Of a stretch of DNA of 58,130 nucleotides, positions 1-58,130 are shown piece after piece (position 1 is the stretch's first letter; each line of letters opens with the position of its first letter). The DNA comes from an uncultured beta proteobacterium (GTDB lineage: Bacteria; Pseudomonadota; Gammaproteobacteria; Burkholderiales; SG8-41), in the NCBI GenBank assembly GCA_903885665.1, contig CAISJL010000077.1:1-58130 (forward strand), written 5' to 3'. The position numbers and the translations under genes are program-made. The notes under the pieces are model-generated. The model made no database searches and was not told the origin of the DNA. It worked only from the letters and a program-made list of their open reading frames with translations.

Positions 1-40
1 AAAAATAATTTTAATATTGAACAATATAATCAATAGTGAC

Positions 41-104
41 CCCATACATCAACACACATCAACAAACATCAACAAACATCAATAAACATCAATAAACATC
101 AATA
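41..104. repeat. 10-bp tandem repeat array upstream of a dehydrogenase gene
   Basis: About six head-to-tail copies of a 10-bp unit close to aacaaacatc lie at 41-100, with a degenerate further copy after it. The first two copies are diverged (cccatacatc, aacacacatc); the next four are aacaaacatc twice and aataaacatc twice. The period is about one helical turn, so every copy faces the same side of the DNA. It sits about 140 bp before the start of the hydroxyacid dehydrogenase gene in otherwise AT-rich non-coding DNA. A regulatory role is possible but is only inferred from phase and position; slippage-derived simple repeat is the plain alternative. Confidence 0.8.
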
Positions 105-240
105 TAAATTAATAGCCTGATAGTTACCGTCACCCCCTGACATATAGTGGATTAAGTCACCAGCTACCGCGAATGATCGAGTCTGATCCTAAAATGTTAG
201 CCTACCCAACTTCAATCCTCTGCTCTTTATTGGACCACAA

Positions 241-1227
241 ATGAATATCGCCGTATTGGATGATTACTTACAACTATCTCAAGGTGCTGCCAACTGGTCA
301 GCGCTGCCGCCGCAATGCAAGATCACAGTGTTCGATCGCCCCCTCCAATCGGAAGACGAAGCGGCCACCCAATTAGCACCATTTGATATCATCTGCTTAT
401 TGCGGGAGCGCATGCCAATTTCTGCGCAACTACTGGCACGTCTACCCAATCTGAAAATGATTGCGATTACCGGACTCTACAATCGCACACTCGATGTAGC
501 CGCTGCCACTACACGTAATATTACCGTCTCTTTTACCGAGCTACGCGGCTCTTATCGCAAAGCAACTTGCGAATTAACTTGGGGGTTAATTTTATCTGTA
601 GCCCGCCACATTCCCTATGAGTCCAACTTAATGCGACAAGGTGGATGGCAGCATACTGCTGGCTTTACCTTAGCCAGTCGCACCTTAGGATTAATTGGAC
701 TTGGTCGCCAAGCACGTCACATGATACCTATTGCAAAAGCCTTTGGCATGGAAGTCATCGCTTGGAGCCCCAACCTTACCCAAGACATTGCCGAGCCACT
801 CGGGGTCACCCGCGTTGAACGTCAAGACTTGTTTGCCCGAAGTGATGTCGTGAGCGTGCATTTAGTATTAAGTGAACGTAGCCGGGGCCTCATTCACAGC
901 GCTGACTTCGCGCGCATGAAATCCACAGCAATCATTGTGAACGCTGCACGAGGAGCGATCATCAACGAAAATGATTTAATTACAGCGCTGCAACAACGAC
1001 GTATTGCAGGTGCAGGGCTCGATGTATTTAGTCAAGAACCGCTCGCATCCGACAGCCCACTGCGCAGCCTAGACAATGTAGTGATGACCCCGCACCAAGG
1101 ACATCATGTGCGCGAGTTCTACGAAGTCGCCTACACCGATGTTGTTGAAAATATTAATGCCTTTATTAAAGGCAACCCGATACGAATACTGACTCCAGAA
1201 CGTAACTCGAGTCAATTTGCCAGCTAA
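241..1227 (+). CDS. D-2-hydroxyacid dehydrogenase family protein (NAD-dependent)
   Basis: A 328-aa protein of the D-isomer-specific 2-hydroxyacid dehydrogenase family, which interconverts 2-keto acids and D-2-hydroxy acids with NAD(P). The Rossmann segment GLIGLGRQA lies at about residues 150-158; the third glycine of GxGxxG is replaced by Ala158. The catalytic triad is visible as Arg237 (in NAARG), Glu266 (in DVFSQEP) and His285 (in TPHQGHH). Length is normal. The next gene is a Bug receptor only about 30 bp downstream on the same strand, so the two probably form one unit for uptake and oxidation of an organic acid. The exact substrate (glycerate, phosphoglycerate, other) cannot be told from sequence. 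Confidence 0.88.
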   Translation: MNIAVLDDYLQLSQGAANWSALPPQCKITVFDRPLQSEDEAATQLAPFDIICLLRERMPISAQLLARLPNLKMIAITGLYNRTLDVAAATTRNITVSFTELRGSYRKATCELTWGLILSVARHIPYESNLMRQGGWQHTAGFTLASRTLGLIGLGRQARHMIPIAKAFGMEVIAWSPNLTQDIAEPLGVTRVERQDLFARSDVVSVHLVLSERSRGLIHSADFARMKSTAIIVNAARGAIINENDLITALQQRRIAGAGLDVFSQEPLASDSPLRSLDNVVMTPHQGHHVREFYEVAYTDVVENINAFIKGNPIRILTPERNSSQFAS

Positions 1228-1256
1228 TTAAAGGTTCATGATAAAAGGTGCGCAAG

Positions 1257-2249
1257 ATGTTTAATACTTCGATATACCAACACCTAAGGCGATCATGCCA
1301 AAATATCGCCATACCCTTGCTAGGGTGTATCTTGTTACACTGTGATTTGAGCATTGCACAAACGCAACAATATCCTAACAAACCAATTCGCCTGTTAGTT
1401 GGCTTCTCGGCTGGCGGTAGTGCAGACAGCTCAGCCCGCACCATTGCAACATTGATGGGAGACGCCTTAAAGACGCGCATTGTGATTGAGAATCGTGGTG
1501 GTGCAGGTGGCAGTATTGCTGCACAAATCGTCTCAAGAGCACCGGCTGATGGCTACACCTTGCTGTGGTCAAGCCCGGGCGCGCTTACTATCAGCCAAAT
1601 TCTCGAAAAGAATTTATCTTATAAAACAGAAACTGCATTTGCCCCGATTGGACTAGCGCTGACTTACTGTAACGCACTGGTATCTCGTACCGATTTTCAA
1701 TTTAATAGCATTGCACAATTAATTGCCTACGCCAAAGATAACCCAGGGCAAATTAAATACGCCACCCAAGGCGTGTCTTCAGCCGGCCACCTCTCTGGCG
1801 AAATGCTCCAAGTCATGTCTGGCCTCAAACTCACCCACATCCCCTATAAAGGCGGTAATGAAATCATGACCGCACTGCTGGGTAACGAGCTACAACTCGG
1901 ATTTGTGAGTTCGACAACTGCAGGCGTAATGCGTTCGCGAATACGCATTCTGGCAGTCACTAGCTTACATCGCGACCCTAGTCTACCCGATGTGCCTTCA
2001 TTGCATGAATCTGGCGTGAGCAACTACGATGCGAATTTCTGGTTTGGTTTGTTAGCACCCGCAGGCACACCGCCTGCGATTATTCAACGCTTAAACAGCC
2101 TACTGCGCGAAACGCTATCTAACCCTGAAGTCACCCGCGTCGTCAAAGCACAGGGCCTCAACCCAGCACCATCGACTGCGCAGGAATATACCGCACTGAT
2201 TCGTGCAGACTATTTAAAATGGAAAAAAGTGATCAGCCCAGCGAATTAA
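1257..2249 (+). CDS. Bug/TctC family tripartite tricarboxylate transporter receptor
   Basis: Periplasmic solute-binding protein of the Bug (Bordetella uptake gene)/TctC family, about 330 aa. A hydrophobic signal segment (IAIPLLGCILLHCDLSIAQ) precedes the mature start at about QYPNKPIRLLVGFSAGG, a family hallmark. ADGYTLL near residue 100 and HIPYKGG near residue 195 are also typical. A GTG at 1248 could begin the frame, but ATG 1257 has AAAAGG at a proper distance, so I prefer it. No membrane components TctA/TctB lie nearby; orphan Bug receptors are common in Burkholderiales. It follows the dehydrogenase gene by about 30 bp and is probably co-transcribed with it. Confidence 0.9.
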   Translation: MFNTSIYQHLRRSCQNIAIPLLGCILLHCDLSIAQTQQYPNKPIRLLVGFSAGGSADSSARTIATLMGDALKTRIVIENRGGAGGSIAAQIVSRAPADGYTLLWSSPGALTISQILEKNLSYKTETAFAPIGLALTYCNALVSRTDFQFNSIAQLIAYAKDNPGQIKYATQGVSSAGHLSGEMLQVMSGLKLTHIPYKGGNEIMTALLGNELQLGFVSSTTAGVMRSRIRILAVTSLHRDPSLPDVPSLHESGVSNYDANFWFGLLAPAGTPPAIIQRLNSLLRETLSNPEVTRVVKAQGLNPAPSTAQEYTALIRADYLKWKKVISPAN

Positions 2250-2282
2250 TTCTACTTGGCTGATCACCTTAAGATATAAAGA

Positions 2283-3359
2283 CTAAACGAGCGCTGGATA
2301 ATCAGTGTATCCAGTCGCCCCGGGCGTATAAAACGTAGCGTCATTCGGGGTATTCAGTGCAGCTTTAGCCTGCAGGCGCACTACCAAATCTGGATTAGCA
2401 ATAAACGGCCGACCAAACGCAATTAAATCGCAGCGGCCAGATACCAGATCTTCTTCAGCGCGGGCGGCATCATAGCCCCCCGATAATATCAATCGCCCTG
2501 AAAATGTTTGACGAAAGACTTTTTTAATCGAATCAGGCACTACCGGAGCACCCATTGCTGAATGGTCGACCAAGTGCACATAAGCAATACCCTTGAGATT
2601 TAATTGCTCTGCCAGATATTGATAATCAGCATCCATTTCAGGGTAATTCGGCATATCATTAAACACACCATGCGGTGAGAGGCGAATACCAATACGCGCT
2701 CTACCAATGGTTGCAATCATAGCGTCAACGATCTCTAACGCGAAACGTGCACGATTCTCAATGGTGCCACCATATTGATCGGCACGTACATTTGAACTGG
2801 GACGCAAGAATTGCTCGACTAAGTACCCATTAGCACCATGCAACTCCACACCATCAAAACCCGCATCAAGGGCGCGTTGCGCAGCCTTTGCATACTCAGC
2901 GATGGTTGAACGCACCTGTGCTATTGTCATGGCCACAGGCATTGCATTCGGCTTCATGCCTTCAGTATCGGTATACAGTTCACCAACAGCGGCTATTGCT
3001 GAAGGCGCCAGTATTGTTGCACCTTTTGGTAAATTCAAAGGATGAGCAATCCGCCCGCAATGCATGAGTTGTACGAAAATCTTGCCACCTTGAGCATGTA
3101 CAGCATCAGTAACTTTACGCCAACCAGCAACTTGCTCATCCGAGTAAATACCTGGTATACGCGCATAACCTAAACCATTAGGCGATGGCGTTGTGCCTTC
3201 GGTAATGATTAAACCAGCGGCAGCACGCTGACCGTAATATTGCACCATCAAATCGTTGGGAATGCCACCTACAGCGCGACAACGAGTTAATGGCGCCATC
3301 ACCATATGATTCTGTAACTCTAAAGGACCTAATGCAGTCGGAGAAAACAATCGAGACAT
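2283..3359 (-). CDS. Old Yellow Enzyme family NADH:flavin oxidoreductase (NemA-like alkene reductase)
   Basis: FMN-dependent TIM-barrel ene-reductase of the Old Yellow Enzyme family, which reduces activated C=C bonds or nitro compounds with NAD(P)H. Seen are the N-terminal SRLFSPTALGPLEL, MAPLTRCRA with the FMN-contacting Thr, and GVELHGANGYLVEQFLRP with the substrate-binding His174/Asn177 and Tyr179 (358-aa numbering). The frame can be extended to a TTG at 3377, but ATG 3359 has a GGA element about 9 nt upstream and matches the usual family start. It converges with the upstream Bug gene (34 bp between stops). Physiological substrate unknown. Confidence 0.9.
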   Translation of the reverse strand: MSRLFSPTALGPLELQNHMVMAPLTRCRAVGGIPNDLMVQYYGQRAAAGLIITEGTTPSPNGLGYARIPGIYSDEQVAGWRKVTDAVHAQGGKIFVQLMHCGRIAHPLNLPKGATILAPSAIAAVGELYTDTEGMKPNAMPVAMTIAQVRSTIAEYAKAAQRALDAGFDGVELHGANGYLVEQFLRPSSNVRADQYGGTIENRARFALEIVDAMIATIGRARIGIRLSPHGVFNDMPNYPEMDADYQYLAEQLNLKGIAYVHLVDHSAMGAPVVPDSIKKVFRQTFSGRLILSGGYDAARAEEDLVSGRCDLIAFGRPFIANPDLVVRLQAKAALNTPNDATFYTPGATGYTDYPALV

Positions 3360-3668
3360 CTTTATATTCCAATTCAATTAAAAACAATCTTAAGCCATAA
3401 AATTAAGCCATAAAAATAAATCAAAAAATATCAAGGACATACATAAAAAATAAGATCGATGCACAACAGATGATGGCAGCGGGTATTTAATATTTAATAT
3501 CAAAATTAATCTGCTCAGATTAAAATTTTTATTACCCGATATTATAAAGCTTATTTCAACTATACTCGGTATGGCGACAATCATAAGTAACACTTTGCAC
3601 CAATTTAAGAGCTTAAAACACTTATTGAATTGATATAACGCAACAGATTACAAATCTTTAGGGGAGTT
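3360..3668. other. divergent intergenic region, AT-rich
   Basis: About 300 bp between two divergent genes (OYE on minus, Bug receptor on plus). It is very AT-rich with runs such as tatttaatatttaat (3483-3497) and no convincing coding frame. Both genes' promoters must lie here, but I could not pick confident -35/-10 pairs. A strong ribosome-binding site, AGGGGAG at 3660-3666, precedes the downstream gene. Confidence 0.5.
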
Positions 3669-3671
3669 ATG

Positions 3672-4649
3672 ATGAAAGCATCACATTTTTGGCTAATCAG
3701 CCTAAGCACCTTTGCACTCAATCTTGGCAGTACAGTTTCCTTAGCACAACAATCGTGGCCTGCTAAACCCATTCGATTGATCGTCCCGTTTACCTCTGGT
3801 GCGGCCAGTGACTTTCTGGGTCGCACCCTCGGTCAACGGCTTAATGAAATCTACGGCCAACAAGTCGTAGTAGATAATCGGCCTGGCGCTGGCGGCTTAA
3901 TTGGTAGTGAGCTCACGCGTGATGCACCACCCGATGGCCATACCATCACCATGATTGGGCAACCGCATATCTCCAATGTGTTATTGAGAGAGAAAAAACC
4001 CTATGACCCCATTGCCGATTACGCGTCCATCTCATTGGTTGCCTTCACCCACAACGTCATTGTTCTTGGCCAAGGGGTGAATGCCAAAACCATTCCCGAC
4101 CTTGTCAATCTCGCACGCGCACAACCCGGAAAACTCAACTATGGATCTGCCGGCAACGGCAGCTCATCTCATTTAGCCGGTGCATTATTTGCTGCTAAAA
4201 CGAATATCAATGTCGTGCACATCCCGTTTCGTCAAAGCTCGGATAGTCGATCTGCGCTCATCTCTGGCACGATTCATTTTTATGTATACCCACTGCCCGC
4301 GATTCTTGGCGCAGTTAGATCTGGGCAAATTAAAGCGCTAGCCGTAGGTAGCCCTAAGCGCGCAGAAGCCTTACCCGATATACCCACTGCAGCTGAAGCG
4401 GGCTTTGCAGGTTATCGCTCTGAGTCATGGTTTGGTTTGATAGGTCCTAAAAAAATTCCTAAGGTAATCATTCATAAACTCAATAGCGATATCGAAAAAA
4501 CCCTACAAGAAGAAGATATTCGTAAAAAGTTTGCAAACCAAGGCGCAACACCACTAGGCGGTAGCGCTTTAGACTTTGAGAAACGTCAGCGCGAGGAGGT
4601 CATCGAACTCTCCACTTTGATTAAACAAAGTGGCATGCAGTTGCAATAA
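3672..4649 (+). CDS. Bug/TctC family tripartite tricarboxylate transporter receptor
   Basis: Periplasmic solute-binding protein of the Bug/TctC family, about 325 aa. A signal peptide ends near SLAQQ, followed by SWPAKPIRLIVPFTSGAA. The family signatures DNRPGAGG, PDGHTITM and HIPFRQSSD are present, with an FR in place of the common YKG in the third. Two adjacent ATGs (3669, 3672) compete; the Shine-Dalgarno AGGGGAG at 3660-3666 is better spaced for the second. The gene ends against the convergent tcuAB pair across a shared terminator, so it may supply the ligand (such as tricarballylate or another tricarboxylate) used by TcuA/B. That link is inferred from position only. Confidence 0.9.
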   Translation: MKASHFWLISLSTFALNLGSTVSLAQQSWPAKPIRLIVPFTSGAASDFLGRTLGQRLNEIYGQQVVVDNRPGAGGLIGSELTRDAPPDGHTITMIGQPHISNVLLREKKPYDPIADYASISLVAFTHNVIVLGQGVNAKTIPDLVNLARAQPGKLNYGSAGNGSSSHLAGALFAAKTNINVVHIPFRQSSDSRSALISGTIHFYVYPLPAILGAVRSGQIKALAVGSPKRAEALPDIPTAAEAGFAGYRSESWFGLIGPKKIPKVIIHKLNSDIEKTLQEEDIRKKFANQGATPLGGSALDFEKRQREEVIELSTLIKQSGMQLQ

Positions 4650-4685
4650 TTAGGACTGGATAACGGTAAACGGTATATAGACCAT

Positions 4686-4715
4686 AAAAAAGAGGGGCTA
4701 TCGCCCCTCTTTTTT
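4686..4715. terminator. bidirectional rho-independent terminator
   Basis: Perfect 8-bp stem AGAGGGGC (4691-4698) / GCCCCTCT (4703-4710) with loop TATC, flanked by AAAAA on the left and TTTTTT on the right, so it can end transcription in both directions. It lies between the convergent Bug receptor gene and tcuB. Confidence 0.92.
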
Positions 4716-4777
4716 TGAGAATTATATTATGCTCACTGATCATCAATTTTGCATTTAATTTCTCGTATTTAATTTTA

Positions 4778-5920
4778 TTACTCAGGTGCCACACCCGGCA
4801 CTGGCCGACGCCGTTCCAAATGGAACCGCACAAGCGCTGCACCGCGATATAGGCCATGTACAAACTTGCCATAAGGCATGGTTAAGAATAAAGCCAATAC
4901 CACACCCAAATGAAAAGCAAGCAAACTACCCATCATAGCGGTCTCGCGATAACACAACAATAATAAACCGGTTAGACTAATCAGGAATAATAAGGCTAGG
5001 AAGCCCACATCCATACCCGTTTGCTCAGGCGCTGCCAAATTAGGATCGCGCTGATGCTTAACCCAAATCAAACCTGCAGTGCCAATCAATAACGCAATTC
5101 CACCAGTCACACCCAGCAATACTGGCAAGCTCAATATTGGATAAGGGGCTTTAAAATTGAGCATGTAGTGGTAATAAGTGGCGACACTAGTGGACGCAAA
5201 ACACAGCATAAATCCATAGAACGTAAAGTGATGGAATGTTTTACGTGCAAATGATTTTTGCTTAGTCGGATAAGTACAACCTTCACCGCCGCCGTCTAAG
5301 TTTTTTAGCACTAATGCATCCCCTATACCTTCACTCAATGGTCCAGGGCTAGCAAAGTCTGCTAAGTCCTCACCCATGCTGGGCCAAAAGCGTATAAAGC
5401 CCATGAATAATGCAAAGGCTACAAACAAGGCAACACCACCAAATGAATATGCCATGACATTGTGGGGGATCACTGCATAGAATGCACCTTGGCTATCGCT
5501 ATACGCACTAAACATCTGCTCCGCATTCAAGAACAAACTCATTAAGAAAATGACCAAGCCCAAACTACCCGCAGTAATCAGGCTGACGGCTAAACCATTT
5601 TTCTCATAAAGCGCACCCAAAAATCCAGGCCAGGCATAACGCTGATAGGTTTGTCCCCGAACCCGTGCCATCAAGCGTGGGAAGTTCAATTGAAATTCAT
5701 GCGGCGGCGCAAACTGACAGGCATAGAAACAAGAGCCGCAGTTATGACAGAGGTTACCGAGATAGTGCACATCACTTTCATTAAATTCGAGCCGTCTAGC
5801 TAAGGCCGGAAACACAGCGCAATACCCTTCACAATAACGACATGCATTACAAATCCGTAATACTTTCTGGGCTTCTTCAATTAACTCATCAATCTTCATA
5901 GGGGTTTCAACCGTTGACAT
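4778..5920 (-). CDS. tcuB: TcuB, tricarballylate utilization iron-sulfur membrane protein
   Basis: Partner of TcuA: an iron-sulfur and membrane protein thought to reoxidise the FADH2 of tricarballylate dehydrogenase and pass electrons to the quinone pool. About 380 aa. The N-terminus carries two cysteine clusters, CNACRYCEGYC and CHNCGSCFYAC, for Fe-S centres. Several hydrophobic transmembrane segments follow in the C-terminal two thirds (for example around SLITAGSLGLVIFLMSLFL). The longest frame starts at 5953, but ATG 5920 has GGAGG upstream and overlaps the end of tcuA by 14 bp, the usual translational coupling. Called by family resemblance and by its pairing with tcuA. Confidence 0.9.
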   Translation of the reverse strand: MSTVETPMKIDELIEEAQKVLRICNACRYCEGYCAVFPALARRLEFNESDVHYLGNLCHNCGSCFYACQFAPPHEFQLNFPRLMARVRGQTYQRYAWPGFLGALYEKNGLAVSLITAGSLGLVIFLMSLFLNAEQMFSAYSDSQGAFYAVIPHNVMAYSFGGVALFVAFALFMGFIRFWPSMGEDLADFASPGPLSEGIGDALVLKNLDGGGEGCTYPTKQKSFARKTFHHFTFYGFMLCFASTSVATYYHYMLNFKAPYPILSLPVLLGVTGGIALLIGTAGLIWVKHQRDPNLAAPEQTGMDVGFLALLFLISLTGLLLLCYRETAMMGSLLAFHLGVVLALFLTMPYGKFVHGLYRGAALVRFHLERRRPVPGVAPE

Positions 5921-7304
5921 AACGTGCCGCCTCCGCGCCTGCAATTCGCCCAAAAGTAGTACCGATAGACATACCGATACCCGCTAAATAACCCTTACCT
6001 AAAACATTACCGGCCATAATTTCACCTGCTGCAAAAATATTTTTAGCGGGTTGCTCATCTTGGAACAACATCCGCGACTTATCATCAACAGTAACTCCGA
6101 GATACGTAAACGTAATCCCTGGTCGTAGCGGATAGGCAAAGTATGGCGGGGTATCGATCTTACGCGCCCAATGCGTCTTCGGTGGCACTAGCCCCTCGGT
6201 CACACAATCATCTTGAATCGTATGATCAAAAGTTCCCTCACGCACCGCAGCGTTAAATTGCGCAATCGTGATCTCCAGTGATTCAGGGCTCAATTCCAAC
6301 TTCTCTGCTAGTTCACGCAAACTCGAGGCCCGAATCGGCGGATAGACAGGCGGCATAAATTTACCCATCGCCTTAGAGTCAATAATTGAGTAACCAATTT
6401 GGTCGGGTTGACCCGCAACCAAACGCCCCCAAATGGCATAACGCTTAGGCCAGAAATCCTCACCCTCATCATAGAAACGCTTGGATTCTTTATTCACCAC
6501 AATACCTAAGGACACCGCATCCACACGAGTAATAATGCCACCATCGTATTTCGGTGAGCGGGCATCAATTGCCACACAATGACCTTGAGTTGCATCGCTA
6601 ATCGTTTTAGCACCATGGGCAATCAACATCTTCAACACTGTACCACGGTTATACGGCGTGCCCCGCACCAAGAAATTATCTGCTGGTGGCCCCCACGCCT
6701 CACGCAACCACTCGAGATTGGACTCAAAACCTCCGCAGGCTATGACTACGGCTTTTGCTCGCACCTTATGTTGCGCACCTTGATACGCTACGGTCGCAGA
6801 TTTAAAGGCTCCACCTTCAATCTCTAAATCAACCACTTCAGCTTCGTAATGAATATCAATACCCAAACGTTCTGCGGAGTCGTAATACGCGTTCATTAAT
6901 GCCTTACCCCCACCCAAGAAAAACGCATTGGTACGGGACAGATGCAATGTGCCCCCTAGCGGGGGTTGAAAGCGCACTCCATGCTTCATCATCCATGGCC
7001 GGCAACGCGAGGTGTCGCTAATTAACATTCGTGCTAAGTGCTCGGTGGTCAGTCCGCCAGTGACTTTCAGCAAATCTTGCCAATATTCTTCTTCAGGATA
7101 AGCATCGGTCAAAATGTCTTGCGGGCCTTCGTGCATGCAGCGCAAGTTACGGGTATGACGGGTATTGCCGCCACGAAAATCGATAGGGGCACCTTCGAGC
7201 AGCAACACACTACAACCCGCTTCGCGCGCTGTCAGTGCAGCGCAGAGTGCTGCATTACCACCACCAATCACCAATAAATCATAGGTTTTAGATGTATCAA
7301 GCAT
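5907..7304 (-). CDS. tcuA: TcuA, FAD-dependent tricarballylate dehydrogenase
   Basis: Flavoprotein that oxidises tricarballylate to cis-aconitate, letting the compound enter the TCA cycle. 465 aa, the usual size. The N-terminal FAD-binding motif DLLVIGGGNAALCAALTA starts at residue 9, followed by the acidic end of strand beta2 (LLLEGA). GGFESN and a C-terminal GEIMAGNVLGKGYLAGIGMS segment are typical of the fumarate reductase/TcuA flavoprotein group. It is the first gene of a two-gene operon with tcuB and is divergent from a Bug receptor at 7543. Tricarballylate is the best-known substrate; a related tricarboxylate or fumarate-like substrate remains possible. Confidence 0.9.
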   Translation of the reverse strand: MLDTSKTYDLLVIGGGNAALCAALTAREAGCSVLLLEGAPIDFRGGNTRHTRNLRCMHEGPQDILTDAYPEEEYWQDLLKVTGGLTTEHLARMLISDTSRCRPWMMKHGVRFQPPLGGTLHLSRTNAFFLGGGKALMNAYYDSAERLGIDIHYEAEVVDLEIEGGAFKSATVAYQGAQHKVRAKAVVIACGGFESNLEWLREAWGPPADNFLVRGTPYNRGTVLKMLIAHGAKTISDATQGHCVAIDARSPKYDGGIITRVDAVSLGIVVNKESKRFYDEGEDFWPKRYAIWGRLVAGQPDQIGYSIIDSKAMGKFMPPVYPPIRASSLRELAEKLELSPESLEITIAQFNAAVREGTFDHTIQDDCVTEGLVPPKTHWARKIDTPPYFAYPLRPGITFTYLGVTVDDKSRMLFQDEQPAKNIFAAGEIMAGNVLGKGYLAGIGMSIGTTFGRIAGAEAARYVNG

Positions 7305-7542
7305 GGGATAAGCCTTTGTACAGGGTGACTATAAATATGACGGTGAATTATACATGCCACATGGCTCGACTGAGCACCTACCAAGCAATTCTCAATGATC
7401 TCCCCATAACTGGCATAATCTGGAATAATGTCTCCATTGTGTGACGGACAATCACGAAAAAGTCCATATCTTAAAAACGTGATCACTCTCACTGCTACTG
7501 CTCAAACTCAAACGCAAACTATTAGGCCATTAGGAGGTATCG

Positions 7543-8559
7543 ATGCTCAAGCAACTTATCAGTGTGCCCACACTGGTCGCATGCATGCTCTTTTCTACCG
7601 CCAACATTCAGGCAGCAAGCTCTACTGCTGCAAGCGTCAATAACCCGAGCACTGTTACGCATGAAGACTATCCGAATCATAGCCTGAGATTGATTGTCGG
7701 CTTTCCGTCAGGTGGCGCCACCGACTTAGTCGCGCGCACCATCGCCCCCAAACTCAGCGAGCTACTCAAGCAATCCGTGATCATCGATAACCGCCCAGGG
7801 GCAAACGGCACACTGGCTGCCGGTTTGACTGCAGAGGCCTCTCCAGATGGCTACACATTGCACTTAGCCACCTTAGGCGCGATGGTCATTAGTCCTACCA
7901 TTACCAAGCTACCCTACGACCCTCTCAAAGACTTTGCCCCAATCGGATTAGCCGTCCGACTCCAGAACATATTTGTCACCCATCCACGAGTAGCTGCGCA
8001 CACCATCCCAGAGTTGATTACCTTAATGCGCCAAACACCCAACTTAAATTATGCTTCCTCAGGGCTAGGTAGTCCTGGCCACTTAGCCGGCGCACTGTTC
8101 CAAACCATGACCAAGACTGAACTCAACCATATTCCTTACAAAGGAGGTGGACTAGCCTTAGCAGACTTGGCCGGTGGCCAAATCCCACTATTTATTGCGG
8201 TTATCTCAACCAGTTTGCCGCTGGTAAAAGCGGGCAAAGTGAACGCTATTGCAGTCACCGGCCCCAAACGCACGCCGGTGCTGCCCGAAGTGCCGACCGT
8301 ATCAGAGACCAATGGACTCAAACAATATGAAGCCAGTAACTGGTATGGCTTAGTGAGCAGTGCCAATACACCCAAACCAATTATTGATCGGCTGCAAGCT
8401 AGCCTCCAAACCGTGATTTATATGCCTGAAGTGCGCGATGCGCTATTGGCACGCGGTATTGATCCCGCTCCCTCTACTCCGGAAGAATTTGTCAGCTATC
8501 TCAAAGCGGAAACCAATAAATGGCAAAAAGTGGTTAAGTTTGCCAATCTCAAACAGTAA
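7543..8559 (+). CDS. Bug/TctC family tripartite tricarboxylate transporter receptor
   Basis: Periplasmic Bug/TctC receptor, 338 aa. The signal peptide (LISVPTLVACMLFSTANIQA) is followed by a longer than usual low-complexity linker before YPNHSLRLIVGFPSGGATD. DNRPGANG, PDGYTLHL and HIPYKGGG are family hallmarks. The start is firm: AGGAGG at 7532-7537 is five bases before ATG 7543. It is divergent from tcuA with about 240 bp between them, so shared regulation with tricarballylate catabolism is plausible. Ligand not determinable from sequence. Confidence 0.92.
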   Translation: MLKQLISVPTLVACMLFSTANIQAASSTAASVNNPSTVTHEDYPNHSLRLIVGFPSGGATDLVARTIAPKLSELLKQSVIIDNRPGANGTLAAGLTAEASPDGYTLHLATLGAMVISPTITKLPYDPLKDFAPIGLAVRLQNIFVTHPRVAAHTIPELITLMRQTPNLNYASSGLGSPGHLAGALFQTMTKTELNHIPYKGGGLALADLAGGQIPLFIAVISTSLPLVKAGKVNAIAVTGPKRTPVLPEVPTVSETNGLKQYEASNWYGLVSSANTPKPIIDRLQASLQTVIYMPEVRDALLARGIDPAPSTPEEFVSYLKAETNKWQKVVKFANLKQ

Positions 8560-8587
8560 TGCTTCGTTCAGTCCATCCCATCTCAAG

Positions 8588-8612
8588 CGATACACCCCTA
8601 AGAAGTGTATCG
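8588..8612. terminator. possible terminator hairpin after Bug receptor gene
   Basis: Perfect 8-bp inverted repeat CGATACAC (8588-8595) / GTGTATCG (8605-8612) with a 9-nt loop, about 30 bp after the stop of the Bug gene. There is no T-tract, so intrinsic termination is uncertain; it may only stabilise the transcript end. Confidence 0.4.
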
Positions 8613-8687
8613 TCTAGAGTTGAGCGATCAAACCGAAAAGCTCATATTCAATTCGACAGCTATTGTGGAAAATTCATTGCAAGAATG

Positions 8688-8720
8688 AATCACAATCATT
8701 AATCACAATCATTAATCACG
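8688..8720. repeat. 13-bp direct repeat overlapping a stop codon
   Basis: Two perfect head-to-tail copies of aatcacaatcatt (8688-8700 and 8701-8713) and a partial third. The second copy overlaps the TAA stop of the minus-strand hydrolase gene (complement of 8712-8714), so the repeat may have arisen by slippage that moved or duplicated the gene end. Confidence 0.75.
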
Positions 8721-9596
8721 AAAAAAAGTACTGAGCTCTTCATAAACCAAATCAGGCACTTGTTCGGCGGGATAGTGTCCGCAAGGCAAAGGCTTGATGC
8801 GTTCGATATGCGCCGCGTATTGTGGCCATGCGACACGTGGATCATAATATTTTTCGGTATGGCTCTGCTCACCCCAATACACGGCAGTGGGACACTGAAT
8901 CTTGCGCCCGGCGTCAAAGTCTGCGGTATCCATGGCCATATCTACAGTCACTGCTGCCCGATAGTCTTCGCATACACCATGAATATTCTCGGCAGTACAG
9001 ACTCTGGCATATTCTTTGAGTGTTTCCTCTGAGAATCCACCTTTACCAATACCTAGCTTCGTCAACTTCTGCTTAATGTAGTAGTCGTATTTTCCTTCGA
9101 TTAACTTCTCCGGAATATCGTAGGCCTGCGCCATAAAAAACCAATGCGAGGAATTCAATGCCCACTGATAAGTAGCATTCTTCAACATATGGTGAGTGGG
9201 TAAGATATCGAAGCTTGCGAATTTTTTAATCTTCTCAGGGTGGTCTAAGGCCATCCGAAATGCGGTGCGTGCACCACGATCATGACCTGCTACACAAAAC
9301 GTATCAAAACCTAAATGGGCCATCACATCGACTTGATCCTGCCCCATACGACGGAACGAGTAATTACTATGATCGGGTAAACCGCGGGGTTTACTGCTAT
9401 CGCCATAGCCACGCAAATCAGTAACCACCACCGTGAACTCTTCAGCGAGGCGGGGAGCAACTAAATGCCAATGCACATGGGTTAGCGGATTACCATGGAT
9501 GAGCAAAATTGCAGGCCCTTTGCCGCCATAACGCAAATTGATTTTGACCTCGGGATCAGTGGTCTGTACTTGTAAATGTTTAAACCCTTCGAACAC
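8712..9596 (-). CDS. alpha/beta hydrolase, haloacetate (fluoroacetate) dehalogenase-like
   Basis: About 294 aa, alpha/beta-hydrolase fold of the haloacetate dehalogenase/epoxide hydrolase group. Residues characteristic of fluoroacetate dehalogenases are seen at matching spacing: nucleophile Asp106 in GHDRGAR, carboxylate-binding Arg107 and Arg110, Asp130 in SFDILPT, the His151-Trp152 pair in SSHWFF (halide pocket), and His274 in CGHYPAEQ. The frame runs open to 9728, adding a hydrophobic 44-residue extension. GTG 9596 has AAGGAG seven bases upstream and gives MFEGFKHLQV, the usual family start, so I take it. True substrate is unproven; other hydrolases share the fold. Confidence 0.85.
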   Translation of the reverse strand: MFEGFKHLQVQTTDPEVKINLRYGGKGPAILLIHGNPLTHVHWHLVAPRLAEEFTVVVTDLRGYGDSSKPRGLPDHSNYSFRRMGQDQVDVMAHLGFDTFCVAGHDRGARTAFRMALDHPEKIKKFASFDILPTHHMLKNATYQWALNSSHWFFMAQAYDIPEKLIEGKYDYYIKQKLTKLGIGKGGFSEETLKEYARVCTAENIHGVCEDYRAAVTVDMAMDTADFDAGRKIQCPTAVYWGEQSHTEKYYDPRVAWPQYAAHIERIKPLPCGHYPAEQVPDLVYEELSTFFRD

Positions 9597-9950
9597 GGCA
9601 ATACTCCTTTTGTCATAGAACATTACTAAAGTCAGCAAAATAGCGATGCTAACCCAGCTCAATGCCGCAGTGATAGCCCTTGATAAGGACCACATCATGG
9701 TTGGCTCTAGTGCCAGCAAATGCATCAAGCCATGCTAATATTCAACATCTGCTGCTTGACAACCAGACCTGCGCTCAGGGCTACAACAGCTGTAACGCCA
9801 TCTACTAATCAACTAAAAAATCAATTATTACAATAATTTCAATTACTTAAATGATCTACTAGAAATTTTTTCCTGACAGTCATCGATGTTTATCGTTGTT
9901 GCTTGAGAAGCGTATTTTATCTATTACACCCCATAGGGTAGTCGTCCATC
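9597..9950. other. intergenic region between divergent genes
   Basis: About 350 bp between the hydrolase (minus) and the SMP-30-like gene (plus). The minus-strand frame stays open for 44 codons upstream of the preferred GTG start and would encode a hydrophobic stretch, but it has no good ribosome-binding site. The rest is AT-rich, presumably holding two divergent promoters that I could not assign. Confidence 0.4.
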
Positions 9951-10877
9951 ATGTTCAATCCATTCAAACCCTTAGAACACATCACGACTGCGGTCTTCAC
10001 TTCGCTACCTGCAAAGTTTCGCAAACAATCCCGCAGCAGTTGGTCTGATCCCAACCGCCAAAACGCCGAAGTAGCATGCTTTCTTGAAGGCCCGTCCTTT
10101 GATCGCCAAGGTAATTTATACGTCTGCGATATCCCTTTTGGGCGAATTTTTCGTATCGATCCTAAAGGCCAATGGGAACTGATTGTGCAATACGATGGCT
10201 GGCCTAATGGAATGAAATTCCACAAAGATGGTCGCTTGTTTATTTGCGACTATAAAGAAGGTCTGCTGGCCTTAGATGTCAAAACCGGCAAGCTCGAATC
10301 AGTGCTACGCACCGCTTATAGCGAAGGCTTCAAGGGCTTGAACGATCTTCACTTTACAAGCCAAGGCGACCTCTATTTCACCGACCAAGGCCAGACAGGC
10401 ATTACAGATCCAACAGGACGGGTATTTCGACTCAAGGCCAACGGCGAACTCCGGCGCTTAGTCGATAATGCACCCAGCCCCAATGGCATCACCTTATCCA
10501 CGACCGAAAAACAAGTGTATGTCGGCGTTACCCGTTCCAATTCAATTTGGCGTCTGCCACTGATGGTTGATGGTTCGGTCTCTAAAACGGGGGTTGCCAT
10601 TCAGCTCTCTGGCGGGGTTGGTGGACCAGACGGAATTGAAATGGATGCCGAAAACGGCATTTTGGTGTGCCAACTGGGTGTGGGCATCTGGCGCTTTGAC
10701 GCTAACATGCTACCCACTCATTTAGTCCACTCCAAAGATGCTCATCACCAACACCTCACCAATTTGGCGTTTGGCGGCCCTGATCACCAAACGATCTATA
10801 TCACCGAATCACTATCCGGTGATATCCTGATGGCGCATCTGCCGGTCGCCGGCAAAAAACTCTACGGCCAGCAATAA
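9951..10877 (+). CDS. SMP-30/gluconolactonase/LRE-family protein (sugar lactonase-like beta-propeller)
   Basis: 308 aa with the six-bladed beta-propeller pattern of the SMP-30/gluconolactonase family, metal-dependent lactone hydrolases. The four expected metal ligands are visible: Glu46 (FLEGPSF), Asn131 (KGLNDLHF), Asn178 (SPNGIT) and Asp227 (GGPDGIEMD). No signal peptide is apparent, so the protein is probably cytoplasmic. It stands alone, divergent from the hydrolase gene and followed by a dehydrogenase gene 230 bp later. The physiological lactone is unknown; gluconolactone is only the family name. Confidence 0.88.
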   Translation: MFNPFKPLEHITTAVFTSLPAKFRKQSRSSWSDPNRQNAEVACFLEGPSFDRQGNLYVCDIPFGRIFRIDPKGQWELIVQYDGWPNGMKFHKDGRLFICDYKEGLLALDVKTGKLESVLRTAYSEGFKGLNDLHFTSQGDLYFTDQGQTGITDPTGRVFRLKANGELRRLVDNAPSPNGITLSTTEKQVYVGVTRSNSIWRLPLMVDGSVSKTGVAIQLSGGVGGPDGIEMDAENGILVCQLGVGIWRFDANMLPTHLVHSKDAHHQHLTNLAFGGPDHQTIYITESLSGDILMAHLPVAGKKLYGQQ

Positions 10878-10997
10878 ACTAGGCGGCAGCACTTTATGAA
10901 CCCTAAATATCAGCGCTAAATAAACACTTATAAATCAGCTAGTTAACATTAAATGCCAGGCTGGCTCTAGCACCAATCCTAATTTATTAGCCTGAAA

Positions 10998-11025
10998 CTT
11001 TTAATCTAAATCTTTTAATCTAAAT
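10998..11025. repeat. 14-bp perfect tandem duplication in an intergenic region
   Basis: Two perfect adjacent copies of cttttaatctaaat (10998-11011, 11012-11025) in the AT-rich leader of the next gene, about 85 bp before its ATG. Possibly a slippage product; no known operator is recognised. Confidence 0.8.
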
Positions 11026-11109
11026 CACTCAATGTAAATATCTCAACCCGAATTTTTTAATTTCAATTTCTCAGTCTCAACTACTTTAACCACACTTCGG
11101 AACGCACTC

Positions 11110-12165
11110 ATGAAACTACTCGTCCTACCTGGTGATGGCATAGGCCCTGAAATCACCACTGCCACCCTCAACGTGCTCGACCACGCCAGCGCCAAATACA
11201 AACTCGACCTATCATGGGATATTCGAGACATTGGCGAGAAAACACTCCAATCGCACGGCACTACTATGACTGCAGAAGTCATGGAAGCAGCCCGCCAAGC
11301 CACCGGCATTATCTTGGGGCCAGTATCCCATCTACACTATCCCTCTAAAGAAGAAGGCGGCATCAACCCCTCCGGTTGGTTGCGTACCCAGCTTGATCTG
11401 TTTGCCAATATCCGTCCTGCCAAATCGCGTATGGGTGTAGGCCTGACTGGTAAACCAGTAGACCTCGTCATCTTCAGAGAATGCACCGAAGGCTTCTACG
11501 CAGACCGTAATATGTTTATGGGTCGCGGCGAATTTATGCCTACCGAAGACGTCGCAATTGCAGTGCGTAAAGTGACTGCCAAACAATGCCGACGCATTGC
11601 CGAGGTGGCCTACGCTTGGGCTCGTCAACGCCGCAAAAAAGTCACCATCGTACATAAAGCCAATGTCTTTCATATGTCTGATGGATTATTCTTGCGCGAA
11701 GTACGCGCTGTTGCCGCTCAGAACCCGGATATTGCCAGTGATGAAAAAATTGTTGATGCCATGGCCGCATTACTGGTACGTGACCCCAGCCAATTTGACT
11801 GCATTGTGACTGGTAATATGTTTGGCGATATTCTCTCTGACGAAGCTTCAGAAATATCAGGCAGCTTAGGTTTAGCAGGCTCGACCATGACTGGTGACAA
11901 TGCCTGTTGCGCGCAGGCCCAACATGGATCTGCCCCTGACATTGCCGGACAAGATAAGGCTAACCCCGTCTCGCTACTCTTATCGGCAGGGATGTTACTC
12001 GAATGGTTGTCCATCAAGTATCAGCGTCCTGAGTTAAATCAAGCCGCGCAAGCACTTGAGGCTGCTATTGATGCAGCCTTGCAATCACCAAGTACGCGTA
12101 CGGCAGACTTAGGCGGCCAACTCGGCACCCGCGCATTTACACAACATCTCATTAATAATTTATAA
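11110..12165 (+). CDS. isocitrate/isopropylmalate dehydrogenase family protein
   Basis: 351-aa NAD(P)-dependent beta-decarboxylating dehydrogenase. LPGDGIGPEIT opens the protein. Catalytic Tyr130 (ECTEGFYADR), Lys183 (VHKANVFH) and the metal-binding Asp216, Asp240 and Asp244 (TGNMFGDILSDEAS) are present. Arg92, Arg102 and Arg123 can hold the shared malate moiety. The substrate-specificity stretch GGINPSGWLRTQ and EGFYADRNM differ from classical LeuB and Icd and resemble the group annotated as tartrate dehydrogenase or generic isocitrate/isopropylmalate dehydrogenase. There are no leucine-pathway neighbours, so a role in organic-acid catabolism is more likely than leucine synthesis. Confidence 0.87.
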   Translation: MKLLVLPGDGIGPEITTATLNVLDHASAKYKLDLSWDIRDIGEKTLQSHGTTMTAEVMEAARQATGIILGPVSHLHYPSKEEGGINPSGWLRTQLDLFANIRPAKSRMGVGLTGKPVDLVIFRECTEGFYADRNMFMGRGEFMPTEDVAIAVRKVTAKQCRRIAEVAYAWARQRRKKVTIVHKANVFHMSDGLFLREVRAVAAQNPDIASDEKIVDAMAALLVRDPSQFDCIVTGNMFGDILSDEASEISGSLGLAGSTMTGDNACCAQAQHGSAPDIAGQDKANPVSLLLSAGMLLEWLSIKYQRPELNQAAQALEAAIDAALQSPSTRTADLGGQLGTRAFTQHLINNL

Positions 12166-12177
12166 AACTCACTGTTC

Positions 12178-12222
12178 GTAAAAAATCGGGTGATGCCACC
12201 GGTGCATCATCCGATTTTTTAC
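12178..12222 (+). terminator. rho-independent terminator after dehydrogenase gene
   Basis: Long hairpin: GTAAAAAATCGG (12178-12189) pairs with CCGATTTTTTAC (12211-12222) and the inner TGATGC (12191-12196) pairs with GCATCA (12204-12209), with one G-T wobble between. The T-run is inside the stem. It starts 13 bp after the TAA of the preceding gene. Confidence 0.85.
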
Positions 12223-12420
12223 AAGATTTTAGATCTTAACTTCATCAGCGTTCAGATCGCCACATCAAATTACACTACTGGACCGCTAACACCTATTAGC
12301 AGTGCGTAAGGGCCCACAATTAAGCTCCTCAATGCGCATTCATAGCAGGCAGGTTAAATATCAGTACGGTTAAAAGTTGAGACACACTTTCCCAAATCAA
12401 ATCAGTCATCAAAAAACCAA
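12223..12420. other. non-coding spacer between two terminators
   Basis: Together with the flanking hairpins this makes a 320-bp gene-free stretch (12166-12485). I see no coding frame, RNA gene or repeat in the central part. Confidence 0.5.
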
Positions 12421-12450
12421 AAAGGTTAGCAATTTTCATTGCTAACCTTT
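12421..12450. terminator. terminator downstream of tRNA-Arg (bidirectional)
   Basis: Perfect 12-bp stem AAAGGTTAGCAA (12421-12432) / TTGCTAACCTTT (12439-12450) with a 6-nt loop. On the minus strand it lies 36 bp after the tRNA 3' end and is followed by T-rich sequence; on the plus strand it is followed by TGATTTTTTG. Confidence 0.88.
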
Positions 12451-12485
12451 TGATTTTTTGAATTTTATTACTTTTTGTTCGTTGT

Positions 12486-12562
12486 TGGCGCGGCCGGAGG
12501 GATTCGAACCCCCTACCCCTTGGTTCGTAGCCAAGTACTCTATCCAGATGAGCTACGGCCGC
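12486..12562 (-). tRNA. tRNA-Arg (anticodon ACG)
   Basis: 77-nt tRNA with encoded CCA. Read on the minus strand, the acceptor GCGGCCG (from 12562) pairs with CGGCCGC, followed by discriminator G and CCA ending at 12486. The D arm begins GCTC, the anticodon arm is CTTGG-CTACGAA-CCAAG and the T arm carries TTCGAAT. The anticodon ACG (complement of 12526-12528) is normally converted to ICG by TadA and reads CGU/CGC/CGA. No integrase or attachment-site duplication was noticed beside it. Confidence 0.97.
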
Positions 12563-12574
12563 CCAAGACTGCGA

Positions 12575-12583
12575 ATTATAGCA
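12575..12583 (-). promoter_or_regulatory. extended -10 promoter of tRNA-Arg
   Basis: On the minus strand TGCTATAAT is a perfect TATAAT hexamer with the extended-10 TGn element. It ends 12 bp before the mature tRNA 5' end, giving a predicted leader of only a few bases. No good -35 is seen 16-18 bp upstream, which fits an extended -10 promoter. Confidence 0.8.
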
Positions 12584-12714
12584 AAATTCGTCCCTTAGGC
12601 GTATCTCGATGCAATAAACATGAATAAATTCTCATATTCACCTGCACCATCAACAACCAGATCACGCAACAAGTGGTTGATTCAGCCGAAAAATAAGTCA
12701 TGCATAGGTAATAC

Positions 12715-13176
12715 CTATAACAACTTGAGTTGGGCTAGTAACTCGGCACTTTCAGGTATTGAACCTTTGGCGTAAGTATGGGCATAACGCACAATACCGG
12801 CACGATCAATGACGTAAGCTGCGCGTTTGTCGGCACCACGCTCTGCATCAAAAACTCCAAACGCTGAACCCACTGCGCCATGCGGCCAGAAATCCGATAA
12901 TAGTGGGAATGGCACCCCACCTAAATGCGTGGCCCACGCTTTAAGACTGGGCAGTGGATCGATACTAACCTGAAGAATCTCAACCTCAAGTGCTTGAAAA
13001 GCGGCGTAGTTCGCACGGAACCCGTTGACTTGGTTGGTTCAGCCACCGGTAAAGGCAAACGGTAAAAAAGCCACCACTACAGGGCGACCTCGATATTGCG
13101 ACAAGGCAATCGCCTGCTCCTGGTTGTGCGCCCTTAATGAAAAATCAGGTGCTACTGCACCTACTTGAATATCCAT
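12715..13176 (-). CDS. selenocysteine-containing peroxiredoxin (Bcp/AhpE type), TGA at codon 46
   Basis: Thioredoxin-fold peroxidase reducing H2O2 and organic hydroperoxides; 153 residues if TGA is read as Sec. The start ATG 13176 has AAGGAG upstream, giving MDIQVGAVAPDFSL. The active-site segment reads VVVAFLPFAFTGG-[TGA]-TNQ. In Cys homologues this is PFAFTGxCTxE, so TGA (complement of 13039-13041) occupies exactly the peroxidatic cysteine. The frame then stays open through family features (LSDFWPHGAVGSAFGVFD, RAAYVIDRAGIVRY) to TAG at 12715. A hairpin follows the TGA. Gene callers would report only a 66-aa fragment from 12915. A nonsense mutation is the alternative, but position, intact flanks and a second such gene in the window favour Sec. 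Confidence 0.87.
13009..13030 (-). promoter_or_regulatory. candidate bacterial SECIS element in the peroxiredoxin mRNA
   Basis: Immediately 3' of the TGA (complement of 13039-13041) the mRNA can fold ACGG-GUU-CCGU (13025 to 13015), with lower pairs G-C and U-A from 13029/13028 to 13009/13010. The loop begins with G 18 nt after the UGA. A loop G at this distance is what SelB-recognised bacterial SECIS elements show. The stem is short with an internal loop, so this was judged by eye and not by energy calculation. Confidence 0.55.
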
Positions 13177-13629
13177 CTACAGTCTCCTTTAAGTGAGCGC
13201 CATTTAAGTTACTACACTTTAACTCATTACCCCTTAAAACACTCCATACGATCGAAACAATACACCACAAAAAACTAAATATTATTTTTGCTGACGTTCT
13301 TCTTATCTCATAGACAAACAACCGATCAAAGTCCGCCCCAAACTAATCTATAACGATGCTTCTGGAATGTCATCCGAAAGTATTTACCCAGCTAATACCA
13401 CCGATAAAAGCGCGATATAGTGCACTGGCCGGCAAGGCTAGCAACAAAAATTAACTCAAAAAATCAGCGCCCAGAAACATCCAGACAATAACTTCATTGG
13501 AGTGCTCAATATACGCAAACTGCTGCTGACTGCGATAATGAACCATTATCTTATTAACCCAACGCTGAATACATCGCCTAAGTGGTAGTGAACAGCGTAT
13601 AGTCGGACATCACGCTAAGGATACCAATC
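13177..13629. other. 450-bp region without a recognised gene
   Basis: Lies between the Sec-peroxiredoxin start and a plus-strand small ORF. No frame with coding character was found on either strand. An inverted repeat ACGCTG (13562-13567) / CAGCGT (13593-13598) occurs just before the small ORF and may be part of its 5' untranslated region. I see no tRNA-Sec or other RNA gene here. Confidence 0.5.
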
Positions 13630-13785
13630 ATGAACGACGACGCTTACATTTCCAGCTACCAAAAAATTGCTGCTAAATACGAAAACAATCAAACCACGAT
13701 GGAAGATTACTTAGACGCCATCAAGAAACTCAAGGAGTCCTACCTCAAAGGAAAAACCAATTTAACCCTGCCGGTCATTCCTTAA
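13630..13785 (+). CDS. small hypothetical protein, 51 aa, helical
   Basis: Short frame too small for routine listing. ATG 13630 is preceded by AAGGA about eight bases upstream and ends at TAA 13783-13785. The protein starts MNDDAYISSYQKIAAKYEN and is rich in Lys, Tyr, Asp and Glu with an amphipathic helical look (for example MEDYLDAIKKLKESYLKG), then a short TNLTLPVIP tail. There is no signal peptide or cysteine. It is not recognised. It is supported by the ribosome-binding site, the composition and a strong hairpin pair just after the stop. Confidence 0.55.
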   Translation: MNDDAYISSYQKIAAKYENNQTTMEDYLDAIKKLKESYLKGKTNLTLPVIP

Positions 13786-13792
13786 TCTCGTA

Positions 13793-13844
13793 AGCACCAG
13801 CGTCTGATGGTGCTGGCAAGTCTTAGCGCTACACTCTGCGCTAA
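13793..13844 (+). terminator. double hairpin after small ORF
   Basis: Two adjacent inverted repeats: AGCACCA (13793-13799) / TGGTGCT (13808-13814), then TTAGCGC (13823-13829) / GCGCTAA (13838-13844). The second is followed by A-rich, not T-rich, sequence on the plus strand, so classical intrinsic termination is doubtful. Position just after the 51-aa ORF suggests a transcript-end structure. Confidence 0.4.
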
Positions 13845-13913
13845 AAAACATAATAAATTCATAAATTTAGCTGATATTTAGCATACACTTCTACGTTCCA
13901 AATCAAACGCTTA

Positions 13914-14906
13914 TCACTCCAACACCAAGATCGGCTTACCCACCATTTGACGCAACTCTAAGGCCTCATGCGCATCCTCAACTTGATCTAGGGTATAGCG
14001 AGCGGCAATATGAATTTGCAAACTGCCATCGATCAGTGCTGCAAAAATGTCCTTTGCACGGCGCCCAATCTCCTGCGCACTGCGTAAATGATCAGCAAGC
14101 CGTGGCCGAGTCAAAAACAAAGAACCAGACTCACCAAGCTCAAGCGGGTCTAAGTCCCGGACTGAGCCCGAGACATTGCCGTAATTAATGACCAAGCCAC
14201 GATTGCGAGTAGCTCGAAAACTATCACGCAGCGTCACTAAGCCAATCGAATCAAATACCACATCTACCCCGCGCCCTTGGGTGGCCTGCCTAATCACATC
14301 GACAAAACGCCCGCCCTCATAGAGCACTGCTAGGCTTGCACCACGCTGCTCTGCAACCCGTACTTTATCTGGCGTGCTCGTTGTCGCGAATACCTGCGCG
14401 CCCGCACGTGTGGCTAATTGAATTAAGAGCTGTCCAATACCCCCTGAGGCCGCATGTACTAGACAAGTCATACCTGGTTTAAGTTGTGCCACATCATGGG
14501 CTAAATAATGTGCTGTAAAACCATGAAAGACTGCTGCTGCAGCCATCTCTAGCGACAAGCTAGCAGGTACCTTCACTGCTTGCCATGCTGGCACCACCGC
14601 ATATTGTGCGTAACTACCCCATACAATACACCAAGCCACGCGATCACCAACCGCTAAAGTCGTCACTCCCTCGCCCACTGCGACCACCTCGCCTGACCCC
14701 TCCATACCTAATGTACACGGCAGACGCACTGGATAAGTGCGGGATTGCGCGTACTTACCTTGACGCGTATGGATATCCATAAAGTTAATGCCTGAGTAAG
14801 CCATCTTGACTAACACACAACCAGACGCTGGCTGCGGCACAGCGACCGCAACACGTTGCAAGACCTCGGGTCCACCATATTGCTGAATTTGAATTGATTG
14901 CATCAT
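13914..14906 (-). CDS. zinc-independent quinone oxidoreductase, MDR family (Qor-like)
   Basis: About 330-aa medium-chain dehydrogenase/reductase of the NADPH:quinone reductase branch. The N-terminal GroES-like domain carries SGINFMDIHTRQGKY, typical of Qor. The Rossmann domain has VHAASGGIGQLLIQLA (NADPH loop) at about residues 150-165. No structural zinc cysteines are seen. The first in-frame codon is a GTG at 14909, but ATG 14906 with AAGGAA upstream is preferred. It likely reduces quinones or other alpha,beta-unsaturated carbonyls in the cytoplasm. It is a single gene, divergent from the HAD gene at 15038. Confidence 0.9.
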   Translation of the reverse strand: MMQSIQIQQYGGPEVLQRVAVAVPQPASGCVLVKMAYSGINFMDIHTRQGKYAQSRTYPVRLPCTLGMEGSGEVVAVGEGVTTLAVGDRVAWCIVWGSYAQYAVVPAWQAVKVPASLSLEMAAAAVFHGFTAHYLAHDVAQLKPGMTCLVHAASGGIGQLLIQLATRAGAQVFATTSTPDKVRVAEQRGASLAVLYEGGRFVDVIRQATQGRGVDVVFDSIGLVTLRDSFRATRNRGLVINYGNVSGSVRDLDPLELGESGSLFLTRPRLADHLRSAQEIGRRAKDIFAALIDGSLQIHIAARYTLDQVEDAHEALELRQMVGKPILVLE

Positions 14907-15037
14907 CACTCGGTATTTCCTTCAGTTCATCAAGACATGATTATCATTAAAACGCTGCGGCATTCAGATACAGTATATTTACAATCGGATTTACTGATAA
15001 AGTAGCGCTTATTTTAAATGAATATTGAAAGCAAAAA

Positions 15038-15751
15038 ATGATTCAATCCCCAATCAAAGCTCTGACATTTGATACTTTCGGTACTGTTGTTGATTGGCGC
15101 ACCAGCATCATCAACGACCTCTCTCAATATGGTAACGGTCTTGGATTATCTGTAGATTGGGCGCAGTTCGTCGATGAGTGGAAAAATGCCTATAAACCAG
15201 GGATGGATAAAGTGCGTCGAGGCGAATGGCCATGGACCAGTATTGACGACATCTATCGTCGTGCCATGAATGATCTCGCGCCACACTATGGTCTAGACGG
15301 CCTAGATGAGACAGCACTCCACCATATTAACCGGGTATGGTATCGACTATTACCGTGGTCAGATGTAATTCCGGGTCTAAACCGACTCAAGCAAAAATAT
15401 ATCATCTCTACATTATCGAACGGTGATGTTGCCATGCTCACCAACATGGCCAAATATGGCGGACTACCTTGGGATGTAATTCTATGCGGAGAAATTTTCC
15501 ACCATTTTAAACCTGACCCAGAAATCTACTTAGGTGCAATTAAAATGCTTGGCTGTGAGCCCCATGAAGTGATGATGGTTGCTGCCCATAACGATGACCT
15601 TCGCCATGCTCGTAGTCACGGCATGCGTACTGGCTTTGTACTGCGGACTAGCGAATACGGTCCACAGCAAACCACTAATCTTGCGCCTACCGAAGCCTGG
15701 GACGTGATCGCCAACAATTTTGAAGAGCTAGCAACTGCACTAGCTTGCTAA
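15038..15751 (+). CDS. haloacid dehalogenase type II (HAD superfamily) family hydrolase
   Basis: 237-aa HAD-superfamily protein of the type II haloacid dehalogenase group. It has nucleophile Asp12 in FDTFGTVVDW, Ser127-Asn128 in TLSNGD, Lys158 in FKPDPEIY, and a C-terminal AAHNDDLRHAR containing Asp187. Compared with characterised L-2-haloacid dehalogenases, the Ser/Asn of the last motif (SSNxxD) are Ala182/His184, and I see no clear equivalent of the substrate-binding Arg near residue 41. Dehalogenase activity is therefore uncertain; a phosphatase or another HAD hydrolase is possible. The 3' end overlaps the convergent queG gene by 12 bp. Confidence 0.85.
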   Translation: MIQSPIKALTFDTFGTVVDWRTSIINDLSQYGNGLGLSVDWAQFVDEWKNAYKPGMDKVRRGEWPWTSIDDIYRRAMNDLAPHYGLDGLDETALHHINRVWYRLLPWSDVIPGLNRLKQKYIISTLSNGDVAMLTNMAKYGGLPWDVILCGEIFHHFKPDPEIYLGAIKMLGCEPHEVMMVAAHNDDLRHARSHGMRTGFVLRTSEYGPQQTTNLAPTEAWDVIANNFEELATALAC

Positions 15752-16795
15752 GCCATGTTGCTTCAGCGCCCAAGCAACATGCTCACGTACAATAATTGAA
15801 CCATGATCAGCACGTTGCCGTAGCGCCTTCAATACTGCTTCTGAGCTTGGCGCATTACCTAATCCAACAGCTATATTGCGAAGCCAACGCTCATACCCAA
15901 TACGACGAATTGCACTACCTGCGAGCTGATCATTAAACGTAGCCTCATCCCATGCAAATAGTTCAACCAAAGTCACATCATCAAGACCGTTGCGCACATC
16001 AAAATCGGTTTCACCAGTGGTTTTTGCAAAACGATTCCAAGGGCAAATTAATTGACAATCATCGCAGCCATAAACGCGATTGCCAATTAAACGACGAAAT
16101 TCTTCTGGTATGGATCCGTGATGCTCAATAGTGAGATAGGAAATACAACGCCGCGCATCCAGTTGATAAGGCGCAACAATTGCTTGTGTTGGACAAATAT
16201 CGATACATTTGTGGCAACTTCCGCAATGCTCAGTCTGAGGCGCATCAACCGGCAAGGCTAAACTCGTGTAGATTTCACCTAAAAAGAACATTGACCCTAC
16301 CGATCGGTTTAACAATAAAGTGTGCTTACCGCGCCATCCCAGGCCCGCTTTCTCAGCCAAAGCAACTTCCATGACTGGCGCACTATCTGTAAATACTCGG
16401 TACGACCAAGGACCGATGTTGGCAGTCACTTGATCTGCGAGCGTTTGCAATTTTTGACGAATCACTTTGTGATAATCTCGGCCAGTTGCGTAGCGCGAAA
16501 TAAATGCTTTCGAAGCATCCGAGAGAATAGACCAACTATCGGCAGCAGCTTCCGGGATGTAATTGAGGTTCACCGTAATTACTCTGATCGTACCAGGTAC
16601 TAAATCCTCAGGTCGGCTCCGCTTGATACCATGTCGTACCATATAATCCATATCGCCATGCCAGCCGCGATTCAACCACTGTAGTAAGCGTGGTTCAGCC
16701 TGCGATAAATCACAATCTGCGACTGCAAGTTGTTCAAAACCGAGTTGCTGTGCCCATTGCTGCATATCAGCTTTTAGCGTAGCGTAATTAATCAT
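15740..16795 (-). CDS. queG: QueG, epoxyqueuosine reductase
   Basis: 351-aa cobalamin- and iron-sulfur-dependent enzyme catalysing the last step of queuosine synthesis in tRNA, reduction of epoxyqueuosine to queuosine. Asp137 in FTDSAPVMEVALAEKAGLGW is the catalytic acid position. Two ferredoxin-like clusters are clear: CGSCHKCIDICPTQAI and CDDCQLICPWN. A C-terminal HEAT-like stretch ends ADHGSIIVREHVAWAL. Length matches the family. It is divergent from tsaE, an arrangement common in Betaproteobacteria. Confidence 0.96.
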   Translation of the reverse strand: MINYATLKADMQQWAQQLGFEQLAVADCDLSQAEPRLLQWLNRGWHGDMDYMVRHGIKRSRPEDLVPGTIRVITVNLNYIPEAAADSWSILSDASKAFISRYATGRDYHKVIRQKLQTLADQVTANIGPWSYRVFTDSAPVMEVALAEKAGLGWRGKHTLLLNRSVGSMFFLGEIYTSLALPVDAPQTEHCGSCHKCIDICPTQAIVAPYQLDARRCISYLTIEHHGSIPEEFRRLIGNRVYGCDDCQLICPWNRFAKTTGETDFDVRNGLDDVTLVELFAWDEATFNDQLAGSAIRRIGYERWLRNIAVGLGNAPSSEAVLKALRQRADHGSIIVREHVAWALKQHGLAS

Positions 16796-17048
16796 TGGTT
16801 GAATTGTTCAAGGTAAACCATTAGCAATGGCACGCATACACTCTCTTGCATAGAGTATGGCAGTGAAATATGCTAATGTGCTAGGAATCACAACAGGCAA
16901 ATTATTAAACAAGCGTTCAATGGTATGTGCGATGCATTATATTTAAATAACTATACAATGACATTGCAATTTGAATCTACTCGACCACCATACTTAACTA
17001 ATAAAAAAATAATAATATAAACTAACAATCTAAACCAACAACCTAAAA

Positions 17049-17594
17049 ATGCAGTCATTTAACCGGCACTTGGCCACCCCAGACGATACCTTAGCAGTTG
17101 GATCGCGCTTAAGCGCTATCATCGCACCTGGCACTACAATTCACCTACATGGTGAGCTTGGCGCTGGAAAAACAACCCTAGTGCGGGGGCTATTACGCGG
17201 CTTAGGCTATAGCGGTCGCGTCAAAAGTCCAACCTTCAGCCTGCTTGAACCCTACACACTACCCAAGCTATACTTATATCAATTTGATTTCTATAGAATT
17301 CTCAATAATCAGACACTGGAAGATATTGGCTTTCGTGAATACTTTAACCAGCAATCAATTTGTATCATTGAATGGCCTGATCACATACTCGGCCTGCCGA
17401 TCGCAGACTTAAACATCCGTTTACAAATGATTACAGAACCCAGACCAGTGGAAACAATGTCGTACGATCTAGACTCACATAACGCCTGCGGACGACAACT
17501 GGTGATTGCAGCACCTACGCCGATTGGCAAAAACTATCTTTCAATGCTTACTCGTAATGATCGACAACAGCTACACATACATTCCTCAGAATGA
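17049..17594 (+). CDS. tsaE: TsaE, tRNA threonylcarbamoyladenosine biosynthesis ATPase
   Basis: P-loop ATPase required with TsaB and TsaD to make the t6A37 modification of ANN-decoding tRNAs. The Walker A motif GELGAGKTT is at residues 35-43, followed by VKSPTFSLLEPY and the Asp-rich FDFYR, then CIIEWPDHI, all typical. At 181 aa it is about 25-30 residues longer than many homologues at the C-terminus. The start ATG 17049 lacks a strong Shine-Dalgarno sequence. The 3' end overlaps amiC, which points to coupled translation. Confidence 0.95.
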   Translation: MQSFNRHLATPDDTLAVGSRLSAIIAPGTTIHLHGELGAGKTTLVRGLLRGLGYSGRVKSPTFSLLEPYTLPKLYLYQFDFYRILNNQTLEDIGFREYFNQQSICIIEWPDHILGLPIADLNIRLQMITEPRPVETMSYDLDSHNACGRQLVIAAPTPIGKNYLSMLTRNDRQQLHIHSSE

Positions 17595-18966
17595 TCGATT
17601 GCCAAAGCCAACAATTACAGTGAATCGCACGCTTACTTATCGTCTACTCCGTATCGTATTAATTGCGGTGATTTTCTTTGTGTTGGTGTCCGGAGTCGCC
17701 CACTTCACAAGTGCAAGCGCCGCAGAACTACCAATCAAGTCAGTACGTATTTGGCCAGGGCCTGACTATACCCGTATTACTCTAGAGTCGCCGCACCCAC
17801 TCAAACATAGCCTGTTCATGCTAGACAATCCCGATCGACTAGTGTTGGACTTGGAAGATGCTGCACTCAGCACAAACCTCACTGAACTGCCTAGAAAGGT
17901 AAGTGCAACTGACCCCCAACTCAAAGACATTCGGGTTGGGCGTTTCAAACCCACTACCATTCGCTTAGTTTTCGACCTTAAAAAACGGATGAAGCCAGAA
18001 GCATTTGCATTAGCCCCTGTTGCCGAATATGGTCATCGATTGGTGATTGACATCTACCCTGCTGAACCAATAGACCCTTTGGGCGTATTTCTAAAGCAAC
18101 AAGAAGTCAATACGCAAAAAAACGTATCTATCACTTCACCTGGTACGCCCGCTATTAATGATGCCATTGCGCCTAAGCCTGCACATACCACTAATCTAAC
18201 GCCTACACCTACACCCATACCAAATATCATCACTAACCCTATCGCCGATAAAATGATTATCATTGCTATTGACGCTGGTCATGGTGGTGAAGATCCAGGT
18301 GCCAGAGGCCGCAATGGCAATCAAGAAAAAGACGTTACATTAGCTATTGCCACTAAACTCAAAGAACGGATCGACAACGAACCAAACATGCGGGCCGTGC
18401 TGATTCGCGATGGCGATTACTTTATCCCATTACATGTCAGAGTCGACAAAGCCCGACGGTTCAAGGCAGATCTATTCCTCTCAATTCATGCTGACGCATT
18501 TGTCCAACCATCGGCAAACGGTTCATCGGTGTTTGCACTCTCCGAACGTGGCGCAACATCTGCAGCGGCACGATGGCTTGCGCAAAAGGAAAATAGTGCC
18601 GACTTAATTGGCGGCGTGAATTTTGGCGTAAAAGATCAATACCTTAAGCAAACTCTACTCGATTTATCCCAAACCGCATCGATTAATGAAAGCCTAAAAT
18701 TAGGCAAAGCAGTACTAACTGAGATGGGCACTCTTAATCGTTTACACAAAGGCCACGTTGAACAAGCAGGATTTGCAGTATTAAAAGCACCTGATATTCC
18801 ATCGATTTTGATTGAAACTGCTTTTATCAGTAATCCTGATGAGGAGTTGAAGTTAAGCAATCCAGAATATCAGTACAAAATGGCGGACGTTATTCTCAAT
18901 GGTGTCAAACAATACTTTTCAAAAAATCCGCTCATTAAACCAAGCACAATCACGCGTAAACCATGA
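17557..18966 (+). CDS. amiC: AmiC-type N-acetylmuramoyl-L-alanine amidase
   Basis: Periplasmic zinc amidase that cleaves septal peptidoglycan during daughter-cell separation. The N-terminal hydrophobic export segment LLRIVLIAVIFFVLVSG is followed by an AMIN domain (about 75-185 of the long frame). A Pro/Thr-rich linker follows, then an Amidase_3 domain with zinc ligands in AIDAGHGGEDPG (His), GNQEKD (Glu) and LSIHADAF (His) and catalytic Glu in ILIETAFISN. The open frame begins at 17506; ATG 17557 is the first plausible start and overlaps tsaE by 38 bp. The tsaE-amiC order is common in proteobacteria. Confidence 0.94.
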   Translation: MIDNSYTYIPQNDRLPKPTITVNRTLTYRLLRIVLIAVIFFVLVSGVAHFTSASAAELPIKSVRIWPGPDYTRITLESPHPLKHSLFMLDNPDRLVLDLEDAALSTNLTELPRKVSATDPQLKDIRVGRFKPTTIRLVFDLKKRMKPEAFALAPVAEYGHRLVIDIYPAEPIDPLGVFLKQQEVNTQKNVSITSPGTPAINDAIAPKPAHTTNLTPTPTPIPNIITNPIADKMIIIAIDAGHGGEDPGARGRNGNQEKDVTLAIATKLKERIDNEPNMRAVLIRDGDYFIPLHVRVDKARRFKADLFLSIHADAFVQPSANGSSVFALSERGATSAAARWLAQKENSADLIGGVNFGVKDQYLKQTLLDLSQTASINESLKLGKAVLTEMGTLNRLHKGHVEQAGFAVLKAPDIPSILIETAFISNPDEELKLSNPEYQYKMADVILNGVKQYFSKNPLIKPSTITRKP

Positions 18967-19006
18967 TCTATTGACTGTATCAAACCCAATCCCATATAGA
19001 CATTAA

Positions 19007-20008
19007 TTAATTGATTGTAATTCCTGCCGCCGCAATCACTTTACCCCACTTGCTAATTTGATTTTTTACAAACGTTCTAAATTCTTCTGGTGTGTTAGCC
19101 ACAGGTACTGCGCCATTTTGCGCTAAACGCTCCTTGACGCTGGCTTGGTTTAACACCTCAACAGATTCTGTATGAATGCGTGTAATCGCCAATTTATTGG
19201 TATTTGCCGGAGCAAGCAAACCCTGCCATGCGCTAGTCTCAAAACCGGGATAGCCAGACTCTGCTACAGTGGGGAGTTCAGGCGTCAAGGGAAAACGCCG
19301 CTCACTAGTGACTGCTAAAGCCTTAAGCCGATTGCTGCGAATATGCCCCAATGCACTGGGCAGACTCGCAAATGAAAACGAAATTCGCCCTGCAACTAAA
19401 TCAATCAGTGCCGCCGCCGCACCTTTATACGGAACGTGAACCATATCCACGCCACTCATTAGTTTCAACAATTCGCCAGCCAAATGGGGAGAACCTAAAT
19501 TACCAGAGGAGCTAAATGTAAGTTGCCCAGGCCGTACTTTAGCAGCCTTTACCAATTCAGCAACGTTACGAATTGATAATGCAGGCCCGACGACCAACAC
19601 ATTGGGCGCACTCGCAACTAGCGTAATCGGTGCCAAATCACGCATCTGATCATAAGGCATCTTTGTATATACCGCCGGGTTAACACCAAATGAGCTTGGC
19701 ACTAATAACAAGGTATAACCATCTGCGGGCGCACGAACTACAATCTCTGTCGCGATCATGCCACTTGCACCAGCACGGTTGTCAGACACCACAGTCTGCC
19801 CCAAACGCTCCGCCAAGCCTTCAGCCAGGTAACGGGCAATAATATCAGCATTACCGCCAGGCGCTTGGGCAATAACCAAACGTATAGGACGGTTGGGATA
19901 AGGCGCATTATTTGTTTGAGCAGACCATAACAAGGTACTGTGGATAATGGCAGAACCCATAGCAATCCAATGGCATAACCACCCCTTGCAAAAAAACCAA
20001 TTGTTCAT
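19007..20008 (-). CDS. Bug/TctC family tripartite tricarboxylate transporter receptor
   Basis: Bug-type periplasmic receptor, about 333 aa. The frame is open to 20086, but ATG 20008 has AAGGA about six bases upstream and places a signal segment (GWLCHWIAMGSAIIHSTLLWSAQ) directly at the N-terminus. YPNRPIRLVIAQAPGGNADI, DNRAGASG, ADGYTLLLV and HVPYKGAAA are the usual signatures. No catabolic or transporter genes adjoin it; it sits between amiC and rlmJ as an orphan receptor. Confidence 0.92.
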   Translation of the reverse strand: MNNWFFCKGWLCHWIAMGSAIIHSTLLWSAQTNNAPYPNRPIRLVIAQAPGGNADIIARYLAEGLAERLGQTVVSDNRAGASGMIATEIVVRAPADGYTLLLVPSSFGVNPAVYTKMPYDQMRDLAPITLVASAPNVLVVGPALSIRNVAELVKAAKVRPGQLTFSSSGNLGSPHLAGELLKLMSGVDMVHVPYKGAAAALIDLVAGRISFSFASLPSALGHIRSNRLKALAVTSERRFPLTPELPTVAESGYPGFETSAWQGLLAPANTNKLAITRIHTESVEVLNQASVKERLAQNGAVPVANTPEEFRTFVKNQISKWGKVIAAAGITIN

Positions 20009-20159
20009 TGAAAAATCCTTATATCGAATAAAAATTATATTGCGATTAATCTGATATTGCAACCTAGGCAAATTTATTAAAGCCAATCTAAACTATTAGA
20101 CCGCTACTGATCCAGTCATGAGAAAATAGATCCCACATTAAAAGAACCCCACACTGACC

Positions 20160-21002
20160 ATGCTCTCCTACCGACACCAATTTCACGCTGGCAATGTTGC
20201 AGATGTGTTTAAACACAGCATATTAACGCGTCTACTCGTTGGATTGGCTAAAAAAGATAAGCCCTACTGCTATATGGATACCCATGCCGGACTGGGGCGA
20301 TATGATCTCACGCATGCCTGGTCACAAAAAACTGCCGAATGGCGTCACGGTATTGGCCGAGTATGGGCGAGAGCAGACGCACCAGAGTCTCTACAACCTT
20401 ATCTTGAAATAATCCGCAATGCCAATCCAGATGGACACCTGACTATTTACCCGGGATCACCCTGGATTGCACGTCATCTAACTCGTCCCAATGATCGACA
20501 AATATTTTGTGAGCTCAATAAAGAAGATTACAACACCCTTAAAACAAATATGTTTGGCGCTCGCCATACCGCAATACATAACCAAGATGGTTTTCAAGCG
20601 CTGCGTGCTTTTCTGCCCCCACCAGAGCGCCGCGGTCTGACCTTTATTGATGCGGCATTTGATCAATCTGATGAGTTTGGCAGAATTACGCGCTCGATCA
20701 AAGAAGCACATCAGCGATTTGCTACTGGTATGGTTGCAGTCTGGTATCCACTGATGGCAAGTTCAGCAATGCAAGCTTTTGATCGCAGCCTACAAGCAAT
20801 TGGTTTACCAAAAACATTACAATTGGAGTTGTCAGTCTATCCGGAAGATTGGACTGCGCATATTCGTGGCAGCGGCATGGTGATTATCAACCCTCCCTAT
20901 GGGCTGGCAGAAGAAATGCCTAGCTTATTAGATTGGTTGTGGCGAGCAATGTCTCCAGAGAAACAAGGTTGCGCTCGCCACCAATGGTTAGTCCAAGAAT
21001 AA
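20160..21002 (+). CDS. rlmJ: RlmJ, 23S rRNA (adenine-2030 N6) methyltransferase, with altered motif IV
   Basis: 280-aa SAM-dependent methyltransferase modifying A2030 of 23S rRNA. The N-terminus MLSYRHQFHAGNVADVFKH and YMDTHAGLGRYDL are diagnostic. The catalytic motif IV, normally Asp-Pro-Pro-Tyr/Phe, reads Asp164-Ala-Ala-Phe167 (GAT GCG GCA TTT). Asp164 falls at the same residue number as I recall for E. coli RlmJ, but both prolines are lost. The rest is intact, so this is either a tolerated variant or an impaired enzyme. Confidence 0.93.
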   Translation: MLSYRHQFHAGNVADVFKHSILTRLLVGLAKKDKPYCYMDTHAGLGRYDLTHAWSQKTAEWRHGIGRVWARADAPESLQPYLEIIRNANPDGHLTIYPGSPWIARHLTRPNDRQIFCELNKEDYNTLKTNMFGARHTAIHNQDGFQALRAFLPPPERRGLTFIDAAFDQSDEFGRITRSIKEAHQRFATGMVAVWYPLMASSAMQAFDRSLQAIGLPKTLQLELSVYPEDWTAHIRGSGMVIINPPYGLAEEMPSLLDWLWRAMSPEKQGCARHQWLVQE

Positions 21003-21096
21003 AAAAATATAAACGGTAAAGGTATTTCCAGCAACACCAGCAGAGGCCATAAGAAACACATTAAGATGTGTTTAGAAAGCCTTACTGGTAAATCGA

Positions 21097-21657
21097 TTAC
21101 CCCTTAGTACGGCTCCGATACTCGCCAGTACGAGTATCAATTTCAATTTTATCGCCTGTCGCGCAAAATAAAGGGACAGAAATTTCATAGCCAGTGCTAA
21201 TCTTTGAAGGCTTGAGCACTTTGCCAGAGGTATCCCCCCTCACTGCTGGTTCGGTATACATAATTTCACGAACTAAAGTCTGAGGAATATCTACAGAGAT
21301 CGCGCGACCTTCGTATAACACAACCTCACAAGGCATACCATCTTCTAAGTAGTTCAAGGCATCGCCAAGATTCTCTTTATCAACCTCATACTGATTAAAT
21401 TCTTCATCCATAAACACATATGAAGGTTCAGCAAAGTAAGAGTAGGTTACCTCTTTACGCTCCAGATTCACCATATCAAATTTCTCATCAGCGCGATACA
21501 CAGTCTCAGTACCGCCACCTGATAGCAAGTTCTTCAACTTCATCTTAACCACCGATGCATTGCGTCCCGACTTACTAAACTCAGCCTTTAGCACCACCAT
21601 CGGCACTCCATTGACCATCATGACATTACCTGCACGAATCTCTTGGGCGATTTTCAT
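21097..21657 (-). CDS. efp: elongation factor P (Arg32, rhamnosylated type)
   Basis: 186-aa translation factor that rescues ribosomes stalled at polyproline stretches. The tip of domain I is [11 protein letters not shown] with Arg32 in place of the Lys34 modified by EpmAB; this subtype is rhamnosylated by EarP, whose gene is immediately upstream. GAGGAAG precedes the ATG. C-terminal [17 protein letters not shown] is canonical. It forms an earP-efp operon with 38 bp between the genes. Confidence 0.97.
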
Positions 21658-21695
21658 AACAAAACTTCCTCAATTAGCCAATACACAAAAAAGCG

Positions 21696-22874
21696 CTATT
21701 TTACCTTGCCACATACAAATTTCACTAGCGCTGCAGACATTTCATCTAATTTTTCTAGTTTTAACTGCCAATTTATAGCATGTTGCCTTAAAACTGGGAG
21801 TTGTTGGGTCTGCCAAAAAATCTGCCACGCACTCATTACTTCGTGAGGCAAGCCACTATTCCAACTATGCCAGAGTGCTGCCACATACCTTTGACTGTCT
21901 TCGGGTAAACCCTCGAGATATCGATCTAAAAAAGCTTGTAGTTTTAAAGCGTGCGTATTCTCAGTCTGACGATAGGGCTGCCACACCGTAGGTCGCGCTG
22001 CCCATTGGGCGCGCACAAATGAATCCTCACCTCGCACGAAGTTGATATCACAAGCCCATAATAAGTTATCGTATTCAGACTGCGCTAAAAATTGTATTGG
22101 CCAAATCTGAACTCCACCCCATGTCCACGGCTCTAGCGATGGAGAATCAACCCCACAATAGGCTTTAATTGTGGATAGTAGCGGAGCCTCTGGCACTACC
22201 AACACCATAGGTTTTGACGCCACACGCATGCCCTCTAATAAACCTTCGACTGGAGAGTCGGGATAAGCAAACAAAGAAATGACAGGAACACCCGATGCAC
22301 CAAGGGCACAGCCGAGTGAGCGCCAATACTGGCAACGTGCATCCCAGTCAAATTCAGATCGCCGTTCAATTAAGTCATGCTCACGTAATAAACCACCAGT
22401 ACTCGAAGAGAAGCCTGGAAAGAAAAAGTAACGCTCTAGGGCATTAATTGAAGGCGGAGAGGCAAGTTCATGATAAGCATCTACCCATACTTCAGCGCTT
22501 AAGTATTCCAAAATAATCCATAGTGGGGGTTGCTCTTGGCAAGCCATACGCTGTATCAGCGATTGCGGCAAACCACAGCCCATTGCTTCAATCACTGCTT
22601 GCCCATCGCCTGCAACTATACTTGCCTCTGTTGTCCATAGATGGATATACACCCCCTCGATGAATTGCTCAGGCACGTTCACATCTAGAGCAGGCAACAA
22701 TTTCTGCAGTGTTGCTAAATCATCAATCCATAGACGTACAGTAATTCCGTGTTCATTTTGCAGGAGTTTAGACAAGCGCCAACAGACCCCTGCATCACCA
22801 AAGTAATCAACAACGCGACAGAATATATCCCATACTGTAGGAGATTTCTGAGTTGGCACTAATGAATAACTCAT
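21696..22874 (-). CDS. earP: EarP, EF-P arginine rhamnosyltransferase
   Basis: About 392-aa GT-B inverting glycosyltransferase that transfers rhamnose from dTDP-rhamnose to Arg32 of EF-P. The N-terminal WDIFCRVVDYFGDAGVCWRL holds the two conserved Asp residues, including the likely catalytic base. The C-terminal domain has the family segment DINFVRGEDSFVRAQWAARPTVW (nucleotide-sugar binding), followed by PYRQTENTHALKLQAFL. The start may be ATG 22874 or the GTG three codons upstream at 22883. Location directly upstream of efp supports the call. Confidence 0.96.
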   Translation of the reverse strand: MSYSLVPTQKSPTVWDIFCRVVDYFGDAGVCWRLSKLLQNEHGITVRLWIDDLATLQKLLPALDVNVPEQFIEGVYIHLWTTEASIVAGDGQAVIEAMGCGLPQSLIQRMACQEQPPLWIILEYLSAEVWVDAYHELASPPSINALERYFFFPGFSSSTGGLLREHDLIERRSEFDWDARCQYWRSLGCALGASGVPVISLFAYPDSPVEGLLEGMRVASKPMVLVVPEAPLLSTIKAYCGVDSPSLEPWTWGGVQIWPIQFLAQSEYDNLLWACDINFVRGEDSFVRAQWAARPTVWQPYRQTENTHALKLQAFLDRYLEGLPEDSQRYVAALWHSWNSGLPHEVMSAWQIFWQTQQLPVLRQHAINWQLKLEKLDEMSAALVKFVCGKVK

Positions 22875-22939
22875 CTCGTTCACCGGACTTTATGAATAAC
22901 GCTTAAATGACGGGTAAAAAAATCTAACGAATTATGGCG

Positions 22940-22968
22940 AAAAAAAACCGGGCATATAGCCCGGTTTT
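22940..22968 (-). terminator. rho-independent terminator of the cold-shock gene
   Basis: On the minus strand AAAACCGGGC-loop-GCCCGGTTTTTTTT: the 6-bp GC core (22948-22953 with 22959-22964) is extended by A-T pairs and followed by eight T. It begins 17 bp past the csp stop codon. Confidence 0.92.
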
Positions 22969-22984
22969 CTCAGCAAATTCCAGC

Positions 22985-23191
22985 TTAGGCAGCTTGGATG
23001 TTGCTAGCTTGTTGCTTGCCCTTATTGCCAGCAGTAATATCAAACGTCACTTTTTGGCCTTCTTTAAGGGTTTTGAAACCATTCATGTTAATGCCCGAGA
23101 AATGAGCAAACAAATCTTCACCACCACCATCGGGGGTAATAAAGCCAAAACCTTTTGAGTCATTGAACCACTTAACGGTACCTGTTGCCAT
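22985..23191 (-). CDS. CspA-family cold-shock protein
   Basis: 68-aa single-domain OB-fold nucleic-acid-binding protein, usually an RNA chaperone. RNP1 (KGFGFI, residues 12-17) and RNP2 (DLFAHF, 25-30) are both present. AAGGA lies seven bases before the ATG. A strong sigma-70 promoter about 145 bp upstream gives a long leader, as seen in cold-regulated csp genes. Which paralogue this is cannot be told. Confidence 0.97.
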
Positions 23192-23335
23192 GATGTTAAT
23201 TCCTTTTAGGATTGATAAGTATCGATTTTCATCGAGAATCGCATTTAAATCTCACAGCCCCAAAAGCACGAACACCACAACTACGAAATAGGGAACCGCT
23301 AACTTTCAGTACTAAGAAACCAAACACGCTTCGCC

Positions 23336-23364
23336 TTTATACGGAATGACCTGCTATCAGTCAA
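23336..23364 (-). promoter_or_regulatory. sigma-70 promoter and long 5' leader of the cold-shock gene
   Basis: On the minus strand TTGACT (complement of 23359-23364), a 17-bp spacer, then TATAAA (complement of 23336-23341): one mismatch from consensus in each hexamer. Transcription should start near 23329, giving a leader of about 135 nt before ATG 23191. Long leaders of this kind act as cold-responsive RNA structures in cspA-type genes. The remaining 130 bp up to the next gene (23365-23496) are AT-rich and hold nothing else recognised. Confidence 0.85.
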
Positions 23365-23496
23365 GCAAATCACGTTGCCATAATACAACAAAATAATAAG
23401 TTGTTTAAAATCAATAACTTAAAAAAATATATGGGCTAAATAAATGATTTTTTTGAGTAAAATCAGCGCAATATTAAGGCTTTAAACGAGCAATAC

Positions 23497-24438
23497 TCAG
23501 GAAATTGATGAGTAATAAAGGTTTTGTGGATGATTAGCTTGGGCGAAAAAATACCAACGCTCAGCAATTAACCCAATAAATTGCAAAGCGCAGGCAAGCA
23601 GCATAGTTACAGTTGCATGACTGTTACAAAATGCGATCACCATAAACATCACTGGCAATATAAATGTAAGGAACAAGAAAAACCATTTAATTCTAAGCAG
23701 GGTCTGCAAACTTCGACCGTGGAAGAATTCGCGGGTATTAAATGAACCGCCCATAAAGCCTTGCGCCTTCTGCACAATATGAGGGTGCTTAATTCCGATA
23801 GCCGTTTGCAAGCTGGATCGAGGCTTTAACTGTGCATTACGCAAAAGCATGATCACGCGAACGAGTAGCCCTAAGACTGTACAGATCATTGCCCACAATA
23901 TCAATGGAGTCGCAATAGTTAAATCTTCAGCAGTCGCTAAGGTTGCAGCCCATCCTAAGCCCGACGCACATCCAAGCACGACAAAATTAATCAAAGTAAG
24001 CGTCGTTGCCCATTCTTGCAGAAACTTAAGGCACATGTAAATCATTGCTGTGCAAACAAACAACGCTAAGCACAGAAACAACCCTAGCACACCTAGCCAA
24101 AGGCTCAACGTAGAGCCTAGCCAATAACTACATCCATAAGCGAAAACTATCAACATGAACAAGGGCAACACGATAACCTCACGTGATAACCAAGAAGTCT
24201 TCCACATCATCACTGCACGCCAAGCACGCTCAGGGTGCCCCAAGTGAAGGAATGAAGACAATAAGCCGACCGCTAAAAATATCAATGTAATCGAATGACC
24301 CCATACAAAGAATTGCGGAGATTGCATTTCAATAAAGCTAAGTCTAGTCAACATATCGACTGCAAAAATCGCTAAAAATAAACCCTGAGCTAAGCCACAA
24401 CATACGGTGAAAAAAACCACTGAATATGCTGGATTCAT
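23497..24438 (-). CDS. soeC: DmsC/SoeC-type membrane anchor subunit of a molybdoenzyme
   Basis: 313-aa integral membrane protein with about eight hydrophobic helices, of the DmsC (DMSO reductase anchor) family, which binds quinone and anchors the catalytic dimer. The opening MNPAYSVVFFTVCCGLAQGLF and LHLGHPERAWRAVMMWKTSWLSREV are typical. It is the third gene of an operon with the 4Fe-4S and molybdopterin subunits. Because the large subunit lacks a Tat signal, the complex should face the cytoplasm, as in the sulfite dehydrogenase SoeABC. The sulfite assignment is inference. Confidence 0.8.
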   Translation of the reverse strand: MNPAYSVVFFTVCCGLAQGLFLAIFAVDMLTRLSFIEMQSPQFFVWGHSITLIFLAVGLLSSFLHLGHPERAWRAVMMWKTSWLSREVIVLPLFMLIVFAYGCSYWLGSTLSLWLGVLGLFLCLALFVCTAMIYMCLKFLQEWATTLTLINFVVLGCASGLGWAATLATAEDLTIATPLILWAMICTVLGLLVRVIMLLRNAQLKPRSSLQTAIGIKHPHIVQKAQGFMGGSFNTREFFHGRSLQTLLRIKWFFLFLTFILPVMFMVIAFCNSHATVTMLLACALQFIGLIAERWYFFAQANHPQNLYYSSIS

Positions 24439-24490
24439 ATCTCACCCGATGTCCAAATCATAACTTCATCCATAATAGATCGATTATGCA

Positions 24491-25222
24491 TTACCATGAG
24501 GTCACATCTCCTAACGAGGAATCCTCGGTCAGGGGCTTTGGTTGTTGTCCATCTACTTTCAGTGGATTATCAGCTCGCTCTAATTCATCATGACGCAGGC
24601 GTAACTCTGTTTTGTTTCGAGGCAAATAATGATTGGCAGGCTGAGTACCCCATTCTGGCATCAAGGTATATCCAGCACTCTCACGAATAGCCTTAGATAC
24701 CACTGACTCTGAGTCATGAATGTCACCAAACAATCTGGCATTCGTAGGGCACGCCATTACGCACGCTGGCTGACGCTCTGCTTCTGGTAAACACGGATCA
24801 TCAATACGATCTACACAAAGCGTACATTTTTTCATCACTTGCTGGTGCTCATCTATTTCTCTAGCACCATAAGGACAAGCCCAAGCGCAATACTTGCAAC
24901 CGATACACTTATCATAATCAACTAAGACAATCCCATCTTGGGGTCTTTTATAACTAGCACCTGTTGGACAAACAGGTACACAAGGCGGATCCTCACAATG
25001 CAAACACGATTTGGGAAAGTGCACAGTCTCGGTTTGCGGAAAACTACCAACCTCAAAGGTCTGCACCCGATTAAAAAAGACTCCAGTCGGATCTTTATCG
25101 TAAGGTCTATCGTCTGATAAATATCCAGACTCCCCCGAGGTATTCCACTGTTTACAACTAGTCACGCAAGCATGGCAGCCAACACATACATTCAAATCAA
25201 TCACAAGTGCTAATTGCGTCAT
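24491..25222 (-). CDS. soeB: 4Fe-4S ferredoxin subunit (DmsB/SoeB-like)
   Basis: 243-aa electron-transfer subunit with four cysteine clusters: CVGCHACVTSCKQWN, CLHCEDPPCVPVCP, CIGCKYCAWACPYGA and CTLCVDRI with CVMACPTNA, for four [4Fe-4S] centres. It links the molybdopterin subunit to the membrane anchor. The start ATG overlaps the end of the large-subunit gene by four bases (ATGA), so expression is coupled. Sequence and subunit layout resemble SoeB of cytoplasmic sulfite dehydrogenases, as well as DmsB and PhsB-type proteins. Confidence 0.85.
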   Translation of the reverse strand: MTQLALVIDLNVCVGCHACVTSCKQWNTSGESGYLSDDRPYDKDPTGVFFNRVQTFEVGSFPQTETVHFPKSCLHCEDPPCVPVCPTGASYKRPQDGIVLVDYDKCIGCKYCAWACPYGAREIDEHQQVMKKCTLCVDRIDDPCLPEAERQPACVMACPTNARLFGDIHDSESVVSKAIRESAGYTLMPEWGTQPANHYLPRNKTELRLRHDELERADNPLKVDGQQPKPLTEDSSLGDVTSW

Positions 25223-28116
25223 TTAAAATCTCCCTCACCTGCAACAAATGCTTGCCAGAGTCGCCGCACCGCATTAGTCCCCGGTGCAGCCGGAACTGCG
25301 TCAAATTGCGGAGAAGTCTTTAATGGCTCATCAGCAACGGTTTTCAATATACGCACTCGCACATCATACCAACCCGCTTGGCCGGTAATGGGGTCCGAGT
25401 TGGAAATACGCCGACCTTCATGGGTCATCAATTCATCAGAAATCACATGATTCAGTAGAAAACCACGCTGTGACTCATTCGCATCAGGAGCCAAATGCCA
25501 AGCACCTTGCGACTTCCCAATTGCATTCCAAGTCCAGACAGTACCTGGCTCAACCGCCTCGCTGAGTCTACACATACAACGCACTCGCCCATGCATGGAC
25601 TCAACCCACACCCAATCATCATCTGTGATACCGATTGACTTTGCAGTTTGACTATTCACAAACAAATAATTATGTGTATGAATTTGCCGTAGCCACGCAT
25701 TTTGCGAATCCCATGAGTGATACATGGCCATTGGTCTTTGGGTAATGGCGGCTAGGGGATAAGCATCGGTATCGGTCAGCTGCACTTCCAATGGAACATA
25801 ATAAAATGGTAAAGGATCAAAATAAGTGTCTATGCGTTGCCTTAAGTAATCTGGCGGTTGCCGTAATGAACCACCTCGCCCTTGTGCTGCCATTCTAAAC
25901 TTTTGCAAAACTTCAGAATAAATCTGAATCACAATAGGATCAGCATGGCGTCTTATTCGATTATCCACCGCCCAATCTTGATAACCTTTATTCCAATTAC
26001 GCATGTATTGCATAGACATAGGTAGGGGGTGATGAAATACGCAATTATTCTTTTCATACATTGCCCATTGCTCTGGATTTGGCTCTCCTACCATCGTTTT
26101 CTCACCATCGGCACCACGCCATCCAGCCAAAAATCCAATCCCAGATCCTGGCTCTGTTTCATATCGAGTGACAAAATCTGGGTAATCACGAAACTTCCGT
26201 TGACCATGCTCATTCATAAATGCAGGCAACTGTAAACGACCTGCTAACTCAATCAATACCTCTTGAAATGGTCGGCAATCACCTTTGGGCGGTAACACTG
26301 GAATTCTGACCGAATCTGCAGGCCCATCAAACTCAGAGATCGGACGATCCAGCATAGACATCACATCATGACGTTCTAAATAAGTGGTATCTGGTAATAC
26401 TAAATCAGCAAAAGCGGTCATTTCTGATTGAAAGGCATCACATACAATTAAAAATGGGATCTTGTAATCCCCCTGCTCATCACGATCATTAAGCATCTTG
26501 CGCACCTCGACAGTATTCATTGTCGAGTTCCAAGCCATATTAGCCATAAAGATTAATAAGGTATCAATCGGATATGGATCTCCTCGCCAAGCATTGGTAA
26601 TGACATTTTGCATCATGCCATGCACCGCCAATGGATACTCCCAAGAGAACGCCTTATCAATTCTAACGGCCTCTCCATTCGCATCCACAAACAAATCATC
26701 AGGTCCACCAGGCCAACCAAGAGGTAAGCCTGCCAACGGTGTCATTGCTTTGACCGCCTCTGGCCCTTTAGGGGGTTTTGCAAGAGGTGGGATGGGCTGC
26801 GGGAATGGCGCCTTATGGCGGAACCCACCTGGTCGATCTATAGTGCCTAGTGCAGACATAAGCACTGCCAATGCGCGTACCGTCTGAAAACCATTAGAGT
26901 GCGCTGCTAATCCACGCATAGCATGAAAGGCAACAGGATTGCCAGTGACACTATCGTGCTCTTTACCCCAAGAGTCGGTCCACGCAATAGGAAGTTCAAT
27001 GCGTTGATCGCGAGCAGTCACACCAATTTCTTTAGCTAAGCGCCGAATGGTTGAAACTGGAATTCCAGTAATCTTAGAGGCCCATTCTGGCGTGTATTCT
27101 TGCACACGATCTAATAGCAATTGGAATGCAGGCTTGACAGGTATTCCATAAACTTGATATTCACCAAGTAATGCAGGTGCGGCACCCAACGTGTGATTCA
27201 ACACCGCCCGCCCGCTAATACGATCCCACCACAACTGATTTTCAGATTGCTCATCAGCTCTAGAGGACGCTGAAGACTTTAATCTTACGGTCGCACCAAA
27301 ATTAGGGCTATGCGGATCTGTATCAATCAAATATCCAGCATTGGTATAACGCACCAAAAACTCACGATCATAAAGTCCCAAGTTTAAAATTTCGTGAGTC
27401 AATGCTAACAATAATGCACCATCAGTACCAGGACGTATCGGTACCCACTCATCAGCAATAGCGGAATAACCAGTCCGCACTGGATTTATGGATATAAATC
27501 GTCCACCACGACGCTTTAACTTTGAAATCGCAATTTTAAGTGGATTCGAGTGATGATCTTCTGCAGTGCCGATCATGACAAATAACTTTGCACGATCAAG
27601 ATCAGGTCCTCCGAACTCCCAAAAACTTCCACCAACCGTATAGATCATCCCCGCCGCCATATTGACGGAACAAAATCCGCCATGCGCAGCATAATTCGGC
27701 GTGCCAAATTGACGGGCAAATAGACCTGTCAACGCCTGCATTTGATCGCGACCGGTGAACATTGCAAATCGCTTTGGATCCGTTTCACGAATATGAAGCA
27801 GCCTGGACTCCATAATCGAAAAGGCCTCATCCCATGATATGGTCTCAAACTCTCCAAGGCCTCTTTCAGCGTTGGCTTTGCGACGCAAGGGTTGAGTCAA
27901 TCTTGCCGGCGAATATTGCTTCATGATACCAGAGGCGCCCTTGGCGCAAATCACCCCTTTATTGAGGGGGTGCTCAGGATTACCTTCTATATAACGCACC
28001 TCGCCCTTCTTAATATGCACCCTAATACCACAACGACAAGCGCACATGTAGCAGGTAGTATTTTTAACGCAGTCAATGCCTGCACTCTGACTGCCGCTTG
28101 TCTCGCCAAGTCTCAC
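25219..28116 (-). CDS. soeA: molybdopterin oxidoreductase large subunit, probably sulfite dehydrogenase SoeA
   Basis: 965-aa bis-MGD enzyme of the DMSO reductase superfamily. The N-terminal [4Fe-4S] motif is C22-x2-C25-x3-C29 with C57 (CAKGASGIMKQYSPARL). There is no twin-arginine signal, so it stays in the cytoplasm. That, plus the order A-B-C and the opening KNTTCYMCACRCGIRVH, fits SoeA, which oxidises sulfite to sulfate and donates electrons to quinone. A Cys in AAHGGFCSVNMAAG is a candidate Mo ligand. There is no in-frame TGA, so unlike some formate dehydrogenases it is not a Sec enzyme. The start is GTG 28116 with a weak ribosome-binding site. Polysulfide or thiosulfate reductase is the main alternative. 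Confidence 0.8.
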   Translation of the reverse strand: MRLGETSGSQSAGIDCVKNTTCYMCACRCGIRVHIKKGEVRYIEGNPEHPLNKGVICAKGASGIMKQYSPARLTQPLRRKANAERGLGEFETISWDEAFSIMESRLLHIRETDPKRFAMFTGRDQMQALTGLFARQFGTPNYAAHGGFCSVNMAAGMIYTVGGSFWEFGGPDLDRAKLFVMIGTAEDHHSNPLKIAISKLKRRGGRFISINPVRTGYSAIADEWVPIRPGTDGALLLALTHEILNLGLYDREFLVRYTNAGYLIDTDPHSPNFGATVRLKSSASSRADEQSENQLWWDRISGRAVLNHTLGAAPALLGEYQVYGIPVKPAFQLLLDRVQEYTPEWASKITGIPVSTIRRLAKEIGVTARDQRIELPIAWTDSWGKEHDSVTGNPVAFHAMRGLAAHSNGFQTVRALAVLMSALGTIDRPGGFRHKAPFPQPIPPLAKPPKGPEAVKAMTPLAGLPLGWPGGPDDLFVDANGEAVRIDKAFSWEYPLAVHGMMQNVITNAWRGDPYPIDTLLIFMANMAWNSTMNTVEVRKMLNDRDEQGDYKIPFLIVCDAFQSEMTAFADLVLPDTTYLERHDVMSMLDRPISEFDGPADSVRIPVLPPKGDCRPFQEVLIELAGRLQLPAFMNEHGQRKFRDYPDFVTRYETEPGSGIGFLAGWRGADGEKTMVGEPNPEQWAMYEKNNCVFHHPLPMSMQYMRNWNKGYQDWAVDNRIRRHADPIVIQIYSEVLQKFRMAAQGRGGSLRQPPDYLRQRIDTYFDPLPFYYVPLEVQLTDTDAYPLAAITQRPMAMYHSWDSQNAWLRQIHTHNYLFVNSQTAKSIGITDDDWVWVESMHGRVRCMCRLSEAVEPGTVWTWNAIGKSQGAWHLAPDANESQRGFLLNHVISDELMTHEGRRISNSDPITGQAGWYDVRVRILKTVADEPLKTSPQFDAVPAAPGTNAVRRLWQAFVAGEGDFK

Positions 28117-28296
28117 ATGAGCACCAAGTTTCTTGTTGTCATGCTATAGATTTTAAATCGCAAGCAATGACTCTCCCACTAAAAATTACTTATGAGGCCA
28201 TTAATAAGACTAAGTTCTAGGGCGTAGAAATACTTAAAATGGACAATCAAAATATCGGCACTATTTTGATGAGTTTAGACTAAAACCCTGTAATTT

Positions 28297-28824
28297 TTAC
28301 AATAAGACTTCAGGATCCTCATCAACGATTAGAAACTGATGAAAATCATAATGTATAAACTCTTCTCTACGCATATATTCTAGATAGCTCAGCAATGGAT
28401 CGAAGTATCCAGAAACATTTAAAAGTGCAAAACATTTGTTTTGTAGTCCTAATTGCGTCAATGTCATCACTTCAAACAGCTTATCTAATGTTCCAACCCC
28501 ACCTGGCAACGCCATAAATGCGCCAGCTTGCTCAATCATTTGCGACTTTCGATCGGCAATAGAATCAGTAATTGACAATGCATTTAATTGACTAGATACC
28601 AATTCACGCGCCACCAGCCCGCGCGTTGTGACCCCTACAATATGTACACCTTCTGCGATAGCGGTATCAGCAACAACACCCATCAATCCAGTGCTGCCTC
28701 CCCCATAAACAATACTCAAACCCGCTTTTGCAATAGACCGAATTAATGCCTCTACAGACCTTCTATATATATCACTCGATCCTGATACAGAACCACAAAA
28801 AATACAAACACTATTGATAGGCAA
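28297..28824 (-). CDS. LOG-family (TIGR00730) protein with altered catalytic motif
   Basis: 175-aa Rossmann-fold protein of the LOG family, nucleoside 5'-monophosphate phosphoribohydrolases that can release cytokinin bases. SVCIFCGSVSG, YGGGSTGLMG and MALPGGVGTLD are clear. The signature PGGxGTxxE ends in Lys here (GTLDK, codon AAG) instead of Glu, which is a catalytic position. The enzyme may be inactive or changed, or the following Glu (LFE) may compensate. The start appears to be TTG 28824, because an in-frame TGA lies four codons upstream with no other start between. Confidence 0.82.
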   Translation of the reverse strand: MPINSVCIFCGSVSGSSDIYRRSVEALIRSIAKAGLSIVYGGGSTGLMGVVADTAIAEGVHIVGVTTRGLVARELVSSQLNALSITDSIADRKSQMIEQAGAFMALPGGVGTLDKLFEVMTLTQLGLQNKCFALLNVSGYFDPLLSYLEYMRREEFIHYDFHQFLIVDEDPEVLL

Positions 28825-28908
28825 TAGACCATCTCATGGTATTCTTATTTTGATAGGTTATATTCAAAATAAAAAAATTCAATAAAATAAGATTTAGATA
28901 TTTGCAAT

Positions 28909-29556
28909 CTAAGCCTCTAACATTTGCTCCATTGCTTGTAATATTGCTGCTGGTTCTTGCGCGCCAGATATACCTACACGTCGATTAATGATAAAAAAAG
29001 GCACCCCTTGTATACCCAACTGCCGCGCATCATGCTCTGAAGCTGAAATTAATTCTTTATCTGCATCGCTTTGCAAATATGCAATCACTGCTGCCGACTC
29101 AATACCCACATCAACCGCACATTGAATAAGCAAAGCTTCATCACATAAATTAAGACCCTGTATAAAATATGCATGAAATATACGCTCAACCACCGCATCT
29201 TGAAGATGTCGTGTTGCGGCAAAGTGAATCAAACGATGTGCGTTAAACGTATTTGGTTGCATTTGAATTCGATTGAACGAAAAATGAATACCCACAGTCA
29301 AACCAACTTCGGCAACACGTTGGTAGCGTGAAATATCTGGACTACCAAATTTCCTGGTTAGGTAATCAGCCCGAGCAATGCCACTAGCTGGTAAGTCCGG
29401 ATTTAATTGAAAAGGTAACCAACTCACGGTTGGAATTGGTCCATTAGGGTGTAATTCTGAAAATTGCTTTAAGGCGATTTCGAGCTTACGCTTCCCAATG
29501 AAGCACCAAGGTCAAACAGGGTCAGAGACCACTTCAACATTGACTAATGATTCCAT
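28909..29556 (-). CDS. selenocysteine-containing DsbA/FrnE-family oxidoreductase, TGA at codon 15 (UPWC motif)
   Basis: 215 residues when TGA is read as Sec. It is a cytoplasmic DsbA-like thioredoxin-fold protein of the FrnE/2-hydroxychromene-2-carboxylate isomerase-like group. ATG 29556 follows GGAGAG. The N-terminus reads MESLVNVEVVSDPV-[TGA]-PWCFIGKRKLEIAL, where homologues have a CPWC active site, so the TGA (complement of 29512-29514) replaces the nucleophilic first Cys. The frame is intact afterwards, with GVPFFIINRRVGISGAQEP (cis-Pro loop) near the C-terminus. A 7-bp hairpin follows the TGA. Automatic callers would start at 29427 and lose the active site. Role: thiol/disulfide exchange; partner unknown. 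A nonsense mutation is the alternative. Confidence 0.9.
29488..29506 (-). promoter_or_regulatory. candidate bacterial SECIS element in the DsbA-like mRNA
   Basis: Starting 6 nt after the UGA, GUGCUUC pairs with GAAGCGU (five Watson-Crick pairs closing the loop plus two G-U wobbles at the base). The loop is AUUGG, with its G residues 16-17 nt after the UGA. This is the spacing and loop content expected for SelB binding. The stem falls over the codons for the conserved WCFIGKR segment. Confidence 0.7.
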
Positions 29557-29617
29557 AACTCTCCAAAATATTATTTAAATGACATAAACAAATAAAAGTG
29601 AAGCTCAATAAAGGAGC

Positions 29618-30991
29618 TTATGCACGTAATGAAGTTAAATCCACCGCTCCAGAAAATAACTGGGGCACTGCACTTAAAAATTCACTGGCTTTTAGTTCGC
29701 TCCATCCACCGAACAGACAATTTAATCTAAATTTATTCTCAATCTCAGCCCTAGATAGGGGCTCTTGAGCACCACCACGTATATGTGGTTGTCGCTCCTC
29801 AAATACACGACCATCCTTAAGCGTCATTGACACATGACCAGTGTAAGCGCGAGGATAGGGATTATTAGGATCCACAACATAACTGATCTTACTTGCAAGC
29901 TCTAAAATTCTAGGATCACTTACCGTCTGATCCGTAAAAGCAGATAACCCAGCACCACCTGTAATAAACGCTACAGCAATATTAAACGGTGCACTAAACT
30001 TCGCCGCATAAGCATTAGCTGGACGCTGCTTTGCATGTAGGGGATCCCATAAGCGATGTACGTAACCTTCTGCAGTCTCGCATAACACCGACGCCACCTC
30101 CTCAGCCTTAAATCCTTTTTGAGCAAGACGTAATGCACAATCTACGTAAGGTTGATTCATTGTGCCTGTTGCATACGGCTTAAAAGTAATTCTAGAGGCA
30201 TACCAATCCTCTCCAAAGCCTTCTGTAAGGACTGCATAATTACCAGCAGACTGTCGAGCGAATCCACTATACAAACCGTGCGTTCCTTCAAACACAGTTC
30301 GAGGTCCAAGAAAGCCCTGTTGCCCAAGTCGCGCCGCTTGAATACCCACCTGCGCCGCCCATCCAGCGTGCAATCGCTTAGTCCAAGCACCCTCTGCTAA
30401 GTATTCAATAATTCCGCTAGCCATACTGCCAGCAATACCTAAGGCATCGACTGTCTGGCGATGACTTAAACGCATCGTCCTGGAAACCGCTAGGGTTGCA
30501 CCCATTGCACCTAATATTGCCGTTGGATGAAAGCCAGACTTATGAATTGCCTTTGGCACGACCATAGACATTCGACATAAGGACTCAACCCCTACAACAA
30601 ATCCTGCCATCACATCATGGCCACTACAGCCAAAACGCTCAGCAACAGCCAAAACTGCTGGCGCAATCACTGTACTAGAGTGTACAGGCCCGCCTTCAAA
30701 AGTATCGTCAAAATCTTCACCATGGGTAGCGGTACCATTAATCAAAGCCGCAGCCTCTGCAGAAAAAGTTTGATGATGACCGATCGCAGTACAAGGCCCT
30801 CCAGTATCTACACCTGCAATCACTGCATTGACATAGTCGGTGTTTCTAGAGGCCACGCATAAACCGACGACATCTATCAATAATTCTTCAGCTCTATCGA
30901 TCATCAATTTTGGTATCTTACTAATATCTAAATCTATAGATTGCTTCGCCAACAATTCGGCAATAGCAACTACTGGGAGATGATCAGTCAT
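29618..30991 (-). CDS. MmgE/PrpD family protein
   Basis: 457-aa member of the MmgE/PrpD family, which includes 2-methylcitrate dehydratase, cis-aconitate decarboxylase and iminodisuccinate epimerase. ALINGTATHGEDFDDTFEGGPVHSS (about residues 85-110) and GWAAQVGIQAARLGQQGFLGP are family hallmarks; the substrate-site His and Asp residues of HGEDFDD and the Lys/His of KPYATGTMNQP are present. It is the last gene of a minus-strand cluster with a tripartite tricarboxylate transporter. Its substrate is probably an imported di- or tricarboxylate; the exact reaction is unknown. Confidence 0.85.
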   Translation of the reverse strand: MTDHLPVVAIAELLAKQSIDLDISKIPKLMIDRAEELLIDVVGLCVASRNTDYVNAVIAGVDTGGPCTAIGHHQTFSAEAAALINGTATHGEDFDDTFEGGPVHSSTVIAPAVLAVAERFGCSGHDVMAGFVVGVESLCRMSMVVPKAIHKSGFHPTAILGAMGATLAVSRTMRLSHRQTVDALGIAGSMASGIIEYLAEGAWTKRLHAGWAAQVGIQAARLGQQGFLGPRTVFEGTHGLYSGFARQSAGNYAVLTEGFGEDWYASRITFKPYATGTMNQPYVDCALRLAQKGFKAEEVASVLCETAEGYVHRLWDPLHAKQRPANAYAAKFSAPFNIAVAFITGGAGLSAFTDQTVSDPRILELASKISYVVDPNNPYPRAYTGHVSMTLKDGRVFEERQPHIRGGAQEPLSRAEIENKFRLNCLFGGWSELKASEFLSAVPQLFSGAVDLTSLRA

Positions 30992-31047
30992 ATAATTTCT
31001 CAGATAAAATATATAAAATTTTCAATCATTACTTTAAGTAATGCGTA

Positions 31048-32058
31048 TCAACGAATAACTTTAGCACCAGCTTCTTTTAGAATTTCACGCATTTGATCGG
31101 TATATCCATCAATAAAATGAGATAACTCCGCAGATTTTTGATAGCCATCCTCAAACTGCTGATCTTCTAAATATTTGCGCCAAGTTGCAGTTTTACTTAA
31201 TCGATAAAACAAGTTTTCATAATAGGAAATCACGTCTACTGGAATGCCACTAGACATTACAATACCTCTGACTTGGGGCACATTTGGAATATTAAATCCG
31301 GCTTCTTTTAATGTGGGTATATTTGAAAAACCAGGCAAGCGCTTCTCTGCGACCTGAGCAATCACACGCAAACTCCCAGCCCTAATGTGCTCCCCAGCCT
31401 CTTGGGGTTCTATCACCATCACGTTGACATGGCCGCCAAGCAATGCTGAAATTCGCTCACCACCGCCCGGAAAGGAAATAAATGTCCAATTCGATCCGGT
31501 ACTCTTCATCAATAGTTGTCTAACAACATTGTCTCGACTAGTACTAGAACCACCTGATTGTTTTAGCATGCCAGGAGATTTTTTTGCAGCCTCAATAAAG
31601 TCTTTCAATGTTTTATAAGGAGCGTCGCTTTTTACGGCAATTAGAGCGGGCTCTAACACCAATCGGGCGATTGGCGTCATATCTTTAACACTGACTTTAG
31701 TCTCTGATCGAGTCAGCGGCGTAATCAACCAATTGCCCGTGAACACTGCAATCGTGTGTGTGTCACCTTTCTTCTCTGCCATATAAGTCATTGCCGTCAC
31801 GCCACTGCCACCAGTTTTGTTATTAATTTGAAATCTTACCGGTGACAGATTCTCTTTTTCAACAGTCTGTACAATAAAACGTGCAAGTAAATCAGACCCA
31901 CCACCGGGCCCGGTATGCACAACAAATTCAATCGGCTTCGTCGGTTTAAAATCAGCGTGCAATGAAAAAGGGGATAGCATGTAAATAAATAAACAGGCCA
32001 TCCCTGTTTTTTTCGAGTTCGACAAATCAAGCATTTTCAAGCTCACTTTCTCTAACAT
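31048..32058 (-). CDS. tctC: TctC-type tricarboxylate transporter receptor
   Basis: 336-aa periplasmic solute receptor of the tripartite tricarboxylate transporter (TTT) family. A signal segment (GMACLFIYMLSPFSLHA) precedes DFKPTKPIEFVVHTGPGGGSD. It differs from the Bug receptors in this window (GGSGVTAMTYMAEKKGDTHT replaces the PDGYTL region) and is the TctC-like branch that works with dedicated TctA/TctB. It lies 42 bp downstream of tctA. Order on the transcript is tctB-tctA-tctC. Confidence 0.88.
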   Translation of the reverse strand: MLEKVSLKMLDLSNSKKTGMACLFIYMLSPFSLHADFKPTKPIEFVVHTGPGGGSDLLARFIVQTVEKENLSPVRFQINNKTGGSGVTAMTYMAEKKGDTHTIAVFTGNWLITPLTRSETKVSVKDMTPIARLVLEPALIAVKSDAPYKTLKDFIEAAKKSPGMLKQSGGSSTSRDNVVRQLLMKSTGSNWTFISFPGGGERISALLGGHVNVMVIEPQEAGEHIRAGSLRVIAQVAEKRLPGFSNIPTLKEAGFNIPNVPQVRGIVMSSGIPVDVISYYENLFYRLSKTATWRKYLEDQQFEDGYQKSAELSHFIDGYTDQMREILKEAGAKVIR

Positions 32059-32100
32059 TTATAGCGATATAATTGAAATAGTTTCTAACATAATCAAGTA

Positions 32101-33612
32101 CTAACCATTATCTTCAATCGCACGAATACGCCATTGATTAAAATTTCTAAATAATGGCAAGCAAACCAACAGTAAAGATATAAACAGCAATGTTGCGGCA
32201 ATTGGACGATGATATAGAATACTCAAATCACCTTGTGACATCATCAATGACTGACGCAATGCACGCTCCATAGAGTCGCCAAGAACAAGGCCTAATATTA
32301 AGGGCGCAGTGGGATAATCTAGACGACGCATTAAATAACCCAGCAATCCAAATAACGACAACATCCAACAATCAAAAAAACTACTGGAGCTAGTATAAAT
32401 TCCTACTATCGATATGCCAAATATAATCGGATATAAAATATATTCTCTCAATTTTAATATCTGCGCAAATAATGGAATAAGTGGTAAATTCAAAATAAGT
32501 AGCATCACATTGCCCACATACATACTCGCCACCAAACCCCAAAACAACTCTGGATTATCCTGAATCATTAATGGTCCAGGACGCAGCCCCCACAGAACAA
32601 ACGCTGCCAGAAGAATTGCAGTAGTGCCAGAGCCTGGTATGCCAAGTGTCAACAGCGGCACTAGAGCGCCGCCGGTTTCTGAGTTGTTAGCGCCTTCAGG
32701 TGCTGCCACACCCTCTGGAACTCCAGTGCCAAATTTCTCAGGATGCTTTGAAACAGCCTTTTCTAAACCATAAGATATAAAAGAGGCAATAGTCGATCCT
32801 GCGCCTGGCAACACACCAATAATAAAACCAACGACTGAACCGTTGAAAAATGCAAATCGGCAGGCCTTCAATTCTGCCATTGTCGGCAATAATTCTCGCA
32901 TACCCTTAGGTACAGGGAGCAATGAGGCACCGCCCTGCATTTCCATATTTGCAAAGACTTCACCTAAAGCAAAAATACCAATGGCAACAACCACAAAATC
33001 AATACCATCTAGTAATTCAGCGCTACCAAAAGTAAAGCGTGAGGCGTCGGTAAACAAATCAATACCCATGCTTGCAATCCACAAGCCGAATAGCATCGCG
33101 AGCAGGGCCTTAATCATTGAATCACCAGCCAACAAAACAACCATTGCCAGCCCTAAGATCATCAGTGCGAAATACTCAGGAGAGCTAAAGGAAAGAGCTA
33201 TCTTCGCCAATGGCGGTGCTAGCAACATCAAACCAAGAACTCCAACGGTGCCGGCCACAAACGATGATATTGCGGCAATACCTAAAGCCGCTCCTGCGCG
33301 GCCATTCCTGGCCATTTGATATCCATCAAGACAGGTCACTACAGAAGCTGACTCGCCAGGCACATTCAGTAATATTGCGGTCGTAGAACCGCCATATTTA
33401 GCCCCATAATAAATACCGGCAAGCATAATCAAACCACTCGTTGGAGGCATACCAAAAGTTAATGGCAATAGCATTGCTATAGTCGCAGCGGGGCCTAATC
33501 CCGGCATAATGCCAACTACGGTGCCTAAAAAAACACCCGCAAAACACCATAATAAATTCAGCGGTTGCAGCGCAATTGAAAAACCGTTAAAAAGTCCACT
33601 CAAAATTTCCAT
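32101..33612 (-). CDS. tctA: TctA, large membrane subunit of tripartite tricarboxylate transporter
   Basis: 503-aa polytopic membrane protein with about 12 hydrophobic segments. The conserved GIMPGLGPAATIAMLLPLTF and the internal PGAGSTIASFISYGLEK repeat, GVAAPEGANNSETGGALVPLLTLGIPGSGT and a C-terminal LGLVLGDSMERALRQSL are diagnostic of TctA. The frame is open to 33633, but ATG 33612 follows the tctB stop by one base (TGATATG), so I use that start. It transports citrate-like anions using the ion gradient, with TctB and TctC. Confidence 0.95.
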   Translation of the reverse strand: MEILSGLFNGFSIALQPLNLLWCFAGVFLGTVVGIMPGLGPAATIAMLLPLTFGMPPTSGLIMLAGIYYGAKYGGSTTAILLNVPGESASVVTCLDGYQMARNGRAGAALGIAAISSFVAGTVGVLGLMLLAPPLAKIALSFSSPEYFALMILGLAMVVLLAGDSMIKALLAMLFGLWIASMGIDLFTDASRFTFGSAELLDGIDFVVVAIGIFALGEVFANMEMQGGASLLPVPKGMRELLPTMAELKACRFAFFNGSVVGFIIGVLPGAGSTIASFISYGLEKAVSKHPEKFGTGVPEGVAAPEGANNSETGGALVPLLTLGIPGSGTTAILLAAFVLWGLRPGPLMIQDNPELFWGLVASMYVGNVMLLILNLPLIPLFAQILKLREYILYPIIFGISIVGIYTSSSSFFDCWMLSLFGLLGYLMRRLDYPTAPLILGLVLGDSMERALRQSLMMSQGDLSILYHRPIAATLLFISLLLVCLPLFRNFNQWRIRAIEDNG

Positions 33613-33613
33613 A

Positions 33614-34093
33614 TCACAACCCCAAAGGACCAACTGGAAAATTCAACTGCAGCGCATATGCAAAAATAAAATAAAAGCCTACAGAAATACCAATAGCAGT
33701 TGTGATGGCAATCTTCTGATTCTGTTGATACATAAATTTAATAACAAACCAAGTCAGTGCGCTCAGGACAATTAAAAAGCCTAAGTATTTCATTAAAAAA
33801 ACACTCAAACTAAACAATAACCAGGCACTGAGGGCCCTCCCCACCTCAGACCAATTCACTGTTTTTGGATTTTCTGATGTCCGAGCTTCAAGTATTGCAC
33901 TAGCTACCAATAATAATGAAAGGAACACCATAGCTAAACCATACCAGTATGGGAAAAAACCTGGGCCGGGCCCTTCAATCGTCATGTAATCCCAATTTAA
34001 AGCCTGAGTAAATATATAACTACCCAAGGCAGCCAATACCAATCCAGAAATAAAATTACCATTGATCAGCATTGATCGCTTATTAGATAGCAT
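33614..34093 (-). CDS. tctB: TctB, small membrane subunit of tripartite tricarboxylate transporter
   Basis: About 159-aa protein with four predicted membrane helices, including FISGLVLAALGSYIFTQAL near the N-terminus and ALSAWLLFSLSVFLMKYLGF later. GPGPGFFPYWYGLAMVFLSLLL is a TctB signature. The longest frame begins at a GTG (34117) overlapping the VOC gene stop; ATG 34093 with AGGG upstream is the better start. It is directly followed by tctA. Confidence 0.9.
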   Translation of the reverse strand: MLSNKRSMLINGNFISGLVLAALGSYIFTQALNWDYMTIEGPGPGFFPYWYGLAMVFLSLLLVASAILEARTSENPKTVNWSEVGRALSAWLLFSLSVFLMKYLGFLIVLSALTWFVIKFMYQQNQKIAITTAIGISVGFYFIFAYALQLNFPVGPLGL

Positions 34094-34116
34094 ACGATAC
34101 CCTAGTTCTGTTAGCA

Positions 34117-34506
34117 CTAAGACTGAGTTCTTTGATAGCGACCTACAGGAACAATCTCTGCAGTCGTACCGCCTGGCGCACGGAATTTAACCGGTATCAC
34201 TCCCGGATCGCTAATAATCTCACATCCATAACTTTTAATCTCTGCAGTATATTTCTCGATATCATCCACTTCGATCGCGAAGTGATGGATACACGGACCA
34301 GAACCCGATGCCTTTGACTCCGCTGATTGTGTACCTTCGTCATATTTAATCAGGGTAAAATCTAAATCACCGTCAGTCAGATGACGCGAGACATGATCTC
34401 TAGTTTTTTTAGTCACGACCTCTTTGAAACCAAACACGTTTTGATAAAACTGAGTTGTATTTTCCAAATCATCAACTTTGAGTGCTAAGTGGACTATTCG
34501 ATTCAT
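34117..34506 (-). CDS. VOC superfamily metalloenzyme (glyoxalase/dioxygenase fold)
   Basis: About 129-aa single-domain vicinal-oxygen-chelate protein. The frame is open to 34599, but ATG 34506 (MNRIVHLALKV) has AGAGGG upstream and matches a normal VOC start. Metal-ligand candidates are His6 in IVHLALKV, a His in IHHFAIEVDD and Glu in TTAEIVPVGR. It heads the tct operon (VOC-tctB-tctA-tctC-mmgE/prpD), suggesting it acts on the imported acid or a derivative, for example as an epimerase, lyase or dioxygenase. The reaction cannot be assigned. Confidence 0.85.
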   Translation of the reverse strand: MNRIVHLALKVDDLENTTQFYQNVFGFKEVVTKKTRDHVSRHLTDGDLDFTLIKYDEGTQSAESKASGSGPCIHHFAIEVDDIEKYTAEIKSYGCEIISDPGVIPVKFRAPGGTTAEIVPVGRYQRTQS

Positions 34507-34622
34507 ATTTAATCCCTCTGAAAAATCTTTCATTTCAGTTAAACAAGCTTTATTAATATCAAACAACTCTGTTAGGAAATTAGTGCATTCATAAATCATC
34601 TTATTTCCATGTTGACTAGAGT

Positions 34623-35618
34623 CTATTGCAATTTTATATCTGCACTTTTAATCAATTCGGTCCAAACCTTGGTCTCGGACTTAATTTTGTCTCTCAATCG
34701 CTGCGCATTACTGACATCAACTTCCAAACCCTGCCTAGACATTGCCAACTGCACATCATCGAATGCAACGACTTTGTGTGCAGCAGTTTGTAGTTTATGC
34801 AATATAGGGCTAGGCGTCTTGGCTGGCAAGAACAACGCATACCATGATCCAACATCGAATCCCGGATATCCAGACTCGGCGACTGTGGGTAACTCTGGCA
34901 TGACTTTAGATCGCTGTGAACCAGTAGTCGCCAAACCTTTTAATTTACCCTGTTTAATCTGCGCCACAGAAGAAGCCACGCTTGCAAATATAACTTGCGC
35001 CTCACCTGCTAATACAGCAGCAGCAGCGGGCCCACCACCCTTGTAAGCCAGGTGAACCATATCAATCCCCGCTCTTGATTTAAATAATTCTGCAGCCAAG
35101 TGTACAGCTGTTCCGATACCAGCTGAGGCGTAGTTTAATTGACCTGGCTTCGATTTAGCGAGTGCAATAAAATCCTTAAGTGATGTTGCTGGTACACTTG
35201 GATGAACAACCAATATATATTGCGCATGTGCAAGCATGCTGACCGGTAATAAATCGTTCTCTACACTATAATTTAATTTATATAGTCCAGGATTAACAGT
35301 TAATATCGTATTAAATCCCATTAATACTGTATATCCATCAGGCGCCGCTCTTGCCACAGTCTCTGCAGCTATATTGCCTCCAGCGCCACCGCGATTATCC
35401 ACAACCCAAACCACCCCTGTAAGCTCTAGTAGTCTGGGTGCCATAATTCGTGCTAGTGCATCAACGCCCCCGCCAGGTGAAAATGGCACTAACAATCGAA
35501 CAGATCGATTAGGATAAAAATCAGCAGAAAATCCATGGTCACAAAATAATAATATTGTAAAAAGAATTACAACTACATTTAATACATATGGATAAAATCT
35601 AATCTTAGAACGGGACAT
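34623..35618 (-). CDS. Bug/TctC family tripartite tricarboxylate transporter receptor
   Basis: 331-aa Bug-type periplasmic receptor. A signal segment (VLNVVVILFTILLFCDHGFSA) is followed by FYPNRSVRLLVPFSPGGGVDA; DNRGGAGG, PDGYTVLMG and LAYKGGGPAAA are the usual signatures. It lies 12 bp after an MmgE/PrpD gene and just before the VOC-tctBAC unit, so the cluster has two receptors of different subfamilies for one membrane pair. It may share TctAB with the TctC-like receptor or serve as a sensor. Confidence 0.92.
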   Translation of the reverse strand: MSRSKIRFYPYVLNVVVILFTILLFCDHGFSADFYPNRSVRLLVPFSPGGGVDALARIMAPRLLELTGVVWVVDNRGGAGGNIAAETVARAAPDGYTVLMGFNTILTVNPGLYKLNYSVENDLLPVSMLAHAQYILVVHPSVPATSLKDFIALAKSKPGQLNYASAGIGTAVHLAAELFKSRAGIDMVHLAYKGGGPAAAAVLAGEAQVIFASVASSVAQIKQGKLKGLATTGSQRSKVMPELPTVAESGYPGFDVGSWYALFLPAKTPSPILHKLQTAAHKVVAFDDVQLAMSRQGLEVDVSNAQRLRDKIKSETKVWTELIKSADIKLQ

Positions 35619-35630
35619 TTGTCACACGAC

Positions 35631-36992
35631 TTATGAAATAGTGAGCTTTAACAACTTGCCCATATCTGGCAAGTGCTCCAGATTGGATAAGCAATTAAGC
35701 ATTAATTCAGTTGCTTTTGGAGTCAGAACTTGCTTAGATAGCAACCTAAATTTGTCCGATACTTGCTCATCACTCATTGGATTTCTCCAATGCCCCCTAT
35801 GATACTCTACCATTGCCTCATAGGTTTGACCCGACTTAGTCTCTAGCCACAAACGGCAAAACATTGCATCAGGCATTTTTGAATCCGCTTCAGCTGTAGC
35901 CTTTATTTTTACTAAGCGAGTTAAGGCACGTAAATGCTGATCCTGTAGATATGCTTGCTCAAAGTGCTCTTTCTCAACCGACCCATGCAACAGAGCAACA
36001 GCTACAGTGTAAGGCATACTGTGATCGGCAGTTTCCCTGGTTTCCGGCTCCCACTTGTCTGGATCACCAGCCATCAGTCGGACAGCTGTAGTCACGGTCT
36101 CTATTCTAACTCCAGAAATTTCATCAACCGACGCAATACGCCTCCTAACCTCTAAAGCCGCCTCTACTACTGTTTGTGAATACTGACCCAGTGGAAATCG
36201 TTTTATACTGCACTCCATAATCTTAAACCGATGGTTATTATCACCCCAGTGAGATAGCTGAAATGATTCTCGAGTCACCGCTTTAAAATAGCCACCAACA
36301 CCTTCAAAAATCGGTGAAGGTCCTGTCATCCCACGCTGAGCTAGCATGCATGCAAATACTGCATTGCGACTTGCATTAGCATAGGCACAACCTTTCCACA
36401 TAGAGACATGACCAATACGGGTCTGATACAACGCAATATTCGGTGCTATCGCTAAATTGAGGGCATGACGCAGCGTATTTCCTCTAAATCCTAACAATCG
36501 TGCAGCCGCAGTTGCACTTGCCATTCCACCTACAGTTACATGATCAAAACCCAAAGGCTTTAGATCTACTGTATCGCAAATCCGACAAAATACTTCATAT
36601 GCTAAAACCACAGCAACGATAAACTCACGACCATCGCTATGCATTAACTCAGCAATCGCTAAAGCTGCAGCAATACTATCACTTGGATGACCTGACTCAC
36701 CTCTGCTGGTATATCCATCATTAAAATCTAAATAACGGATTGCTACGCCATTAGCAAAAGTAGCCATATCTGGACTGGTTTGTCGCCCACAACCAAGCAA
36801 ACTGACAGGCTGCTGACTCGTGAGTGTAAGTGCTATTTCACGGGCAATTTCTGCAGGCTGACTGAAATAACCACCCAACCCACAACCCATCGTATCCGTA
36901 ATTAGACGTTTTGCTTGAAAAATGACATCTTCAGGCAAATCCTCATATCGCAAACTCTCTACGTATCCACATATTTGATCAACAATAGTCAA
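35631..36992 (-). CDS. MmgE/PrpD family protein (2-methylcitrate dehydratase-like)
   Basis: 453-aa MmgE/PrpD protein. IRYLDFNDGYTSRGESGHPSDSIAAALA closely resembles the substrate-site segment of 2-methylcitrate dehydratase ([19 protein letters not shown]), more than the other two paralogues in this cluster do. Also seen are DHVTVGGMASATAAARLLG and FPLGQYSQTVVEAALE. It lies between another MmgE/PrpD gene and a Bug gene on the same strand with short gaps, in one catabolic operon. Probable activity: (de)hydration, epimerisation or decarboxylation of a carboxylic acid. Confidence 0.85.
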   Translation of the reverse strand: MTIVDQICGYVESLRYEDLPEDVIFQAKRLITDTMGCGLGGYFSQPAEIAREIALTLTSQQPVSLLGCGRQTSPDMATFANGVAIRYLDFNDGYTSRGESGHPSDSIAAALAIAELMHSDGREFIVAVVLAYEVFCRICDTVDLKPLGFDHVTVGGMASATAAARLLGFRGNTLRHALNLAIAPNIALYQTRIGHVSMWKGCAYANASRNAVFACMLAQRGMTGPSPIFEGVGGYFKAVTRESFQLSHWGDNNHRFKIMECSIKRFPLGQYSQTVVEAALEVRRRIASVDEISGVRIETVTTAVRLMAGDPDKWEPETRETADHSMPYTVAVALLHGSVEKEHFEQAYLQDQHLRALTRLVKIKATAEADSKMPDAMFCRLWLETKSGQTYEAMVEYHRGHWRNPMSDEQVSDKFRLLSKQVLTPKATELMLNCLSNLEHLPDMGKLLKLTIS

Positions 36993-37054
36993 AGTACTAA
37001 ACCCCTATTGAAAAACTTATTATTCGTTCAAAAGAGTCCTCTAGTCGACAAACC

Positions 37055-38431
37055 TTATAAACTCTTTAGGAAACGACGAACAGAAGTTTCTTGATGCAAA
37101 TTCCAAACACGTTTAAACAAACCCTGCATTTCCGCTACTGATGCTGCACCTGAAAAACTGGCCAATCGCAATGCCTTATCTTCTAACTCAGCGCGCGACA
37201 ATGTATTTTCAGGATCCCCCTTAGGTGTATCTACAGAGCACTCTAAGGTTTTCCCTGACTTCAATTGAACTGTCACCCTTCCCATCCAATGTCGCGGATA
37301 AGCCGCATCGATTCTTGAATCTAGCTCCATAGTCACTCGATCATGAAACTCACGAATACTAGGGTCTTTCAGCGCTGGCTCAGTAAAGTCCGCTAAGGCA
37401 GCACGACCATGGTGTGCAATAAGCGCCAATACAAAACCCATTGAAAACTTAGACTGATGGATCGTTTGTGGATCAGTGACTGGGCCTAGAACATCAATTG
37501 CACCTTGGTGCACGTGAGCAATAACTTGCGCGATTTGAAAGACTGATATTTGATGGTCTTGCATGAGCTTAAGCAATGCATCTGCTGCTGGATGTGTATG
37601 GCGACATGAGGCATGAAACTTAAATGACGTCTCTGCAGTGGCCCATCTCGATCCTAAACCGTCGGTGAGTCGATCAACATCTGAGTCCCTAGACATCCCT
37701 GCTGCCATACCCTGCTTACCATCAAGAATCTCTTTGGCACCAGTAAATCCGTCACGCGCGATATAAGCAGCCATCAAACCATCAGCTGCAGCCTTAGCGG
37801 TATGCAACTGTTTAGAGTCTGCAGCATCTCGTAAAAATTCCCAAAGTCCTGCAGCCATCGTTCCTGCCGAACCTAAACTATGCTGCATTCGATCTGCGTC
37901 TAATCGCAAGATATGTGCAACCCCTGCAGCCGCCGCTAGCTTGCCAACAGTACCAGTGGTATGAAAAATTTTATAATGCGAGCGCCCTAAGAACTCACCA
38001 ATTCGCACTCCGCACTCATATCCAACTACAGCCGCTGTAATTAACTCAGCGCCTGTTGCGTTCACATCTTGGGCTGCCGCTAATACCGCCGGGAATACTA
38101 CAGTACCTGGATGTAGAACAGAACTATTGTGCAAATCATCCTGCTCAACGTAATGTGAAGCCGCGCCATTCACCAAAGCAGCAAAGAATGGAGAAGTCTG
38201 CGTTCTTGAGATTAAATTTTCCGAAACACCCTGACCTGGTCCCATTGCCACTGCAAAACGCTCGATCAATGAAACAGGTTTACCCGACTTACCGGCCAGA
38301 GCCGACGCAAACCAATCGAGAAATAAATCTTCGGTGCGCCTTACTAAATAATCTGGTAAATCTTTGTATTGCACAGCAGCCAAGAATTGACATAGATGTT
38401 CAGTTGGACTGCGAGTTATTATATTCATCAT
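37055..38431 (-). CDS. MmgE/PrpD family protein (aconitate decarboxylase-like branch)
   Basis: 458-aa MmgE/PrpD protein, first of three in this cluster. LVNGAASHYVEQDDLHNSSVLHPGTVVFPA and KFHASCRHTHPAADALLKL are family signatures, the latter holding candidate catalytic Lys/His residues. It is more similar in pattern to the 29618 gene (HGEDFDD...HSST) than to the PrpD-like 35631 gene. About 60 bp separate it from the next gene. Substrate unknown. Confidence 0.85.
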   Translation of the reverse strand: MMNIITRSPTEHLCQFLAAVQYKDLPDYLVRRTEDLFLDWFASALAGKSGKPVSLIERFAVAMGPGQGVSENLISRTQTSPFFAALVNGAASHYVEQDDLHNSSVLHPGTVVFPAVLAAAQDVNATGAELITAAVVGYECGVRIGEFLGRSHYKIFHTTGTVGKLAAAAGVAHILRLDADRMQHSLGSAGTMAAGLWEFLRDAADSKQLHTAKAAADGLMAAYIARDGFTGAKEILDGKQGMAAGMSRDSDVDRLTDGLGSRWATAETSFKFHASCRHTHPAADALLKLMQDHQISVFQIAQVIAHVHQGAIDVLGPVTDPQTIHQSKFSMGFVLALIAHHGRAALADFTEPALKDPSIREFHDRVTMELDSRIDAAYPRHWMGRVTVQLKSGKTLECSVDTPKGDPENTLSRAELEDKALRLASFSGAASVAEMQGLFKRVWNLHQETSVRRFLKSL

Positions 38432-38561
38432 TCATCCCATCTTAAAATTTTGTCGTATTTTTTTAATTATTTTGTGAAAGATATTAATTAAATTCAAATC
38501 ATTCAGTTCAATTAGAGAATATCACTACTCTCTGAAGATGTTTTACTTTTGCAATGCGTAA

Positions 38562-39548
38562 TTAGTTACCGCTGATATCCAACACGGCGCGGCCGCGTGA
38601 TGTACCATGCAGCAAACGATCAAAATGAAAAGGCAATTCTGTCCATTCAATAGGGTAAGCAATTTTTGATAAATATTTTGGTTTTAAGTCGGTCGCTAAA
38701 CGTTGCCAAATTCGCTGGCGTAGCTGCATTGGCGTATTCACTGAATCTATGCCAATCAAACGTATACCACGCAATATAAATGGCAATACATTCGTGGTTA
38801 ATTCAATACCACCCGCATTCCCAAAACTCGCAATAAGCCCTTGAGTATGCATGGTTTTTGTCAACCAGCTTAATTGGTCAGCGCCAACTGAATCAAAAGC
38901 TGTACTCCAAAGCGGCTTTTCTAGGGAGCGGGATTTATATTCTATGGTATTGCGATCTAAAATATCTGCCGCGCCAAGACTCTTCAAATAATCAGCTTGT
39001 TCAATTTTGCTGGTTAATGCTGTCACAATATAACCTAACTGCCCTAACATATTAATCAATAAACTACTTACACCACCGGTAGCACCGTTCACTAATACTG
39101 GCCCCTGATCGGGTCTCATGCCATTGAGTTCTAACAACTCGACCGCTAGTCCAGCTGTAAATCCAGCAGTACCTAACGACATTGCTTCGTATAGCGTTAA
39201 TCCATGCGGCAGATCTACAAGCCAGTCGCCAGGCACGCGGCACAAACTAGAGAAACCACCATCGTGCGACACACCTAATCCATACCCGGTACATAAAACC
39301 TCTTCACCAGTCTTAAATCGATTATCAGTAGAACTGATCACCACCCCAGAAACATCAATGCCCGCAATCAATGGATATCGACTCATGACTCTACCACCTG
39401 TTCCGGTAGCAGCCAGCGCATCTTTATAATTGACACTAGAGTAATGACTTTTTATTAAAACATCTCCAGAACCGACACTAGCCTCGTCTATTTCCTCTAA
39501 GCGTCCTAATATTGCATTTTGTTCGTTATAGATTTTATAGGCACGCAT
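38562..39548 (-). CDS. acuI: acrylyl-CoA reductase/YhdH-type MDR oxidoreductase
   Basis: 328-aa medium-chain reductase of the AcuI/YhdH group, NADPH-dependent, best known for reducing acrylyl-CoA to propionyl-CoA. SSVNYKDALAATGTGG, AGIDVSGVV and the NADPH loop VNGATGGVSSLLINMLGQLGY are typical. No zinc ligands are present. It sits between the carboxylate-catabolism cluster and zapE; a link to the propionyl-CoA-consuming methylcitrate genes 15 kb away (prpC, prpD) is conceivable but only inferred. Confidence 0.85.
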   Translation of the reverse strand: MRAYKIYNEQNAILGRLEEIDEASVGSGDVLIKSHYSSVNYKDALAATGTGGRVMSRYPLIAGIDVSGVVISSTDNRFKTGEEVLCTGYGLGVSHDGGFSSLCRVPGDWLVDLPHGLTLYEAMSLGTAGFTAGLAVELLELNGMRPDQGPVLVNGATGGVSSLLINMLGQLGYIVTALTSKIEQADYLKSLGAADILDRNTIEYKSRSLEKPLWSTAFDSVGADQLSWLTKTMHTQGLIASFGNAGGIELTTNVLPFILRGIRLIGIDSVNTPMQLRQRIWQRLATDLKPKYLSKIAYPIEWTELPFHFDRLLHGTSRGRAVLDISGN

Positions 39549-39559
39549 ATTCTAAACTC

Positions 39560-40687
39560 CTAGGGCAAATGCGGTTGGGAAAGGTAATGATGAGTTTGCA
39601 TCTCTGTAAGTCGACTAGCTAACCTTTCCTTTAAAGAATCATTTAGCTTTGCCTGAAAACCATCGTGATCAACTGCAGAAGCGACTAAATCATTTACACC
39701 AACTACCGCACCCAGCATTAACTTTACACGACGATCATAAAACTCATCTACTAACCACACAAATCTGCGTAACTTGTCACTATCATCAGGTGTAAATTGT
39801 GGCACTCCAGATAATAGAACAGTATGGTAACGACGCGCCAACTCAATATAATCAGGTTTACCCCGAGGTCCGGCACATAAATTATTAAAGTCAAACCACA
39901 CAACACCAGAACTATGTTTTTTGGCGTGGATTAATCGATCTTCAATCTCCAGGGGATCTTCCGATCCACAGCTCTTGGCTATGGCCATGAATCCTTCATT
40001 CAACATGTTCTCAGCATTTTCGCCAATATGATAAGTTCCAGCTTTTTCTAATTCACGTAAGCGATAATCTACGCCCAGATCTACATTAACAATAACCATT
40101 TCAGTCATAATCAAATCTATTGCAGGCATAAATTGCTTGCGCTGAAGACCGTGCTCATAAAGAGATTGTGGATGAAAGTTTGATGTAGTTAGCAAAATAA
40201 CTTTTTCCGCCATCAAACCTTCCAGCAATCGTCGCATCAACATTGCATCAGTAATATCTGTGACATGAAACTCATCCAAGCACAATAGACGATACTCAGA
40301 TGCAATATCTTTGGCTACTAAAGACATAGGCTCAGATTGACCTTGGTGCCTTTGCAGAGACCGATGTATCTCCTGCATAAACCGATGAAAATGAACTCTT
40401 TTTTTATTAATACTAGGTATGTAATCAAAAAAACTATCCATCAAGAAGCTTTTACCGCGCCCTACGCCACCCCACAAATAAAGCCCTGGAATTAATTTAG
40501 TTGCAATAATAAATCTGAATAAGCTTTTTTTAGACTGCGATTGCAATTGATCAGCGACTTGTTGCAACTGAGATGCCACCTGCAATTGACCTGCATCAGG
40601 GACAAAGCCTAAATCAGTTGCTCGCTGCGTTAGAAACTGCTGGAAGTCTAAACATTTTGAGTTTGTAGCTGTACTAGACATAACCAT
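39560..40687 (-). CDS. zapE: ZapE, cell division protein / AFG1-like ATPase
   Basis: 375-aa AFG1-family P-loop ATPase associated with the Z-ring. Walker A GGVGRGKS is at residues 73-80, followed by MDSFFDYIP and HFHRFMQEIH; Walker B is LLCLDEFHVTDITDAM. Length fits. It follows lpdA on the same strand with about 125 bp between, the order common in Burkholderiales (sucA-sucB-lpdA-zapE). Confidence 0.95.
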   Translation of the reverse strand: MVMSSTATNSKCLDFQQFLTQRATDLGFVPDAGQLQVASQLQQVADQLQSQSKKSLFRFIIATKLIPGLYLWGGVGRGKSFLMDSFFDYIPSINKKRVHFHRFMQEIHRSLQRHQGQSEPMSLVAKDIASEYRLLCLDEFHVTDITDAMLMRRLLEGLMAEKVILLTTSNFHPQSLYEHGLQRKQFMPAIDLIMTEMVIVNVDLGVDYRLRELEKAGTYHIGENAENMLNEGFMAIAKSCGSEDPLEIEDRLIHAKKHSSGVVWFDFNNLCAGPRGKPDYIELARRYHTVLLSGVPQFTPDDSDKLRRFVWLVDEFYDRRVKLMLGAVVGVNDLVASAVDHDGFQAKLNDSLKERLASRLTEMQTHHYLSQPHLP

Positions 40688-40812
40688 TCGTACCGCACTT
40701 TGACAGTTACATTAAAAGGACAAGCTCACCACAACTTAGGGAGTGCTTCATATCTATTTAATTTAACTGTGTATTGATGATTAATTAATCGGCTAACTCA
40801 ACGATTCAAATA

Positions 40813-42237
40813 TTAGAAATTTAAAGCGCGTTGATCTACTGCCAAAGCCGCTTCTTTCATAGCTTCAGACAGCGAGGGATGGGCATGGCAAATCATTGCA
40901 ATATCTTCAGAAGCAGCGCCAAACTCCATCGCAACGACAGCTTCAGCAATCAACTCTGATGCCATAGGCCCAATGATATGAACACCTAAGATTCGATCAG
41001 TCACTTCATCTGCCAAGATCTTAACAAATCCGGAGGTATCACCCAGAGCACGTGCACGACCATTTGCCATAAATGGGAAAACACCAGACCTATACTTAAT
41101 ATTTTCTTGGCGTAATTGTTGTTCAGTTTTTCCAACCCATGAAATTTCAGGCGAGGTGTAGATTACCCAAGGTACCGTATTAAAATCAACATGACCATGC
41201 TTGCCAGCTATGCGCTCAGCAACTGCAACCCCTTCTTCTTCAGCCTTATGTGCCAACATAGGCCCACGCACGACATCTCCTACCGCCCAAATGCCCTCAA
41301 GATTGGTTTTACAATCATCATCAACTACAATAAACCCACGGTCATCAACAGCTAAACCGATAGCTTCGTAGCTTAGGCCTGCTGTATTTGGCAATCGACC
41401 AATTGACACAATCAACTTATCGACTACGAGGTTTTTAGACTCGCCGGCAGCGTTAACGTAGTCCACCGTAACATTTTTCTTTAAAATAATTTTTCCTACT
41501 TTGACACCAGTATTAATTTGCAGTCCTTGCTTCACAAAAATCTTATGCGCCTCTTTGGCGACTTGCTCATCAACCGCACCCAGAAAATCAGGCATCGCCT
41601 CCAGAACAGTAACTTCTGCACCTAGACGTCGCCAAACACTACCCATTTCGAGACCAATTACTCCGGCACCAATAATGCCGAGCTTTTTTGGAATGTCAGG
41701 AATGGATAACGCACCTGCATTATCTAAAATTAATTGATTATCAAACGGCACATTAGGAAACGGTCGCGGTGAAGAGCCTGTTGCAACAATGACGTGCTTC
41801 GCCAATAAGGATTCATCCACAACACCACTGACATTAACCTGCCAGGCGCCAGCTGCTCCGCCACCAAACGATCCCTGTCCATGAAAGAACTGCACTTTGT
41901 TTTTCTTAAACAAATACAGAATCCCATCGTTATTCTGCTTAACAACTTTATCCTTACGTTTGAGCATGCGATCAAGGTCAATTGTCAGGCCTTTGACCAA
42001 GATACCGTGATCTGCAAATGAATGTCCGGCATGCTCAAAATTTTCAGAAGACTGCAATAGTGCTTTAGAAGGTATACAGCCGACATTTGTGCAAGTGCCT
42101 CCTGGAGCAGGCTTACCATCAACAGTGCTCCACGCGTCAATACAAGCGGTTTTCAGTCCTAGCTGTGCCGCTCGTATCGCAGCTATATAACCACCAGGTC
42201 CTGCGCCTATTACAACCACATCAAATGTTTGAGCCAT
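40813..42237 (-). CDS. lpdA: dihydrolipoyl dehydrogenase (E3) of 2-oxoglutarate dehydrogenase
   Basis: 474-aa FAD disulfide oxidoreductase that reoxidises dihydrolipoamide with NAD+. FAD motif VIGAGPGGYIAAIRAAQLG is at residues 9-27. The redox-active pair is Cys49/Cys54 in GGTCTNVGCIPSKALL. The NAD motif is IGAGVIGLEMGSVWRRLG, and C-terminal HAHPSLSEA holds the catalytic His. It is third of the sucA-sucB-lpdA set, so it is the E3 for this complex, perhaps shared with others. Confidence 0.97.
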   Translation of the reverse strand: MAQTFDVVVIGAGPGGYIAAIRAAQLGLKTACIDAWSTVDGKPAPGGTCTNVGCIPSKALLQSSENFEHAGHSFADHGILVKGLTIDLDRMLKRKDKVVKQNNDGILYLFKKNKVQFFHGQGSFGGGAAGAWQVNVSGVVDESLLAKHVIVATGSSPRPFPNVPFDNQLILDNAGALSIPDIPKKLGIIGAGVIGLEMGSVWRRLGAEVTVLEAMPDFLGAVDEQVAKEAHKIFVKQGLQINTGVKVGKIILKKNVTVDYVNAAGESKNLVVDKLIVSIGRLPNTAGLSYEAIGLAVDDRGFIVVDDDCKTNLEGIWAVGDVVRGPMLAHKAEEEGVAVAERIAGKHGHVDFNTVPWVIYTSPEISWVGKTEQQLRQENIKYRSGVFPFMANGRARALGDTSGFVKILADEVTDRILGVHIIGPMASELIAEAVVAMEFGAASEDIAMICHAHPSLSEAMKEAALAVDQRALNF

Positions 42238-42320
42238 ATTTATAGATTGATCATCATCAAAAAATTGAGTTAATGTTAAAACAGCGAAATCTGTAACTCT
42301 CTATACAACCCCAAAATATC

Positions 42321-43541
42321 CTAAATATCTAATAACAATCTAGAGGGGTCTTCAAGAGCATCTTTCATTGCCACCAACGCCAATACAGCCTCACGTCCAT
42401 CAATAATCCGATGATCATAAGATAGCGCCAAGTAATTCATAGGCCGTATCACAATTTGTCCATCCTCAACCACTGGACGGTCTTTAGTTGCATGCACCCC
42501 AAGAATAGCGCTTTGCGGGGGATTAATAATTGGCGTTGATAACATCGACCCAAAAACCCCACCGTTCGAAATTGAAAAAGTGCCTCCCGTTAACTCCTCA
42601 AGCGTTAACTTCCCATCTTGAGCCTTACGGCCAAACTCAGCAATACTCTTCTCAATTTCTGCCAAGCTTAACTGGTCGCAATCGCGCAAGATCGGAACTA
42701 CTAAACCTCTGGGACTACCAACAGCAATACCAATATCATGGTATCCATGATAAACAATATCATTGCCATCAATTGATGCGTTTACTAACGGGTATTTCTT
42801 TAACGCATGAACAGCTGCTTTGACAAAAAAAGACATAAATCCTAATTTAACGCCATGCTCCTTTTCAAACTTGTCTTTATACTTTGATCGCAAGTCCATA
42901 ACAGGCTGCATATTAACTTCATTAAAGGTTGTTAATATAGCCGCAGTCGACTGCGATTGCACGAGTCGCTCTGCAATACGAGCACGCAATCGGGACATCG
43001 GCACACGCTGCTCAGGTCGATCTCCTACGGGCTCTAGATTAACCTTTGGCGCTTTCAAAGCAGTAGACTTAACCTCGCTTACCGCGAGAGGCTTGGCTTG
43101 CGCTGCTTCCAATACATCGCCCTTAGTCACACGGCCACCGCGTCCCGTGCCACTTATATCATCCGTGCTAATATTTTTCTCAGCAGCAAGCTTCAGAGCC
43201 GACGGCATTGCCTGGGCCAACTTTGAGTTTTTTTGCACTAATTCAGTTGGAGCCACATCAACTTTTAATTGCTCTGCAAGGACTACATTCTGATCAGCTT
43301 TGGCTTCGGTATCAATTTGCGCAATCAACTCACCACTGGCCACAGTTCCACCATTGGCACGAATAATATTCACCAAAACACCTGCTTGTGGCGCAGGCGT
43401 TTCGAGAACGACTTTATCTGTTTCAATATCAACCAGATTCTCATCCCGGTTAACAAAGTCTCCAAGCTTTTTATGCCACGAAACCAGTGTTGCCTCAGCG
43501 ACAGATTCAGAGAGTTGCGGGACTTTTACTTCGACAAGCAT
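42321..43541 (-). CDS. sucB: dihydrolipoyl succinyltransferase (E2) of 2-oxoglutarate dehydrogenase
   Basis: 406-aa E2 subunit. The single N-terminal lipoyl domain has Lys43 in IETDKVVLE as lipoylation site. It is followed by an Ala/Pro/Lys-rich linker, a peripheral subunit-binding segment ([30 protein letters not shown]) and the catalytic domain ending [12 protein letters not shown] with the active-site His. GGAG precedes ATG 43541. The alternative symbol odhB is common in this order. Confidence 0.97.
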
Positions 43542-43672
43542 AAAGGCTCCATCAGGTATTATTTAAATCAGATTTATCAAGAAAATTACAACCATAAATT
43601 ACTCTATCTAGAAGATTAATTAGTAGACTCAATTAATCTTCTAGGAGCAAAATTTCAAACAAAAACAGATAA

Positions 43673-46546
43673 TTAGTGCTCTTCACCTTCAGCCAATGAT
43701 CTTGGCTTGACGTTGACAGGGACACTACCACCTGACATTGTCAAGGCTTGGTTCACCAATTCTTTTTGCTGTTTATCATGTAAAGACTTATAACCAGCTG
43801 CAGGCGATGCCGAAGAGTCACGACCTGCATAGTAGAGTTTTTGATGTGGCAATAAGTGTTTCACCAAATAGTGCTGAATATGACGCCAAGCACCTTGATT
43901 ACGAGGCTCTTCTTGACACCAGACAATTTCTTTAGCCGATTTGTATCTGGCTATTTGCGCACGAAACTCGTCATGAGCGAACGGATATAATTGCGCTAAC
44001 CTAACCAAGGGTAGATTGGCTATGGCTCGGACTTTACGTTCGGCGCGCAAATCGTAATAAACCTTACCACTACACAAAATCACACGTTCAACTTTCTCTG
44101 GCTCAATTTCACGAGACTCCCAATCCTCATTCACCGGATTGAATTTACCGTTAGCAAACTCTTCCAGAGGAGATACAGACTCCTTGTGTCGCAACAAACT
44201 CTTTGGCGAGAAAATAATCAATGGTTTACGGTGCGGCCTGACAATCTGTCGACGCAGTAAATAGAACATCTGGACTGGTGTTGCAGGCACACAAACCTGC
44301 ATGTTGTAATCTGCGCACAACTGTAAAAATCGTTCTATTCTCGCTGATGAATGCTCTGGGCCTGCACCCTCATACCCATGCGGCAGCATCATCGTCAAAC
44401 CACTCATTCGACCCCACTTAACCTCACCTGACGCAATAAATTGGTCAATAACAACTTGAGCACCATTTACAAAATCACCGTATTGAGCCTCCCAAATCAC
44501 CAAATCTTTAGGACTAGTAGCGGCATAACCATATTCAAAACCTAGAACAGCAGCTTCAGACAGCACCGAATCAATTACAGTAAAATCACCCTGATCTGAT
44601 GCGAGATGCTGTAAAGGGATATAAGTACCTTGATCCCAATGCTCACGGGTTTGATCATGTAAAACAGCATGGCGATGGAAAAATGTTCCACGACCAGAGT
44701 CTTGACCAGACAAACGAATTGAGTAGCCTTCAGCAAGCAATGACGCATAAGCGAGTGTCTCAGCCATACCCCAATCGAGCGGCAGCTTGCCCTCAGCCAT
44801 CAGTCGCCGGTCTTCCATAATTTTTTCAACGCGAGGATGCAACTTAAAGTTCTTAGGGATCTCGCATACCTTACGCGCTAATTTTTGCAAATGCTCAAAT
44901 GGTAGGCGTGTGTCATCATTCTCATTCCACTTAGTACCTTTATACAAACTCCAATCAGACTCAAATGGTGGTTTGTAATTAGAGAGAATGGTTTTATTCG
45001 TATGATAACCATGATCCAAGGCATCACGGAAATCTGCAACCATCTTGTCTGCCTCTGCTGCACTCGTAACCCCCTCAGCGATCAGTCGCTCAGCGTAGAC
45101 CTTACGGGGCGTTGGATGTGTATGAATGCGACGATACATCAAAGGTTGCGTAACCATTGGTTCATCTTGCTCATTATGTCCAAGTCGACGATAACAAATC
45201 AAATCAATCACTACGTCGCGGTTAAATTTCATACGGTAATCGAGTGCGATTTCCGTTGCAAAGCACAAGGCCTCAGGGTCATCGCCATTGACATGAAAAA
45301 TAGGCACTTCAAGCATTTTTACAACATCAGAACAATACAATGATGATCTAGAGTCGCGACGATCAGAGGTGGTAAATCCAATTTGGTTATTGATAATGAT
45401 ATGCACTGTTCCACCCGTACCATAGCCACGAGTATCTGCATAATTCAGAACCTCTTGTATAACACCCTGACCAGCAAACGCAGCATCACCGTGAATCAGA
45501 ACCGGCACAACATGGGCGCCAATAACATCATTACGTCTATGCTGACGTGCACGGACCGACCCCTCAACCACAGGATTAACTATCTCAAGATGGGATGGGT
45601 TAAATGCAACGGTAACGTGCATCGGACCGCCACCTGTCATAATGTTCGACGAAAATCCATCATGGTATTTAACATCACCTGCAAGCACATCTGGATTCTG
45701 CTTACCCTCAAAGGAGGAAAACAAATCAGCAGGCATTTTTCCAAGTGTATTGACCAATACATTTAAGCGACCACGATGTGCCATACCAATGACCATCTCC
45801 TCTACACCAGCAGCGCCGGCTTTTTGCATCAGATGGTCTAACAATGGTATTAATCCATCGCCACCCTCTAATGAAAATCGAGTTTGGCCAACATATTTGG
45901 CATTTAAATATTTCTCTAGTGTTTCTGCAGATGTTAATCGATCTAGAATATGCTTCTTTGCTGCCGGATCGTAGCTCGGATAACCATGCGACAACTCTAA
46001 GCGTTCAGATATCCATTTCTTTTGCGGAATATCTGACATATACATATATTCAACACCAATTGTCCGGCAATATGTATTTCGAAGTATCTGTAATATTTCC
46101 TTGAGTGGCGCTTGTGTTGGCCCACGCAAAGTGCCGGTATTAAAAACCGTATCTAGGTCACGATCTGACAATCCGTAAAAAGCAGGATCAAGCTCATCAA
46201 TGACTGGTCGCTCCATTCTTTTTAAAGGGTCAATATCAGCTACGCGATTACCCTGAAAGCGATAAGCTGAAATCAATTGCATTACAGCAAATTGTTTCTT
46301 TTGAATTTCAGCGGACTGCTCGCTGACACCTAATCGACGATTACGAGACAGATCAATAAAATGCTGTTGAATTGCAGCATGGGGCACGTCTGCGGGGCCA
46401 TCGTCTAATTTTTGCAACTCATCAAAGTAACCACGCCAACGTGCTTCGACTGCAAGCGGATCTTCCAAATACTTCTCATAGAGCTCCTCAATGAATGGCG
46501 CGTTCGCACCAAATAACAATGAGGTTGCCCGTAGTTCCTTCATCAT
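43673..46546 (-). CDS. sucA: 2-oxoglutarate dehydrogenase E1 component
   Basis: 957-aa thiamine-diphosphate enzyme that decarboxylates 2-oxoglutarate and succinylates the E2 lipoyl arm. Landmarks are FGANAPFIEELYEKYLEDP at the N-terminus, GMAHRGRLNVL, HGDAAFAGQGVIQE with the ThDP/Mg region and NNQIGFTTS, then GQDSGRGTFFHRHAVLHDQ and MLPHGYEGAGPEHSSAR. The length is full. It lies 90 bp downstream of gltA and directly before sucB, likely in one transcript or set of coupled ones. Confidence 0.98.
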   Translation of the reverse strand: MMKELRATSLLFGANAPFIEELYEKYLEDPLAVEARWRGYFDELQKLDDGPADVPHAAIQQHFIDLSRNRRLGVSEQSAEIQKKQFAVMQLISAYRFQGNRVADIDPLKRMERPVIDELDPAFYGLSDRDLDTVFNTGTLRGPTQAPLKEILQILRNTYCRTIGVEYMYMSDIPQKKWISERLELSHGYPSYDPAAKKHILDRLTSAETLEKYLNAKYVGQTRFSLEGGDGLIPLLDHLMQKAGAAGVEEMVIGMAHRGRLNVLVNTLGKMPADLFSSFEGKQNPDVLAGDVKYHDGFSSNIMTGGGPMHVTVAFNPSHLEIVNPVVEGSVRARQHRRNDVIGAHVVPVLIHGDAAFAGQGVIQEVLNYADTRGYGTGGTVHIIINNQIGFTTSDRRDSRSSLYCSDVVKMLEVPIFHVNGDDPEALCFATEIALDYRMKFNRDVVIDLICYRRLGHNEQDEPMVTQPLMYRRIHTHPTPRKVYAERLIAEGVTSAAEADKMVADFRDALDHGYHTNKTILSNYKPPFESDWSLYKGTKWNENDDTRLPFEHLQKLARKVCEIPKNFKLHPRVEKIMEDRRLMAEGKLPLDWGMAETLAYASLLAEGYSIRLSGQDSGRGTFFHRHAVLHDQTREHWDQGTYIPLQHLASDQGDFTVIDSVLSEAAVLGFEYGYAATSPKDLVIWEAQYGDFVNGAQVVIDQFIASGEVKWGRMSGLTMMLPHGYEGAGPEHSSARIERFLQLCADYNMQVCVPATPVQMFYLLRRQIVRPHRKPLIIFSPKSLLRHKESVSPLEEFANGKFNPVNEDWESREIEPEKVERVILCSGKVYYDLRAERKVRAIANLPLVRLAQLYPFAHDEFRAQIARYKSAKEIVWCQEEPRNQGAWRHIQHYLVKHLLPHQKLYYAGRDSSASPAAGYKSLHDKQQKELVNQALTMSGGSVPVNVKPRSLAEGEEH

Positions 46547-46636
46547 TTCGATTTCCGGTAGTTAATAATCAAACTAATAATCAAAAAATGCACTAAAAGA
46601 GTTGTGACACTTCAAAGCGGTATCACAACTGCTCTA

Positions 46637-47935
46637 TCACTTACGCTTATCAACAGGCACAAAATCGCGATGCGTTGCGCCATTAAACAACTGTCGAGGA
46701 CGACCAATTTTCTGCTCACTGTCAGCGATCAATTCTTTCCACTGAGCGATCCAACCCACTGTCCTTGCTAATGCAAACAATGCAGTAAACATACTCACAG
46801 GTATGCCAAGTGCTTTGTAGACAATGCCAGAGTAGAAATCTACGTTTGGATATAGCTTGCGGGATATAAAGTATTCGTCTTCAAGTGCAATTTTCTCCAG
46901 TGCCATTGCCAGTTTAATCAACCTGTTATCTTTAACATCAAGCTCTTCAAGAACTTCGTGACAAGTTTTCTGAATAATCTTTGCACGAGGGTCATAGTTC
47001 TTGTATACCCGGTGACCAAAGCCCATTAACATCGCATGACCATCTTTTTCTTTAACGCGCTTAATGAATGCAGGTATGTTCTTAACATCACCAATCTCAT
47101 CTAGCATCTTCAAAACCGCCTCATTTGCACCCCCATGCGCTGGACCCCACAAACTCGCAATCCCTGCGGAAATACAAGCAAAAGGATTTGCACCTGTTGA
47201 ACCAGCCAGCCGAACTGTTGATGTTGAAGCATTTTGCTCATGATCTGCATGCAGAATCAAAATCCTCTCCATCGCACGGGTGATAATCGGATTTTGTTTA
47301 TATTCTTCACATGGAGTACCAAACATCATGTATAAGAAATTCTCAACATAGGAGAGAGAATTTTTGGGATACATAAACGGTTGGCCAGAGTTGTATTTAA
47401 ATGCCATTGCAGTAATGGTCGGCAATTTTGCAATCAGTCTAAAGGCTGCAATTTCACGACTACGCTCATCATGAATGTCTATCGAGTCGTGATAGAAAGC
47501 TGATAAGGCTCCAACAACACCACATAAAACGGCCATAGGATGCGCGTCGCGTCTAAAACCACGGAAGAAATTATTCATCTGATCGTGGACCATCGTGTGT
47601 TGAGAAACGATAGTATTAAATTCTGTTGATTGCTTTTTATTTGGCAACTCACCATTGAGAATTAAATATGCCACCTCAAGAAAACTACAATTCTCGGCCA
47701 ATTGCTCGATAGGATAGCCACGATATAACAAGATACCTTCATCGCCATCAATATAGGTTATGCTCGACCGGCAGCTTGCTGTAGACATAAAACCCGGATC
47801 AAAAGTAAATTTCCCAGTTTTTGCATATAAGCTACGCACATCAATAACATCAGGACCTACAGTGCCGCCAAAAATAGGAAAGTCAACCGAGGGGGATCCA
47901 TCGCTGAATGATAGAGTTGCGAGTTTTTCCTTCAT
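46637..47935 (-). CDS. gltA: type II citrate synthase
   Basis: 432-aa hexameric-type citrate synthase condensing oxaloacetate and acetyl-CoA. Catalytic motifs are [18 protein letters not shown] (first His), [14 protein letters not shown] (second His) and [14 protein letters not shown] (Asp). The N-terminal beta-rich [17 protein letters not shown] is typical of Gram-negative type II enzymes, which are NADH-inhibited. GGAG lies six bases upstream of ATG 47935. It is separate from the second synthase gene at 53403, which is the methylcitrate type. Confidence 0.98.
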
Positions 47936-48069
47936 AAAATCTCCATATATTAAATGTTATTAATAAAAACTGTACCGTCGCAACCTCAGAAATGTGATCC
48001 TATCTGATCGCACGAACACATCTTTACATAAACTTACGATGCCATCTTAAAACTTAAATTTAAAAAACA

Positions 48070-48300
48070 TTACCCTTGTCGCAGCACAGACAACAATTTC
48101 TCATAGCGTGCAGGTGGTTCTTCCTGCTCCATAATCCACGCTAAAATCTCAGTGTCTGCCTCAGCCAATAGCTCATTGAATAACTGCAGTTGCTCGGGGT
48201 TCAACCCAGGCAACTCGTTCTCCAGAAATCGGGCAAGTAGCAAATCTAATTCTAGAAGTCCTCTTCGACACTGCCAACGTATACGGTCTAGGTCGGCCAT
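48070..48300 (-). CDS. sdhE: SdhE, FAD assembly factor of succinate dehydrogenase
   Basis: 76-aa small protein (YgfY/SdhE/Sdh5 family) that promotes covalent flavinylation of SdhA. The signature RIRWQCRRGLLELDLLLARFLE (R-RGxxELD) is intact. It lies directly between sdhB and gltA, the usual place. Confidence 0.95.
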   Translation of the reverse strand: MADLDRIRWQCRRGLLELDLLLARFLENELPGLNPEQLQLFNELLAEADTEILAWIMEQEEPPARYEKLLSVLRQG

Positions 48301-48315
48301 ATCATCGAAACACGA

Positions 48316-49011
48316 TCATAAAACGCGCTTGAGCATCAAACCCTTAATCTTACCTATTGCCTTAGTAGGATTAAGATTTTTAGGACACACATCAACGCAA
48401 TTCATAATGGAATGACATCTAAACAAACGATACGGATCTTCTAAATTATCCAAGCGGTCATTGGTTGCATGATCCCTGGTATCAGCGATAAAGCGATAGG
48501 CTTGCAGTAATCCTGCAGGGCCTACAAACTTATCTGGGTTCCACCAAAAAGATGGACAAGCCGTAGAACAGCAAGCACACAAGATACACTCATAGAGGCC
48601 ATTAAGCTCTTCGCGATCCTCCGGCGATTGCAAACGCTCTCCATCCGGCCTGGGCGTATCATTAATCACATAAGGCGTGACTGAATGGTATTGCTTGAAG
48701 AACTGCGACATATCAACGATCAAATCACGAATGACGGGCATACCTGGCAATGGCCGGATAACTACCGGTTCTTGCACATCTGCGAGCGGCGTAATGCAAG
48801 CCAGTCCATTCTTGCCATTGATGTTCATCGCATCCGAACCGCAAACACCTTCGCGGCACGAACGTCGAAATGAGAACGTGTCATCAACAGTCTTAATCCG
48901 CATCAGTGCATCTAGCAACATTCGGTCGGTAGGTTCCAACGCAATATCGTATTCCTGCATGTGGGGCGCGGAGTCTTGATCCGGGTTAAATCGGTATATT
49001 TGAAATCGCAT
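48316..49011 (-). CDS. sdhB: succinate dehydrogenase iron-sulfur subunit
   Basis: 231-aa subunit carrying [2Fe-2S], [4Fe-4S] and [3Fe-4S] centres. [2Fe-2S] ligands are C52, C57, D60 and C72 in SCREGVCGSDAMNINGKNGLAC, with the Asp ligand as in E. coli. CILCACCSTACP gives the [4Fe-4S] set and CHSIMNCVDVCPKNLNP the [3Fe-4S] set. It lies about 150 bp after sdhA and 15 bp before sdhE. Confidence 0.98.
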   Translation of the reverse strand: MRFQIYRFNPDQDSAPHMQEYDIALEPTDRMLLDALMRIKTVDDTFSFRRSCREGVCGSDAMNINGKNGLACITPLADVQEPVVIRPLPGMPVIRDLIVDMSQFFKQYHSVTPYVINDTPRPDGERLQSPEDREELNGLYECILCACCSTACPSFWWNPDKFVGPAGLLQAYRFIADTRDHATNDRLDNLEDPYRLFRCHSIMNCVDVCPKNLNPTKAIGKIKGLMLKRVL

Positions 49012-49158
49012 CTTGTCCTGATTCCGAAAGTATTAAATTCAATTAATCACAAAATACATATAACCGCTGTTGAATAGCTATAGGAATGCTAAAACGTTTA
49101 CATGTACAACTCTAAACCAACATCAATCATAAAATTATTTAAAACAAGTCTAAACCAA

Positions 49159-50925
49159 TTAATAAACGCGAGCCTTTGGTTCAAATGACTCTACAGTCAT
49201 CGGCTTTAACTTCACAGGTTTATATTCCAATTTATCACCCTCTTTAAACCACAGGGTATGCTTCATCCATGCTGCGTCATCACGGCTTGGATAATCGCTA
49301 CGATCATGAGCACCTCTAGATTCATGTCGAGCGTCTGCCGAAATCATGGTTGACACAGCAGTCTCTACCAAGTTGTCTAACTCTAGCGCTTCAACTCTTG
49401 CAGTATTAAAAACTTTACTCTTGTCTGCAATAAAAGAGTTAGCAGCCCTGTCAGCAACTTCTCGAATTTTACGAACCCCCTCTGTCAAGCTATCAGGGAA
49501 GCGGAACACACCACAATGTAATTGCATCGTGCGACGCAACTCAGCACCTACCTCCGCTACACTCTCACCACTTTTAGCACCATCCAAACGAGCTAAACGT
49601 GCTCTAGTGTAATCGCCTGCGTCTGCAGGTAACGGTTTCTGAGTTAAGGTATCACTTGCCAAATCATGGACAACCTGATCACCAGAGGACTTACCGAATA
49701 CCAATAAATCCAATAACGAATTAGTACCCAAACGGTTAGCACCATGCACCGAAACACATGCACACTCACCAGCAGCATACAGCCCACGTATCACTTGCTC
49801 ACCGCCTTTGCCATCTGGAACTATAACCTGACCACCAATATTGGTTGGAATACCGCCCATCATATAATGACAAGTAGGCACTACTGGTATAGGGTCTTTT
49901 ACAGGATCAACATTGGCGAATTTTTTAGCGATCTCGCGAATACCTGGTAAGCGCTTATCAATCACATCAGCGCCTAAATGATCCAACTTCAGCAAGATAT
50001 GGTCAGCATCTTTTCCGCAACCACGACCTTCTTTAATTTCAGTAGCCATTGCTCTTGCAACAACATCACGACCAGCTAAATCTTTTACTGTTGGCGCATA
50101 ACGCTCCATGAAGCGCTCGCCATTTTTATTGAGCAAGAAACCACCTTCGCCTCGCACACCCTCAGTAATCAAAACGCCAGCACCGGCAACACCAGTAGGA
50201 TGGAACTGCCAGAACTCCATGTCTTGCAAGGGGATACCAGCACGAGCCACCATTCCTAAGCCATCACCTGTATTGATAAAAGCGTTAGTACTAGCTGCAT
50301 AAATTCGACCTGCACCACCAGTCGCTAATAATGTTGCTTTTGCTTGGAAAATCATCACCTCGCCAGTTTCCATTTCCAGGGCAACAACACCAACAACATC
50401 GCCGTCAGCATCGCGTATTAAATCAAGAGCCATCCATTCTACAAAAAACTGCGTATTAGCCCTTACGTTACGCTGGTATAAGGTATGTAACATTGCATGG
50501 CCAGTACGGTCAGCAGCAGCGCATGCGCGCTTGACTGGACGCTCGCCATAGTTACTGGTATGCCCACCAAAAGGACGCTGATAAATTTTCCCATTATCTA
50601 GGCGATCAAAAGGCATGCCAAAATGTTCTAGCTCAATAACAACTTCATTAGCCTTACGACACATATACTCAATTGCATCTTGGTCACCAAGATAGTCGGA
50701 GCCTTTAACTGTGTCGTACATATGCCAATGCCAATTATCTGGCTCGTCATTGCCCAATGATGCTGATACACCACCTTGAGCTGCCACGGTATGCGACCGA
50801 GTGGGAAATACTTTAGAAAGGACAGCAACACGAAGATTAGACTCCGCCAACTGAAGCGCTGCACGTAAACCAGAACCACCTGCACCCACAACTACTGCAT
50901 CAAACTGTCGAATTGTCATTGCCAT
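49159..50925 (-). CDS. sdhA: succinate dehydrogenase flavoprotein subunit
   Basis: 588-aa catalytic subunit oxidising succinate to fumarate. FAD motif VVVGAGGSGLRAALQLAES is followed by His45 in SHTVAAQGG, the covalent FAD attachment site. The substrate site includes the QFHPTG segment and the catalytic Arg of HESRGAHDRSDYP. ATG 50925 starts just after the sdhD stop (TAAGCGATG). Confidence 0.98.
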   Translation of the reverse strand: MAMTIRQFDAVVVGAGGSGLRAALQLAESNLRVAVLSKVFPTRSHTVAAQGGVSASLGNDEPDNWHWHMYDTVKGSDYLGDQDAIEYMCRKANEVVIELEHFGMPFDRLDNGKIYQRPFGGHTSNYGERPVKRACAAADRTGHAMLHTLYQRNVRANTQFFVEWMALDLIRDADGDVVGVVALEMETGEVMIFQAKATLLATGGAGRIYAASTNAFINTGDGLGMVARAGIPLQDMEFWQFHPTGVAGAGVLITEGVRGEGGFLLNKNGERFMERYAPTVKDLAGRDVVARAMATEIKEGRGCGKDADHILLKLDHLGADVIDKRLPGIREIAKKFANVDPVKDPIPVVPTCHYMMGGIPTNIGGQVIVPDGKGGEQVIRGLYAAGECACVSVHGANRLGTNSLLDLLVFGKSSGDQVVHDLASDTLTQKPLPADAGDYTRARLARLDGAKSGESVAEVGAELRRTMQLHCGVFRFPDSLTEGVRKIREVADRAANSFIADKSKVFNTARVEALELDNLVETAVSTMISADARHESRGAHDRSDYPSRDDAAWMKHTLWFKEGDKLEYKPVKLKPMTVESFEPKARVY

Positions 50926-50928
50926 CGC

Positions 50929-51276
50929 TTATCTACCCCAGAGTATCTGCACAGCCCATGCAAAATAACTGCACAAGGCCAGGATAACTACAACATATAA
51001 CACCAAGCGCAAACTAGCGACTTTGATGTAGTCCATAAAAATATTACGTACACCGATCCACGCATGAAATGCCAGCGCCAATACAAATAAAAAGCTCGAG
51101 TAGCGCATTACTGATGACTGCCACAAAGCCTTCCAATTCATATAATCAAATGTAGGCATTGCGTATAGCGCAGATAGCAAAATCAATGTATAAAAAACCA
51201 TAATTACTGCAGTAATACGCTGCAATAGCCAATCACGCAAACCATAATGCGCTCCAACCACTTCACGGTTTACCAT
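50929..51276 (-). CDS. sdhD: succinate dehydrogenase membrane anchor subunit
   Basis: 115-aa protein with three transmembrane helices, anchoring SdhAB and helping bind haem b and ubiquinone. GAHYGLRDWLLQRITAVIMVFYTL at the N-terminus and HAWIGVRNIFMDYIK are typical; the His of FHAWIG is a haem-region residue. An unusually strong AGGAGGAAGG lies just before the ATG, which overlaps the sdhC end by seven bases. Confidence 0.95.
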   Translation of the reverse strand: MVNREVVGAHYGLRDWLLQRITAVIMVFYTLILLSALYAMPTFDYMNWKALWQSSVMRYSSFLFVLALAFHAWIGVRNIFMDYIKVASLRLVLYVVVILALCSYFAWAVQILWGR

Positions 51277-51656
51277 AACCTTCCTCCTACAATCAATGTC
51301 AGCACTATCGCCAAGACAAACACAAGGTAACTTGAGACTCTGGAGCCAACCAACTCAGCACCAATGTGAAGATCAAGCAATACATGACGAACACCTGCGA
51401 ACAAATGATGTAAATAGCCCCATAACAAGCCTATTAAAACGAACTTAACAATAGGTTGTGATACATAACTGCGAAACTCAGCAAAAGATGCAGGGGAGTC
51501 TAAACTCCATTGAAATAAACAAAGCAACAATGGCAACAACAAAAACAATATTGCCCCACTGATACGATGCAAAATTGAAACGATACCAGGCATTGGCAGA
51601 CGAATCTGCAATAAATTTAAATGCTTAGGTCTTGATTTAGGAACTATCGATGACAC
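51270..51656 (-). CDS. sdhC: succinate dehydrogenase cytochrome b556 subunit
   Basis: 128-aa three-helix membrane protein. RPKHLNLLQIRLPMPGIVSILHRISGAILFL is the canonical start (SxxHRxSG ubiquinone/haem motif), and HHLFAGVRHVLLDLHIG holds the haem-ligand His. It begins at GTG 51656 with AAGGAG five bases upstream; no ATG fits. First gene of sdhCDAB. Confidence 0.96.
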   Translation of the reverse strand: MSSIVPKSRPKHLNLLQIRLPMPGIVSILHRISGAILFLLLPLLLCLFQWSLDSPASFAEFRSYVSQPIVKFVLIGLLWGYLHHLFAGVRHVLLDLHIGAELVGSRVSSYLVFVLAIVLTLIVGGRLW

Positions 51657-52328
51657 ACGCTCTCCTTAACTAACTAGGTCAGAAAAAAGCGAACTTAACA
51701 ACTGATTCGCAATTATTAAATAACACGACCTGCACTTACTCTAGACAAAAAAACTTTAAAACTGAAAACAATGTCAAACCCGATCCCAATCAATGCATAT
51801 GATCAGTAATCCTAATCCAGTTCAAAACTAGACAATTATGCTCATGAGTCGTTGAACAGGAGCATACTTACCGAAATCCGTAACGCCACATTTGTGTTGC
51901 ACCATCTACTATTATTGAAATATTAACAGTTTTCTGACACCGGATAAATGTATAAGCACAACAAACGCCAGAAAAAAGCAGTTCTTAAAAATTATTATTG
52001 ACGTTTACGTAAAGCATATTAGATTTCTCGCAGCAGCGAAAGTAACCAGCTGACTTCCTTAGCGCCGCTGATTGTTCATATGAACTCCGCATTAATATTA
52101 GGTCCACATCACCACAGTTACAGGGCGAGCTCTGACGCTAATGAACAGAAAATCTGACTAAATGCTGAATAATCCAAATATCGGCATAGGCTTTAGTTGA
52201 CCATAAATCACTGCCTTAGCTATCATCCATATCAGTCAATGGTGCAACTTAAATAGTTACCTCCACATTCCAAGGTCAACGGCACCCCATTAAGATTCAG
52301 AAATCATTTTATAATCAGGAGCTTACAA
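51657..52328. other. 672-bp regulatory gap between divergent sdhC and mdh
   Basis: Largest gene-free stretch of the window, between sdhC (minus) and mdh (plus). No frame on either strand looks coding. It contains a perfect 12-bp palindrome GTTCATATGAAC (52074-52085) and a perfect 10-bp palindrome TTTACGTAAA (about 52002-52011), both candidate operator half-site arrangements for a dimeric regulator. In many Burkholderiales a GntR-type regulator gene lies between mdh and sdhC; here there is none. Confidence 0.55.
52197..52226 (+). promoter_or_regulatory. probable sigma-70 promoter of mdh
   Basis: TTGACC (52197-52202), 18-bp spacer, TATCAT (52221-52226): one mismatch from consensus in each hexamer. 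The predicted start near 52233 would give a leader of about 95 nt before ATG 52329. Confidence 0.6.
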
Positions 52329-53318
52329 ATGAAAAAACCGATGCGCGTTGCTGTGACTGGTGCTGCAGGCCAAATAGGCTATAGCCTACTTTTTCGAATT
52401 GCCAGCGGCGAAATGCTCGGAAAAGACCAGCCGGTGATACTGCAATTACTTGAAATTCCAGATGAGCGCGCGCAAAAAGCACTCAAGGGTGTAATGATGG
52501 AGTTAGATGACTGCGCATTCCCGCTGCTGCACGGTATGGTGGCCGCTTCAGATCCAATGGTTGCATTTGCTGATGCTGATGTAGCATTACTAGTCGGCGC
52601 TCGGCCTCGCGGCCCGGGTATGGAGCGTAAAGACTTGTTAGAGGCGAATGGTAAAATTTTCGCACCTCAAGGCAAAGCCCTATCTGAAGTTGCTAAGCGT
52701 AGTGTGAAAGTTCTCGTAGTGGGCAATCCAGCCAATACGAACTGCTTAATTGCAATGCATAACGCCCCAAAACTTAAAGCAGCAAACTTCTCGGCAATGA
52801 TGCGCCTTGATCACAATCGCGCACTCACACAAGTGGCACAAAAAATTGGTAAGCCAATCACAGAGATTAAGAAACTCGCAGTATGGGGTAATCACTCGGC
52901 GACACAGTATCCAGATGTATTCCACGCCACTGCAGGCGGCAAAAAAATATGGCCATTAATTAATGACCAAGCTTGGCTAGAAAGTGATTTCATACCCACA
53001 ATCCAGAAACGTGGTGCTGCGATTATTGATGCGCGCGGGCTATCATCAGCTGCAAGTGCTGCCAATGCTGCCATTGATCACATTCGCGACTGGGTTAAGG
53101 GCACCAAACCAGGCCAGTGGGTAAGTATGGGCATCCCATCCGATGGCAGCTACGGCATCCCTAAAGGAATCATCTACGGATTTCCAGTCACCTGCAAAGA
53201 TGGAAAAATTAAAATTGTACAAGGATTAAAGCAAAGCGAATTCAGCAAAGCCCGTATGCAGTCCACCCTACAAGAGCTACAAGAAGAGCGCGATGCTATT
53301 CAAAGTCTTCTGAAATAA
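52329..53318 (+). CDS. mdh: malate dehydrogenase
   Basis: 329-aa NAD-dependent malate dehydrogenase of the cytosolic-like type found in Betaproteobacteria. [23 protein letters not shown] binds [18 protein letters not shown] has the substrate Arg and MRLDHNRA the catalytic Asp/Arg. The catalytic His is in [17 protein letters not shown] precedes the ATG. It is divergent from sdhC, and a terminator follows it. Confidence 0.98.
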
Positions 53319-53341
53319 GATTTAAATCTTTGCCTACAAAA

Positions 53342-53377
53342 AAGCGGATCCTGCACCTGCAGCTTCCGCTTTTTTTT
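53342..53377 (+). terminator. rho-independent terminator after mdh
   Basis: AGCGGA (53343-53348) pairs with TCCGCT (53365-53370), and inside it CTGC (53351-53354) pairs with GCAG (53359-53362); eight T follow. It lies between mdh and the methylcitrate synthase gene, so prpC may depend on read-through or on its own promoter. Confidence 0.9.
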
Positions 53378-53402
53378 ATTCAACAACAAGGAGCCACTTT
53401 AC

Positions 53403-54560
53403 ATGAGCCAACCTACTGAAAAACCAAGCGCTAACACCAAAAAAGGGGTAGCCCTATCAGGTATTGCGGCAGGAACAACTGAGCTATGTACCGTTGGCCG
53501 AAGTGGTAATGACCTGCAATATCGAGGTTACGATATACTCGATATCGCAGAGACCTGTGAATTCGAAGAAATTGCTCACCTACTAGTACACAAAAAACTA
53601 CCTAATACTGCAGAACTCAAAGCCTATAAAACCAAATTAAAATCAATGCGGGGCTTGCCAGCTAGTTTAAAAAATATTTTGGAGCAACTGCCACCAGCCA
53701 CGCATCCCATGGATGTGATGCGTACTGGTTGCTCAGCGCTTGGGGCCATGCTGCCTGAAAAAGAAAATCACAATGAGGCTGGCGCACGTGATATTGCAGA
53801 CCGACTGATGGCATGCTTTAGCTCAATTCTGCTGTATTGGTTTCACTTTAGTCAAAATGGACGACGTATTAATCTAGAAACAGATGATGATTCAATTGGC
53901 GCGCACTTCTTGCACCTGCTCCACGGCAAGCCAGCCTCACCAGATTGGATTCGGGCAATGCATACTTCACTGATTCTTTATGCAGAGCATGAGTTTAACG
54001 CTTCCACCTTTGCAGCACGAGTAGTTGCAGGGACAGGTGCCGATATGTTCTCAGCAATTACGGGGGGCATTGGCGCGTTACGCGGCCCCAAACATGGCGG
54101 TGCGAATGAAGTAGGCTTTGAAGTCATGAATCGCTATACCAGCCCAGATGATGCTGAAAAAGATATCTTCGAAAGAATCGCAAAAAAAGAAGTCATTATT
54201 GGTTTTGGTCATGCTGTATATACCGTCTCCGACCCGCGCAACAAGGTCATCAAAAAAGTGGCTCATCAACTCTCATTAGATAGCGATGATCTAAGCATGT
54301 ACAATATTGCAGAGCGCATTGAAACCGTCCTGATGCGCGAAAAAAAAATGTTTGCCAATCTTGACTGGTATTCAGCAGTTTCTTACTACAAAATGGGTGT
54401 CCCTACAGGTATGTTTACGCCCCTTTTCATCGTCTCTAGAACTAGCGGTTGGGCAGCCCACGTAATAGAACAACGCACAGATAATAAGCTAATAAGACCT
54501 ACTGCTGTTTATCGTGGCCCTGAAGGACGCGCTTTTATTGCGTTAAAAGATCGTCCCTAA
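53403..54560 (+). CDS. prpC: 2-methylcitrate synthase
   Basis: 385-aa citrate-synthase-fold enzyme that condenses propionyl-CoA with oxaloacetate. [26 protein letters not shown] is typical of PrpC. Catalytic residues are in [13 protein letters not shown] (His), [14 protein letters not shown] (His) and [11 protein letters not shown] (Asp). It is shorter than gltA and lacks the NADH-binding N-terminal domain, as expected for the methylcitrate type. It is followed by prpD after about 65 bp; prpB and acnD/prpF are not here. Confidence 0.95.
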
Positions 54561-54625
54561 GTCAGAGCATCCTTCGACATTTTCAGTTCTAAATACCCAT
54601 TCATTTTCATTAACAAGGTACGACC

Positions 54626-56068
54626 ATGTCATCCATGCAAACGAGCAATCGCAATAAACCCGATCCAGTGATTACTGATATCGCCCAGTATGCACTAAAC
54701 TACAATATAAAAAGCAGTGAAGCTTATAACACCGCTCGACTATGCCTAATGGATACCTTAGGTTGCGGATTAGAAGCATTGTCATATCCTGCCTGCACTA
54801 AACTCATGGGTCCAATTGTACCAGGCGCAACCATGCAAAACGGCGCCAAGGTCCCTGGCACCTCCTTTCAATTAGACCCAGTCACGGCGGCATTTAACAT
54901 TGGATGCATGATTCGATGGCTTGATTTTAATGACACCTGGCTTGCTGCGGAATGGGGCCATCCTTCAGATAACCTAGGCGGAATACTCGCTGTTGCTGAT
55001 TGGTTATCACGCACTGCAGTCGCAAGTGGCCAGAAACCCTTAACCATGCGCGATGTACTGACAGCCATGATTAAAGCACACGAGATTCAAGGTGTAATTG
55101 CTTTACAAAACAGCTTTAATCGAGTTGGGCTAGACCATGTAGTCCTAGTCAAAGTCGCCTCTACTGCAGTGGTCTGCAGCCTTCTAAAACTTAGCCTTGA
55201 AGAGACGACTAACGCTATTTCTAACGCTTGGATCGACGGTCAGTCACTACGCACTTATCGCCACGCTCCCAACACTGGATCACGTAAATCATGGGCGGCA
55301 GGTGATGCTACAAGTCGTGCCGTGCGACTAGCGCTAATGGCAAGCAAAGGTGAAATGGGTTATCCCACAGCGCTATCTGCAAAGACTTGGGGCTTCTATG
55401 ATGTGCTGTTTAAAGGAAAACCCTTTCAATTTGAAAGATGCTATTCATCCTATGTGATGGAAAATATCCTATTTAAAATTTCATATCCCGCAGAATTTCA
55501 TGCGCAGACCGCAGTCGAATGCGCGATCAAATTACACCCAAACATTAAAAATAAAATTAGCTCCATTAAAAAAATCACTATTACCACACACGAATCTGCG
55601 ATTCGGATTATCGACAAAAGCGGGCCTCTCAATAATCCAGCAGATCGAGATCACTGCATCCAATATATGGTGGCCATTGGCTTGCTGACCGGCCAACTCA
55701 CTGCAGCTGATTATGAAGACAATGTTGCCAATAACCCTTTGATTGATGAACTACGCAAAAAAATGGTCTGTATTGAAAATCCAAAATGGACTAAAGACTA
55801 TCTGGACCCGAAAAATCGCTCTATCGCCAATGCAGTTCAATTGCAATTTAACGACGGTACCAAATCAGAAAATATCATCACTGAATATCCAGTTGGCCAT
55901 CGTCGCAGACGCAAAGAGGGCATACCCTTATTAGAAGCAAAATTCAAAACTAACTTGGGTCGTAAGTTTCCAGAAAAGCAAAGATTGAGTATTGCCAAAC
56001 TCTGCGAAAAACAAAAGGCACTGGAAAACACACCCGTGCATGAGTTCGTTGATTTATTTGCGATCTGA
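54626..56068 (+). CDS. prpD: 2-methylcitrate dehydratase
   Basis: 480-aa MmgE/PrpD-family enzyme dehydrating 2-methylcitrate. [20 protein letters not shown] (about residues 92-111) is the diagnostic PrpD segment, and [20 protein letters not shown] and [11 protein letters not shown] are also typical. AAGG lies eight bases before ATG 54626. It forms a two-gene unit with prpC. It is clearly distinct from the three MmgE/PrpD paralogues at 29-38 kb. Confidence 0.95.
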
Positions 56069-56112
56069 TTTTGTTACTATAAATATATAAGCATTGCAAT
56101 TAGGACTAAGCC

Positions 56113-56667
56113 TTGACCCTACAGCCTCTCTTTAACCGTTTCTGCATAACGCTTTTGTACATAGCATGCATGAGCTTTAATATGGCATGCGCTGCAGACT
56201 CTGTTCCTCGCCGTGATCCGATACTGCATTTTTTTGAATCCAATACCGGCGATTTGAGGCATGAACTTTCTGATGCTAAAGCTCGTAAGAAAATGGGTTT
56301 ATTTCTGATGTATGAGCAACAAGGATGCCCACTTTGCATTTATATGAAAGAACATGTTCTCAACAGAGTCGATATACAAGAGTTATATCGAAAATTTTTT
56401 GTTAACTTTAGCATTGATATTAACGGTACTGCCTTCTTAACCAACTTTACGAACACTGACATGACCGAAAAAGAATTCTCGGTTGCTGGCAAAGTACGGG
56501 GAACCCCAACCTTCGCATTTCATGATCTAGATGGCACTGAAGTGGTTAGGATTGTGGGTCCCATTCGCGATGTTAGTGAATTTAAATTACTAGCTCAATT
56601 CATTAACACTCGAGCTTATCAATCCAGCTCGTTTAATGATTACAAAAAATCCGTCTCTCTTAAATAA
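56113..56667 (+). CDS. exported thioredoxin-like protein (SoxW-like)
   Basis: 184-aa thioredoxin-fold protein with an N-terminal export segment (FCITLLYIACMSFNMACA). The redox motif is CPLC in EQQGCPLCIYMKEHVL, and the cis-Pro loop is VRGTPTFAF. The layout is that of SoxW/thioredoxin-like periplasmic reductases. It begins at TTG 56113 with TAGGA upstream; ATG 56169 is a shorter alternative that would lose part of the signal. Here the active site keeps both cysteines, unlike the two Sec genes in this window. Partner unknown. Confidence 0.82.
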   Translation: MTLQPLFNRFCITLLYIACMSFNMACAADSVPRRDPILHFFESNTGDLRHELSDAKARKKMGLFLMYEQQGCPLCIYMKEHVLNRVDIQELYRKFFVNFSIDINGTAFLTNFTNTDMTEKEFSVAGKVRGTPTFAFHDLDGTEVVRIVGPIRDVSEFKLLAQFINTRAYQSSSFNDYKKSVSLK

Positions 56668-56775
56668 AGTCAAAGAGAAATACTGACTTTAGTTTTCACA
56701 GTAATAGAAAACGCTATTTAAGAAATCAATAGATTATGCTGCGGCATATTGATTTAAGTTGATTTTACAAACCAG

Positions 56776-58130
56776 TTAGTAGCTTGCTTCCTCTTGTTTT
56801 TTCACATCTGTCGTCGTCGATGTATATCCTGAATTAGATTCAACATTACGCCCACTATCAGCAGGGATAGGCGCCTGATTTCTGATTGGGGTTGATTCAA
56901 TATTACCTACATTTTCAGCGGGGGCGGATACAGCAGGGTTAGTTACTGGATTTCTAACGGGTACCAATATGGGATTTGCACTCATATTAGCTAATGGCAT
57001 TATCGTCATTGGATTGACTGCAATTTCTGGTTTGATATTCATCTGTTTGGCTGCAATACTGCTCACAGCATTTTCCAGTCTGGAAGATACCGACGCTGGA
57101 ACTATCCCATAACCATAATTCACCTTTGAAACTGATGCTTGAACGCCTCCGGTCACAATAGCAGTTGCGCCACTACCACTAATATTATTTGTCATAACCA
57201 TAGGAATACTTTTATCAAACTTTAAACTTCCGTTATTAATAATAGATCCAGTCCCTAAGGATCCCGAAGTGCCGCCATCACCCACCTTCAAAGTACCGGC
57301 AGTAATCGTCGTAGCGCCTGAGTAGGTGTTTGTACCGGTAATCGTTGTCGTGCCTGTGCCTGTGAGGGCCAGCGCACCACTACCACTGACATTATTTGCA
57401 AATGTAATTGCATCACTGCGGTTAACGGCCAATGAGCCGTTATTTATTACTGCACCAGTACCTAAACTACCTGATGTGCCACCTGCACCGACTTGTAAAG
57501 TGCCGGCAGTAATCGTTGTGGGGCCTGAGTAGGTGTTGTTACCCGTAATGGTTGTGGTGCCAGTGCCCGTGAGTGCTAAGGCACCCGTGCCACTGACGTT
57601 ATTTGCTAGTACCACTGCATCACTACGATTCACTGCTATTGCGCCATTGTTCACTATCGCACCAGTCCCTAAGCTGCCTGAGGTGCCACCATTACCAACT
57701 TGTAGCGTGCCTGCACTAATGGTTGTAGGACCTGAGTAGGTGTTGTTACCGGTAATGGTCGTTGTTCCCGTGCCGGTGAGTGCTAAGGCACCCGTGCCAC
57801 TGACGTTATTTGCTAGTACCACTGCATCACTACGATTCACTGCTATTGCGCCATTGTTCACTATCGCACCAGTCCCTAGACTACCTGACGTGCCACCATT
57901 ACCAACTTGTAGCGTGCCGGCACTAATGGTTGTAGGACCTGAGTAGGTGTTGTTACCGGTAATAGTCGTTGTTCCTGTGCCGGTGAGTGCCAACGCTCCG
58001 CTACCACTCATATCATTGGACAATGTCACTGCATCACTGCGGTTTACCGCTAATGCGCCGTTATTCACTACTACACCCGTGCCTAAGCTACCTGACGTGC
58101 CGCCATTGCCGACTTGCAAGGTGCCGGCAC
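56776..58130 (-). CDS. autotransporter-associated beta-strand repeat protein, 3' part (5' end outside window)
   Basis: At least 451 codons, open at the right edge; the true start is beyond the window. The visible part is Gly/Thr/Asn/Ser-rich beta-helix repeats with a 69-residue unit (core GTLQVGNGGTSGSLGTG, then NRSDAVVLANNVSGTGAL and TTTITGNNTYSGPTT), of the autotransporter-associated beta-strand (PATR) type. After the repeats comes a roughly 130-residue Pro/Asn/Ala-rich tail, ending TTTDVKKQEEASY. No 12-strand barrel with a terminal Phe is present, so this is not a classical autotransporter; a surface or secreted adhesin exported by other means is possible. Confidence 0.85.
   Translation of the reverse strand, partial: AGTLQVGNGGTSGSLGTGVVVNNGALAVNRSDAVTLSNDMSGSGALALTGTGTTTITGNNTYSGPTTISAGTLQVGNGGTSGSLGTGAIVNNGAIAVNRSDAVVLANNVSGTGALALTGTGTTTITGNNTYSGPTTISAGTLQVGNGGTSGSLGTGAIVNNGAIAVNRSDAVVLANNVSGTGALALTGTGTTTITGNNTYSGPTTITAGTLQVGAGGTSGSLGTGAVINNGSLAVNRSDAITFANNVSGSGALALTGTGTTTITGTNTYSGATTITAGTLKVGDGGTSGSLGTGSIINNGSLKFDKSIPMVMTNNISGSGATAIVTGGVQASVSKVNYGYGIVPASVSSRLENAVSSIAAKQMNIKPEIAVNPMTIMPLANMSANPILVPVRNPVTNPAVSAPAENVGNIESTPIRNQAPIPADSGRNVESNSGYTSTTTDVKKQEEASY
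57160..58130 (-). repeat. 207-bp tandem repeats within the adhesin-like gene
   Basis: Four full units and one degenerate unit with a 207-bp (69-codon) period; boundaries fall near 57291, 57498, 57705 and 57912. The two units covering about 57533-57946 are almost identical at DNA level, while the unit nearest the stop is more diverged. This suggests recent duplication and a gene length that may vary between strains. Confidence 0.93.

Follow-up and report, generated by a model that had tools for sequence, protein, structure and literature searches.

Selenocysteine (Sec)-containing DsbA-like proteins (COG2761) with a UxxC motif were reported in 2005 from the Sargasso Sea, as 9 sequences (PMC1088965). 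They appear as DsbA 1 in the GOS report (PMC2398784), occur in the lists of PMC1794560 and PMC5029168, and are entered as DsbA-like form 1 in a 2026 review (PMC13188914). According to the Sargasso Sea report, stem-loops resembling bacterial SECIS elements follow the TGA in every one of its new selenoproteins. The published model of the bacterial SECIS (bSECIS) places the loop 16–37 nt after the UGA for most elements, with an upper stem of 4–16 bp and a minimum free energy of −7.5 kcal/mol or lower, and some bacterial SECIS elements are described as not fitting it (PMC13188914, PMC12013277). FrnE proteins are described as DsbA-family thiol oxidoreductases that are predicted to be cytoplasmic; many but not all of them carry a C-terminal CXXXXC motif, located at residues 239–244 in Deinococcus radiodurans (PMC8945050).

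The gene studied here lies on the minus strand of the window (the whole stretch of DNA analyzed, 58,130 nt) at 28909–29556. Its frame, from ATG 29556 to 28909, reads MESLVNVEVVSDPV-TGA-PWCFIGKRK..., ends in a TAG stop, and contains a single in-frame TGA at codon 15 (29512–29514, minus strand). When this codon is translated as Sec, the product is a protein of 215 amino acids with a UPWC motif. A Shine-Dalgarno-like GGAG (29561–29564, minus strand, row L018) precedes the ATG. The original prediction of a DsbA/FrnE-type oxidoreductase was borne out, as the Pfam DSBA domain (PF01323) covers residues 7–209 (E value of 9.4e-37) and the best solved relative by sequence is Deinococcus FrnE (PDB 5cnw, phmmer E value of 1.6e-37), whose CPWC aligns with the UPWC of the window protein. 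An NCBIfam search of the window protein gave two matches, both below the cut-offs. As had also been predicted, mechanical ORF calling starts this gene at GTG 29427, and the active site is lost.

The window gene shares with Sec DsbA-like form 1 the PF01323 domain and a UxxC motif in which Sec replaces the first active-site cysteine, and it is retained across a single betaproteobacterial family of environmental genomes. Because the Sec DsbA-like family has already been reported, the proteins of the window clade are new members of a known family. They can also be set against the FrnE of D. radiodurans (DR_0659), which has CPWC where the window protein has UPWC and for which the C-terminal CXXXXC is described; that motif was not found at the C-terminal end of the 215-amino acid window protein. 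In our reading, the N terminus shows no obvious signal peptide, which would agree with the cytoplasmic location predicted for FrnE. By analogy with FrnE, the window enzyme most likely reduces or rearranges cytosolic disulfides, with Sec as the attacking nucleophile and Cys18 as the resolving residue.

The comparisons below use the window's genome plus 99 related genomes, and a set of 100 distinct homologous loci (L018–L127, ten duplicates removed). Across these 100 loci, the codon aligned with codon 15 is TGA in 46, TGC in 33, and TGT in 21, with no other codon, and Pro16, Trp17, and Cys18 are invariant in 100/100. The TGA thus takes the place of the first cysteine of CPWC, as originally proposed. 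We refer to the 46 loci with TGA as Sec genes and to the other 54 as Cys homologues or Cys genes.

The hairpin directly after the UGA

The original prediction pointed to a 7-bp hairpin right after the UGA, with a GG in its loop, as the SECIS. This hairpin (GCTTC-ATTGG-GAAGC plus wobbles, codons 17–23) does exist in the window gene, and the GG lies at nt 16–17 after the TGA. Its stem, which pairs +6..+10 with +20..+24, is complete in 93% of the Sec genes versus 63% of the Cys genes, and its five pairs form in 43 of the 46 Sec genes, above a codon null in which the protein was fixed and codons were redrawn from each gene's usage in 400 draws (mean 28.2, maximum 37). It is the local fold of the window when only the first 33–54 nt are folded, and RNAalifold likewise picks it when given the initial 45 or 60 nt of the Sec genes. 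These results speak for a reading in which Sec is inserted under the direction of this hairpin and the downstream block described below is conserved for another reason.

We consider that reading unlikely. The loop of the hairpin starts ∼12 nt after the UGA and lacks a G at positions 1 and 2, and the structure falls outside the published bSECIS limits. It is found in the predicted 114-nt minimum-energy fold of only 2 of the 46 Sec genes, with a pair probability above 0.5 in 2/46, and its covariation is no greater than that of shuffles (327 of 500 reach the same value). In 54-nt folds, its mean pair probability is alike in the Sec genes (0.21–0.26) and the Cys genes (0.22–0.28). The folding energy over the 39 nt after the UGA is weaker in the Sec genes (−9.9) than in the Cys genes (−12.2), and a comparison of local folding energy with synonymous shuffles did not find a Sec/Cys difference just after the UGA. 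Likewise, a codon-conservation scan of the Sec genes did not find a local rise at codons 16–31.

A scan with the canonical model (loop, stem, G, and spacing limits) did not find a canonical bSECIS in the window gene; the model fits 16/46 Sec versus 42/54 Cys genes, and 10 Sec and 33 Cys genes when the energy limit is added. Other stems that differ between the two sets are +20..+24/+37..+41 (70% of Sec versus 22% of Cys genes) and +46..+60 (52% versus 0%). The hairpin and its loop GG are present as first described, whereas a role for them as the SECIS is not supported; the post-UGA hairpin is probably not the SECIS, and a displaced structure fits instead.

Upstream of the Sec codon, Val14 (29517–29515), which directly precedes the UGA, is encoded by GTT in 33 of the 46 Sec genes, including the window gene. 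This codon makes up 8.7% of the downstream Val codons of the same genes, and GTC or ATC is preferred at codon 14 in the Cys homologues. Codon 10 (29529–29527 in the window, where it is GTC) is GTT in 29/46 Sec genes. We note this as a context signal upstream of the Sec codon. A hairpin proposed by RNAalifold over codons 8–14 was set aside, as the Sec-specific GTT codons turn its G-C or C-G pairs into G-U.

Displaced pairing in the Sec genes

High codon conservation in the Sec genes at codons 40–51, together with codons 8–19, led us to a second, displaced element. Synonymous codons that are conserved beyond expectation include Pro37 CCC (41/43, 17 expected), Asp38 GAT (42/42, 18 expected), Ala43 GCC (44/44, 17 expected), and Val44 GTG (46/46, 23 expected), all of which are absent from the top 22 over-conserved codons of the Cys genes. 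Over-conserved codons of the Sec genes are also found outside the element, for example at 51, 60, 90, 151, and 187.

When RNAalifold was applied to an alignment of the 46 Sec genes (A1, the UGA plus 114 nt), it predicted a three-way junction. One arm is closed by a looping-out helix (helix 1), which pairs codons 19–21 with codons 37–39 (columns 15–20/68–73), each pair being present in 45 or 46 of the 46 Sec genes. In the window its 5′ strand is CAUUGGG (consensus CAUCGG; columns 15–21; 29494–29500, minus strand) and its 3′ strand is CCUAAUG (consensus CCGAUG; columns 67–73; 29442–29448, minus strand). A second arm, at codons 42–46, is an apical hairpin, the candidate SECIS, that reads CCAAC[CGUGA]GUUGG in the window (consensus CCGGC[CGUGC]GCUGG; 29419–29433, minus strand); with a sixth pair included it occupies columns 81–86/92–97, and this sixth pair (81–97) is present in 44/46 Sec genes. 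The apical loop is CGUGC in 45/46 Sec genes and CGUGA in the window (29424–29428, minus strand), where it contains GTG 29427; mechanical ORF calling thus starts inside the predicted SECIS loop, and the active site of the window gene is lost. A weakly supported short outer helix, predicted by RNAalifold, closes the junction (5′ strand at 29505–29508, columns 7–10; 3′ strand at 29413–29416, columns 99–102; both minus strand), and of its four pairs, three are present in the window fold.

In 33 Sec genes the distance from the UGA to the apical loop is 83 nt, and in seven that have one codon fewer it is 80 nt. Because helix 1 spans 59 nt (columns 15–73), the loop lies 24 nt after the UGA (21 nt in the one-codon-shorter genes) once these nucleotides are omitted. 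Helix 1 itself begins 12 nt after the UGA, which is approximately where mRNA enters the ribosome.

Comparison and prediction show that this pairing is specific to the Sec genes. The five apical pairs are complete in 40/46 Sec versus 2/54 Cys genes, and 40/46 versus 0/54 have, within 120 nt, a CGTG[AC] loop closed by 5 bp or more. Against the codon null, helix 1 is complete in 45/46 Sec genes (null mean 8.6, maximum 17) and the apical hairpin in 40/46 (null mean 18.6, maximum 27). Over helix 1 and the apical hairpin, 98.3% of the cells in the alignment are paired, versus 13–57% in slid controls. The same two helices contain 12 double-sided changes versus 2.8 in shuffles, with 0/500 as high; as the Sec rows form one clade, neither the pairing counts nor the change counts are independent events, and related rows can exceed shuffles without structure. 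The changes are G-C to A-U at 81–97 (nine rows) and at 85–93 (two rows, the window and L042), and C-G to U-A at 18–70 in a single row, the window (U18-A70). The number of pair types in the element (9) is not above that of shuffles (9.1).

Folding the Sec genes one sequence at a time, which is blind to the alignment, placed helix 1 in the minimum-energy fold of 39/46 and the apical hairpin (four pairs counted) in that of 36/46; pair probabilities exceed 0.5 in 42/46 and 37/46, respectively. For the window gene itself, the minimum-energy fold includes helix 1, with a probability of 0.78. The apical hairpin is weak there, as an alternative register is favored over the consensus one by 1.5 kcal/mol, and the consensus register has a pair probability of 0.03. 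The alternative, which uses an upstream CCAAUU copy, is preferred because CCAA occurs twice upstream. The apical hairpin alone has an energy of −4.5 kcal/mol, and the whole window stretch has −23.4 kcal/mol with the consensus pairs enforced and −24.9 kcal/mol when folded freely; its fold is moderately better than those of shuffles (z of −1.86).

A CGUG hairpin at 83 nt is also found in L195, from a genome of another family (G064). It is present in L196 and L197 as well, but these two are the loci L086 and L083 over again, on the same contigs. An RNA model of the element (R1) scores the Sec genes at 104–137 bits and the Cys genes at 24–91 bits, a difference that does not separate the two by structure because R1 also scores the shared coding sequence. 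No other gene with the displaced layout was found by R1, as all 44 matches in 61 genomes lie at DsbA-type genes when coordinates are compared by eye.

The window contains a second selenoprotein gene, which we read as a peroxiredoxin (12715–13176, minus strand) with a TGA at 13041–13039 that places Sec at the peroxidatic position (FTGGU). Its hairpin, GGUUC[CGUGC]GAACU, lies 21 nt after the UGA. The best peroxiredoxin match has one TGA in 33 of the 34 genomes with a match, and in the 34th it is a fragment that starts after the TGA. Among the 30 Sec-peroxiredoxin loci of the clade, 28 were located by pattern and two were mis-located; in all 28, a CGUG(C/A) loop stands exactly 21 nt downstream of the UGA, with 5 bp or more in its stem. 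For the SelD genes, a related CGUUG loop 19 nt after the UGA is the best hit in 16 of 22 located genes, with stems of 3–7 bp. When the window's own genome is compared with the bSECIS limits, SelD fits all of them (−8.6) and the peroxiredoxin fits all except energy (−5.5).

These comparisons also bear on whether the downstream structure has some other role, such as mRNA stability or translation pausing, and is associated with Sec by coincidence. Its linear spacing lies beyond the published bSECIS range and SelB binding is a prediction, both of which would suit such a role. We nevertheless regard it as quite improbable, since the CGUG hairpin is absent from 54/54 Cys homologues and its CGUG(C/A) loop is the same as that of the clade's Sec-peroxiredoxins, where it stands at canonical spacing.

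The reading of the UGA in the clade

The best match to the window protein has exactly one TGA in 54 of the 100 genomes, 15 genomes carry the Cys form alone, and a strong match is lacking in 31. The genomes with the TGA form are 53 of the 60 members of one family (f1) and G064, from another family of the same order; in the remaining seven f1 genomes the match is absent or weak. None of the 20 further genomes of the class with a match has the TGA form, nor was it found among the matches listed from 166 other matching genomes of the phylum. Plasmid records with matches to the window protein number 823, all below 60% identity, and one locus on viral contigs matches it. On the protein tree, the Sec rows require a single change versus a shuffled mean of 33, although that exact branch has low support (12). 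The Sec clade sits within Betaproteobacteria/Burkholderiales metagenome genomes, including SG8_41.

Two record titles are at odds with their positions in the tree. L076 is on a contig titled Methylomirabilota, and its Sec dsbA is nested in the betaproteobacterial clade, which reflects mis-binning or transfer; L061, from a metagenome bin titled Bordetella parapertussis, groups inside the environmental Sec clade, and its name is probably wrong. A distant paralogue (L194, G033:C79; 30% identical) has an in-frame TGA in U-P-F-C. It is possibly an independent Sec DsbA-like protein, and a CGUG hairpin of the displaced kind was not found within 150 nt in it.

Comparison likewise shows the presence of Sec machinery, a check that the original prediction had called for. 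The window's genome contains SelB (433.6 bits) and tRNA-Sec (75.6 bits), both above the cut-off and on one contig (C163), where we read an adjoining ORF in the list for L017 as SelA, and a SelD above the cut-off (410.7 bits) that has its own in-frame TGA. A selB above the cut-off is present in 50/54 TGA genomes versus 5/15 Cys-only genomes (Fisher p = 6e-6). The TGA genomes without a full selB match are G003, G010, and G041, which are 74–88% complete, and G036, in which the match is partial and at a contig end.

The SelD gene of the window's genome (L128, C50:21632–22561) has its TGA in GGG-U-GCK. Among the matches listed, SelD has one TGA in the window's family and none in many matches from other families of the order. 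On the tRNA-Sec contig, after selB, lies a thioredoxin-reductase-like FAD/NAD(P) ORF (L017, ∼6920–7827) with a CADC motif in our reading, the product of which could be a partner of the selenoproteins. A comparison of 23 loci, in clusters that contain antisense frames, did not find a flanking gene common to the whole clade; the upstream gene is one that we read as MmgE/PrpD in 6/23, window included. Elsewhere in the window, 24491–28116 (minus strand) encodes what we read as a 4Fe-4S protein and a molybdopterin oxidoreductase, whose large-subunit frame has no internal TGA before its stop, and 56776–58119 (minus strand), near the contig end, has long near-identical Gly/Thr-rich repeats that we read as autotransporter-like.

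TGA also serves as the terminator in 17 of the 44 Sec genes with a known gene end. It is therefore not simply reassigned in these genomes, and its reading at codon 15 must be position-specific. An altered genetic code or a suppressor tRNA (the tRNA search covered the window) that would make the TGA a Trp or Cys codon is therefore very improbable; in addition, the homologues have only Cys codons at this position, and Sec machinery is present and associated with the TGA form. The chance that a Cys-to-stop mutation left a truncated pseudogene, or that the TGA is a sequencing error, is negligible despite the start of the mechanical ORF call at 29427 and the dropped active site, as this reading is refuted by comparison unless all loci share one artefact: the TGA recurs in the best match of 54/100 genomes at 46–59% protein identity to the window, and each of the 100 distinct loci has a TGA or a Cys codon. 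The gene decay in relatives that the original prediction had raised was not seen, the frames being open on both sides of the TGA.

Based on the conserved TGA or Cys codons, the Sec machinery, and the additional use of TGA as a terminator, the reading of UGA codon 15 as Sec is strongly supported at the level of sequence comparison, and we hold it with high confidence.

A looped-out SECIS as a model

We consider it likely that the window gene encodes a cytoplasmic FrnE/DsbA oxidoreductase with Sec at UGA 15, the insertion of which is directed by a displaced, helix-looped SECIS. While the UGA occupies the A site, helix 1 would stand at the mRNA entry of the ribosome and would present the apical hairpin to the SelB-GTP-Sec-tRNA complex at a normal distance; both helices would be melted once translation resumes. 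Under this proposal, SelB would bind the apical CGUG(C/A) loop, and helix 1 would be what restores the spacing.

Like a canonical bSECIS of the Escherichia coli fdhF type, the displaced hairpin has a short apical loop with G-U at positions 2–3 and a stem of 5–6 bp, and it is within the 4–16 bp given for the upper stem (five pairs in 40/46, the sixth in 44/46). It differs in its linear spacing, which is 83 or 80 nt rather than 16–37 nt, and in its need for a second, long-range helix; the effective spacing of 24 or 21 nt is comparable only with the 59-nt arm left out. Relative to the SECIS-like stem-loops reported for the new selenoproteins of PMC1088965 as a whole, the element of the window clade is displaced by about 60 nt.

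In the literature searched, mostly open-access, we found no description of a displaced, looped-out, or three-way-junction bacterial SECIS. The layout thus appears to be new, and the protein family is known. The element probably represents a new structural class, a three-way-junction bacterial SECIS in which a long-range helix loops out ∼59 nt and brings a SelB hairpin that lies over 80 nt beyond the UGA to a normal effective distance.

The bacterial SECIS is described as following the UGA directly, a spacing that is built into prediction tools. If our proposal is true, what bacterial Sec insertion reads is distance in three dimensions and not along the mRNA, which could explain some of the selenoprotein genes missed by bSECIS scanners; a conserved looped-out SECIS offers one explanation in concrete structural terms and a rule that can be tested, namely that effective and not linear spacing counts. 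The truncation of the gene call at the GTG in the loop, seen in the window, probably affects its relatives alike. For this family, the displaced element may show how an overlapping RNA signal was moved from an almost invariant active-site stretch (CPWCFIGKR) to a freer part of the gene.
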